Assembly: GCA_017396395.1 (NCBI GenBank)
Contig: JAFQMF010000013.1
Location: 1-41,160 of the forward strand
Length of the DNA stretch: 41,160 nt
Direction of reading: 5' to 3'
From: Clostridia bacterium
Lineage (GTDB): Bacteria; Bacillota; Clostridia; RUG12999
Shown: positions 1 through 41,160 of the stretch, in pieces
Position numbering within the stretch: the stretch's first letter is position 1
Layout: the number at the start of each line of letters is the position of its first letter
Translations under genes and position numbers: made by a program
Notes under the pieces: generated by a model
The model's input: the letters and a program-made list of their open reading frames with translations, nothing else
What the model was told of the DNA's origin: nothing
Databases searched by the model: none

Positions 1-1
1 A

Positions 2-550
2 TTTCCAAGCCATTACATACATATAAAACCTCAATTTCAGTCATCTGGGGAATGTGATTTTATTGATACTGTTAGTGGAGAAAAATTTGATGTTAAATTC
101 CCTATCAGTAAAAAACAAGGAAAAATGATTGGAAGTAGAAACGGGGATGTAAATTTTCTTACTAAATCAATCTACTCCGAAGCATTGGAATTTCAAAAAT
201 GTTTTTCTCCAACTCAACAGTTGAAAGTCCATGAACTGCAATTATACAAAAAGATTAAATCACACATTGAAAAATCAACGGATGATGAGAACATAATATT
301 TTTCATTCCATTTCCAATAGTCTATGATTTTGAAGGGTTTCCACTTGTTGGATGTTCGGATATTCTAAAAAAGATATTTAAAGAGTTGGAATCTTCAGAA
401 GTGATAGTCGGTAAAACACTCTATGCCCTATACTGTTCAATTGATAGAAAAATGGTATTACGTAATTTGAGAACGGATAAAAGAGAATATATTTCATATC
501 CTAAAATCGAAGAGTATGTAAAATATGATGTGAAAGTTATAGAAGTTTAA
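2..550 (+). CDS. Hypothetical protein, 5' end cut by window edge; possible nuclease-like strand pattern
   Basis: The frame is open from the first bases of the window to a TAA at 548-550, and the first internal ATG (125) has no good ribosome-binding site, so the gene almost certainly starts outside the window. I do not recognise the family. Near the visible N terminus, an acidic stretch (CDFID) is followed about ten residues later by KFDVK. That spacing resembles the paired beta strands of PD-(D/E)xK nucleases, with D-V-K as the (D/E)xK motif; this is weak and inferred. The rest is a soluble alpha/beta-looking chain without membrane segments or a signal peptide. It lies 24 bp upstream of the next gene on the same strand, so the two are probably co-transcribed. 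It could equally be any accessory protein. Confidence 0.6.
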   Translation, partial: FPSHYIHIKPQFQSSGECDFIDTVSGEKFDVKFPISKKQGKMIGSRNGDVNFLTKSIYSEALEFQKCFSPTQQLKVHELQLYKKIKSHIEKSTDDENIIFFIPFPIVYDFEGFPLVGCSDILKKIFKELESSEVIVGKTLYALYCSIDRKMVLRNLRTDKREYISYPKIEEYVKYDVKVIEV

Positions 551-574
551 CTTTATACAACATGGAGGTATAAT

Positions 575-2401
575 ATGATTTATTGTGAGTATAAATATAA
601 TTATTCAGACTATGACTTTTATAATTATGCCTTCATTGAGCCTGAAGATTATAAAGAAATTGACTCCAAAGTTATGCAAATACTAGACTATCGAACTCAA
701 TATATTACCTCTTTGTTTGAAAACACATTAAACGCAAAATTCAAAAAGATTGTTTTAGATAAGTTAAACAACATTTACATATTTGAAGATAAATATGTAG
801 TGTTTGCTGGAATGATGTATCGAAAATATCCATATTTAGATAATTCAATGTTCACCAAAGAAAGCGATGACTACTACTTAAACCGGAAATTTCCTTTTGT
901 TTTTTCTGAATTAGTTTACAGTCAGACAGAATTTTCTGATTATGAAAAACTTGCTAACATTGTTAATAGTAAATTTCCTGCACAACAAATCGCTGTTTTT
1001 GATGTAAAGCAATACTATATTAGGAAATTCGACGACAGAAGTTTGTTGGATGATAACGATGATAAATTTCACACTTTTGCAGAAAAATTTAAAGAGCACT
1101 TTAATCTTTATGAATTATTGCATAACAATCAAGCAAATCAAATTATAATCGATAATCATGATTATAATAGTATTGTTAATTATTTGAACAGTATTGTTGA
1201 AAAATTGAAAGAGCATTTATCTCAATTTAACTATAAAGAGTTTACCATCAACGAGCACGAAAAGGTGTTAGTATTTGAAGAAACATTGGTTATCTACATA
1301 GGGGTTAAGGCTAGTCACTCTGCTTTTAGAGATAAATTCCATAAAAAAGGAAACATCATTGATAGATATACGATAGTCATACAAGAATTGACATATAACG
1401 AATTATACAATCAAATGAAATTCAGTAAATTCGTTAAAGGAATACATTTGATAGACGGCACTGGTTACGCACCAGAAACATACAATAATTTATACTATAG
1501 ACCTTTCAAGACCGGGGATATACATGAAATAATTGTCAAAGGTGAACACCCTCAATTTTGGCAAACTAGCAATTTTTCGCTTGTCAACAAAGCATTGCCC
1601 ACATTAAAATTACAAGAAAGATACGATTCTTGGGAAGGATTCCAGTACTATTTTATAGTTTATGAGTTGACTGTAAATGGAAAGATTGGTGTTTCGGTCG
1701 CAAGAACAACAAATCCAAAAGCTCATACAGAAGGATATTCTTTACTAAGTGCACTTGAACACTACAAGAATATTCCATATAATCTTTTTGTTGCTGATTC
1801 AACTTGGCATAAATGCAGAGAAGCCCTTGTTGAAGAAGCAAAAGCAAACAAGTGGAAAAATGTAAAAAAGAAAGGAAATACACAATCACTGTTTGCTGAA
1901 AAAGTTTCTTTTTATATTGTTCCTAGACAGATAAAGAACAAGGACGATGTATTAACTGTACAAAAAATTGTTTTGGCAGAAGCAAAAAATAATACAGACA
2001 AACCATTTGAGCGATATATTTACGATATAATAGACTATAAGTGGAAATCTGAAGAATTAATGTTGGAATGTGTAGAAAAAGTTTTTAAGAAAAACACTGT
2101 TATACATCAGTACAGACCATACTTTTTGAGGTCTCAAAAAGGACAAATGTCGTATGATGTTTTTGTGTGCGGAAAGAATATTGCTTTTGAATATCAAGGC
2201 AAACAGCATTTTGAACCAGTTGATTTTTTTGGTGGGGAGAAGCATTTTAAAGAACAAGCAGAAAGAGATATATTAAAGAAAAAACTCAGCGAAGAAAACG
2301 GAATCACTTTGATCTATGTGAATTATGATGAAGATGTTTCGGTGGATCTGATAAAGGATAAAGTTAATCAAGCTATGGGGAACCCTGATACTAACAATTG
2401 A
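575..2401 (+). CDS. Large accessory protein with C-terminal Vsr/PD-(D/E)xK-like endonuclease domain
   Basis: A 608-residue soluble protein starting at an ATG 5 bases after a clear GGAGGT (564-569). The N-terminal 450 residues match nothing I can name. The last 130 residues look like the small endonuclease fold found in Vsr/DUF559-type and zinc-ribbon-associated nucleases: an acidic strand (SYDVFV), then an E-Y-Q-G-x-Q-H strand (about residues 543-549), then a conserved-looking F-E-P-V-D-F-F-G-G loop, a K/E-rich helix (KEQAERDILKKK) and a final strand (ITLIYVNYDE). The Asp, Glu and His would be the candidate catalytic residues. Gene order suggests an accessory two-gene operon, possibly restriction or defence, but no methylase, helicase or known partner is visible. 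The nuclease domain is moderately supported; the role is inferred. Confidence 0.65.
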   Translation: MIYCEYKYNYSDYDFYNYAFIEPEDYKEIDSKVMQILDYRTQYITSLFENTLNAKFKKIVLDKLNNIYIFEDKYVVFAGMMYRKYPYLDNSMFTKESDDYYLNRKFPFVFSELVYSQTEFSDYEKLANIVNSKFPAQQIAVFDVKQYYIRKFDDRSLLDDNDDKFHTFAEKFKEHFNLYELLHNNQANQIIIDNHDYNSIVNYLNSIVEKLKEHLSQFNYKEFTINEHEKVLVFEETLVIYIGVKASHSAFRDKFHKKGNIIDRYTIVIQELTYNELYNQMKFSKFVKGIHLIDGTGYAPETYNNLYYRPFKTGDIHEIIVKGEHPQFWQTSNFSLVNKALPTLKLQERYDSWEGFQYYFIVYELTVNGKIGVSVARTTNPKAHTEGYSLLSALEHYKNIPYNLFVADSTWHKCREALVEEAKANKWKNVKKKGNTQSLFAEKVSFYIVPRQIKNKDDVLTVQKIVLAEAKNNTDKPFERYIYDIIDYKWKSEELMLECVEKVFKKNTVIHQYRPYFLRSQKGQMSYDVFVCGKNIAFEYQGKQHFEPVDFFGGEKHFKEQAERDILKKKLSEENGITLIYVNYDEDVSVDLIKDKVNQAMGNPDTNN

Positions 2402-2419
2402 AATATCGCCTTAAAAAAG

Positions 2420-2469
2420 GGGGTGCATTTTCACTACAAAGGGGTGCAAAATTTCTTGTAGGGGGTGCA
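2420..2469. repeat. Three GGGGTGCA direct repeats with exact 21-bp period
   Basis: GGGGTGCA occurs at 2420, 2441 and 2462, exactly 21 bp (two helical turns) apart and just after the stop of the endonuclease-like gene. The bases between copies are AT-rich and only loosely similar. Evenly phased octamers suggest a multi-site protein-binding array. Arrays of this kind are found at the ends of some IS21-family elements, but no istA/istB is present, so it may be a leftover element end. Confidence 0.6.
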
Positions 2470-2497
2470 TTTTATCAAAATTAGGGTTATTTCCCAG

Positions 2498-2536
2498 AAA
2501 AAGACCTTAACTTTTTATCAAAGTTAAGGTCTTTTT
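2498..2536. terminator. Rho-independent terminator, bidirectional
   Basis: Perfect 17-bp inverted repeat (arms 2498-2514 and 2520-2536, loop 2515-2519) made of AAAAAGACCTTAACTTT and its complement, so a T tract follows the stem in either direction. It would end the accessory operon coming from the left. Confidence 0.85.
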
Positions 2537-2540
2537 CAAT

Positions 2541-2670
2541 GATGTTTGCCTGTCGGCAAATGATGACGGCTCCGCCTAATGTTTTGAAGTAAACATCGCA
2601 TCATTGCCACCAACGGGAGCAACATCATTATGCGAAGCATAACATCATATCCCCATTGGTGATGCTTCAT
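2541..2670. repeat. Dense cluster of short hairpins, probably a structured repetitive element
   Basis: Nested inverted repeats fill this 130-bp non-coding stretch: TTTGCC/GGCAAA (2545-2560), GGC-TCC-GCC (2568-2576), an outer pair GATGTTT/AAACATC (2541-2547, 2591-2597), TTATGC-GAA-GCATAA (2628-2642) and CACCAA/TTGGTG (2609-2614, 2656-2661). CATCAT/ATGATG motifs recur. The organisation looks like a REP/MITE-type element or a structured RNA. The reading frame across it on the minus strand is low-complexity and not convincing as a protein. Confidence 0.5.
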
Positions 2671-2679
2671 TAAAATACT

Positions 2680-2864
2680 TTGGATTTGAAAAAATTGGAG
2701 TTTGATTTTTTTAATTGCGGACTGCTCACACAGCACACTCCTAATAAAGATATATCAGCAGAAATTGCAAAATTTAGGGAGTATTGCAAATTGCTCGGAA
2801 AGAAACCTGAACAGCTTACACAAAAAGAGCTTGCAAATTTTCTTTGCAAGCTCTTTTTTTGTTA
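2680..2864 (+). pseudogene. Possible remnant of a coding sequence (3' end)
   Basis: The plus-strand frame starting at TTG 2680 reads like real protein for about 50 residues (for example AKFREYCKLLGKKPEQLTQK). It has no ribosome-binding site, then runs through the terminator hairpin at 2822-2858 and into the antisense of the next gene before stopping at 2919. This could be the tail of a gene whose 5' part was lost when the repeats to its left arrived. It may also be chance. Confidence 0.2.
2822..2858. terminator. Bidirectional terminator for the M23 peptidase gene
   Basis: Perfect 16-bp stem (2822-2837 and 2843-2858, loop TTTTC) with A5/T5 ends, 6 bp past the stop codon of the minus-strand peptidase gene. 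It works in both orientations. Confidence 0.85.
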
Positions 2865-4358
2865 CTATAAATATCTTTCGGGGTTTTGTGTAACGCCGTT
2901 TTTGCGGATTTCAAGATGAAGGTGCGGTCCTGTAGAGAAGCCTGTATTTCCTACAGCCCCTATTGTTTCACCCTGTGCCACAATTTCACCTTTTTTAACA
3001 TATATCTTACTTAAATGTGCGTAATATGTCTGATATCCGTTACCATGATCAACTATAATAAGGTTGCCGTATCCGCCTCTGTTCCAGCCGGCAAAAGTAA
3101 CTCTGCCTTCATCACAGGAACGTACAGGAGAGCCTGTAGCCAATGCCATATCAAGACCCGTATGAACACTTCCCCATCTGGGACCATATCTGGAAGTAAT
3201 ACGATAACCCTTAACCGGCCAGATAAATGTTCCGCTTCCTATACCTCTGGGGGCAGGTGTTGTGCCTATATGAATTTTCCCTGGAACAGGCTGACTTAAC
3301 ATTTCCTCTTTTTTCAATACACGAAGAGAAACATCCTCGATACCATTAATTCTCGTTATATCAGCAGTTACCTTACGCCAACCCTTCTGTCCGTAGTCCA
3401 CAATCTTAGTCTGACCAATATAAAGTCCGGGATCATCAATCCTTATCATTTCATTCTCAACGCTTTCTTCAATAACTGCGTCACGAATAATTGTTTTAAC
3501 ATCCACCACAGGTTTTGGTGCAGGTACCTGAAGAATATCCCCAACGTGAATTACACCATCATAATCAGGATTAAGAGAAATTATATTATTTACTGTAGTT
3601 TCATTTCTTCTTGCAATTCCCCAAAGACTGTCCCCTGCTTCAACGGTATATCCTCTTGTAGATACTGTAACGTCATTCATAAGTCCCATCGCATCTTCAA
3701 TTGATACTGCTGCCGCATAAGTAGTTGCCTCAGATTTAAGTTCAATTTTATTTAAAATCTCCGAGCTGCATTCCATACCTTCCAAAAAGTACTGATTTTT
3801 AATTCTTTCCAGAGCAACTTTAGCTTCGCTTTCTGTGCGAAGGGTTGCCATTTTTGTTCCATCAACATATATACTGCAGCCATTAAGCATAGCAGAAGAA
3901 TGTTCCACCATATTTTTTCGGATATCTTCATCCTTAGTGTAGTTTTCTTCTGACACTATTTTGAATTTGTAGGTAATATTTTCTATTTTTCCTTCCTCAG
4001 TCCCACTTAAAGAAACAATTTCATTATTTAAATCCACCTTGATTGCCTCTATTGTTTCTTTTGTTTGGGCAACACCAATACTTTTTTCATTAATAAAGCC
4101 TTCATATCCTACCGAGCACATAGTCACCAACATAAAGGTGAAGGCTGTAAGTCCAATAACTGCGTAGGTATATATAGCAATTTTTCTGGAGAGGGCTCTT
4201 GCATACTCCTCAAATTTTCTGCGTATTCCGATATTTTTAAGCTCATCTATATGATATATTGCTTTTTTACGTTTTTTTCTTACCGGTTTTTTATATTTTC
4301 TTTTCGGCTCTGTTATCAGGTTAATCTCTTCAATAATCGGTTTCTCGTTTATTTCCAC
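2865..4358 (-). CDS. Membrane-anchored LysM-G5-M23 family metallopeptidase
   Basis: A 497-residue cell-wall hydrolase. A very basic cytoplasmic head (residues 20-35) precedes one membrane segment (about 61-80). Outside the membrane come a spacer of about 150 residues, a LysM peptidoglycan-binding domain (237-279, with AGDSLWGIA), a G5-like domain (about 285-365) and a C-terminal peptidase M23 domain (378-497). The zinc/catalytic signature is complete: H399-x3-D403 and H479-x-H481. Expected activity is endopeptidase cleavage of peptidoglycan cross-bridges. The start is GTG at 4358 behind AGGTGA. It is divergent from sigK, so a sporulation or engulfment link is possible. However, its own promoter looks like ordinary sigma-A, so vegetative cell-wall remodelling is at least as likely. 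Confidence 0.9.
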   Translation of the reverse strand: MEINEKPIIEEINLITEPKRKYKKPVRKKRKKAIYHIDELKNIGIRRKFEEYARALSRKIAIYTYAVIGLTAFTFMLVTMCSVGYEGFINEKSIGVAQTKETIEAIKVDLNNEIVSLSGTEEGKIENITYKFKIVSEENYTKDEDIRKNMVEHSSAMLNGCSIYVDGTKMATLRTESEAKVALERIKNQYFLEGMECSSEILNKIELKSEATTYAAAVSIEDAMGLMNDVTVSTRGYTVEAGDSLWGIARRNETTVNNIISLNPDYDGVIHVGDILQVPAPKPVVDVKTIIRDAVIEESVENEMIRIDDPGLYIGQTKIVDYGQKGWRKVTADITRINGIEDVSLRVLKKEEMLSQPVPGKIHIGTTPAPRGIGSGTFIWPVKGYRITSRYGPRWGSVHTGLDMALATGSPVRSCDEGRVTFAGWNRGGYGNLIIVDHGNGYQTYYAHLSKIYVKKGEIVAQGETIGAVGNTGFSTGPHLHLEIRKNGVTQNPERYL

Positions 4359-4397
4359 ACTCTCACCTGCCTTTTGTAAAACTAAACAATTGTAAAT

Positions 4398-4426
4398 ATT
4401 TTACCATATCAATGAAAAAAAGTCAA
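4398..4426 (-). promoter_or_regulatory. Sigma-A type promoter for the M23 peptidase gene
   Basis: On the minus strand, TTGACT (4421-4426) and TAAAAT (4398-4403) are separated by 17 bp, about 40 bp upstream of the start codon. Confidence 0.7.
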
Positions 4427-4480
4427 GTTTTACAAACTTCAGCTTCACTCTAAAGCTTTTTTTATTTTACCTTTTTTCTA

Positions 4481-4508
4481 TTATATTTTACTTTTTTCTA
4501 CATATATT
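4481..4508 (+). promoter_or_regulatory. Weak sigma-E-like promoter candidate upstream of sigK
   Basis: TTATATT (4481-4487), 13 bp, then CATATATT (4501-4508) resembles the sigma-E consensus (KMATATT, 14-15 bp, CATACAnT). The spacer is one base short and each box carries a mismatch. B. subtilis sigK is sigma-E dependent, which makes the site plausible but not proven. Confidence 0.3.
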
Positions 4509-4529
4509 GAAATAAAGGATGTGATAAAA

Positions 4530-5228
4530 ATGCTTTCACTTATTACTGCCATATGGGGGTTTCTTTCTACAAATATATGTTTTTTTGCTTGCTACATAAG
4601 CAGCGGAAATGCATTTCCGCCCCCCCTTTCAGCAGAGGAAGAAAACAAATTGCTTTCACAATATGAAAAAGGAGATGAAAATGCACGAAATCTTCTTATT
4701 GAACACAATCTACGCCTTGTTGCCCATATTGCAAAAAAATATACATCTGGTTCCTGTGATTCTGATGACCTTTTATCTATTGGCACAATAGGTCTTATTA
4801 AGGGAATAAACTCTTACTCTTTAAAAAGGCAAACTAAACTCAGCACTTTTCTTGCCAAATGCATACAAAATGAAATATTAATGTACCTTCGTTCAGGAAA
4901 AAAACTGCAAAAGGATATCTCGCTTAGCGAAGCCTTAGGAAAGGACGGGGAAGGAAATGAGCTAACCTTCCTTGACATTATATCAGATGAAGAGGAATCT
5001 GTAATAGGTGAAGTTGCACGAAACCTGCAATTAAAGGCTTTGTATAATAAAATTTCCACTATACTTGACAAGCGGGAAGCTTATATAATTATTCACAGAT
5101 ATGGCCTGTGTGGCGGAGAGGAAAAAACGCAAAGTCAGGTAGCAAGGGATTTGGGCATTAGCCGTTCCTATGTTTCCCGAATTGAAAAAACAGCAATTTC
5201 AAAGCTAAAATACGCATTTAAAGAATAA
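4530..5228 (+). CDS. sigK: RNA polymerase sporulation sigma factor SigK (pro-sigma-K)
   Basis: A 232-residue sigma-70 family protein that directs late mother-cell transcription during sporulation. The N terminus is a hydrophobic pro-sequence (about residues 1-25, ending before NAFPPPLS), as in B. subtilis pro-sigma-K, which is removed by the membrane protease SpoIVFB. Region 2 (LIEHNLRLVAHIAKKY, LLSIGTIGLIKGI) and region 4 (QVARDLGISRSYVSRIEKTA) are clear, and the spacing matches SigK closely. I place the start at ATG 4530, not GTG 4521, because AAGGATGTGAT, a near-perfect anti-SD match, overlaps the GTG and sits 5 bases before the ATG. The gene is continuous: there is no skin-type insertion. 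An M23 peptidase is divergent upstream and a small-RNA-like unit lies downstream. Confidence 0.93.
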   Translation: MLSLITAIWGFLSTNICFFACYISSGNAFPPPLSAEEENKLLSQYEKGDENARNLLIEHNLRLVAHIAKKYTSGSCDSDDLLSIGTIGLIKGINSYSLKRQTKLSTFLAKCIQNEILMYLRSGKKLQKDISLSEALGKDGEGNELTFLDIISDEEESVIGEVARNLQLKALYNKISTILDKREAYIIIHRYGLCGGEEKTQSQVARDLGISRSYVSRIEKTAISKLKYAFKE

Positions 5229-5386
5229 TTTTTGTGCATTTACACAAATTATATTATTTTATGTAAACCTAATTTGTGCAATATAGCAACTCTTTGAAAT
5301 TTGAAGAAAATAAATAAAATACAGAAAAATAGAGTTATATTTTTATTTTTTTAGTAATTTTCTCCAAATTTCGTCTATAAACGGAC

Positions 5387-5415
5387 TTGAATTTGTGTAA
5401 ATACTCTGGTATAAT
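5387..5415 (+). promoter_or_regulatory. Sigma-A promoter of the sRNA-like unit
   Basis: TTGAAT (5387-5392), 17-bp spacer, TATAAT (5410-5415). No normal gene follows before the terminator at 5668. Confidence 0.75.
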
Positions 5416-5630
5416 GAAGTTGAAAGAAAAAGAAAGAGGTGAGTCCAGTGGCACATTAATTGGGTATATGAACTAAGACAATGAATGAATTAAGATTTAA
5501 ATAGATTTATATACTATAGATAGTTTGCGATTAAATTTAGGAGGTGTCTCCCTTGAAAATGTAATTTTCAGGAGAAACTAAAAAGAAGCGATTAATTAAC
5601 CTAATTTTATATACAGAAAGGATTATAATT

Positions 5631-5660
5631 ATGAAAATGGAGAATAATCCGCCTGAATAG
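5631..5660 (+). CDS. Nine-codon mini-ORF at the end of the sRNA-like unit
   Basis: ATG 5631 to TAG 5660 encodes MKMENNPPE. It has AAAGGAT eight bases upstream and ends 7 bp before the terminator stem. The good SD and position suggest it is translated; nothing in the peptide reveals a role. Confidence 0.3.
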   Translation: MKMENNPPE

Positions 5661-5667
5661 TAATTAT

Positions 5668-5696
5668 CCCCGAGGCATATGCCTCGGGGTTTTTTT
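5668..5696 (+). terminator. Strong rho-independent terminator
   Basis: Perfect 22-bp palindrome CCCCGAGGCAT/ATGCCTCGGGG (5668-5689) followed by seven T on the plus strand only. It ends the sRNA-like unit just before the convergent ispE stop. Confidence 0.93.
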
Positions 5697-5708
5697 AGCT
5701 TTTAACTT

Positions 5709-6548
5709 TTACAGTGTGTGGCCAAGATATACAAATGGACAGGTTTCCCTTAAAATCTGCATAGTCTGCTTCGCCTTTGTTTCATCATCAAAAAGTCCAA
5801 ACACTGTAGGCCCGCTGCCACTCATTATACTACCAAGGGCACCGCCTTTTAACATTGTGTTTTTAATTTCTCCGATAATAGAATATTTCTCAGTAGAAAC
5901 CGGCTCTAAAACATTATACATTTTTTCAGCCAGCAGCTTAATATCACCCTTTTTTAGTGCTTCTATTGCTCCTTTTGTATCAGGATGACATGGAATTTCC
6001 TGCCAGTTTATCATAGAATAAACCCATTTTGTAGAAAGGCTCACTGCAGGTTTTGCAAGAAGCACCAGAGTTCTTGGCATATTCCCAAGGGAAGTAAGTT
6101 TCTCCCCTATTCCTTCTGCCAATGCAGGTCTGCCATTTATGCAGTAAGGTAAATCTGCACCAATATTTCCTGATATATCCTTTAACTGCTCTATATTAAA
6201 TGGTTTGCCGTAAAGATGATTAAGACCTTTTAACACAGTTGAGCCATCTGTACTTCCCCCAGCAAGTCCGGCGGCAACAGGAATACGTTTATTAATTTTT
6301 ATATTAGCTCCCCCTGAAATTCCGCTTTTCTCAAAAAAAGCCTTGGCACATTTATATGCAATATTCCTTTCATCGATAGGAACATAAGGCAAATTACATT
6401 CAAGATGGATTTTTGAGGCTTTCTCTATTGTAATTGTATCATAAAGAGAAACTGTTTCCATAATCATTTCCACATTATGATATCCATCCTCACGTTTGCC
6501 TACAATATCAAGGGTAAGATTTACTTTTGCAGGTGCTTGTAAAACCAT
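5709..6548 (-). CDS. ispE: 4-diphosphocytidyl-2-C-methyl-D-erythritol kinase
   Basis: A 279-residue GHMP-family kinase of the MEP pathway; it phosphorylates CDP-methylerythritol with ATP on the way to isoprenoid precursors. The N-terminal APAKVNLTLDI carries the active-site lysine (K8). The ATP-binding glycine-rich motif is PVAAGLAGGSTDG (about 90-102), a slightly unusual form because most family members have SSDAAA at its end. IGADLPYCINGRPALAEGIGE supplies the catalytic Asp region, and SIMSGSGPTVFGLF is the C-terminal GHMP motif. Length is normal. The start at ATG 6548 is preceded by AAGGAGAG, and the gene lies 17 bp after radA, so it is probably translated from the same mRNA. Confidence 0.95.
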   Translation of the reverse strand: MVLQAPAKVNLTLDIVGKREDGYHNVEMIMETVSLYDTITIEKASKIHLECNLPYVPIDERNIAYKCAKAFFEKSGISGGANIKINKRIPVAAGLAGGSTDGSTVLKGLNHLYGKPFNIEQLKDISGNIGADLPYCINGRPALAEGIGEKLTSLGNMPRTLVLLAKPAVSLSTKWVYSMINWQEIPCHPDTKGAIEALKKGDIKLLAEKMYNVLEPVSTEKYSIIGEIKNTMLKGGALGSIMSGSGPTVFGLFDDETKAKQTMQILRETCPFVYLGHTL

Positions 6549-6565
6549 AACCTTAAACTCTCTCC

Positions 6566-7924
6566 TTACTTAAACAGTAGTTTCATTACATCTCCCAGAT
6601 TTTCCACAAATTTTATTTCTGTGTCTGCTGGAGAGGTAACCTTTCGCCCTTTTGGAACAAGGCATTTTTTAAATCCAAGTTTAGACAGCTCAGCAACTCG
6701 TTTGTCAATCTGATTTACACTTCTTATTTCTCCCGTAAGACCTGTTTCACCGATGGCTACCATATTTTCAGGAATAACTTTTCCTAAAAATGCCGAAACA
6801 ACCGCTGATATAATAGCAAGGTCTGCTGCAGGCTCAGTAATTTTAAGACCCCCCGCCACATTTATGTAAACATCCATATTCTGCAAGCTTATGCCAAGAC
6901 GTTTTTCCATAACTGCAATAAGCATCGCCATTCGGTTATAGTCAATACCTGTTCCCATTCTTCTGGGATTTCCGTATCCTGCAGGAGCAACAAGAGCCTG
7001 AATTTCCGCCAGAATAGGTCTTGTACCTTCCATTGTGCAAACTACTGCAGAGCCTGGAGTATCTTTTGGTCTTCCCATTAAAAGTGCCATCGAGGGATTT
7101 TCTACCTCATGAAGTCCATCTCCCATCATTTCAAAAACACCAATTTCATTAGTAGAACCAAATCTGTTTTTTACTGCACGAAGTATTCGATAACTCTGGT
7201 GGCGTTCTCCTTCAAAATACAATACACAGTCCACCATATGCTCCAACATTCTTGGCCCTGCTATAGTGCCTTCCTTGGTAACGTGTCCTACAATAAACAC
7301 TGCCGTCCCTGACTGCTTTGCATATTTCATAAGCATCATACAACATTCCCGCACCTGACTCATACTTCCGGGAACAGAAGCTATATCCCCTGAAAATACA
7401 GTCTGTATAGAGTCTATTATAAGCACATCAGGATTCACAGTGTTGGATGTATTTAAAATTTTATCAATATCTGTTTCACAGTATAGGCTCATGTCGCCTT
7501 CATCCGCTGAAAGCCTTTGGGCACGCATTTTAATCTGCTTTTCGGACTCTTCTCCGGAAACATACAACACCTGCTTTTCACTTGAAAGAGCCTGTGCCAC
7601 CTGCAACATAAGAGTAGATTTACCAATACCCGGGTCACCACCTACCAGCACAAGAGATCCTGCAACAAGTCCGCCACCCAACACTCTGTTAAGCTCTCCT
7701 ATTTTACAGGAAATTCTGTCCTCTTTTTCCATTAAAACTTCACTAAGCTTTGTGACTTTAGTGTTACTTTCAATATTTCTTTCAGGCAAACCACTTTTTG
7801 AAGAAGAAACTTTCATCTCCTTCATAGTGTTCCATTCTCCACAAGAGGTACATTTTCCAAGCCATTTAGGACTTTCATATCCGCACTCAGTGCATACAAA
7901 AACTGTTTTATTTTTAGTTGCCAT
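6566..7924 (-). CDS. radA: DNA repair protein RadA (Sms), branch-migration ATPase
   Basis: A 452-residue RadA that processes recombination intermediates together with RecA. It shows the N-terminal C4 zinc finger (C11, C14, C25, C28), a RecA-like core with Walker A GGDPGIGKST (95-104) and Walker B VLIIDSIQ (167-174), the family-specific KNRFG motif (252-256), and a C-terminal Lon-protease-like domain (about 285-452). All key residues are intact and length is typical. AAAGGAG lies shortly upstream of ATG 7924. A strong terminator stands directly upstream (7957-7992) and leaves almost no room for a separate promoter. Expression of radA-ispE may therefore depend on read-through or on a promoter overlapping that hairpin. 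Confidence 0.96.
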   Translation of the reverse strand: MATKNKTVFVCTECGYESPKWLGKCTSCGEWNTMKEMKVSSSKSGLPERNIESNTKVTKLSEVLMEKEDRISCKIGELNRVLGGGLVAGSLVLVGGDPGIGKSTLMLQVAQALSSEKQVLYVSGEESEKQIKMRAQRLSADEGDMSLYCETDIDKILNTSNTVNPDVLIIDSIQTVFSGDIASVPGSMSQVRECCMMLMKYAKQSGTAVFIVGHVTKEGTIAGPRMLEHMVDCVLYFEGERHQSYRILRAVKNRFGSTNEIGVFEMMGDGLHEVENPSMALLMGRPKDTPGSAVVCTMEGTRPILAEIQALVAPAGYGNPRRMGTGIDYNRMAMLIAVMEKRLGISLQNMDVYINVAGGLKITEPAADLAIISAVVSAFLGKVIPENMVAIGETGLTGEIRSVNQIDKRVAELSKLGFKKCLVPKGRKVTSPADTEIKFVENLGDVMKLLFK

Positions 7925-7956
7925 TTTTTTCGGCTCCTTTTACAAAAGGCTTTTTC

Positions 7957-7992
7957 AAAAGACGGCTAACCAGCAAAGGTTAGCCGTCTTTT
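7957..7992. terminator. Terminator between the sec operon and radA
   Basis: 15-bp perfect stem, AAAAGACGGCTAACC (7957-7971) and its complement (7978-7992), loop AGCAAA, with A4/T tracts on both sides, just past the stop of the small membrane protein gene. Confidence 0.88.
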
Positions 7993-7995
7993 TGT

Positions 7996-8298
7996 TTACA
8001 TTTGCATTATTGCATAAATAATTGTAAAGATATTAAGTATATAAAATACAGTAAAAATACAAGCATAGGCAATTGCAAAGCCATTCTTTTTCTTTTCGCT
8101 CATTTTAACATCTTCACAGGAAATTAAAATTGCATATACCACGCCAAGTAAAATGGGAAGTAATACAAGCAGTGTTCCTGTTGGGATATTTGTATTAAAG
8201 AAATATGAGCCTGTAAAAGGTACAAAACATATTGAAACTAAAAGAGCTGCTATAATAAGCCATATGCATATTTTAGGGCTGAATATTTTTCTTAACAT
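7996..8298 (-). CDS. Small membrane protein, last gene of the yajC-secDF operon
   Basis: A 100-residue protein with three hydrophobic segments (about 11-30, 41-61 and 73-97) separated by a short charged cytoplasmic loop (EDVKMSEKKKNG). No known family recognised. ATG 8298 follows AAGGAGG, 13 bp after secF, so it is translated with the secretion genes. A role at the translocon is only suggested by position. Confidence 0.75.
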   Translation of the reverse strand: MLRKIFSPKICIWLIIAALLVSICFVPFTGSYFFNTNIPTGTLLVLLPILLGVVYAILISCEDVKMSEKKKNGFAIAYACIFTVFYILNIFTIIYAIMQM

Positions 8299-8311
8299 TT
8301 ATGTTTCCTCC

Positions 8312-9208
8312 TTAAGCTTTCTTTGCCTTTTTATTTCCTGTGTTGCCATTACCGCGAATCAGCTTCCAAAGGGGAGCTGCAAGCATAATTGAGGAGTAAG
8401 TACCTACAAGTACGCCAATAATAAGAGGAAGGGCAAACGCCTTTACAGATTCTGCACCCAGAATGTAAAGAACAATGAGGGAAATAAGTGTTGTAATTGT
8501 TGTGTTTACTGTTCTTCTCAATGTCTGACGAATACTTTTTTCGCATACATCTTCAAAAGAAGATTTTCCAACATATTTTCTGTTTTCACGAATACGGTCA
8601 AATACAACGATAGTTGCATTAACAGAATATCCTACTATAGTAAGAATTGCAGCAACAAAGGTTGAGTTTACAGTAAATCTAAAAATTGCATATACAGAAA
8701 TCATAATTAAAGAGTCATGTAAAAGTGCAATTACTGCTGCAACACCTGCTGCAAATTCAAATCTGAAGTAAATGTAAATTAAAATACCTGCAACTGCAAC
8801 AACAAGTGCTAAAATAGCATTTTTAAGAAGGTCTGTACTAAGTGTAGCACTGATATTTTCACAAGAAAGATAGCTTTCCTCAGTAATACCTGTTGCTTTT
8901 TTTATAGCCTCGTAAACCTTTACTCTGTCTTCAACAGAATCAATAGTAGAAGTTTTAACCTGCATCTGGCTGTCCCCTGACATATTTACAATGCCATAAA
9001 AATCAAATCCGCAGCTTTCCACAGCCTTCTTGATTGTACCTTCGTTTACATTATTACCACCCTGAGTAGAAATTACCATTTTGCAACCGCCTGAAAAGTC
9101 AATATCAGTAGCAAATCCGCCGTTTACAACAAGGAAAATTATTCCGATAAGGATAATTGCTGCGGATATTATATAACAATATTTTGATGATTTCATTATA
9201 CTAAACAT
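8312..9208 (-). CDS. secF: Protein translocase subunit SecF
   Basis: A 298-residue RND-type membrane subunit that works with SecD and YajC to use the proton-motive force in late steps of Sec export. It has an N-terminal membrane helix (about 10-28), the periplasmic-type domain with DIDFSGG (35-41), and five C-terminal membrane segments including the SecF signature VGYSVNATIVVFDRIREN. Length and domain order are those of a separate SecF rather than a fused SecDF. ATG 9208 has GGGAGGTG upstream, and only 16 bp separate it from secD. Confidence 0.96.
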   Translation of the reverse strand: MFSIMKSSKYCYIISAAIILIGIIFLVVNGGFATDIDFSGGCKMVISTQGGNNVNEGTIKKAVESCGFDFYGIVNMSGDSQMQVKTSTIDSVEDRVKVYEAIKKATGITEESYLSCENISATLSTDLLKNAILALVVAVAGILIYIYFRFEFAAGVAAVIALLHDSLIMISVYAIFRFTVNSTFVAAILTIVGYSVNATIVVFDRIRENRKYVGKSSFEDVCEKSIRQTLRRTVNTTITTLISLIVLYILGAESVKAFALPLIIGVLVGTYSSIMLAAPLWKLIRGNGNTGNKKAKKA

Positions 9209-9224
9209 TTACAGCACCTCCCCT

Positions 9225-10493
9225 TTATGCGTTAACACCAAAGCCGTAAAGCTTGCGGTTTTTAACATTAAGTTCCACCATTCTCTTCATAAAGAACTTT
9301 GTAACAACAATAGCAGTAAACATACTTACTATAACACCTATCATAAGTGTGATTGCAAAGCCTTTAACTGTACCTGTACCAAGAAGATAAAGAACAAGTG
9401 AGGAGATAATTGTTGTAACGTTAGAGTCAATAACGGCTGTCATAGCACGGTCAAATCCTGCATTTACTGCAGCACCAACACTCTTACCTGACTTAAGTTC
9501 ATCTATAATTCTTTCAAAAATAATTACGTTAGCATCTACTGCCATACCCATTGAAAGTACAATACCTGCAATACCCGAAAGAGTCAGGTTTACGTGGAAT
9601 ACTGAAAGAAGTAATATCACAAGGGCAGTGTAAAATGCAAGGGAAATTGATGAAAGGAAACCGGGAAGTCTGTAAAAAGCAATCATATAAAGCATAATTA
9701 TTATAAGAGAAATAAGACCTGCTTTAACGCTGTTTTCAAGTGCTCCTCTTCCAAGTGTTGCATCAACTGTATTTGAGCTAATTTCTTTAAGTTCAAAAGG
9801 AAGGTTTCCTGAATTGATTAATGAAGCAAGTGTCTGTGCTTCTTCTCTTGTGAAATCTCCCTGAATAATACAGGATGAATCATTAATTACAGTGTTTACT
9901 CTTGGAGCGGAAATTACAGCCCCATCAAGAGTAATTGCAATATAATTCTTGCCTTCAGGCTGTGAATAAAGTCTCTGGGTTGCTTCGCTGAAGGCTTTTG
10001 TTCCTTCATCTTTAAATTCAAGACTTACAACAACTTCGTTTATACCTGTAACTGAACTTTGCTGAATGGTAGCCTGAGCATTTTTTACCATACTTCCGTC
10101 AATAATTGTTTTATTATCAGGGTCAACAAAAAGAAGCTTGGCGGTTGTACCAAGAATTTTAACAACCTCCTGTGTGTCTGTAACATTGGGAATTTCAACG
10201 GAAAATCTCTTTTCCCCTTCTCTTGTTACAGTAGCCTCTGTATAACCCTTTTCATCAAGACGCTGACGCATAATATTTATTACAATATTTGCTTCCTCAG
10301 CAGATACCGTGTCCTGCTGTGCTTCGTATAAAATAGAAGTACCACCTGCAATGTCAAGACCGTATTTGATACCCTCTGATGCTTTGCTGATATAAGTTTT
10401 GCCGTTAATTGTAAGTCCGAATAAGGAAAGACAAATTAAAGCAGCAATAATAAATACTACCAGCACTAATTTTGTAATGCTTTTTGCTTTCAT
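9225..10493 (-). CDS. secD: Protein translocase subunit SecD
   Basis: A 422-residue partner of SecF. An N-terminal helix (about 8-29) is followed by the KYGLDIAGG motif, the P1 head region (60-240) and a membrane domain beginning about residue 250 with the SecD signature GMAVDANVIIFERI. Length is typical of a Gram-positive SecD without the longer proteobacterial loops. The ribosome-binding site is ACGGAGTG, 10 bp before ATG 10493. It lies between a small membrane protein gene and secF in the same operon. Confidence 0.96.
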   Translation of the reverse strand: MKAKSITKLVLVVFIIAALICLSLFGLTINGKTYISKASEGIKYGLDIAGGTSILYEAQQDTVSAEEANIVINIMRQRLDEKGYTEATVTREGEKRFSVEIPNVTDTQEVVKILGTTAKLLFVDPDNKTIIDGSMVKNAQATIQQSSVTGINEVVVSLEFKDEGTKAFSEATQRLYSQPEGKNYIAITLDGAVISAPRVNTVINDSSCIIQGDFTREEAQTLASLINSGNLPFELKEISSNTVDATLGRGALENSVKAGLISLIIIMLYMIAFYRLPGFLSSISLAFYTALVILLLSVFHVNLTLSGIAGIVLSMGMAVDANVIIFERIIDELKSGKSVGAAVNAGFDRAMTAVIDSNVTTIISSLVLYLLGTGTVKGFAITLMIGVIVSMFTAIVVTKFFMKRMVELNVKNRKLYGFGVNA

Positions 10494-10548
10494 TTAAAAA
10501 TACACTCCGTTCTTTTTTGCTTTTAAAATATTTTTCACTAAGTGATTT

Positions 10549-10899
10549 TTATTCCAAAAGTCTTACTTTTTCATGTACAGGAAGCTTGTCCACAAAAGGA
10601 ACATCTTCTGCACTTACTTTGCTCACCTGTAAAAAAAACTCTGCATTTAATTGACTGTTATTTAAAGCTATACCTTTTTCGCAGGTGTTTTTAGAGTTGG
10701 TGGGCATATCCCCATCAGGGGTAACAGCATAAAACAAATCGCTTCCGCAGCTTATGCTGTTATCATTTTCATTTTCCTGACAGAATATATTTTGCATATT
10801 ATCCTGCCTGTTTACCACAAGACCAAAGGTGGCAGAAAGCACAACTGACAATATCAGTATAATTGCAATATATACACTGTATTTAGTTTTTAATGCCAC
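10549..10899 (-). CDS. Small single-pass protein between TIGR04086 and secD
   Basis: I place the start at GTG 10899: AAAGGAG stands 7 bases upstream, and this avoids the 44-bp overlap with the preceding gene that the longer frame (from 10956) would need. The 116-residue product has a basic head, one membrane helix (about 8-28) and an outside domain of about 85 residues with three cysteines and many Asn/Asp. No family recognised. It lies 55 bp before secD within the secretion operon, so a translocon-related or envelope role is possible but unproven. Confidence 0.65.
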   Translation of the reverse strand: MALKTKYSVYIAIILILSVVLSATFGLVVNRQDNMQNIFCQENENDNSISCGSDLFYAVTPDGDMPTNSKNTCEKGIALNNSQLNAEFFLQVSKVSAEDVPFVDKLPVHEKVRLLE

Positions 10900-10912
10900 T
10901 GCTATTCTCCTT

Positions 10913-11314
10913 TTATCTGTATCTTCTTTTTCGTCTTGTAGCTGTTCCTGTTCCAATAATTCCTCCGATTATTCCGATTAAAAAACCGCTGATAATAACA
11001 AAAGGGGAACGAAAGGACAGAATATAAAGACTTCCTGTTGCTACTGCAATTATCCATCTGATAACCGAGTAAATAAGTGCTATTATTCCGCCTGTAAATA
11101 CCGACGCAGTACGCCTGCCTGCAACACAGGTTACAATAACCAGTGAGATAATTGATATTACAAGAGAAATAATTTTAAGCATCCAAACTGAAAATGGAAC
11201 AAAAATATAAACAAGTCCCACAGCGAAAAAACCGATAATCGTCAGCAAAAACGCCATACCTACAAAAGGCATAAAAAGACTAAACATGTTATAATCTTTA
11301 TTTTTACGGGACAT
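10913..11314 (-). CDS. TIGR04086-family membrane protein
   Basis: A 133-residue, very hydrophobic protein with four predicted membrane segments (about 12-33, 38-62, 68-92, 103-123) and a basic C-terminal tail (TRRKRRYR). Sequence style and position between yajC and secD are those of the TIGR04086 family, common in Clostridia and of unknown function. The short loop CVAGRRTAS before the third helix is characteristic. It lies 21 bp after yajC. Confidence 0.8.
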   Translation of the reverse strand: MSRKNKDYNMFSLFMPFVGMAFLLTIIGFFAVGLVYIFVPFSVWMLKIISLVISIISLVIVTCVAGRRTASVFTGGIIALIYSVIRWIIAVATGSLYILSFRSPFVIISGFLIGIIGGIIGTGTATRRKRRYR

Positions 11315-11335
11315 ACTTTTTCTCCTATTTCAAAT

Positions 11336-11701
11336 TTATTTTGTTTCTGCTGTTTCGTCACCAGAAACCTCAGCAGGCTTTTCATCCTTTTTGCTTTCCT
11401 GCTTCTTTTCTTCTTTAATATCTTCTACATACTTTGTAACATCCTTAATTGCCCATCTTGAAATCTCTAATGCTGATTTCTGTGTTGAACTTACGATAGT
11501 GATGTTATCATCCTTGATTTTAGTTATTTTGCCGTGAATTCCTCCGATAGTAAGAATTTCATCTCCTACTTTTACAGCATTAATCATAGCTTTAAGCTGT
11601 TTTTCCTGTTTTTTCTGAGGTCTTATCATAACAAAATACATTACTGCAAAAATCACAATAAGATAAATTATCATTGTTATTCCGCCGCCACCTTGAGACA
11701 T
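11336..11701 (-). CDS. yajC: Preprotein translocase subunit YajC
   Basis: A 121-residue accessory subunit of the SecDF complex: one N-terminal membrane helix (about 9-28), then the classic MIRPQKKQEKQLKAMI segment and the VGDEILTIGGIHGKI beta domain, ending in a long Lys/Glu tail. I start it at ATG 11701, eight bases after AAAGGTGGT. The upstream in-frame GTG (11713) overlaps that ribosome-binding site. It is first in the operon yajC / TIGR04086 / small protein / secD / secF / small membrane protein. Confidence 0.93.
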   Translation of the reverse strand: MSQGGGGITMIIYLIVIFAVMYFVMIRPQKKQEKQLKAMINAVKVGDEILTIGGIHGKITKIKDDNITIVSSTQKSALEISRWAIKDVTKYVEDIKEEKKQESKKDEKPAEVSGDETAETK

Positions 11702-11742
11702 AGTGTTTACCACCTTTCACATATTTAAATTTATAATAAATT

Positions 11743-11771
11743 ATTATACTATATATTGGCAAAATAATCAA
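11743..11771 (-). promoter_or_regulatory. Sigma-A promoter of the yajC-secDF operon
   Basis: Minus strand TTGATT (11766-11771), 17-bp spacer, TATAAT (11743-11748), ending 42 bp before the yajC ATG. Confidence 0.75.
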
Positions 11772-11812
11772 GCCTTTTTTCAAACTTTAATTAAAAATAA
11801 AAGGGTGTTAAT

Positions 11813-12253
11813 TTATTCTACGGGTATGATTTTAAATCCGTTTTCCAAAAGTATAGAGGCTGTAACACCCACTCCTTCTTTTTTTGTTGATGAAAAAGTT
11901 CCGTCGTATATAACTCCACAACCGCAGGAGGGACTTCCTTGTTTTAAATATATACAGGAAGGCTTAAGCTCCTTTGCAAGCCTTAAAACCTCATTTGCAC
12001 CTTTTAAAAAGAAGCTGGTAACATCTTCTCCTTCTTTTGATATTACCTTCCCTTTTCCTTCTGTTACCATTTTCCCATTTCCGCCAAAGTTAATTTCAGA
12101 AGGACTTCTGGGAGTTGTCATATTACCCATACATTCAGGGCACACCAAAACAACCTCTTCATTTTCAAGAAGCTTTTTCAATTCCTCCCGAAGGTTATTT
12201 CCACCGTTATATTTGCAATTTTCACCATAAAGACAACCGCTTACAAATACCAT
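11813..12253 (-). CDS. DUF523 domain protein
   Basis: A 146-residue DUF523 (YbbK-type) protein. Diagnostic features are the N-terminal SGCLYGENCKYNGGNN, CPECMGNMTTPRSPSEI in the middle and LKQGSPSCG near the C terminus. The conserved cysteines suggest metal or Fe-S binding, but the function of the family is unknown. Length is that of the stand-alone domain. ATG 12253 has GAGGTGA upstream. It has its own promoter and is not obviously part of the neighbouring operons. Confidence 0.9.
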   Translation of the reverse strand: MVFVSGCLYGENCKYNGGNNLREELKKLLENEEVVLVCPECMGNMTTPRSPSEINFGGNGKMVTEGKGKVISKEGEDVTSFFLKGANEVLRLAKELKPSCIYLKQGSPSCGCGVIYDGTFSSTKKEGVGVTASILLENGFKIIPVE

Positions 12254-12275
12254 ATACTATTCACCTCTTTTTTGT

Positions 12276-12304
12276 ATTTTACATTATAATAAAAAAACAG
12301 TCAA
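12276..12304 (-). promoter_or_regulatory. Sigma-A promoter of the DUF523 gene
   Basis: Minus strand TTGACT (12299-12304), 17-bp spacer, TAAAAT (12276-12281), just upstream of the ribosome-binding site. Confidence 0.72.
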
Positions 12305-12323
12305 GGATTTAATTTATTTCATA

Positions 12324-12352
12324 TTGATTTTTTTTATTTTGTATGATATAAT
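12324..12352 (+). promoter_or_regulatory. Sigma-A promoter of the YbaK-like/isomerase operon
   Basis: TTGATT (12324-12329), 17-bp spacer, TATAAT (12347-12352). The 90-bp leader between it and ATG 12450 shows no riboswitch that I recognise. An open frame crosses the leader but has no ribosome-binding site. Confidence 0.7.
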
Positions 12353-12449
12353 TGGCATATACGGGTTTTTACTTTGCAAAATCCCTACAACCTTTCAGGT
12401 TTCCTATGCTGATTTTATAACAAGCTTGAAAACGAGGTTAAGTTTAATT

Positions 12450-12938
12450 ATGGCAGAAAAACAAAACTTTAAAACTAATGCACTGCGTATTTTAGAAAGT
12501 ATGAAAATTGATTATTCCCTTATAAAATATGAGCATAATGGGGAATTTGCAGGCGGTATTTCCATAGCGGATAAGCTGGGAGAAAGTTATGCTCAGGTTT
12601 TTAAAACTATTGTTACAAAGGGTAATTCCGGTGAACATTATGTTTTTGTTCTTCCTGTACATAAAGAAATTGATTTTAAGCTTGCCGCAAGGGCAGCAGG
12701 TGAAAAAAGCATGGAAATGATTAAGCTTACTGACCTTACCAAGGTTACCGGTTACATTCGTGGTGGTTGTTCACCTATAGGAATGAAAAAAAAGTTTAAA
12801 ACATTTATTGACAAATCCTGTGAAAATTTTGATAAAATAATGGTAAGTGCAGGGAAAGTAGGATATCAGATGGAGCTTTCGCCTAATGACCTTATAAAAG
12901 CTGCACAGTGCAGTGTTATTGAGATTACACAAAAATAA
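12450..12938 (+). CDS. Cys-tRNA(Pro)/YbaK-EbsC family deacylase
   Basis: A 162-residue YbaK/EbsC-type protein; the family hydrolyses mischarged aminoacyl-tRNA such as Cys-tRNA(Pro). Characteristic stretches are YEHNGEF, the FKTIVTKG strand and GYIRGGCSPIGMKKKF (about 109-124). The lysine in the VTKG region corresponds to the conserved catalytic Lys. I start it at ATG 12450, preceded by GAGGT; a longer frame from 12324 begins inside the promoter and cannot be used. It is followed 30 bp later by the isomerase gene, and both share one promoter and terminator. Confidence 0.9.
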   Translation: MAEKQNFKTNALRILESMKIDYSLIKYEHNGEFAGGISIADKLGESYAQVFKTIVTKGNSGEHYVFVLPVHKEIDFKLAARAAGEKSMEMIKLTDLTKVTGYIRGGCSPIGMKKKFKTFIDKSCENFDKIMVSAGKVGYQMELSPNDLIKAAQCSVIEITQK

Positions 12939-12968
12939 TTTTATATATTTTTGAAAGGGGAAAAGAAA

Positions 12969-13541
12969 ATGAAAACAATTAAAGACAAACAACTTGTAGT
13001 AGGTGCTGACTTTGCAGGTTTTCCACTTAAGGAAGCTGTTGTAGCACACTTAAAGGCAAAAGGCTGGACAATTACCGACCTTGGTGTAAAGGCTGATTCT
13101 GACCCTAACGACACAGACCTTATGTTCCATAGAGTAGGTCTTAGAGTAGGTGCGGCAATCTCAGAGGGCGAATTTGAAAGAGCTCTTCTTTTCTGCGGAA
13201 CAGGTATGGGTATTCACATAGCTGCAAGCAAATGTCCTCATGTTCATGCAGGCGTTGTTGAAAGTGTTCCTGCTGCTCTTCGTGCAATAACAGGCAACGG
13301 CGTAAATGTACTTGCTATGGGTGCTTTTTATGTTGCTCCCGCAATGGGCTGTGATATTGCAGATGCATATCTTAACGCAGAACTTGGCAGTGGCTATGAA
13401 TGGTGGAAAAACTTCTATGAATTCCACAAGCTTGCTATTGATGAGTTAGAAGAATTTGATTATGAAACTTACAAAAAGAACGGCTTTAAGGTAAACAAAT
13501 TAGGAGATTTCCCATTAAAACTTGAAACAAAACCTGAATAA
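12969..13541 (+). CDS. RpiB/LacA/LacB family sugar-phosphate isomerase
   Basis: A 190-residue protein of the ribose-5-phosphate isomerase B / galactose-6-phosphate isomerase fold. The active-site loop FCGTGMGIHIAASK (about 70-83, with the conserved Cys) and NVLAMGAF are clear. Two features set it apart from standard RpiB of about 150 residues: the usual D-H-A-G near the N terminus is D-F-A-G, and there is an extra C-terminal segment of about 40 residues. It probably belongs to a divergent subfamily acting on another sugar phosphate; the substrate is unknown. Start ATG 12969 follows AAAGGGG. Confidence 0.85.
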   Translation: MKTIKDKQLVVGADFAGFPLKEAVVAHLKAKGWTITDLGVKADSDPNDTDLMFHRVGLRVGAAISEGEFERALLFCGTGMGIHIAASKCPHVHAGVVESVPAALRAITGNGVNVLAMGAFYVAPAMGCDIADAYLNAELGSGYEWWKNFYEFHKLAIDELEEFDYETYKKNGFKVNKLGDFPLKLETKPE

Positions 13542-13548
13542 TAAAGAT

Positions 13549-13580
13549 AAAACGGCTGAAGTAAAATTCAGCCGTTTTTT
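13549..13580. terminator. Terminator between isomerase and terminase genes
   Basis: 12-bp perfect stem AAAACGGCTGAA (13549-13560) / complement (13567-13578), loop GTAAAA, followed by T tract on the plus strand. The A4 on the other side lets it also serve the convergent terminase operon. Confidence 0.88.
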
Positions 13581-13614
13581 TAAGCAAATTAATCTTTAAA
13601 AAGTCTATATTTCT

Positions 13615-14949
13615 TTACGCCAGCGGATTATACACAGGGGACTCTATAAGCCCTCGTTTTACAGGCTTTATAGGGTCACTCATAAGAAAATATCTTGTAT
13701 CGTCATAAATATGGTCCTCTCCGCTTGTGTTTACATCTTCTATGTCAAGGTCATCATACACAAGAGCAGGCACTGTTCTGATAAAATCCTTGCAGGTATT
13801 AAAAACATACATCATAGGATATCCCTCATCGTCAAAAGCAAGTCTGTAGTGCAGCTGCATTTTTCCGGCTATGCGGGAGTTGTTTCCCTTTTCAAAATAC
13901 AGTCCTGCTGATTCCATAAGGTTAATTATACTTCCCTCCAGCCCTCGTGAGCTGTCCCATATGGCAGGGTCAGCAATTCCGATAATTCTGTTTCCTTCCT
14001 CATATTTGTTTTCAATTTCACGGATTTTTTCTGCCATTTTTTTAGGCTCCCACTTAAGTCCCACATTAGGTTCTCCGGTGCACCCATACATTTCTCTGTA
14101 TCTGTAAGCTCTCCCCTCAAAATCTACTGCCCACCAGCCTACTGAAAAAGGTCTTGAATACCCAAAGTCAAAGCTTCTATATCTTTTCCACTCTTTTGGA
14201 ATAGTAAAAGGATTTATTACATGGGTAAATTTTCTGTTATCATACCCTTGTGGATTGTTACGGAACTCTGCAAATACTTGTCCGCTAAAGCTATCCCAAT
14301 CGCCATACAATAGTGCCTTTTTTTCCTGCTGGGGCAGCATAGAAAGACTTGCCACATAGTTGGGGTCCTGACTTAAAAGTATTTTATTGTCAAATACTGT
14401 AGAAGGAACAAATATTCTTGACCTTTTATATTCTTTTCCTTCAATGTTCACACTTTCGTAATAGGTAGTCATAGGTACCTTCCCTGTTATAAACCTGTCC
14501 TTTACCCAAGCGTGACCTACCCCTCCCGGATTACATGTAGCACGGATATAACACCTTGTACCAGGACCGCCGGGACGATTTCTGGAAAACATATAGGAAT
14601 ACTCATCCCAAGTAAAATGTGTCAGTTCATCAAAACCGATGAAATCATATCTTTTCCCCTGATATTTTACTCTGTCCTGTCTGTGCTGCATACTGCCAAA
14701 ATATATTTTAGCACCGCCCGGAAAAGTCCAACAATGATTATTTCCATTATACTTAGCATCAGGATATGCCTTGCTGTATAATTCCATTGAACGGTCAATA
14801 AGTCCTGAACATTCCGGATATGTTTTTCGGAATATTATCGCTCTGTAATGAGGAATATGTACCTGCCTTAGTGCCTCTGCCAGAAGAGCATCACTTTTTC
14901 CTCCACCTGCCGCACCCCCATATAGTGCTTCGTCTTCAAAACGGGACAT
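13615..14949 (-). CDS. Phage terminase large subunit, N-terminal start ambiguous
   Basis: A packaging motor ATPase-nuclease that cuts and translocates phage DNA. From ATG 14949 (444 residues) it shows Walker A GGAAGGGKS (11-19), Walker B FIGFDE (103-108), the TCNPGG coupling motif (138-143) and a C-terminal RNase H-like nuclease with all three acidic residues (D261, D327, D416). The protein is therefore apparently functional. However, in-frame codons upstream encode IIWQPQPKQAEF, the adenine-binding motif that normally precedes Walker A in this family. No ATG, GTG or TTG is available before an in-frame TGA, so the true start may be a rare ATT (14985) or ATA codon. It is last in a minus-strand operon; no portal or capsid gene follows. 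Confidence 0.92.
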   Translation of the reverse strand: MSRFEDEALYGGAAGGGKSDALLAEALRQVHIPHYRAIIFRKTYPECSGLIDRSMELYSKAYPDAKYNGNNHCWTFPGGAKIYFGSMQHRQDRVKYQGKRYDFIGFDELTHFTWDEYSYMFSRNRPGGPGTRCYIRATCNPGGVGHAWVKDRFITGKVPMTTYYESVNIEGKEYKRSRIFVPSTVFDNKILLSQDPNYVASLSMLPQQEKKALLYGDWDSFSGQVFAEFRNNPQGYDNRKFTHVINPFTIPKEWKRYRSFDFGYSRPFSVGWWAVDFEGRAYRYREMYGCTGEPNVGLKWEPKKMAEKIREIENKYEEGNRIIGIADPAIWDSSRGLEGSIINLMESAGLYFEKGNNSRIAGKMQLHYRLAFDDEGYPMMYVFNTCKDFIRTVPALVYDDLDIEDVNTSGEDHIYDDTRYFLMSDPIKPVKRGLIESPVYNPLA

Positions 14950-14993
14950 AAACTCCGCCTGTTTAGGCTGAGGCTGCCATATAATTTTCTTTT

Positions 14994-15290
14994 CTATTCC
15001 TCTTCGCCCCCCTCATCAGGGCTTATAGTTTCCGGAATTATAATTTCTCCCTGAGGTTTGGTTTCCTTATCAGATGTTTCCCCTGCTTTATTTTTCATAT
15101 TAACAATCTTTTCAAGTGCGGTTACTACCTCTAAAATACGCTTTGTGTCAAGGGTTTCCAGCTTTGTTTCATAAATTTCATCCTTCAGCTTTGCAACATG
15201 GTAGTTAAACTGTCCTCCCCCAAGTGCTTCATAGACTATTTTTAAAATTTTATCTGCCGTGTTAATTTCATTTGCCTTTTTTCTACTCAC
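14994..15290 (-). CDS. Small acidic protein upstream of the terminase, possible small-subunit analogue
   Basis: 98 residues: a helical N-terminal half (ADKILKIVYEALGG, then KRILEVVTALEKIVNM) and an acidic, probably disordered tail ending DEGGEEE. Position directly before the large terminase gene is where phages carry the small terminase subunit, and size and helical character fit, but I see no diagnostic helix-turn-helix. Its start overlaps the previous gene by 4 bases (ATGA), so the two are translationally coupled. Confidence 0.6.
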   Translation of the reverse strand: MSRKKANEINTADKILKIVYEALGGGQFNYHVAKLKDEIYETKLETLDTKRILEVVTALEKIVNMKNKAGETSDKETKPQGEIIIPETISPDEGGEEE

Positions 15291-15646
15291 CTGATTCTCT
15301 CTTTTTCCATCCTTTCTCTATAGTAACTCATATAATGAATTACATTTTCTCTGTAATTTACAAGTTCATAATCTCTGAGAGATTTCATAGATACATTTAA
15401 CTCTTTTATAAACTCCGAAATAAGTTTAATCATTTCGTATCTTCTTCCGTAACTCTCAGAAAAATATTTAGGCTCTTTTTTCATTTTTGAAAGTGCAAAG
15501 GCTTCTCTTACTGTCTGCTCATTTACCTCTAGCGGACTTACTCCGTTACGGATTGCATACAAAGCCTCGTCCGCCGTTAAAAAACAAGGGTAAATTATTG
15601 CAAGAAGAAGTGCATAATAGTTTTCTTCCAATGGGTCTTTTGTCAT
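15287..15646 (-). CDS. Hypothetical protein of the phage-derived operon
   Basis: 119 residues, mostly helical, with many Tyr and Arg (for example ESYGRRYEMIKLISEF and HYMSYYRERMEKERIR), soluble, no family recognised. I start it at ATG 15646, six bases after AGAGGT; the ATG six bases earlier abuts the ribosome-binding site. It lies 10 bp after the Prp-like gene and overlaps the next gene by 4 bp, inside a single operon. It is probably a phage structural or packaging accessory protein, inferred from position only. Confidence 0.55.
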   Translation of the reverse strand: MTKDPLEENYYALLLAIIYPCFLTADEALYAIRNGVSPLEVNEQTVREAFALSKMKKEPKYFSESYGRRYEMIKLISEFIKELNVSMKSLRDYELVNYRENVIHYMSYYRERMEKERIR

Positions 15647-15656
15647 ATGCATACCT

Positions 15657-15968
15657 CTAATTTCTGCGTAACCTTACATAATGCGGGTAGGTATCGCAAA
15701 TACTTTTCAGTCCCAGTAAAATTGTATTTAATGCCACTTGCACCTCTTTTTTGGAATATCCCCTTATAATCTCAATACTCATCCCCATATCATCGTCTGT
15801 TACCATAACGCCAACTCTCTTTATTTCAGATAATGACAAAGCAAGAGTGTACATAAGTGCAGATACCCCGCTGCAAACTTGCTCTCCTTTTTTTCCGTTA
15901 CCTGCGTGTCCCACGGCAGCAACAGAGCGTATTGCATCATTTTCTCTATAAACTCTTATGTCAATCAT
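15657..15968 (-). CDS. Prp-like cysteine protease, located in a phage-type operon
   Basis: A 103-residue protein of the ribosomal-processing cysteine protease (Prp/YsxB) family. The active-site signature is present as VGHAGNGKKGEQVCSGVSAL, giving His21 and Cys32 as the catalytic pair. True Prp cleaves the N-terminal extension of ribosomal protein L27 and normally sits between rplU and rpmA. Here it instead opens an operon ending in a terminase, so it is likely a phage-type homologue that could process capsid or scaffold proteins. Start ATG 15968 follows AAGGAG. The host Prp is presumably elsewhere. Confidence 0.85.
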   Translation of the reverse strand: MIDIRVYRENDAIRSVAAVGHAGNGKKGEQVCSGVSALMYTLALSLSEIKRVGVMVTDDDMGMSIEIIRGYSKKEVQVALNTILLGLKSICDTYPHYVRLRRN

Positions 15969-16027
15969 TTTATTTCTCCTTATTGATTTTAAGTTCAATT
16001 TATTTGTTGTTGCTTCCCTTAAGTACA

Positions 16028-16056
16028 ATTATATCATATTTTTATTAGAAAGTCAA
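16028..16056 (-). promoter_or_regulatory. Strong promoter of the prp-terminase operon
   Basis: Minus strand TTGACT (16051-16056), 17-bp spacer, TATAAT (16028-16033). Near-consensus, which suits an operon held off by a repressor. Confidence 0.78.
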
Positions 16057-16065
16057 GTTTCTTGA
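16053..16065. promoter_or_regulatory. Candidate repressor operator TCAAG-TTT-CTTGA
   Basis: A 13-bp perfect interrupted palindrome overlapping the -35 box of the prp-terminase promoter, between the divergent repressor and operon. A dimeric XRE repressor could block the promoter here. Only one copy was found; loosely similar TTAAGTnCAATT sequences occur closer to prp. Confidence 0.4.
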
Positions 16066-16086
16066 ACATTTTTTTGTTTTATACTC

Positions 16087-16115
16087 TTGCAAAACTAAAA
16101 AAAATATGTTAAAAT
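16087..16115 (+). promoter_or_regulatory. Promoter of the repressor gene
   Basis: TTGCAA (16087-16092), 17-bp spacer, TAAAAT (16110-16115), 52 bp before the repressor ATG. Confidence 0.65.
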
Positions 16116-16167
16116 ATAAAAAGTAATGTGTTAAATCTTATGCATATACCACAGGGAGGTCTTAAAT

Positions 16168-16836
16168 ATGGGAGAAAGAAAAAATGCCGTTGCTGCTTCT
16201 CAGGTTTTCTCATTAACCTTAAAAAAATTGCGTAAATCCCGCAATTTAACTCAGGAAGAATTAGGAAATGCTCTGAAGGTTAAAAAAAGCTGTATATCAA
16301 ATTATGAAAAAGGCGTAAGTATGCCTGATATTTCACGTCTTATTGAAATTGCAAACTTTTTTCATGTGCAAAATATAGGACAACTCCTTGGTTACACTCA
16401 AACAAACTCAGTAAAGGAAGATGAGCAGGATAACAGATTTGTTCCTATTGTTGGGGTAATAGAATACGAAAAAGACCCTGTATATCCTGGAAATATTGTA
16501 GATGATATGACACTTCCGAACTCAAATCTCCATACAGGCGAGTTTTTTGGATTTAATATGCATGACAATTCTATGGACCGCTCAGGCATAAAAAAAGGAG
16601 TTACACTTGTTTTTTCTAAAACCTCTCTTGTTTCTACCGGTGATATTGTTCTTATTGCAAAGGAAAATGAACCACCCTATATCCGCCGAATATATGTAAT
16701 GGAGGATGGCAGTATTGCACTTCAGCCTGATTCTTCAGATAAAAGTTATCTGCCTGTTATTCTTTCACCCGATAGAGATAATTACAATATTGTAGGCAGA
16801 CTTGCATATATTTACACTACTAAAGAAGCTTTATAA
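16168..16836 (+). CDS. XRE-family repressor with degenerate S24 peptidase domain
   Basis: A 222-residue phage-type repressor: helix-turn-helix at about 15-70 (LTQEELGNALKVKKSCISNYE) and an S24/LexA-like C-terminal domain (about 92-215). The serine is present (HDNSMD, S135). The lysine expected in the PYIRRIYV strand appears to be Arg (R173/R174), and the Ala-Gly cleavage site usually found after VPIVG is replaced by VIEYEK. It therefore probably dimerises through this domain but cannot self-cleave in the SOS response. ATG 16168 is preceded by AGGGAGGT. It is divergent from the prp-terminase operon and likely controls it and itself. Confidence 0.9.
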   Translation: MGERKNAVAASQVFSLTLKKLRKSRNLTQEELGNALKVKKSCISNYEKGVSMPDISRLIEIANFFHVQNIGQLLGYTQTNSVKEDEQDNRFVPIVGVIEYEKDPVYPGNIVDDMTLPNSNLHTGEFFGFNMHDNSMDRSGIKKGVTLVFSKTSLVSTGDIVLIAKENEPPYIRRIYVMEDGSIALQPDSSDKSYLPVILSPDRDNYNIVGRLAYIYTTKEAL

Positions 16837-16840
16837 TTGC

Positions 16841-16884
16841 ATTTTTAACAAAAAACTGAAATATTTTTAACAAAAAACTGAAAT
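16841..16884. repeat. 22-bp tandem repeat, two perfect copies plus a degenerate third
   Basis: ATTTTTAACAAAAAACTGAA followed by AT is repeated at 16841-16862 and 16863-16884, with a shortened, diverged copy to about 16899. It lies between the repressor stop and the rpsT promoter. There is no stem-loop; it may be a slippage product or an UP-element-like AT tract. Confidence 0.8.
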
Positions 16885-16899
16885 ATTTTTAAAAAACAC

Positions 16900-16928
16900 T
16901 TGCAAATTCTGTTTTTTTATGGTAAAAT
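16900..16928 (+). promoter_or_regulatory. Sigma-A promoter of rpsT
   Basis: TTGCAA (16900-16905), 17-bp spacer, TAAAAT (16923-16928), 41 bp before the rpsT ATG. Confidence 0.7.
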
Positions 16929-16969
16929 TGTAACTGTATGATTTTAAACTATAATGCGAGGTGAAATCT

Positions 16970-17233
16970 ATGCCTAATATTAAATCAGCAAAAAAGAGAG
17001 TAAAAGTTATTTCTGCAAAAACTCTTCAGAACCAGATTATAAAGTCAGGTCTTAAAACTTGTATCAAGAATTTTGAGGCAACTGTATTATCCGGTGATAA
17101 AGCTGCCGCTGAAGCTGCTTTCAGATTTGCAGTTAAGAAGCTTGATCAGGCTGCTGCAAAGAATCTTTTGCATGACAACGCTGCATCAAGAAAGAAATCT
17201 CAGATGGCTCTTAAGCTTAATTCCATGAACTAA
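16970..17233 (+). CDS. rpsT: 30S ribosomal protein S20
   Basis: An 87-residue basic helical protein binding 16S rRNA. The family N terminus MPNIKSAKKRVK is unmistakable, and the C-terminal half keeps the usual KKLDQAAAKNLLHDNAASRKKSQ helix. I start it at ATG 16970, seven bases after GAGGTGA; the GTG three codons earlier lies in the ribosome-binding site. It is monocistronic, with its own promoter and terminator. Confidence 0.97.
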   Translation: MPNIKSAKKRVKVISAKTLQNQIIKSGLKTCIKNFEATVLSGDKAAAEAAFRFAVKKLDQAAAKNLLHDNAASRKKSQMALKLNSMN

Positions 17234-17256
17234 TTTTTGCTAGGAATAAGTTTTTC

Positions 17257-17291
17257 TCGGGTGTGTACCAGCTTAAGCGGTATGCTCCCGA
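17257..17291 (+). other. Imperfect hairpin in the rpsT 3' untranslated region
   Basis: TCGGG pairs with CCCGA (17257-17261, 17287-17291), extended inward by GTGTACC/GGTATGC with two G-U pairs around an AGCTTAAGC loop. It lies 23 bp after the stop codon and before the true terminator. It may stabilise the mRNA or bind S20; the role is unknown. Confidence 0.4.
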
Positions 17292-17318
17292 TGAAAGGTC
17301 ATTTAAAAAGTTTTTTAT

Positions 17319-17351
17319 AGCAATACGAAAAAAATTCGTATTGCTTTTTTT
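17319..17351 (+). terminator. rpsT terminator
   Basis: 11-bp stem AGCAATACGAA (17319-17329) with complement 17335-17345, loop AAAAA, then six T. Confidence 0.88.
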
Positions 17352-17359
17352 CTGCAACA

Positions 17360-17390
17360 AAAAAACCGAAGGAGCTTCCTTCGGTTTTTT
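17360..17390 (-). terminator. Terminator of the recD2-to-RCC1 operon
   Basis: Perfect 14-bp stem (17360-17373 and 17377-17390; core CCGAAGGA) with A6/T6 ends, 10 bp beyond the stop of the last gene of the long minus-strand operon. It can act in both directions. Confidence 0.85.
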
Positions 17391-17400
17391 CTTTTTAAAA

Positions 17401-18657
17401 TTAATTTATAAGCACGCTAAGTACTTCAGGATCCCACTGAACGTTGCATCCAAAGCCTTCAGATACAAATCTGACAGGAACAAAAATTCTGCCATCAACA
17501 TTTTCAGCAGCAGCATCTAAAGTATGGCCCACTCCATTTACTGTAGCAACAGTATTGTTCATTGTAACCTTTATAAGGGTATTTCCTCTTGAAATATTTG
17601 CTGTTTTTGTTGCATCGTCATATGTAACAACCGCCCCAAGTGCTTCAGATATTGCACGAATAGGCACCATTGTTCTGCTATTTTTTATATACGGCGGAAC
17701 ATCGCAGTCAACATACTTTCCCGCTACACGGATATCAATACCTAAAATCCATTCAGTAGAAGATATGGAAAATTTATCTGAAAGAATTTCCCCGCTCTTA
17801 AGTACTGCCGCGTAATTACTTGCACTTGTAACAAAGCTTGCTATATCATTATATAAAACTGTTGCGGTGTAATCTCCATATTTTGTAGTATGATTTGTTA
17901 CATCAACAAGAGTTCCGTCAGCTTTAAGAGCAAGTACCCTTGAATAAAAGCCTGAACCGCCGTATGCGGACATAGCTTCAATATCCACAAAATCACCTAA
18001 AAGCTCCTTGCCTTTAACTTTATCTTCCTTATATTTTGCATCAGTTGAAATAAGCTGACCATCATTTGTAATACCCCAGAAGCAGTGAATATCATACACT
18101 ACTTTTTTCATATTTGTCCAGGAAGCTATAACACCTAATTTAGCTGTAACACTCTGGCAAAGCACCTTGCCGTCATTTGTAATACCTATTAAAGTATCTT
18201 CCTTTGCATAAATACTTTTAATATTAGTCCAGGTTTTTGCTCCTGCATAGTATGAAGTATTTTTACCGCACATTACTATTGTACCTGTTGATGTAAGACC
18301 AAATACAACTCCATTACCTGCATCAATACTTGTAATGTTCTGCCATGTTCTTACCATATTATACTCATCTCTTGCAAACTTATAAACCACCTGAACGGTA
18401 CCGTCCTTTTTAAGAGCAAAGAAGCTGTTTTCATCAAAATCTTCACAAGCAATTTCTACTACGTCTGTAAGCTCATTTAAAACGGCATTATTTATAAGAT
18501 TGTATCCATTAATTTTAACAGTACCATCATTTTTAAGTGCAACCAGCTTTGTGCCTGTGTTTGTTATATCAACAGACATTTTAGCAAACGCAGGCATAAC
18601 GCATACTCCTGCTACAATTAAAACAACACACATAAGAGAAATAAGTTTCTTTTTCAT
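17401..18657 (-). CDS. Secreted RCC1-like repeat protein with C-terminal stalk (copper amine oxidase N-like) domain
   Basis: A 418-residue exported protein. The signal peptide spans residues 1-26 (ending PAFAK). Seven short repeats follow with the pattern [hydrophobic]4-K-x-D/S-G-x-[hydrophobic], at about residues 38, 78, 117, 156, 192, 240 and 282 (for example LVALKNDGTV, LIGITNDGKV, VLALKADGTL). This is the signature of RCC1/BNR-type blades, and seven copies suggest a complete beta propeller. Residues 314-418 form a copper amine oxidase N-terminal/stalk domain (PPYIKNSRTMVPIRAISEALG, IFVPVRFVSEGFG), common in surface proteins of Clostridia and probably not enzymatic. ATG 18657 follows AAAGGATGAT. 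It is last in the operon, 23 bp after rsmI. The ligand is unknown. Confidence 0.85.
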   Translation of the reverse strand: MKKKLISLMCVVLIVAGVCVMPAFAKMSVDITNTGTKLVALKNDGTVKINGYNLINNAVLNELTDVVEIACEDFDENSFFALKKDGTVQVVYKFARDEYNMVRTWQNITSIDAGNGVVFGLTSTGTIVMCGKNTSYYAGAKTWTNIKSIYAKEDTLIGITNDGKVLCQSVTAKLGVIASWTNMKKVVYDIHCFWGITNDGQLISTDAKYKEDKVKGKELLGDFVDIEAMSAYGGSGFYSRVLALKADGTLVDVTNHTTKYGDYTATVLYNDIASFVTSASNYAAVLKSGEILSDKFSISSTEWILGIDIRVAGKYVDCDVPPYIKNSRTMVPIRAISEALGAVVTYDDATKTANISRGNTLIKVTMNNTVATVNGVGHTLDAAAENVDGRIFVPVRFVSEGFGCNVQWDPEVLSVLIN

Positions 18658-18680
18658 TTGTATATCATCCTTTCCTTTTT

Positions 18681-19532
18681 CTACTTTTTCAATATATCAT
18701 AAGCTTCACGCTTACTAATATTCTTATCTTTGGCAGCAAGTTTAATTGCCTCTTTATAATCTATCCCATTTTCCAGGTACTTTTGATAAATCTCCTCTAA
18801 AGACAGCAACTCTGTTTCCTTGTTTATATCAGGATTACTGCACCCCTCTACGATAACAACATATTCACCTCTGGGGTCGGTTTCTCTATATAATTCTTCT
18901 GCCTGAGAGATACTGCAAGGGATAAACTCCTCAAATTTTTTTGTAAGCTCACGACAAAGACAAATATTTCTGTCCCCTAAAATATCTTTTAAATCCTTTA
19001 ATGTAGCTTTTAACTTATGAGGTGCTTCATAAAAAATAAGGGTTTCTATGTAGTTTTTCACAGAGGTAAGCCTTTCCTTTCGCTCTTTTTTGTTTACAGG
19101 CAAAAACCCCTGAAAACAAAATCTCGCAGTAGAAATTCCTGAAGCTATAAGTGCAGTAAGTGCTGCATTTGCTCCAGGTAAAGGGATAACCTTTACTCCC
19201 TCTTTAATACAAAGTCTTACCAAATCCTCACCTGGATCGGATATGGCAGGCGTACCTGCATCCGTAACAAGAGCAACGCTGGTTCCTGTCTTCAGTTTTT
19301 CTATAAGCTCAGGTCCCCGTTCTAATTTATTATGTTCAAAGTAACTGACAAGGGGTTTTTTAATTTCAAAATAATTTAATAGTCCAAGGGAATGTCTTGT
19401 ATCCTCTGCAGCTATCAAATCCACATTTTTCAAAACATTCAGGGTTCTTAATGTTATATCCTCTAAATTCCCTATAGGAGTTGGACATAAATATAATGCA
19501 CCTTTTTGTATCTGTTCCATATTCAAAACCAC
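18681..19532 (-). CDS. rsmI: 16S rRNA (cytidine1402-2'-O)-methyltransferase
   Basis: A 283-residue SAM-dependent tetrapyrrole-methylase-fold enzyme that 2'-O-methylates C1402 in the 30S decoding centre. Family motifs: LYLCPTPIGNLEDITLRTL near the N terminus, AAEDTRHS, and LVTDAGTPAISDPGEDLV (about 88-105). Length is typical. The start is uncertain between GTG 19532 and ATG 19520; neither has a strong ribosome-binding site. It follows the TrmN6-like gene by 15 bp and probably shares its mRNA. Confidence 0.95.
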   Translation of the reverse strand: MVLNMEQIQKGALYLCPTPIGNLEDITLRTLNVLKNVDLIAAEDTRHSLGLLNYFEIKKPLVSYFEHNKLERGPELIEKLKTGTSVALVTDAGTPAISDPGEDLVRLCIKEGVKVIPLPGANAALTALIASGISTARFCFQGFLPVNKKERKERLTSVKNYIETLIFYEAPHKLKATLKDLKDILGDRNICLCRELTKKFEEFIPCSISQAEELYRETDPRGEYVVIVEGCSNPDINKETELLSLEEIYQKYLENGIDYKEAIKLAAKDKNISKREAYDILKK

Positions 19533-19547
19533 TGCTTTCCCATATTA

Positions 19548-20231
19548 TCAAAGTATCAAAGGTGGAAGTACATTTACCTGAACTCCACCGCCCAGCACTG
19601 CACACATCATAACAAGTTCAGCATTTTTATCTTCTTTTGTATGTACAAACTTTATTTCTTTAGGCTCTAATTTATATTTTCTGCAAGTATATATTATATC
19701 GGCAAGGCGTTCTGCTTTGTGAATTAAATAAAACCTGCCACCATATTTCAGCACCTTAGCAACACTTTTTGCCACATCCTCCATAGTACAATCCAGTTCA
19801 TACCTTGCACGGGCAATTTTTTCCGAATTGCTTATCTTACCGCTTCCGCTTTTGGAGTAGGGTGGATTACAGGTTATAACATCAAAAGAATGAGAAAATA
19901 ATTTTGATGCATTTTTAATATCCCCGCACACAAAACTCAATCTATCCTGCAGATCGTTTAACAAAACGGTTTTCTGTGCAGTCTTTACAACTTCACTATC
20001 AATTTCCAGACCTACAGCAGACTTAAGAGAATATTTTCCTGTTAAAATAAGGGGAATAATTCCACTGCCTGAACAAAAATCCAAAAGGGTTTCCCCTTTT
20101 TTTATCTTTACAAATTCAGACAAAAGCACAGCGTCTGTACCATATCTGAATCCATTTTCATTTTGCAGTATTTTTAAACCGCAAATATGTAAATTATGAA
20201 TTTTTTCATATTCTTCCAGTTTTATTTCCAT
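19548..20231 (-). CDS. TrmN6/YfiC-like tRNA (adenine-N6) methyltransferase
   Basis: A 227-residue class I SAM methyltransferase. Motif I is LLDFCSGSGIIPLIL (49-63), and NPPY (122-125) marks adenine-N6 methylation. The N terminus NGFRYGTDAVLLSEF is typical of the tRNA1(Val) A37 methyltransferase family (YfiC/TrmN6). The exact tRNA target in this organism is inferred only. I start at ATG 20231, nine bases after GGAG; the longer TTG frame (20246) overlaps that site. It lies 38 bp after the suhB-like gene and 15 bp before rsmI, as in many Firmicutes. Confidence 0.9.
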   Translation of the reverse strand: MEIKLEEYEKIHNLHICGLKILQNENGFRYGTDAVLLSEFVKIKKGETLLDFCSGSGIIPLILTGKYSLKSAVGLEIDSEVVKTAQKTVLLNDLQDRLSFVCGDIKNASKLFSHSFDVITCNPPYSKSGSGKISNSEKIARARYELDCTMEDVAKSVAKVLKYGGRFYLIHKAERLADIIYTCRKYKLEPKEIKFVHTKEDKNAELVMMCAVLGGGVQVNVLPPLIL

Positions 20232-20269
20232 ACACCTTATCTCCAACTAATATTTTATCACACAAGCTG

Positions 20270-21061
20270 TCACAAATCAATAGGATTTAAATTAATAATT
20301 TTTTCCACATCCTTGCGACATACTTTGTTGGATACCATAACTGAGCTTTTTTTATCAACAGGCAAAGGTCTGCCCTTCATATCTGTAGCGATTCCCCCTG
20401 CTTCCGTTATTATAAGCTGTGCAGCGGAATAATCCCAAGGGCTAAGCACCAATTCAAACTGTGCCTCGCCTCTGCCACAAGCAACATAGCAAAGTTCTAA
20501 GGATGCAACCCCCAATCTTCGTATATCTGTACACCTTTTTAAAAATTCTCCTGCTAAATTTATGGAATAATCTATTAAATGGTCATAGTAGGGGCTTGCT
20601 CCGAAAAATACAACTCCATATTCTATGTTTCTTTCCGATACAGAAATTTTTTCACCGTTTAAATATGCTCCTCCACCATAGCTTGCAGTAAACATTTCAT
20701 CAAGATACGGGTCAAATACCACTCCTGATTTTACAATCCCTTTTTCTGCATAGGCAACTGAAATTGCACTTTTTTTCATATTATGCATAAAGTTTGTAGT
20801 GCCGTCAATAGGGTCAATCACAAAGGCGTTCTCTCCTGTTCCCCCATTTCCTTCTGTATCTTCTTCTCCTATTATATATGCCTCAGGACAAATTTCCTTA
20901 AGGGATTTTATAAGTGCTCTTTGCACAGCCAAATCATATTCAGTAGCAAAATTTCCTCTGCCATCTTTACTTATAACCCTTCCCTCTCCCAATGAGGAAG
21001 GAATAATTTTTGATGCTGCTTTAACTGCTGTTTCAATTTTCTTTGTAATTTCTTTATACAT
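20270..21061 (-). CDS. Inositol monophosphatase family protein (SuhB-like)
   Basis: A 263-residue Mg-dependent phosphatase. Metal ligands are in GEED (E66, E67), DPIDGTTN (D83, D86) and WDYSAAQLIITEAGG near residue 214; all are present. Family members hydrolyse inositol monophosphate or related sugar phosphates, and SuhB also has a role with RNA polymerase in proteobacteria. The substrate here is not determinable. ATG 21061 follows AGAGGA, only 2 bp after the tmcAL stop. Confidence 0.93.
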   Translation of the reverse strand: MYKEITKKIETAVKAASKIIPSSLGEGRVISKDGRGNFATEYDLAVQRALIKSLKEICPEAYIIGEEDTEGNGGTGENAFVIDPIDGTTNFMHNMKKSAISVAYAEKGIVKSGVVFDPYLDEMFTASYGGGAYLNGEKISVSERNIEYGVVFFGASPYYDHLIDYSINLAGEFLKRCTDIRRLGVASLELCYVACGRGEAQFELVLSPWDYSAAQLIITEAGGIATDMKGRPLPVDKKSSVMVSNKVCRKDVEKIINLNPIDL

Positions 21062-21063
21062 AT

Positions 21064-22263
21064 TTATGTCCTCTTTATATATGGACTGTTTATTAAATCC
21101 AGATTTGAAATTCTATATTTAACATTATTGCAGGAAAGAGAAGCTATATTTTGTGCCTTCATTTCCAACTCAAACTGCTTTTTACCATAAGCATTAAGAC
21201 GTACATAATCTGCACCTTTTGAAACGAGAGGAATGTTTCCCTTTTTCTTAATTTCCTTTAAAATTGCCATCCCTTTATCATTTGCTCCAAGAATTTTTAC
21301 GTATGCTACTCCACCTTTAATGTTTTCCTTCAGGGTAGCCTTATCAAGACCCACCAGCACAGAAGCTGCAATTCGGGATAATCTTGTATAAGTATATCGC
21401 TTTGTTTTAACTGCACCGATAATTTCCTGAATTGTGGAATATTTTTCAGCCATTGAGGCAAATCTGTTTTCAATTCCTTCTGCAACATAGGCATACTTTT
21501 CTATATTTTCCCGTCTTAAAATTCCACAAAACAAACTGTCCAAATTGGAAATATCATAAATCTTCTCTTTTATCATTTCTGCTTTTAGTATATCAAAAGA
21601 AGAAACAGGAAGATATTTTTTTATTTTTTCCGTATCCTCATTTTTAATCATTTCACGCACAGCCATAGCAGAGGCAAACTCTCCCTCTGCAACAGGATTG
21701 TTATAATTATTATCCCTCTTTATGGTATAGGGTTTTATACTGCTTCCTGATTTTTCAAGTGCCATTATATATTTTATCCCAAGAAGATTATTTGGAGAAG
21801 ACAAGGTTTCCTCATCACCCAGTAAATTTGCCTGCTTTGCAATCTCCATAGCGTAGCTGTTTCCCTGTCCTGCGTTTTTACGGATATTTTCTGAGATTTC
21901 TCTGCCATTTTCAAGAAGAATTTTTGCACAAGTCTTTAAAGGCTTAATTTCACCCTTTTCGCTTCCAAAGGAAATATAGTCTGCCACAGCCAATTTGTTA
22001 AGCAAATCCACGCTTCCCCCTGCAAAAATCTCTGCAGGTGCACAAGAAAAGGGAAATGGCAATTCCAGCACAAGGTCAGCACCGCTTTCTATGGCACATT
22101 TTGCTCTTGCCCATTTGTTTATTATACCCGGTGTTCCTCGTTGAGTGAAAGCACCACTCATCAGGCAAATAATACCATCTGCAACTTCACGGGTTTTGTC
22201 AATATGAAATTTATGACCGGTATGAAAAGGGTTATATTCCGCAACAATTCCCGCAACCTTCAT
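21064..22263 (-). CDS. tmcAL: tRNA(Met) cytidine acetate ligase TmcAL
   Basis: A 399-residue enzyme (formerly DUF795/YlbM) that uses ATP and acetate to form N4-acetylcytidine at the wobble position of elongator tRNA(Met). The N-terminal nucleotidyltransferase motif EYNPFHTGHKFHI (H14, H17) and GAFTQRGTPGIINKWARA, DLVLELPFPFSCAPAEIFA are diagnostic. The C-terminal half is the helical tRNA-binding part. Length is normal. ATG 22263 follows AAAGGAATGAT. It is embedded in a run of RNA-modification genes with spacings of 2-4 bp. Confidence 0.95.
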   Translation of the reverse strand: MKVAGIVAEYNPFHTGHKFHIDKTREVADGIICLMSGAFTQRGTPGIINKWARAKCAIESGADLVLELPFPFSCAPAEIFAGGSVDLLNKLAVADYISFGSEKGEIKPLKTCAKILLENGREISENIRKNAGQGNSYAMEIAKQANLLGDEETLSSPNNLLGIKYIMALEKSGSSIKPYTIKRDNNYNNPVAEGEFASAMAVREMIKNEDTEKIKKYLPVSSFDILKAEMIKEKIYDISNLDSLFCGILRRENIEKYAYVAEGIENRFASMAEKYSTIQEIIGAVKTKRYTYTRLSRIAASVLVGLDKATLKENIKGGVAYVKILGANDKGMAILKEIKKKGNIPLVSKGADYVRLNAYGKKQFELEMKAQNIASLSCNNVKYRISNLDLINSPYIKRT

Positions 22264-22267
22264 TTTA

Positions 22268-22717
22268 TCATTCCTTTTTTGTAAAATATCCTATTAATAT
22301 ACCCACAAAAGGCAGTGCCATACCAATTACAGAACTCCAGGCGTAGGCTATCATATATCTGTATATAGCTCTCATCATAATAATCTGTGGCATGGCAAAA
22401 ATCATACCTGCAGGATTTTCAGTTTTTGATATAAACACAAATACATATACCGCCATTCCAATTAAAAATATTACTGCAGAAGATAAAACAACCCCAAGCC
22501 TACTACCGCCTTTGCTTTTTACAACTCTGCCCACAAAAATATATGCTGCAAAAAGCACAAGGGCAAAGATTATAAACAATACCTTTTGTCCTACACCCTG
22601 TGCACCTGAAACATTATAAGAAGGGTTGTCATTTAAAATTGGAGAAAAAATTATCGGCACAAGGCAAAGTGCTAAATGAGCACCTATTATGCTAAAAAAT
22701 GTTTTTATAAATTTCAT
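22268..22717 (-). CDS. Hypothetical membrane protein between rsmE and tmcAL
   Basis: 149 residues with four hydrophobic segments (about 5-22, 40-60, 70-92 and 125-145) and a basic loop (GRVVKSKGGSR). No family recognised. I start at ATG 22717, where GGGAGTGAT is six bases upstream; the in-frame start at 22735 lies inside rsmE. Only 4 bp separate it from each neighbour's coding end, so it is translated as part of the operon. Confidence 0.7.
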   Translation of the reverse strand: MKFIKTFFSIIGAHLALCLVPIIFSPILNDNPSYNVSGAQGVGQKVLFIIFALVLFAAYIFVGRVVKSKGGSRLGVVLSSAVIFLIGMAVYVFVFISKTENPAGMIFAMPQIIMMRAIYRYMIAYAWSSVIGMALPFVGILIGYFTKKE

Positions 22718-22721
22718 ATAA

Positions 22722-23456
22722 TCACTCCCAATCATACTGATACATAAGCACCGATAATACGCATAAGGGTGCTGTTTCGGTGCGAAGTATTCTTTTGCCC
22801 AGACTTACAGGCGTTACTCCATTTTCTATGGCAAAAGCTATTTCCTCCTCCGCAAAACCCCCTTCGGGGCCGATAAATACACCAATAGTTTTGGGGGATT
22901 TTCCCTGTAAAAATCCTTTAAAGTCGGATTTTCCCTGTTTTTCATATGGAATAATTGCCATATCAAATTTCTTTGCCAAATCTATTGCCTCTTTAAAGGA
23001 TATGGGAGCTTCCACCTTTGGAATAATCCCTCTGGTGCTTTGTTTTGCCGCCTCCATAGAGATTTTATTCCATCTTTCCTCTTTACCCTTACCTTTTTCC
23101 TGACTAAGCTTTACAACAGCTCTTGATGTAGCAACAGGAACTATAGAATATACGCCTATTTCAACACATTTTTGTATAATCAGCTCCATTTTTGTACCCT
23201 TTGGAAGTCCCTGAAAAATGGTCACCTTTATTTTAGGCTCACTGTCATTTTCTTTTTTGTTAAGTATTTTTGCCTGTACCTGTGTTTTGGAAACTGATAT
23301 TATTTCTGCATCATACTCATAGCCTTCGCTATCGCAAATGCTGAGGTTTTCTCCCTCTGTTACACGCAGTACTCTTGCAAGATGTGCTGAATCTTCTTTT
23401 GATAAGGTGATTATATCATCCATAATCATATTTTTTTCTACAAAAAATCTACTCAT
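22722..23456 (-). CDS. rsmE: 16S rRNA (uracil1498-N3)-methyltransferase
   Basis: A 244-residue SPOUT-fold methyltransferase of the small subunit. Knot motifs at the C terminus are intact: VFIGPEGGFAEEEI and VSLGKRILRTETAPL; the N terminus is the PUA-like RNA-binding domain (HLARVLRVTEGENLSICD). Start is ATG 23456, whose ATGA overlaps the prmA stop, the usual prmA-rsmE coupling in Firmicutes. The longer frame from 23477 would lie within prmA. Confidence 0.95.
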   Translation of the reverse strand: MSRFFVEKNMIMDDIITLSKEDSAHLARVLRVTEGENLSICDSEGYEYDAEIISVSKTQVQAKILNKKENDSEPKIKVTIFQGLPKGTKMELIIQKCVEIGVYSIVPVATSRAVVKLSQEKGKGKEERWNKISMEAAKQSTRGIIPKVEAPISFKEAIDLAKKFDMAIIPYEKQGKSDFKGFLQGKSPKTIGVFIGPEGGFAEEEIAFAIENGVTPVSLGKRILRTETAPLCVLSVLMYQYDWE

Positions 23457-24385
23457 ATGCAAACCACCGCCGCCCAATCTCCCTGACGGATAATTTCACG
23501 GATTTCAAAACCACATTCCTTTAATTTTTCCACCACATCTTCCAGTCTGAAATGTATTATTCCTGAAGTGATATACACTCCGCCCTCTGCCATAAATTGT
23601 CTTACATCAGGAGAAAGAGCTATAATTGCATCTGCAATAATATTTGCTACCACTACCTGATATTTTCCTGTTACCTTATCTGCAAGATTACCTATAACTG
23701 TAGTTATTTTATCATTAACGCCGTTAATTTCTGCATTTTCACCAACAACCTTTACTGCAACAGGGTCAATATCAACAGCAAAACAGCTTTCTGCTCCCAT
23801 TTTTACTGCACCGATAGAGAGTATTCCGCTTCCTGTACCAATATCCAGTACCTTGTCCCCTTTTTTTATAGTTCTTTCAAGTACCTCAAGACACATTCTT
23901 GTAGTTTCGTGAGTACCTGTTCCAAAAGCCATACCAGGGTCAAGCTCAATTACTATTTTGCCATCCTTTTGTGGGATTTCCTCCCATACAGGTTTGATTA
24001 CAATATTTTCTCCGATATATACAGGCTTGTAATACTTCTTCCAGCTGTTCTCCCAGTCCTGCTCGCTTACTATACTGCTTGTAACGGTAGCAGGGCCAAC
24101 ATCCACAAAAGCTTTAGCATTTTCAATGCCCTCCCTTATTTGCATAAGCACCTCTTCAATATTTGCTTCAGGACTGTAATATGCTTTTAATAAACATTTT
24201 TCCTCGCTGTACTTTGCAATTATATCTTCATCCATAACATCCCAGTCGTGGGTGTTTCGGTTAGCTTCATCTATTAAAGAAGGGTCTTCAATATTAATCC
24301 CATCTACTCCTGTTTCATAAAGCACCGCTGTAATAAGCTCCTCCGCCTGAGGAGTTGTAAGAATAGTAACTTCTGTCCAATTCAT
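23453..24385 (-). CDS. prmA: Ribosomal protein L11 methyltransferase
   Basis: A 310-residue SAM-dependent enzyme that methylates lysines and the N terminus of ribosomal protein L11. The N-terminal substrate-recognition domain (1-110) begins MNWTEVTILTTPQAEELI. The catalytic domain has GMAFGTGTHETTRMCLE and motif I KVLDIGTGSGILSIGAVKMGA, followed by VVANIIADAII. Length is standard. ATG 24385 follows AAGGAG, 11 bp after recD2. Confidence 0.96.
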   Translation of the reverse strand: MNWTEVTILTTPQAEELITAVLYETGVDGINIEDPSLIDEANRNTHDWDVMDEDIIAKYSEEKCLLKAYYSPEANIEEVLMQIREGIENAKAFVDVGPATVTSSIVSEQDWENSWKKYYKPVYIGENIVIKPVWEEIPQKDGKIVIELDPGMAFGTGTHETTRMCLEVLERTIKKGDKVLDIGTGSGILSIGAVKMGAESCFAVDIDPVAVKVVGENAEINGVNDKITTVIGNLADKVTGKYQVVVANIIADAIIALSPDVRQFMAEGGVYITSGIIHFRLEDVVEKLKECGFEIREIIRQGDWAAVVCI

Positions 24386-24396
24386 AATTTTTCTCC

Positions 24397-26607
24397 TTAT
24401 ATTCTAAACGCTTTTTCAATCCGGCTAGAAAGACCGCTTCGTCTTTCGTCTTCTCTTTGGTTATTTACCATATTATATAAAATATCCTGTCTTCCTACCA
24501 GCACCACCAGTTTTTTAGCTCTGGTAACTGCTGTATATAACAGATGCTTGCTTTGTAACATACTGTGCATGGGATAAAGTGGAAGTATTACTGCGTCAAA
24601 CTCACTTCCCTGACTTTTATGTACCGTCATAGCATAGGCAAGTTCAATATCTTTTAATAAATCAAAGGGATATTTTACAAGCTTTTCACCATCGAAAATT
24701 ATATCTGCATACCCTTCCTGCATATGCAGCTTTTCCACAAAGCCAATATCTCCGTTGTATATTCCGCCACCCTTTGAGCCGTCATTACGCTCCCAGTCAA
24801 TTTCATAATTATTTCTGGTCTGCATAATTTTATCTCCTTCACGGATAGTATAAAAGAACCTTGTAATCTCCCTTTTCTCCTTAGAAGGCGGGTTAATTTT
24901 ACTTTGCAGCAGCTTATTAAGTTCTTCTACACCAGCTTCTCCTCTTTTTACAGGAGACAGAATTTGTATTTCCGTTAAAGGGTCGCTTCCCCTTAGATAT
25001 TCAGGCAATCTCTTTGTACAAAGCTGGAGAATTTCCTCCACTCCCTGTTTAACATTGGGACGGGTCAGCATGAAAAAGTCGCTGTGTCTGCCAATGATTT
25101 CCGGCATCTGCCCTTTGTTTATTTTGTGAGCATTAACTACTATCATACTCTGCTCTGCCTGACGAAAAATTTCATTAAGGCGTACGCTTTTTATAACATT
25201 ACTCTGGAGCATATCTTTAAGAACCTGACCTGCTCCTACAGAAGGTAACTGGTCAGCATCCCCTACCATTATAAGCCTTGCACCTTTTTTCACTGCCTTT
25301 AAAAGGTGGTACATTAAAAGAATATCTACCATAGACATTTCGTCTATTATTATAACATCAGCAGAAAGCGGATTAGTATCATTTCGCTGAAAAACCCATT
25401 TCCCTTCCATACTGCTTGCATCCATTTCAAGAAGTCTGTGAATGGTTTTAGCATCCATATTGCAAAGCTGAGTCATTCTTTTAGCGGCACGTCCTGTAGG
25501 TGCACCAAGAGCAACCTTAAGCTTTTTCCTTTTCATAAGTGCAATTATTGCACGGATAATGGTGGTTTTTCCCGTACCCGGACCGCCTGTAATAATCAGC
25601 AGGCTGTTTCTTACCGCCTTTTCAATTGCCTCTTTCTGCATAGGGGCAAAATCCATTTTCATTTCCTTTTCCACTTGTGCTATATCCTCAAAAAGTTCAT
25701 TTTGTTTAACCTTGAACTTTTCTTCTGACATATGGCTAAGGTATGCTGCCACTCCATTCTCTGCAATATAATAAGCAGGAAGATAAATATTAATGTTCTC
25801 CCCTTCTTTGTTAAGACGCACATCTCCGCTTACTGTCATTTCCACAAGAGCATCCTGCACCTGGCACTCATCCACACCTAAAAACTCCATTACCTGTAAA
25901 ATCAAAATATCTTTTGGCATAAAGGTATGGCCGTTTGATACCCCTACAGACAGCACATATTCAACGCCTGCAGAAATTCTCTGTCTGCAGTTGTGATACA
26001 TACCTATTTTTGATGCTATTTTATCTGCAGTTTTAAAACCCACTCCCTCTATATCACGGCATAAAATATATGGGTTTTCTTTGATTTTTTCTATTGCCTC
26101 ATCTCCATACTCTTTATATACCTTGTATGCATATGAGGCACTTATATCGTATTTATTAAAAAAAATAACAATATCTGAAATTCCTTGCTGACGGATATAA
26201 TCGTCGTGAATTTCTATTGCTTTTTTTTCACTTATTCCTTTTATTTTTGCAAGCTTTAAGGGATTTTCCCTGATCACACTCAGGCTGTCTTTCCCAAAGG
26301 CATCCATAATTTTTTTAGCAGTGCTTTCTCCTATACCTTTTATGGCACCTGATGAAAGAAAAAGAAAAATATCCTCTTCAAGCTCCATTTTAGCCTTTTT
26401 ATAAGATTCAATTTTAAACTGCTCACCGTGTTCTATATGGATTTCCCAAGACCCTGTAGCAGATAATTTATCCCCCACATTTACAAAGGGTAAATACCCT
26501 ACCGCCACAAAATCTCCCAGCTCCTGATTGGAAACTTCACAGATTGTATAGCTGTTTGCTTCGTTTTGCCATATTATATATTCAATTCTGAAGCTGATAG
26601 TTTCCAT
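24397..26607 (-). CDS. recD2: ATP-dependent DNA helicase RecD2
   Basis: A 736-residue SF1B 5'-3' helicase of the RecD2/TraA-like family, acting in DNA repair without RecBC. It has an N-terminal OB-like domain, tandem helix-hairpin-helix motifs (AIKGIGESTAKKIMDAFG at about 87-104; a second at 183-200), then the helicase core: Walker A GGPGTGKTT (341-349), Walker B IIIDEMSMVD, and the C-terminal SH3 and VHKSQGSEFDAVI motif. I start at ATG 26607 (METISFRIEY); the 25 extra in-frame codons upstream cross the promoter. It is first in the nine-gene minus-strand operon. Confidence 0.94.
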   Translation of the reverse strand: METISFRIEYIIWQNEANSYTICEVSNQELGDFVAVGYLPFVNVGDKLSATGSWEIHIEHGEQFKIESYKKAKMELEEDIFLFLSSGAIKGIGESTAKKIMDAFGKDSLSVIRENPLKLAKIKGISEKKAIEIHDDYIRQQGISDIVIFFNKYDISASYAYKVYKEYGDEAIEKIKENPYILCRDIEGVGFKTADKIASKIGMYHNCRQRISAGVEYVLSVGVSNGHTFMPKDILILQVMEFLGVDECQVQDALVEMTVSGDVRLNKEGENINIYLPAYYIAENGVAAYLSHMSEEKFKVKQNELFEDIAQVEKEMKMDFAPMQKEAIEKAVRNSLLIITGGPGTGKTTIIRAIIALMKRKKLKVALGAPTGRAAKRMTQLCNMDAKTIHRLLEMDASSMEGKWVFQRNDTNPLSADVIIIDEMSMVDILLMYHLLKAVKKGARLIMVGDADQLPSVGAGQVLKDMLQSNVIKSVRLNEIFRQAEQSMIVVNAHKINKGQMPEIIGRHSDFFMLTRPNVKQGVEEILQLCTKRLPEYLRGSDPLTEIQILSPVKRGEAGVEELNKLLQSKINPPSKEKREITRFFYTIREGDKIMQTRNNYEIDWERNDGSKGGGIYNGDIGFVEKLHMQEGYADIIFDGEKLVKYPFDLLKDIELAYAMTVHKSQGSEFDAVILPLYPMHSMLQSKHLLYTAVTRAKKLVVLVGRQDILYNMVNNQREDERRSGLSSRIEKAFRI

Positions 26608-26641
26608 ATAGCTTTTTCGCCTTTCAATAGTATTTATTATA

Positions 26642-26670
26642 ATTATACAATAAATACTTTTCAAAAACAA
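26642..26670 (-). promoter_or_regulatory. Promoter of the recD2 operon
   Basis: Minus strand TTGTTT (26665-26670), 17-bp spacer, TATAAT (26642-26647), back-to-back with the typA promoter. Confidence 0.65.
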
Positions 26671-26691
26671 GATATTTTGCAAAAATGCTGA

Positions 26692-26720
26692 TTGTTTTTT
26701 TTAAGGTATTGTGGTATAAT
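26692..26720 (+). promoter_or_regulatory. Promoter of typA
   Basis: TTGTTT (26692-26697), 17-bp spacer, TATAAT (26715-26720), 50 bp before the typA ATG. Confidence 0.68.
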
Positions 26721-26770
26721 TATTCAGTTAAATTGATTTATTCCTATTTTTTATTAAGGAGACTTTATAT

Positions 26771-28600
26771 ATGAAAATTGAAAGCATCAGAAATGTTGCC
26801 ATTATCGCTCACGTTGACCACGGTAAAACTACTATGGTAGATAAAATGTTAAAGCAAAGCGGTATTTTCAGAAGCAACGAGGTTGTTCAGGAAAGGGTTA
26901 TGGACTCTAATGACTTAGAGCGTGAAAGAGGTATTACTATTTTATCAAAAAATACTTCTGTTACCTATAAGGATATTAAAATCAACATTGTAGATACTCC
27001 CGGCCATGCAGATTTTGGCGGTGAGGTAGAGCGTGTACTTGGTATGGTAGAAGGTGTGCTTTTACTTGTTGATGCTTTTGAAGGTGCTATGCCCCAGACA
27101 AGATTTGTACTTAAAAAAGCTCTTGAAAAGGGACTTAAGCCTATTGTTGTAGTAAACAAAATTGATAAGCCCAACGCAAGACCTATTGAAGTTGTTGATG
27201 AAGTTTTTGATTTGTTTTTCGAGTTGGGTGCAAACGAGCAGCAGCTTGATTTTCCTGTTATTTATGCCTCCTCCCGTGAAGGGTTTGCTATGAAGGATTT
27301 AGAAAATCCTCAGGAGGATTTAACAGAGCTTTTTGATGCCATTTTGGAAATGGTTCCACCCCCTGAGTGTGACCCTGATAAACCTTTCCAGATGCTTGTT
27401 TCTAATATTGATTCAGACGAATACATCGGCAGAATTGCAGTAGGAAAAATTCTTCGTGGCAGTGTAAATGCCGGAGAAACTGTTTCAATCTGCAAAAAAA
27501 CCGGCAAAGTGGAAACCGCAAAGGTGGGTAAACTGTTTATATATGATGGTCTTAAAAGAGAAGATGCCGAAACTGTTTCCTGCGGTGAAATTGTATGTAT
27601 ATCAGGTCTTGGAAATATTGAAATCGGGGAAACAGTATGTAATGTGAACACTCCCGAAGCACTTCCTGTAATTGAAGTAGATGAGCCTACAATTTCTATG
27701 AATTTTCTTGTAAATAACAGTCCTTTTGCAGGGAAAGAGGGTCAGTTTGTAACTTCAAGACATCTAAGAGCAAGAATTTTCAAGGAGCTTGATACAAATG
27801 TAAGCCTTAAGGTTGAAGAAACTGACTCAGCAGATTGCTTTAAATTATCAGGCAGAGGTGAGCTTCACCTTTCCATTTTAATTGAAACTATGCGTCGTGA
27901 AGGGTATGAATTTCAGGTTTCAAAGCCTCAGGTAATCTTAAAGGAAATTGACGGAAAAACCTGTGAACCCTATGAAATTGTGATAGTTGATGTGCCTGAA
28001 GAATATGTAGGAACAGTTATTGAAAAGCTGGGCGGAAGAAAAGGCGAAATGCTGAATATGACCCCCATAAACGGCGGTACTTACAGCAGAGTTGAATTCC
28101 GTATTCCTTCAAGAGGATTAATTGGTTATCGAAGCGAGTTTTTAACAGATACTCGAGGAAATGGTATAATGAACACTCTTTTTGATAAGTATGACCAGTA
28201 CTGTGGTGAAATGCCGGGCAGAAACAGAGGTTCTATGATTGCCTGGGAAGACGGCGAATCTGTTACCTATGGTCTTTATAACGCAGAAGGCAGAGGGGAT
28301 TTATTTATCGGTGCTGGCGTTAAGGTATATGAAGGTATGATAGTAGGCAGAAATGCAAAGGCTGAGGACATTGTAATTAATGTATGTAAGAAAAAGCACG
28401 CAACAAATACCCGTGCATCAGGCTCGGATGATGCTTTAAAGCTTACTCCCCCAATTAATATGAGCTTAGAAAATTGTCTTGAATTTATTGCGGATGACGA
28501 GCTTGTAGAGGTTACTCCCGAAAACATCCGTCTTAGAAAGAAGATTTTAGATACCGACCTTCGTGCAAAGGCAGAAGCTAAAAACAAAAAAGGAAATTAA
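26771..28600 (+). CDS. typA: Ribosome-associated translational GTPase TypA/BipA
   Basis: A 609-residue EF-G-like GTPase that assists ribosome assembly and stress or cold adaptation. G1 AHVDHGKTT (13-21), G2 RERGITI, G3 DTPGHADF and G4 [10 protein letters not shown] are intact. Domains II, III and V follow, and the BipA-specific C-terminal domain is recognisable by [21 protein letters not shown] and [21 protein letters not shown]. Full length. AAGGAG precedes ATG 26771. Monocistronic, with its own promoter and terminator. Confidence 0.97.
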
Positions 28601-28684
28601 TATAATAAACAAAAGCGGAGAATTTAGACACCATCTTATAAGCAAGTAATGGTTTGAAGTCCTATTTCCCCTTTATACTATGTT

Positions 28685-28726
28685 AAAAAGTCCCGTAATA
28701 CTGATGTATTACGGGACTTTTAATTT
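28685..28726. terminator. typA terminator, bidirectional
   Basis: Stem AAAAGTCCCGTAATAC with its perfect complement around a TGAT loop (arms within 28685-28701 and 28706-28721), then a T-rich tract. Convergent mnmA ends 45 bp away, so it can serve both genes. The remaining 28601-28684 holds nothing recognisable. Confidence 0.88.
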
Positions 28727-28770
28727 TTATCTAAGTGTAAAGGAGTGCCCAGCTACCAGCTATTGGCTTT

Positions 28771-29808
28771 TTACTTTATTATTCCTCCGCCGATAACAAT
28801 ATCTCCATCATAAAGAACAACCGCCTGACCTTTGGATATTGCCCTTTGAGGAGTATCAAAAACAATTTTTACATCATTATTTTCAAGCACCGTTACTGTT
28901 GCAGGCTGTTCAGTATGCTTATAACGAATTTTCGCATATGCACGGATAGGCTTTTTCGGCTTATCAAAAGCAATCCAGTTAAACTCCTTTGCAGTAAGCT
29001 CATTTTCAAAAAGTTCACTGTCTTCACATAAGACAACCCTGTTACCTTCCACATCCTTTTCTTTAACATATAAAGGTCTTGGCAGAGCAAGTCCTAAACC
29101 TTTTCTCTGACCTATTGTATAATTTATAATTCCCTTATGTTTACCCAGCACCTTGCCGTCTGCCGACACAAAATCTCCTTTGGGATAGCTTTTTCCTGTA
29201 AGACTTGAAATTACTCCTGCGTAATCTCCGTTTGGCACAAAGCAAATGTCCTGACTGTCTTTTTTTCGTGCATTTGTAAGGTCATTTTCCTCCGCTATTT
29301 CTCTTGCCTTTTCTTTAGATATATTACCTAAAGGGAACAGCGTATGTGAAAGCTGATTTTGAGAAAGAGAGTATAGCATATAGCTTTGGTCTTTTGACAA
29401 ATCTGCCGCTTTTTTAAGCAAAAACCGACCATCTTTTTCCTCAATTCTGGCATAATGCCCTGTTGCAATATAATCATATCCCGCTTCCTGCAAATAGTCA
29501 ATCATACTGCCAAATTTCAAGTATTTATTACACACAAGGCAGGGGTTAGGAGTTTCTCCTTCCTCATATGCCCTAATAAATCTTTCTATTACCTGTTTTT
29601 TAAATTCATCCGTATAATCAAGTATTATATGAGAAATTCCCAGCTTGTCCGCTACTTTTTTCGCATCAATTTCGTCCTGAGAATTCCCCTCACCTTTATC
29701 AAAAAGGTGCATTGTGGCACCTATGCACTCATATCCTTTTTGCTTCACAAGCAAGGCGGTAACACTGGAATCCACTCCCCCACTCATAGCAACAAGTACC
29801 TTTTTCAT
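28771..29808 (-). CDS. mnmA: tRNA-specific 2-thiouridylase MnmA
   Basis: A 345-residue enzyme that thiolates U34 of tRNA Lys/Glu/Gln. The PP-loop SGGVDSS (9-15) binds ATP; the catalytic cysteines are C90 in ETPNPCLVC and C189 in SQDICFVPNGDY; DQSYMLYSLSQNQL is the tRNA-binding signature. All are intact and length is normal. I start at ATG 29808, six bases after AAAGGAAAG; the longer frame begins in the upstream gene. It begins 1 bp after the tcdA stop codon. Confidence 0.96.
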   Translation of the reverse strand: MKKVLVAMSGGVDSSVTALLVKQKGYECIGATMHLFDKGEGNSQDEIDAKKVADKLGISHIILDYTDEFKKQVIERFIRAYEEGETPNPCLVCNKYLKFGSMIDYLQEAGYDYIATGHYARIEEKDGRFLLKKAADLSKDQSYMLYSLSQNQLSHTLFPLGNISKEKAREIAEENDLTNARKKDSQDICFVPNGDYAGVISSLTGKSYPKGDFVSADGKVLGKHKGIINYTIGQRKGLGLALPRPLYVKEKDVEGNRVVLCEDSELFENELTAKEFNWIAFDKPKKPIRAYAKIRYKHTEQPATVTVLENNDVKIVFDTPQRAISKGQAVVLYDGDIVIGGGIIK

Positions 29809-29809
29809 A

Positions 29810-30532
29810 CTAATCTTTCCTTTCAAATCCTGTCAGGTCATTTACCACTTTTGATGCAATAATAAGTCCTACTGCAGAGGGTACAAAAGAAGTTGAACCT
29901 GGGGCAGGTTTTCCGCCTTTTGTTTCTTCTGTATCTCCCCGCCTTGTTATGGGAACTTCTTTGGAATATACCACCTTAAGCTTTTTTATTCCTCTTTTTT
30001 TAAGCTCATATCTCATTACCTTTGCAAGCGGGCATACTGAGGTTTTATAAATATCGGTAATTTCAAAAGCGGTAGGGTCCACCTTATTTCCCGCACCCAT
30101 CGAGGAAATAAGAGGTACTCCCAGCTTTTCGCACTGAAGAGCAAGCTCTATTTTTGCACTGACGGTATCTACTGCATCTACCACATAATCATATACTGAT
30201 AGGTCAAATTCCTCTGCATTTTCAGGCAGATAAAATTTTTCATATTTATTAACGACAGTATCAGGGCAAATATCCTTCACCCTATCTGCCATAGCTTCAA
30301 CCTTTGGCATACCTATAGTTTTATAGGTGGCAATAATCTGCCTGTTAATATTGGAAAGGGAAACCTTGTCACTGTCAATAATATCAAGAGTGCCAACACC
30401 GCTTCTGGCTAAGGCTTCAACTGTATATCCGCCAACGCCTCCAACGCCAAAAACCGCCACTCTTGCCCTTTTAAGTTTTTCAATTCCCTCTTTACCATAT
30501 AAAATTTCACTACGGGAAAACTGATTTATCAT
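29810..30532 (-). CDS. tcdA: tRNA threonylcarbamoyladenosine dehydratase
   Basis: A 240-residue E1/ThiF-fold enzyme that activates t6A37 in tRNA to form the cyclic ct6A. The nucleotide-binding motif is VGGVGGYT (about 29-37), followed by ARSGVGTLDIIDSDKVSLSNINRQ. SSMGAGNKVDPTAFEITDIYKTSVCPLAK is the TcdA/CsdL-type middle, which distinguishes it from ThiF and MoeB. The upstream TSCPD gene lies 16 bp away and mnmA follows immediately, a small tRNA-modification operon. Confidence 0.93.
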   Translation of the reverse strand: MINQFSRSEILYGKEGIEKLKRARVAVFGVGGVGGYTVEALARSGVGTLDIIDSDKVSLSNINRQIIATYKTIGMPKVEAMADRVKDICPDTVVNKYEKFYLPENAEEFDLSVYDYVVDAVDTVSAKIELALQCEKLGVPLISSMGAGNKVDPTAFEITDIYKTSVCPLAKVMRYELKKRGIKKLKVVYSKEVPITRRGDTEETKGGKPAPGSTSFVPSAVGLIIASKVVNDLTGFERKD

Positions 30533-30548
30533 ATCTTTTCTCGTCCTT

Positions 30549-30800
30549 TTATTTTTGATTTACCGCTTCCTTTAATGCTTTAACAAGCTGGTCGGAGCAA
30601 GAGGTGGATTTAAATCCGCAGGTAATACCCTCACACCTTTTTGCTATCTCCTCCACAGTCATTCCTTCTACTAAAGAAGCTATAGCCTTAAGGTTGCCGT
30701 TACAACCTCCTATAAACTGTACTTTTTTTACAATATTTCCATCAAGCTCAAAAGTAATCTGGGATGAGCAAGTGCCCTTTGTTCTGTATGTGTAAGTCAT
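30549..30800 (-). CDS. TIGR03905-family TSCPD domain protein
   Basis: An 83-residue stand-alone TSCPD protein, resembling the cysteine-rich C-terminal domain of vitamin B12-dependent ribonucleotide reductase. Conserved cysteines are visible in GTCSS, GGCNGNLKAI, RCEGITCGFKSTSC. Function is unknown; metal or nucleotide binding is likely. It has its own promoter and is the first gene of the operon with tcdA and mnmA. ATG 30800 follows AAAGGAAG. Confidence 0.9.
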   Translation of the reverse strand: MTYTYRTKGTCSSQITFELDGNIVKKVQFIGGCNGNLKAIASLVEGMTVEEIAKRCEGITCGFKSTSCSDQLVKALKEAVNQK

Positions 30801-30847
30801 ATTTTTTCTTCCTTTTACTAATTTATTTTATAATACCATCCACAGCT

Positions 30848-30876
30848 ATTTTAACACAATTCAACCTCTAATTCAA
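30848..30876 (-). promoter_or_regulatory. Promoter of the TSCPD-tcdA-mnmA operon
   Basis: Minus strand TTGAAT (30871-30876), 17-bp spacer, TAAAAT (30848-30853). Confidence 0.7.
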
Positions 30877-30891
30877 GTAGAAAAATTTGAA

Positions 30892-30930
30892 AAAAAGACT
30901 AAGTTTATATGCTTAAAACTTAGTCTTTTT
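30892..30930. terminator. Terminator overlapping the xerD-like stop codon
   Basis: Perfect 15-bp stem AAAAAGACTAAGTTT (30892-30906) with complement 30916-30930 around a 9-base loop; it ends the spoIIM-xer operon. Confidence 0.85.
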
Positions 30931-31825
30931 ATTTTCTGCCTGCTCTTGGATGAGCTTTTTTATATACCTCAGATAAATTGCCTTCCATCATTTTTTTATA
31001 AAGTGCCGAAGTGGAATTGCTTACATTCCCCAGCATATTTTGTACACTGCCCATATCCACACCATTATCCAGCATATGAACTGCAAAGGTATGGCGTATT
31101 GTATCGGGAGTAATTTCAGAGGTTATATTAGCTCTTTTTTTGTAGTCCTTTAAAATTTTCCACAAGCCCTGTCTTGTTAAGGCTTGTCCGTTTAAATTAA
31201 GGAAAAGCTCAGGTGCCTGCTCTGATACAACCTGTCTGTTTCGTGCATTTTCAACATATCTTGTAAGTGCATACACTGCCATTTCGCCGATAGGAACTGC
31301 CCGTCTGTGACTGCCTTTTCCGCATATAATAAACTGTTTATCCAAATCAATCTCATCAGCTCGAAGAGAAATAAGCTCAGATACCTTCATTCCTGTGGCA
31401 TACATAAGCTCTAAAATTGCTTTATCTCTGTAGCCTTTAAAATCAACCGTTCTTGGAATATCTAAAAGTCTTTTAATTTCATCCAGCTCAAGTACTGCAG
31501 GAGTGTTACTCTCCTCTGCTTTTGGTATTTTAAGATTTTCTGTAGGGTCCTGCTCCACATATCCTGAAATTAATGCAAAGTTATAGAAAGAACGAAGAGA
31601 TGCTGTACTTCTTGCAATAGAAGAAGGTGCTTTTTTCATACGTTGCATATGCACAATATAAGAAGTAAGCATAGGCTTTGTAACGTCGCATAAATCTTTA
31701 ATTCCTGAGTTTTTCGCAAACTCATCCAATTGTCGTATATCACGGATATAAGATTCCACTGTATTTTTAGACAGTTTTTTCTCTTTTTCAAGATAAGTAA
31801 TATACTTTTTTACAAGCCTTGACAT
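30929..31825 (-). CDS. xerD: XerD-like tyrosine recombinase with three substituted catalytic positions
   Basis: 298 residues with the normal two-domain Xer layout: SAM-like N-terminal DNA-binding domain (about 1-88) and catalytic domain (110-298). Aligned by motif to XerD, the nucleophile Y276, K170 and R244 are kept. Arg I in the usual TGxRVSEL is Lys (K147, TGMKVSEL), the first His of HxxRH is Asp (D241, TPDTIRH), and the His after MLG is Asn (N267, MLGNVSN). It ends in the Xer-like AHPRAGRK. It directly follows spoIIM (17 bp), as xerD lies near spoIIM in Bacillus, so it is the positional orthologue. Cleavage chemistry may be altered or lost. ATG 31825 has GGGAGGAAGG upstream. Confidence 0.85.
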   Translation of the reverse strand: MSRLVKKYITYLEKEKKLSKNTVESYIRDIRQLDEFAKNSGIKDLCDVTKPMLTSYIVHMQRMKKAPSSIARSTASLRSFYNFALISGYVEQDPTENLKIPKAEESNTPAVLELDEIKRLLDIPRTVDFKGYRDKAILELMYATGMKVSELISLRADEIDLDKQFIICGKGSHRRAVPIGEMAVYALTRYVENARNRQVVSEQAPELFLNLNGQALTRQGLWKILKDYKKRANITSEITPDTIRHTFAVHMLDNGVDMGSVQNMLGNVSNSTSALYKKMMEGNLSEVYKKAHPRAGRK

Positions 31826-31842
31826 TTTCCTTCCTCCCTTCG

Positions 31843-32433
31843 CTAAATCTGCATTTTATTATATACAATACCCAAAAGCTTTGATACTGCTGCACCGTCT
31901 ATAACCGCTGTTAATGCAGATAGTAATAATGCAACTCCCAATACTCCCAGATATTTTTTAATTCTGTACCCTTTTTCATATGTAATAGCCTCTACTCCCA
32001 CAAAAAAAATCAGTGGCAACAATATAACATACTGAGGTAAAATTCCTACCAGGGAAATATATATCCCTTTATATGAAAATGAGCGAACTAGCATTCCTAT
32101 TGTATATCCTGTTATTGTGCCCTTATATAAAACTCCAAAAGCACAAACTATTAGGGACATCCATTTTGGAAAAAACCCGCTTATCCACATAAAAAAAACA
32201 GTGAAAAAAACAGAAAAAAACGAGGTAAGCATTGTTCTTTGTACATCTTCCCCGGAATGTTCTGCCGAAAAACTCATAGCATTTGAAAAAAGTTCCATTT
32301 CTACTTCAGGTAAAGCTCGTCCTATAAAAGACCCTCCGATTATCCCTGCAAGAAATAATATTGCTAATAGCAAAAAAACCTTGAAGCTTACTTTATCAAA
32401 ATGCCATATGTGTTCTCTGTATATTCTGCTCAT
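31843..32433 (-). CDS. spoIIM: Stage II sporulation protein M
   Basis: A 196-residue polytopic membrane protein that, with SpoIID and SpoIIP, drives septal peptidoglycan thinning and engulfment from the mother cell. It starts MSRIYREHIWHFDKVSFKVF, with the basic cytoplasmic head, and has five hydrophobic segments (about 17-37, 68-93, 98-118, 122-144, 160-183), the family arrangement. GGAGGAATA precedes ATG 32433. A sigma-E promoter lies 30 bp upstream, and the xer gene follows 17 bp after. Confidence 0.93.
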   Translation of the reverse strand: MSRIYREHIWHFDKVSFKVFLLLAILFLAGIIGGSFIGRALPEVEMELFSNAMSFSAEHSGEDVQRTMLTSFFSVFFTVFFMWISGFFPKWMSLIVCAFGVLYKGTITGYTIGMLVRSFSYKGIYISLVGILPQYVILLPLIFFVGVEAITYEKGYRIKKYLGVLGVALLLSALTAVIDGAAVSKLLGIVYNKMQI

Positions 32434-32462
32434 ATATTCTATTCCTCCTTGTCCACACTATA

Positions 32463-32491
32463 ATAGTATGTTTCAAGGAAAAATAATATGC
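32463..32491 (-). promoter_or_regulatory. Sigma-E promoter of spoIIM-xerD
   Basis: Minus strand GCATATT (32485-32491), exactly 14 bp, then CATACTAT (32463-32470). It matches the Bacillus sigma-E consensus (KMATATT, 14-15 bp, CATACAnT) in all but one base. No clear sigma-A boxes overlap it. Expression is therefore expected in the mother cell early in sporulation. Confidence 0.8.
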
Positions 32492-32653
32492 AAAAAGCAT
32501 AATGTTTTTTAAGTAAAGAACATTATTCATTATACGACTTTTTAATATAATTGTCAAGGTATATGTTGCAGTTTTTTTACAAAAAACCTTATTTTTTTTA
32601 ATTTTTGTTAAAAATAACCAACTTAATTTTTGGCTATATAATGGCGTAAATTA

Positions 32654-32685
32654 AGAAAAAGGAGATGCATTTATCTCCTTTTTCT
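32654..32685. terminator. Terminator in the spoIIM / radical SAM intergenic region
   Basis: 13-bp perfect stem AGAAAAAGGAGAT (32654-32666) with complement 32673-32685, loop GCATTT. It lies 90 bp past the radical SAM stop on the minus strand and isolates the rnc operon from spoIIM. The rest of 32434-32775 is AT-rich and, beyond the sigma-E promoter, shows nothing recognisable. Confidence 0.75.
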
Positions 32686-32775
32686 ACAATATCTTGTTTG
32701 TTATTATTGTTCTGATACTATATTCTGTGTTTTGTTTATAGCCTGTGTTTTAGAAAACTTAGTTTACATAATATT

Positions 32776-33792
32776 TTAGCCCTTTGTAATGTTTATGTAA
32801 TATTTTTCAACCGTATTTTCAGGAAAGTTTTCTGTGCGTAATTGCAACTCTATTCCGTACTTTTCTTTAAAATATTCAATATTACATCTTTTGTTTCCCA
32901 CTATTTTTGAAACAATACTTTTATCAGCCACTATCTCTGCTTTTTCTTTACAGTTTTTTAATTTTTCTTCCAATTCATCCCTTAAAATTCTGGAAAGTAC
33001 CAGTTCTCCAAAACTGCTGTGATACGGACCTATGATATTTTCCCCTTTTTCACAAATCATCTCTGTAGCCTGAAGCCCCATACGTATCACCTGTATATTA
33101 TTTTTTTCATAAATTCTGTAAATTTTACTGCAAACCTCCACTGCCTCTTCCAGTGTATATGGTATATATTTTCCTTGTGCATAAAGCTTTTCCAATTTTG
33201 TTGAGGGCAGTACAATTGTGGGATATATTCGTACAACTTTAGGATGCAGGCTTGCAATTTTTTCCGCTGATAAAATATCTTTCTCCCTATCACTTTTGTA
33301 AAGTCCTGTCATCTGCTGAAGTCCCAGTTGAAAACAACCATACCTTTTAATTAATCTTACTGCATTTTCCACATCATTTACCAAATGGCCTCTGTCATTT
33401 GCCATCAATACCTCATCCACCATAGACTGAACACCCAGTTCTATTGCAGTTACGCCGTATTCCTTTAAATAATCAAGAATATGACAGTTTATATAATCAG
33501 GACGGGTAGAAAGTCTTATTCCGTTAACCTTCCCCTTTTTTACATAATCATTTGCAAGTTTTAAAAGCCGTATCTGTTCCTCCTCAGGTATGCCTGTAAA
33601 GCTACCTCCGAAAAAGGCTATTTCCACATAACATTCCCCTGAAATTGTGCTAAGGGTCTTTTCAATATCTTCCCTTACTTTTTCTATGGAGTGGTTTTCC
33701 TTTTGTCCTGTAATTCGTTTCTGATTACAAAAACTGCAATCATTAGGACACCCTAAGTGGGGAACAAAAACAGGTATATTATAATGCCTCAT
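32776..33792 (-). CDS. Elp3-like radical SAM protein (no acetyltransferase domain)
   Basis: A 338-residue radical SAM enzyme with the cluster motif CPNDCSFC (C15-x3-C19-x2-C22) in VPHLGCPNDCSFCNQKRITG, followed by EIAFFGGSFTGI and ELGVQSMVDEVL, which are Elp3-type motifs. The C-terminal GNAT acetyltransferase domain of true Elp3 is absent; this shorter form commonly sits next to rnc in Clostridia. The substrate is unknown; tRNA is a guess from family and context. Its ATG overlaps the rnc stop by one base (TAATG). Confidence 0.88.
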   Translation of the reverse strand: MRHYNIPVFVPHLGCPNDCSFCNQKRITGQKENHSIEKVREDIEKTLSTISGECYVEIAFFGGSFTGIPEEEQIRLLKLANDYVKKGKVNGIRLSTRPDYINCHILDYLKEYGVTAIELGVQSMVDEVLMANDRGHLVNDVENAVRLIKRYGCFQLGLQQMTGLYKSDREKDILSAEKIASLHPKVVRIYPTIVLPSTKLEKLYAQGKYIPYTLEEAVEVCSKIYRIYEKNNIQVIRMGLQATEMICEKGENIIGPYHSSFGELVLSRILRDELEEKLKNCKEKAEIVADKSIVSKIVGNKRCNIEYFKEKYGIELQLRTENFPENTVEKYYINITKG

Positions 33793-34460
33793 TATTTTTT
33801 TACACGGGACATAGCATTTTTCGCGGCATTTTGCTCTGCATCTTTTTTAGAATGACCGCTGCCTTGTCCTTCCCTTCTTCCGTTTACATTTACAGCCATA
33901 GTATATACTTTAGCATGAGCCGGACCTGTTTCCTCAACAAGCTGGTACTCTATTTTAACATCACCCTTTTGCTGATAATATTCCTGAAGTGCTGTTTTAT
34001 AATCCTCAATACCGTCCTTTGCTATCATTTCTTTTATTATATCCCTCATAACCCGAAGGGCAAATTCCTTGGCTAAGTAAAAATCTGAATCCAGAAAAAC
34101 AGCACCTACAACAGCTTCAAAGGCATCTTCCAAATTGGAGGGTCTTGTTCTTCCTCCACTCATTTCTTCACCTTTTCCAAGCAACAGCATATTCCCCAGT
34201 CCTATTTTTTCAGCACATTTAACAAGTCCTTTTTCACATACAATTCCCGCACGGATACGGCTAAGCTCCCCTTCGTGCATTTTCGGAAAGTTTTCATAAA
34301 TGTATTCACCGATAATAAGCCCTACCACGCTGTCTCCTAAAAACTCAAGACGCTGATTGCTCTGTTTGTGCCTTTCGTTAGCATATGATGTATGCGAAAG
34401 AGCCAGCTCCAAAAGAGCCGGATTGTTAAACTTATATCCTGCAATTTCTGTATATTTCAT
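33792..34460 (-). CDS. rnc: Ribonuclease III
   Basis: A 222-residue double-strand-specific endoribonuclease for rRNA and mRNA processing. The catalytic domain has the signature NQRLEFLGDSV (E39, D43) and EDAFEAVVGAVFLD (D112, E115), all intact. The dsRNA-binding domain occupies about 150-222 (DYKTALQEYYQQKG to KKDAEQNAAKNAM). ATG 34460 follows AAAGGAAGTGA. It is the first gene of the rnc / radical SAM operon. Confidence 0.97.
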   Translation of the reverse strand: MKYTEIAGYKFNNPALLELALSHTSYANERHKQSNQRLEFLGDSVVGLIIGEYIYENFPKMHEGELSRIRAGIVCEKGLVKCAEKIGLGNMLLLGKGEEMSGGRTRPSNLEDAFEAVVGAVFLDSDFYLAKEFALRVMRDIIKEMIAKDGIEDYKTALQEYYQQKGDVKIEYQLVEETGPAHAKVYTMAVNVNGRREGQGSGHSKKDAEQNAAKNAMSRVKK

Positions 34461-34481
34461 ATTTTCACTTCCTTTAAAAGT

Positions 34482-34510
34482 ATTCTATCACACATTTATT
34501 TTTTTGTCTA
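34482..34510 (-). promoter_or_regulatory. Promoter of rnc operon
   Basis: Minus strand TAGACA (34505-34510), 17-bp spacer, TAGAAT (34482-34487). Each box has one mismatch. Confidence 0.55.
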
Positions 34511-34541
34511 TAGTTTCTTATTAAATAATATCTCCTATTTC

Positions 34542-34570
34542 TTGACATTTCCTTCTTAAAATAGTATAAT
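34542..34570 (+). promoter_or_regulatory. Consensus sigma-A promoter of rlmB
   Basis: TTGACA (34542-34547), 17-bp spacer, TATAAT (34565-34570): a perfect consensus in both boxes. Confidence 0.85.
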
Positions 34571-34607
34571 AAATTAATAAAATATGCTGAAAGTCTTGGT
34601 TAGTGAT

Positions 34608-35339
34608 ATGGAAAATATAGTTTTTGGCAGAAATGCTGTAACAGAACTTTTAAAAGGTGACAGGGATACCGACAAAATACTCATTGCAAAGGGTATTGAC
34701 AGAAACGGAGATATTGAACGCCTGGCAAAGCAAAAGAAAATTGTTATTTCTTATGTGGAAAAACAAAAGCTTGACGAAATTACCGAAAAGGGTAATCATC
34801 AAGGTGTTTGTGCTTATGTTTCACAGATAAAGTATGCACAGGTAAGTGATATTTTAAAGCTTGCACGGGATAGAAACGAGCCACCCTTTGTGATTATTTT
34901 AGATGAGATTACCGACCCTCATAATTTAGGAGCTGTAATGCGTACAGCCTGCAGTGCAGGCTGTCATGGTATTATTATGCCTAAGCGAAGAAGCTGTCCT
35001 GTAAACGGAACGGTTTCCAAAGTTGCTGCCGGAGCAGCTGAACATCTGCTGGTTGCAAGAGTTTCCAATCTTGCCTCAAGTATTGATGCTCTTAAAAAAG
35101 AAGGTATGTGGATAGTTGGAGGAGATATGAATGGTGAGCAGAATTATTTTGATGCTGACCTTACAGGTTCTCTTGGAATAATAGTTGGAAATGAAGGAGA
35201 AGGAATTTCAAGACTTTTAAAAGAAAAGTGCGATTTTCTCGTTAAAATTCCTATGCCTGGAAAAACCGAATCATTAAATGTTTCGGTTGCTGCCGCAGTA
35301 CTTACCTACGAATCCTTAAGACAAAGAATGAAAAAATAA
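34608..35339 (+). CDS. rlmB: 23S rRNA (guanosine2251-2'-O)-methyltransferase / TrmH family
   Basis: A 243-residue SPOUT methyltransferase. MENIVFGRNAVTELLK is the family N terminus (substrate-binding domain), and knot motifs VILDEITDPHNLGAVMRTA, IIVGNEGEGIS and IPMPGKTESLNVSVAAAVL are intact. I start at ATG 34608 on family similarity. The earlier ATG 34584 is only about 7 bases from the predicted transcript start, and no strong ribosome-binding site precedes either, so the leader is short and translation may be weak. Monocistronic with its own terminator. Confidence 0.93.
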   Translation: MENIVFGRNAVTELLKGDRDTDKILIAKGIDRNGDIERLAKQKKIVISYVEKQKLDEITEKGNHQGVCAYVSQIKYAQVSDILKLARDRNEPPFVIILDEITDPHNLGAVMRTACSAGCHGIIMPKRRSCPVNGTVSKVAAGAAEHLLVARVSNLASSIDALKKEGMWIVGGDMNGEQNYFDADLTGSLGIIVGNEGEGISRLLKEKCDFLVKIPMPGKTESLNVSVAAAVLTYESLRQRMKK

Positions 35340-35340
35340 T

Positions 35341-35380
35341 AAAAAGGCTATATCAAATTAAATTTGATATAGCCTTTTTT
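35341..35380. terminator. rlmB terminator, bidirectional
   Basis: Perfect 18-bp stem AAAAAGGCTATATCAAAT (35341-35358) and complement (35362-35379) with a 3-base loop; it also ends the convergent ComEA-like gene, whose stop begins at 35380. Confidence 0.9.
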
Positions 35381-35970
35381 CAGTTAACTGTAAATTTATC
35401 TTTGATGCTGTTAAACAGTTCGCCACTAATGCCTTCCACATACCGCAAATCATCTACGGAATTAAATCCTGCTGAGCTTGCATACTCTGCAATTCTGACA
35501 GCAATATCTCTTGTAACTCCGCTAACTTTCATATATGAGGAAACATCTTTGCAGTTAAGATTTATTTTTCCTGCGGAAGCAGTTTTTCCACCTGATGTAC
35601 TGCCTCCTGATGTTTTTGCGGATTTTAATTCAGGAACTTTTATCTGGTCCCCATCCTTTAAATTTTTGGCAATATTTACTCCCTCTTTATCAGCATTTTG
35701 TGTAAAACCGCCGGCTTTTTCAATTGCATCTATGGCTCTAGCCTCATTATCTACCTGATATATACCTGGATTTATTACCTGTCCTGTAACATAAACTGTA
35801 ATCTGGGAGTTTTTAATATCTTCATATTCTACAACAGCTTTTTCAAATTCACTTTTGGCATCCTGACCTCCGCTTAATATGCCCACAAATACACAGGCTA
35901 AACCGATTAAAGTGATAATACCCAAATAAATGGCATCATACATCTTTTTCTTGTCCAGTTGCCTTTTCAA
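35380..35970 (-). CDS. SLBB/helix-hairpin-helix ComEA-family protein
   Basis: A 196-residue protein: basic head, one membrane helix (about 12-32), an SLBB domain (56-115, ITVYVTGQVINPGIYQVD) and a helix-hairpin-helix DNA-binding domain at the C terminus (135-196, KINLNCKDVSSYMKV and LRYVEGISGELFNSIKDKF). This is the ComEA layout, a membrane-anchored DNA receptor for uptake. The hairpins are less canonical than usual (INLNCKDVSSYMKV rather than INLNTA..EEL), so DNA affinity is uncertain. Start is TTG 35970 behind AGGGGAG. No other competence gene is nearby. Confidence 0.85.
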   Translation of the reverse strand: MKRQLDKKKMYDAIYLGIITLIGLACVFVGILSGGQDAKSEFEKAVVEYEDIKNSQITVYVTGQVINPGIYQVDNEARAIDAIEKAGGFTQNADKEGVNIAKNLKDGDQIKVPELKSAKTSGGSTSGGKTASAGKINLNCKDVSSYMKVSGVTRDIAVRIAEYASSAGFNSVDDLRYVEGISGELFNSIKDKFTVN

Positions 35971-36001
35971 AAGCTAACACTCCCCTCTTTTTGTATATTT
36001 T

Positions 36002-36030
36002 ATTATACAATATTACCTTTCTTCTCTGAA
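36002..36030 (-). promoter_or_regulatory. Possible promoter of the ComEA-like gene
   Basis: Minus strand TTCAGA (36025-36030), 17-bp spacer, TATAAT (36002-36007). The -35 box is poor and lies inside the end of the upstream permease gene. Confidence 0.5.
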
Positions 36031-36993
36031 GTAAGACAGCCCAAGGCTTGCAGGTGGCTGGTTTTCTTTTTTATTTCTTATACTTGTTATTATAAGTACA
36101 ATTATGGTAACAACATAAGGTAAAGTCTTAACAAGTTCAACACCTTGAACGGAAATATTGGACATGTAAATAGGTACTACATAAAGTCCACCAAATAAAA
36201 TAGACCCTAAAATGCTTATGCTTGGTTTCCATATAGCAAAAATTACAAGAGCAATAGCAAGCCACCCCCTGTCACCAAAGGCATTATTTGACCATACACC
36301 ATTAGCATAGTCCATAACATAGTAAAGACCGCCAAGACCTGCTATAGCACTGCCTATGCAAGTAAAGACATATTTATATTTTGATACATTTATACCTGTT
36401 GCATCTGCAGTCTGTGGGTTTTCCCCTACTGCACGCAAATGTAACCCTATCCTTGTCTTATTAAGTACAAAGCTTGCCGCCAAAGCAATTATAATTGCAA
36501 GATAAGCTAAAAAGCTGTAGGAAAAAAATATTTCCCCTACCCATCCAAGTGACTTTACAAAAGGAAGGGAAGCTTTAAATACTTTACTTGTTGCACTCAA
36601 GGAAATTGAAGGAATATCACTGCCTGTAAGGGTAATCAGTGAACCTCCGAAAAATTTACCTATACCTATACCGAAGGTGGTAAGTGCAAGTCCTGTAACA
36701 TTCTGATTAGCACGAAGAGTTACGGTTAAAAAACAGTAAATTAGTCCCATTAAAAGGGAGCCGATAATACAGGAGAAAAACGGAATAAGAATTGCAAGTG
36801 CAGGATTTACCTGTCCTCCCACTGCCTGTTCATACAAAAAAGCACCTGAAACACCGCTTATTGCACCAACATACATAATGCCGGGAATTCCAAGATTTAA
36901 GTTGCCTGATTTTTCCGTAAGAATTTCACCTGTTGAGCCAAGAAGCAAGGGAATACCCTGCATAACAGCACGATTAATAATTGTAGCTATCAT
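36013..36993 (-). CDS. BMP-type ABC transporter permease (second)
   Basis: A 326-residue inner-membrane permease of the branched-chain/ribose-like type used by BMP nucleoside importers (B. subtilis NupQ/YufQ homologue). It has about nine hydrophobic segments, the N-terminal PLLLGSTGEILTEKSGNLNLGIPG, and the cytoplasmic coupling loop LHLRAVGENPQTADATGI that contacts the ATPase. Start ATG 36993 overlaps the first permease stop by 4 bp. It is last in the transporter operon. Confidence 0.92.
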   Translation of the reverse strand: MIATIINRAVMQGIPLLLGSTGEILTEKSGNLNLGIPGIMYVGAISGVSGAFLYEQAVGGQVNPALAILIPFFSCIIGSLLMGLIYCFLTVTLRANQNVTGLALTTFGIGIGKFFGGSLITLTGSDIPSISLSATSKVFKASLPFVKSLGWVGEIFFSYSFLAYLAIIIALAASFVLNKTRIGLHLRAVGENPQTADATGINVSKYKYVFTCIGSAIAGLGGLYYVMDYANGVWSNNAFGDRGWLAIALVIFAIWKPSISILGSILFGGLYVVPIYMSNISVQGVELVKTLPYVVTIIVLIITSIRNKKENQPPASLGLSYFREER

Positions 36994-38090
36994 TTTCTTA
37001 CCTCCTCGCTTTTACTATGAAACTTAATTGTGTAGTTTATAAAGAATTCACATCCTATTATAAAGAAAATAATTATACCTGTTAAGATATCCGAGAAGGA
37101 TGCGTTTAACCGATATACCTCAGAAATTTTAGATGCACCTTTTTCCATAAACACTATTAAAAAAGAAGTAAGTACCATAAATATAGGGTCAAATTTTGCA
37201 AGCCAGGATACCATAATAGCAGTAAAACCTCTGCCTCCTGCTGTGTCGCTTTTCAGGGAATGGTCAGTACCTGCAACAAGCAAAAGTCCTGCTATACCGC
37301 AAATTGCACCTGATAAAAGCATAGTACGCATAATAACTTTTTTTACATTTATACCTATGTATTTTGCTGTATTCTCACTTTCACCAACCACAGAAATCTC
37401 ATATCCGTGTTTTGAATACTTAAGGTATATAAACATACCGATTGTAAGAACTGCCACAATTAATACATTAAGTAAATACTTTTGTCCTCCGATTACAGGA
37501 AGCTGTCCAAATTCAAGCATTCTGGGAGTTCCAGAGCCTTTGGGAACTGACCAAAGAAGTGTAAAAAATGAAACAATCTGCATTGCAACATAGTTCATCA
37601 TAAGAGTAAATAAAGACTCATTTGTGTTCCATCTTGCTTTAAAGAAGGCTGGTATAAATGCCCATATAGCACCTGCCGCCACACTGGCAATTACCATAAC
37701 CAGTAGAAGCAGCCCAGTGGGAAGGTTAGGACCTAAGAATATCATACAAACTTCAGTTGCAAGACCGCCGATAAGCACCTGTCCTTCTGCCCCAAGGTTC
37801 CAGAATTTCATTTTAAATGCAGGTGTAATTGCAAGTGCAACACAAAGAAGTATTGCCATATTCTGAAGTAACATCCACATTCTTCTTGAAGTTCCAAGAG
37901 CACCTTCAATCATAGTGCTATATACCTTAAGAGGGTTAAGCCCTGTAAGGGCAAGGGTAACTATACCGCTTACAAGAAGTGCCGCCACAACCGCAAGTAT
38001 TCTGATAATCCACGCTTTCCACCATACTATTGAGGCACGCTTAGTAATATGAAAAAGAGGGTTTTGAATCTTCATTAAAATATTATTCAT
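36990..38090 (-). CDS. BMP-type ABC transporter permease (first)
   Basis: A 366-residue permease partner (NupP/YufP-like) with a longer N terminus and about nine membrane segments. FWNLGAEGQVLIGGLA and the coupling loop YEISVVGESENTAKYIGI are the family marks. It forms a heterodimer with the second permease. ATG 38090, after GGAGGACGGAG, lies inside the ATPase gene (8-bp overlap), so translation is coupled. Confidence 0.92.
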   Translation of the reverse strand: MNNILMKIQNPLFHITKRASIVWWKAWIIRILAVVAALLVSGIVTLALTGLNPLKVYSTMIEGALGTSRRMWMLLQNMAILLCVALAITPAFKMKFWNLGAEGQVLIGGLATEVCMIFLGPNLPTGLLLLVMVIASVAAGAIWAFIPAFFKARWNTNESLFTLMMNYVAMQIVSFFTLLWSVPKGSGTPRMLEFGQLPVIGGQKYLLNVLIVAVLTIGMFIYLKYSKHGYEISVVGESENTAKYIGINVKKVIMRTMLLSGAICGIAGLLLVAGTDHSLKSDTAGGRGFTAIMVSWLAKFDPIFMVLTSFLIVFMEKGASKISEVYRLNASFSDILTGIIIFFIIGCEFFINYTIKFHSKSEEVRK

Positions 38091-39639
38091 TTTCTCCGTC
38101 CTCCTCTTTAATTTCTTCCAGCGGTGACTTTGTCATCATAAGACCAATTTCTTCTTTAGTAGTATTTCTTGCATCAACAATACCTGAAATTTTACCCTGA
38201 CCAATAACCACTATTCTGTCACAAAGCTCTAAAAGCACATCCAAATCTTCGCCAACAAATATAACCGCAACACCCTTTTGTTTCTGTTCGTTTAAAAGAT
38301 TGTATATAAGATATGATGAGTTAATATCAAGACCTCTTACCGGATATGCCGCCATTAATACTGTGGGAGAAGATGCAATTTCACGCCCTACAAGCACCTT
38401 TTGAACATTACCGCCTGACAGCCTTCTAACAGGAGTGCTGGCACTTGGAGTAGCAACTTCAAGACGATTTATAATATCCTCAGCCAAAGACTTTGGAGCT
38501 TTTCTTTCTAAGAATACTGACTTGCCTTTACGATAACTTCTTAGCATCATATTATCAACAATATCCATATTTCCTACAAGACCCATACCCAGTCTGTCCT
38601 CAGGTACAAAGGCAAGACGCACACCCATGTCACGAATCTGAAGAGGTGTTTTATCCCTTAAATTTTCTGTCTTTCCTGTCTTTGGATTGTTGTATAAAAT
38701 TTCACCTTCGTTAAGATGCTGAAGGCCTGCAATAGATTCAAGCAGTTCTCTTTGTCCGCTTCCTGCTATCCCTGCAATACCAAGTATTTCCCCACCTTTT
38801 GCAGTAAAGGAAATATCATCAAGAAGCTTAACCCCTTCACGGTTTACACAGCTTATGTGATTTATACATAATCTGTCTGCAGGGTCTATCGGGTCATTTC
38901 TTGTAATATTAAGGTCAATCTTTTTGCCCACCATCATTTCAGTAAGCTGTGATTCATTTGTCTGAGCTGTAATAACTGTACCGATATATTCACCTTTTCT
39001 CAGTACCGCAACCTTATCAGAAAGAGAAAGTACTTCATGAAGCTTATGAGTAATAATAATAATTGTTTTCCCATCTTCACGCATTTTTCTGAGAATTTTA
39101 AAAAGCTTCTGTGTTTCCTGAGGAGTGAGAACGGCTGTAGGCTCGTCCAGAATAAGAATATTTGCACCTCTAAACAGCACCTTTATAATTTCAACTGTCT
39201 GCTTTTCAGAAACTGACATTTCATAAATCTTTTTGTCAGGATCAATATCAAACCCGTACTGCTCGCTTATTTGCCTAATCTTATTACTGTATTTTCTCAT
39301 ATTAAAATCATCAGTATCCTGCATACCCAGCACTATGTTTTCAGCGGCACTGAAAACATCTACCAGCTTAAAATGCTGATGTATCATACCGATTTTATTG
39401 TCAAAGGCTTCTTTAGGAGATGAGATTACTACCTCCTTGCCATCTATGAAAATTTCTCCGCTGTCAGGGAAATATATGCCGGAAATCATATTCATAAGGG
39501 TTGTTTTACCGCTTCCGTTTTCTCCCAGAATAGACAGAATTTCCCCTTTTTCTGCAGTAAGACACACGTTTTTATTTGCAACAATACCGCCAAATGTTTT
39601 AGTAATATTCCGAAGTTCTATTGCAGGAATTTTATCCAT
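38083..39639 (-). CDS. ABC transporter ATP-binding protein with two nucleotide-binding domains
   Basis: A 518-residue tandem ATPase of the sugar/nucleoside importer type (NupO/YufO-like). The first domain has Walker A GENGSGKTT, signature VSEKQ and Walker B ILILDEPTA. The second has the degenerate Walker A GIAGSGQRE, signature RRLSGGNVQK and a Walker B strand (VLMAAYPVRGLD) without the catalytic Glu, normal for this family, in which the second site is less active. It powers the two permeases encoded downstream. ATG 39639 follows GGAGGAAGTA. Confidence 0.95.
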   Translation of the reverse strand: MDKIPAIELRNITKTFGGIVANKNVCLTAEKGEILSILGENGSGKTTLMNMISGIYFPDSGEIFIDGKEVVISSPKEAFDNKIGMIHQHFKLVDVFSAAENIVLGMQDTDDFNMRKYSNKIRQISEQYGFDIDPDKKIYEMSVSEKQTVEIIKVLFRGANILILDEPTAVLTPQETQKLFKILRKMREDGKTIIIITHKLHEVLSLSDKVAVLRKGEYIGTVITAQTNESQLTEMMVGKKIDLNITRNDPIDPADRLCINHISCVNREGVKLLDDISFTAKGGEILGIAGIAGSGQRELLESIAGLQHLNEGEILYNNPKTGKTENLRDKTPLQIRDMGVRLAFVPEDRLGMGLVGNMDIVDNMMLRSYRKGKSVFLERKAPKSLAEDIINRLEVATPSASTPVRRLSGGNVQKVLVGREIASSPTVLMAAYPVRGLDINSSYLIYNLLNEQKQKGVAVIFVGEDLDVLLELCDRIVVIGQGKISGIVDARNTTKEEIGLMMTKSPLEEIKEEDGENE

Positions 39640-39730
39640 ATTACTTCCTCCTGTTATACTATGTGCATTTTTTATCCTGAAAATAAAGAAGTATATCTAC
39701 CACTCTCTTTTCAAGATAAAAAACAAGTAT

Positions 39731-39758
39731 AGGCGGAGCAAGAATTATTGCTCCGCCT
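39731..39758 (-). terminator. Intercistronic hairpin between binding-protein and ATPase genes
   Basis: 11-bp perfect stem AGGCGGAGCAA (39731-39741) / complement (39748-39758), loop of six. On the minus strand the T-rich tract begins about seven bases after the stem, so it is probably a partial terminator or mRNA-stabilising hairpin. Confidence 0.65.
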
Positions 39759-39781
39759 TAAAACTCATTTTAAGAGGTTCA

Positions 39782-40981
39782 TTACATCATTTCGTTAAGA
39801 AGAGTAATGCCGTCTATCTTAAGGTCGAAGTAAGGAGCTGAACGCATTTCTGATTCATGGAAATAGCCGTCCTTAATAACCTCTGTGTCAGGTGTGTAAG
39901 CAGCATCTGTATCAACATCAGCAATATAAGAATCAAGTGCCGCACCGCCTACAGTAAATGTTGCTGTATCAAATACATGAAGTGTACCTGCTTTAAGCTC
40001 AGCTGCTGCCTTGTCAATAGCTTCCTGTGTTCCTTTAGCTGCAGCTTTTTCATTAACAGCTGTAAGAACTACAGAGCCTTCTTCAAGACCTTTGCACCAG
40101 TCTGCAGGAATTTCTGTACCATCTTTAACTGCATTTATAGCAAATTCATAGTAAGGTGTCCAGTCAATTCTGGAAGATACAATGAATGTGTTGGGGCAAG
40201 CTTTTTCTGTACTTCCGTTGTAAGAAACGTTGGGAATACCTGCATTTTCGCAAGCTGTGGGAGCACCCATTGAGTCAGCGTGCTGGCTGATAAGCTTACA
40301 ACCATTGCTGATAAGTTTTGTTGCAGCTTCTTTTTCAAGAGCTTCATCATACCAGCTGCCTGTAAACTGTACTTCCATTGTTGCAGTAGGACAAACAGAA
40401 CGTGCACCAAGGAAGAAGGAGGTATAACCTGAAATTACTTCCGCATATGTATATGCACCAACATAACCTATTTTAGCTTCATCTGCAGTAAACTTTCCAG
40501 CTTCAATCATTTCATTAAGCTTTAAGCCTGCTGCAATACCTGCAAGAAATCTGCCTTCATAAATAGAGGCAAATGCATTGTGGAAGTTAGGAAGCTTTTC
40601 TGTGTGAGCTGTTGTACCTGTTGAGTGACAGAACTGAACGTTAGGGAATTCCTTAGCTGCCTTAAGCATATAGGGTTCATGTCCAAAGCTGTCTGCAAAG
40701 ATAATTGTGCAACCCTGGTCAACAAGGTCTGCTGCTGCTTCATAACATTCATTACCTTCAGGAATGTTTGTTTTGAAAATTACCTGATCATCTGTAAGAC
40801 CAAGCTTTTCCTGAGCTGCTTTTGCTGAATCCATAAAGTTCTTATCGTAGGTTGAGTTTTCATCATGTAAGAAAATAAAACCTACTTTAAGATTGCCTTC
40901 TGATACAGTAGTATTGTTTCCACAAGCTGCAAAGCTAAGAACCATAGCTACTGCCAGAATGAGAGTGATAATTTTTTTCAT
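39782..40981 (-). CDS. BMP-family substrate-binding lipoprotein (nucleoside-type)
   Basis: A 399-residue lipoprotein of the BMP/PnrA family. The signal peptide ends in the lipobox LSFAAC (C20), so it is anchored outside the membrane. VGFIFLHDENSTYDKNF and NVQFCHSTGT fit the BMP binding-protein fold; known members bind purine nucleosides, so nucleoside uptake is likely but the ligand is not proven. A ligand-loop HADSMGAPTACENAGIPNVSYNG is visible. ATG 40981 follows AGGAGGAAG. It is the first gene of the operon. Confidence 0.93.
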   Translation of the reverse strand: MKKIITLILAVAMVLSFAACGNNTTVSEGNLKVGFIFLHDENSTYDKNFMDSAKAAQEKLGLTDDQVIFKTNIPEGNECYEAAADLVDQGCTIIFADSFGHEPYMLKAAKEFPNVQFCHSTGTTAHTEKLPNFHNAFASIYEGRFLAGIAAGLKLNEMIEAGKFTADEAKIGYVGAYTYAEVISGYTSFFLGARSVCPTATMEVQFTGSWYDEALEKEAATKLISNGCKLISQHADSMGAPTACENAGIPNVSYNGSTEKACPNTFIVSSRIDWTPYYEFAINAVKDGTEIPADWCKGLEEGSVVLTAVNEKAAAKGTQEAIDKAAAELKAGTLHVFDTATFTVGGAALDSYIADVDTDAAYTPDTEVIKDGYFHESEMRSAPYFDLKIDGITLLNEMM

Positions 40982-41010
40982 ATTTCTTCCTCCTAAAAAT
41001 ATTTATTTTT

Positions 41011-41025
41011 TGGACATCTTGTCCA
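41011..41025. promoter_or_regulatory. Palindromic operator candidate TGGACATCTTGTCCA
   Basis: 15-bp interrupted palindrome (TGGACA-TCT-TGTCCA) in the transcribed leader between the promoter and ribosome-binding site of the binding-protein gene. It may be a repressor site or a small hairpin. Confidence 0.45.
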
Positions 41026-41043
41026 TTTTTCCAACACAACTTA

Positions 41044-41072
41044 ATTGTAACAAAAATATTACAAAAAAGCAA
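41044..41072 (-). promoter_or_regulatory. Sigma-A promoter of the BMP transporter operon
   Basis: Minus strand TTGCTT (41067-41072), 17-bp spacer, TACAAT (41044-41049). Nothing recognisable lies between here and the window end. Confidence 0.65.
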
Positions 41073-41160
41073 GAGGATTTAATACAAAATTTTATAAAAA
41101 ATAATTTTTTTTACTTTTTTATTAATAAGTTTTACAATAAAAATTATATTTTTATCTTCC

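Follow-up and report, generated by a model that had tools for sequence, protein, structure and literature searches.

The five-gene block between rpiB and rpsT in the window (the whole 41,160-nt stretch of Clostridia DNA that was analysed) very probably serves as the packaging and control locus of a domesticated, podovirus-derived gene transfer agent (GTA) that is spread over several loci and related to FpGTA of Faecalibacterium. The packaging locus, together with intact parts at two other places in the chromosome, suggests a domesticated virus that ships the own DNA of a gut bacterium. In the genomes, all of them drafts and mostly MAGs, sequence evidence alone was used: it comprises three intact loci, their vertical conservation, a small terminase (TerS) that has lost its HTH domain, Prp-type motifs, and a promoter motif common to two of the loci. 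That the assembly is GTA-like is well supported; that it serves gene transfer is what we infer, as for FpGTA. As far as we know, detailed knowledge of GTAs comes almost entirely from Alphaproteobacteria; the first report of a podovirus-like GTA in gut Gram-positives dates from January 2026, and the family of the window would be a second lineage, clearly vertically inherited and more scattered in layout.

The probable packaging locus in the window

The block lies between rpiB, which ends at 13541, and rpsT, which starts at 16961; the repressor gene (16168-16836) is on the plus strand, and the genes for Prp, a 121-aa protein, a 98-aa protein and the large terminase (TerL) are on the minus strand. 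The first-pass annotation had called these reading frames, the divergent promoter, the Prp-like protease and the repressor from the letters alone, and family matches and a promoter scan bear the calls out, with every ORF of the module open at its noted position. TerL (13615-14997), with its ATPase and nuclease, matches Terminase_6N (PF03237; E=1.7e-15) and phrog_979 (1e-57); Prp (15657-15968) matches Peptidase_Prp (PF04327; 1.2e-16) and has kept both the His and the Cys of this cysteine protease type in an alignment to S. aureus Prp (4peo); and the repressor matches HTH_3 and Peptidase_S24, the latter a degenerate domain. The promoter of the Prp-TerS-TerL operon (16056-16028, minus strand) is near consensus (TTGACT-N17-TATAAT with TG, 11 of 12 matches, top of the scan) and conserved in 4 species; a palindrome over its -35 box (TCAAG-N3-CTTGA, 16053-16065) is an operator candidate. 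A hairpin at 13549-13578, between TerL and rpiB, gives the housekeeping neighbour the terminator of its own that had been proposed. By gene content, no portal, capsid, lysis, integrase or replication genes are present at the window locus; the annotated absence of the first four thus holds for the locus itself.

The two small proteins had both been described as unknown, which is right for one of them. The 121-aa protein (15287-15652, minus strand), all-helical and conserved, has no match in Pfam, PHROG or NCBIfam; it is found in the module of family members, is absent from 80 viral loci, and is restricted to the family. The 98-aa protein (14994-15290, minus strand) has no family match of its own, but its family profile (108 columns) aligns over the whole length with columns 77-215, the end, of the phage TerS profile (probability 95.5, E 1.4e-8); on this profile alignment it is a small terminase that is missing the N-terminal HTH of its phage relatives. 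AlphaFold gave poor models for both small proteins (pLDDT 55 for TerS, 51 for the 121-aa protein).

The start of TerL has to be placed upstream of its first ATG (at 14949), because the 444-aa protein called from there lacks the Q-motif (IIWQPQPKQ), which binds adenine. Upstream of that ATG the frame stays open, and in all four species of the window's genus no ATG, GTG or TTG precedes the Q-motif; the sole start-like codon for the full protein in each of the four is an ATA (14997-14995 in the window) sharing bases with the stop codon of TerS (ATAG or ATAA). Genus g3 has an ATG. The conserved ATA is the likely start of TerL. A programmed frameshift was set aside, since no slippery sequence is conserved, whereas this ATA at the TerS stop is. 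TerL has no sequence match in the PDB.

The portal and capsid loci and their inheritance

Genome-wide searches covered TerL, portal, capsid and Prp; the portal and capsid profiles were built from relatives, mostly other families plus a prophage in genome G007, and were searched in the family's nine genomes. The window's genome (G000) has one portal gene (1.8e-220; G000:C12:227451-229100, on a 241-kb contig), located between htpG and spoIVA, and one capsid gene (2.2e-156), which belongs to a cluster at G000:C14:44749-52634, on a 161-kb contig beside ymdB and spoVS. The order in this cluster is scaffold, capsid, a 92-aa protein, fibre, neck, internal protein, a 74-aa protein, amidase, a 146-aa protein and holin. 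Both loci are more than 10 kb from contig ends, among housekeeping genes, and the stops reported within two of the portal- and capsid-locus matches are terminal stops. The particle set matches phrog_156 (portal, 4e-65), phrog_1357 (capsid, 1e-82), phrog_511 (internal virion protein), a collagen fibre, Amidase_3 (3e-55) and the holin family PF05105 (8e-28). The earlier description, by which the module has no further phage parts with it, is wrong for the genome as a whole: two other loci carry an intact portal gene and intact capsid, tail and lysis genes, and the phage-derived structural, packaging and lysis genes expected of a GTA are present and intact.

TerL was found in 7 of the 9 family genomes, which belong to two genera, and exactly those seven each carry one such portal and one such capsid on other contigs; all three loci are missing from the family's genus g2, represented by two incomplete genomes. 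An extra portal and capsid pair in G007 belongs to its prophage, which is of the same phage group (L081/L032/L082; TerL, L032, 73%), and G001 has a distant extra portal. Inspection, and comparison by homology with the G007 prophage set, found neither replication nor integration genes alongside the three loci in the seven genomes. The structural genes do not form one mobile block with an integrase, as they do in an intact prophage; the G007 prophage offers the contrast.

The neighbours of the loci point to vertical inheritance at fixed chromosomal sites. Both genera have the repressor beside rpsT (G000, G001, G005 and G007); the portal has htpG nearby in G000 and in genus g3, and spoIVA as its direct neighbour in all four species of genus g1; ymdB adjoins the capsid cluster in three species. 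In G002 and G003 the packaging genes are beside the his operon and the repressor is beside mutS2, so that scattering went further in these two. Comparison of the rpiB-to-rpsT interval across relatives, as had been suggested, gave a divided answer: the side on which rpsT and the repressor meet is conserved, but the other flank differs between species and the exact interval is not kept. The module itself (repressor, Prp, 121-aa protein, TerS, TerL) is conserved in the sister genomes, none of which carries a full prophage at this site. In the TerL phylogeny all family members group in a single clade (SH-aLRT 98), whose branching matches the two genera; it neighbours the G007 prophage and lies apart from most of the IMG/VR sequences, which reach at most 65% identity.

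That selection keeps the frames open had been proposed from the window, and the sister genomes agree: no GTA gene of any family genome has an internal stop or a broken copy. In the informative pair (G007 and G008), dN/dS is 0.014 for TerL, 0.058 for the portal, 0.019 for the capsid, 0.038 for the neck, 0.088 for the internal protein and 0.024 for the holin, compared with 0.029 for htpG, which is purifying selection; since prophage genes too are under purifying selection, these ratios alone cannot separate a GTA from a phage. TerL is the best conserved part, 78-90% identical within the family.

DNA recognition, probable capsid processing and regulation

Among 10 sampled phage TerS proteins most gave weak-to-clear HTH matches (one matched Terminase_2 and one had no HTH match), while none of 10 TerS proteins from the window family, other split lineages and Faecalibacterium has an HTH by Pfam. 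TerS of RcGTA likewise has no N-terminal DNA-binding domain, which has been proposed as a defining character of GTA-type TerS (Sherlock et al. 2019, PMC6854486), and the TerS of the window family, with no sequence-specific DNA-binding domain, agrees with it. An HTH-less TerS would explain the packaging of any DNA. Profile comparison of the window TerS with those of FpGTA and of other split lineages gave no significant similarity, so the loss of the HTH may be convergent.

The window's genome has two Prp genes, the copy in the packaging operon and a housekeeping copy elsewhere with L27, whose N-terminus is KISIQFFAHKKG. Capsid N-termini of the phage/GTA group have a motif that resembles that of L27 (in Faecalibacterium, FDLQLFAD and FNIQLFAD). 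It is found within residues 1-30 in 55 of 84 distinct capsids, and 3, 1, 0, 1 and 0 times in the next five 30-aa segments, counted with a looser regular expression that was chosen after the sequences were seen, a strict one having missed most cases. The capsid of the window's genus starts with an MNLxKFG motif, and its Prp keeps His and Cys; in genus g3 the capsid motif is gone and Prp is without both residues (GRADTGRGGVAVES; this dead Prp has no PDB match). The joint loss of the motif and the active residues speaks for a role of Prp in capsid processing, and the Prp of the window operon is probably the maturation protease of the capsid protein. Cleavage of this type, by Prp, is known for the capsid and scaffold proteins of S. 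aureus phage 80alpha, in which the N-terminal capsid motif ends in F|A (PMC5744158); the window system resembles it in having an N-terminal capsid motif of Prp type, but 80alpha relies on the host Prp, whereas the window system encodes a second one in its packaging operon.

The earlier statement that all catalytic residues of the terminase are intact stands for TerL (by alignment conservation) and can be extended to the His/Cys pair of Prp, but not to the repressor, where the S24 catalytic lysine is gone. If the S24 dyad lies where we take it to lie from LexA and CI, the window repressor has kept the Ser, has Arg in place of Lys, and has no obvious Ala/Cys-Gly cleavage site. Arg replaces the Lys in all four repressors compared by alignment, the Ser is also missing in two (genus g3), and none has a clear cleavage site; because of these losses, induction through RecA-driven self-cleavage is unlikely.

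A genome-wide scan for a 17-bp motif, TGTCGNAANTTGCGATA, gives exactly two exact matches in each of G002 and G003, one at the portal promoter and one at the capsid promoter, and a single one in G001, at the portal promoter; exact copies are confined to these three sister genomes. In the window's genome it is degenerate, with a 2-mismatch site at the capsid promoter and 1-mismatch sites elsewhere. By its position the motif ties, in two species, the portal locus to the capsid locus; the packaging locus is linked to them less strongly. A CAAG-N3-CTTG palindrome is present, and unique, at the portal promoters of the sister species G002 and G003, and the site at the prp promoter is a variant of it, which does no more than suggest an operator common to all loci.

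Taken from gene content, expression and particle formation might proceed as follows. Relief of the repressor would let the promoter at 16056-16028 drive Prp, the 121-aa protein, the HTH-less TerS and TerL; the second locus would supply the portal, and the third the scaffold, capsid, neck, fibre, endolysin and holin. Prp would trim the N-terminus of the capsid protein, and TerL, with a TerS that has no specific DNA-binding domain, would load onto any chromosomal DNA, so that heads are filled with DNA packaged at random. Holin and amidase would then burst the cell, and the particles could deliver their DNA.

Competing explanations and relatives

Particles of this kind could also be a PBSX-like device, which packages host DNA but kills rivals or self-lyses and delivers no DNA. 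We hold this to be unlikely, although a killer particle would leave the same gene set, fibre and endolysin are retained, and the question of delivery or killing is also left open for FpGTA (PMC12946183): portal, TerS and TerL are all kept, with TerL the best conserved, which argues for selection on DNA packaging that a pure killer does not need. Scattered relics of several unrelated prophages, open by chance, would fit three unlinked loci in a lineage whose phage group still exists (as in G007), but such an origin is highly improbable given one copy of each part, functions that do not overlap, neighbours that are the same in several species and across genera, dN/dS like that of core genes, no broken copy, and a promoter motif common to two loci. 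On the same grounds (open frames, conserved neighbours, low dN/dS) we reject the view of the window module as debris.

The first-pass annotation had weighed a domesticated packaging nuclease against a satellite. Its suggestion of domestication is supported by the conservation of the module in sister genomes, by the lack of a full prophage there and by the lack of inactivating mutations. A PICI/SaPI-like satellite that has its own terminase and hijacks a helper phage would suit a compact block of repressor and terminase; there is scarcely any room for it, however, as the locus has no integrase or replication gene, inheritance is vertical with conserved neighbours, DNA recognition by TerS is lost rather than changed, and the host itself encodes the capsid and lysis genes, making the module one piece of a particle-making system encoded in the same genome. 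Equally hard to credit is a TerL recruited alone for a cellular role such as chromosome cleavage or defence: no other gene is as well conserved as TerL, and several lineages (L103, L107, L118, L125) have it away from portal and capsid, but portal and capsid are always present elsewhere in the same genomes, and a packaging nuclease on its own is not the best reading. Lone terminase genes that are called debris may belong to working machines.

The split GTA that we favour has its closest described counterpart in FpGTA, which consists of two operons and makes ~40 nm particles with 8.4-9 kb of host DNA and proteomics-confirmed proteins (Borodovich et al. 2026, PMC12946183); EM and proteomics revealed such particles in F. 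prausnitzii ATCC 27766, a strain related to ATCC 27768 (PMC12946183). The Faecalibacterium loci in our set, which include genomes used in that study (e.g., F. prausnitzii ATCC 27768, L151), are 60-61% identical to the system of the window's genome in TerL, ~40% in portal and ~42% in capsid. The two systems share homologous TerL, portal and capsid, an HTH-less TerS, separate lysis genes and podovirus-type parts, and both are without integrase and replication genes. However, FpGTA has TerS, TerL, portal, scaffold and capsid together in Operon I, an order not kept in the window system, which has three unlinked loci (four in G002 and G003) and, unlike FpGTA, a Prp of its own, a repressor and a 121-aa protein that is unique to it; the two also fall in different clades of the TerL tree. 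By its genes the window element is an FpGTA relative whose arrangement is not the same. PMC12946183 does not include the window lineage, and a search of one literature library found no further paper on FpGTA-like elements.

More distant systems were compared by description. RcGTA of Rhodobacter capsulatus (Alphaproteobacteria) is of HK97-type siphovirus-like ancestry, and PBSX of Bacillus subtilis is a single prophage-like locus with a long tail. RcGTA resembles the window system in being multi-locus and vertically inherited, with a TerS that has no N-terminal DNA-binding domain (PMC6854486); PBSX resembles it as a GTA-like element of a Gram-positive (PMC12946183).

An HTH-less TerS together with unlinked, single-copy TerL, portal and capsid genes offers a signature for finding split GTAs, and the passage from virus to host organ becomes testable: which genes split off, how co-regulation was kept, and whether loss of DNA recognition recurs. 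Ten further genomes (G060-G069) were chosen because their TerL locus is without the other genes; each of the ten carries a single portal and a single capsid gene, and one or both of these are away from TerL. In G024 and G058 the capsid is on a different contig from TerL and portal. By these gene positions several further clostridial lineages carry candidate, independently split GTAs. We lean, with some reserve, towards the view that one podovirus group was repeatedly domesticated across gut Clostridia, with recurrent loss of the DNA-binding domain of TerS and stepwise scattering to two to four loci linked by promoter motifs. Separate places on the TerL tree are taken by the window family, the L103/L107/L118/L125/L097/L114 clade, the L092/L093/L096 clade, L090, G024/G058, and Faecalibacterium; the TerLs of the split lineages (G060-G069, G024 and G058) occupy at least three to four separate places, a count limited by draft assemblies.

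Possible start of TerL, and the Prp of a second genus

In all four species of the window's genus, TerL has no ATG, GTG or TTG start codon, and an ATA codon (14997-14995) overlaps the TerS stop; judging from the sequence, it is possible that AUA serves as the TerL start, translationally coupled to TerS. Both catalytic residues are gone from the Prp of g3, the second genus of the family that bears the module, but its operon retains the prp gene (L036:1995-2333, genome G008).

Sequences flanking the module and its companion loci

The repressor gene is separated from rpsT by a 22-bp tandem repeat (TTTTTAACAAAAAACTGAAATA, two copies, 16842-16885). The leader of the scaffold-capsid operon (L068 10580-10944; also L070, L072 and L074) contains a block that resembles a promoter and is conserved, AAAAAGCAGAAAACATTAA ... 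TTAAAATGC; it also has an inverted repeat of the GTGCC...GGCAC type, which may form an RNA hairpin. Beside the portal locus, the SpoIVA of the window's genome (L067:10304-11533, G000:C12) is cut short at 409 aa: the sister species have a 488-aa protein, and the shortened one aligns with its residues 1-399. Therefore sporulation may, on this sequence evidence, have been lost in G000.

Prophages and split sets in other genomes

The nearest phage relative is a full prophage in G007 (G007:C11; L081, L032 and L082), whose TerL is 73% identical to that of the window; it carries an ORF of >2,200 aa together with integrase-like and antirepressor-like genes. The sister genome G001 carries one more prophage (L083, G001:C112), whose portal is a distant one. 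In four other clostridial MAGs (L103, L107, L118 and L125), a conserved module of HTH regulator, TerS and TerL stands alone amid housekeeping genes, adjoining zinc-ribbon proteins. Beyond the family, G024 and G058 (L039 and L040) hold a further split set: TerL and portal, with an HTH regulator, adjoin secD/secF, and the capsid is on another contig.
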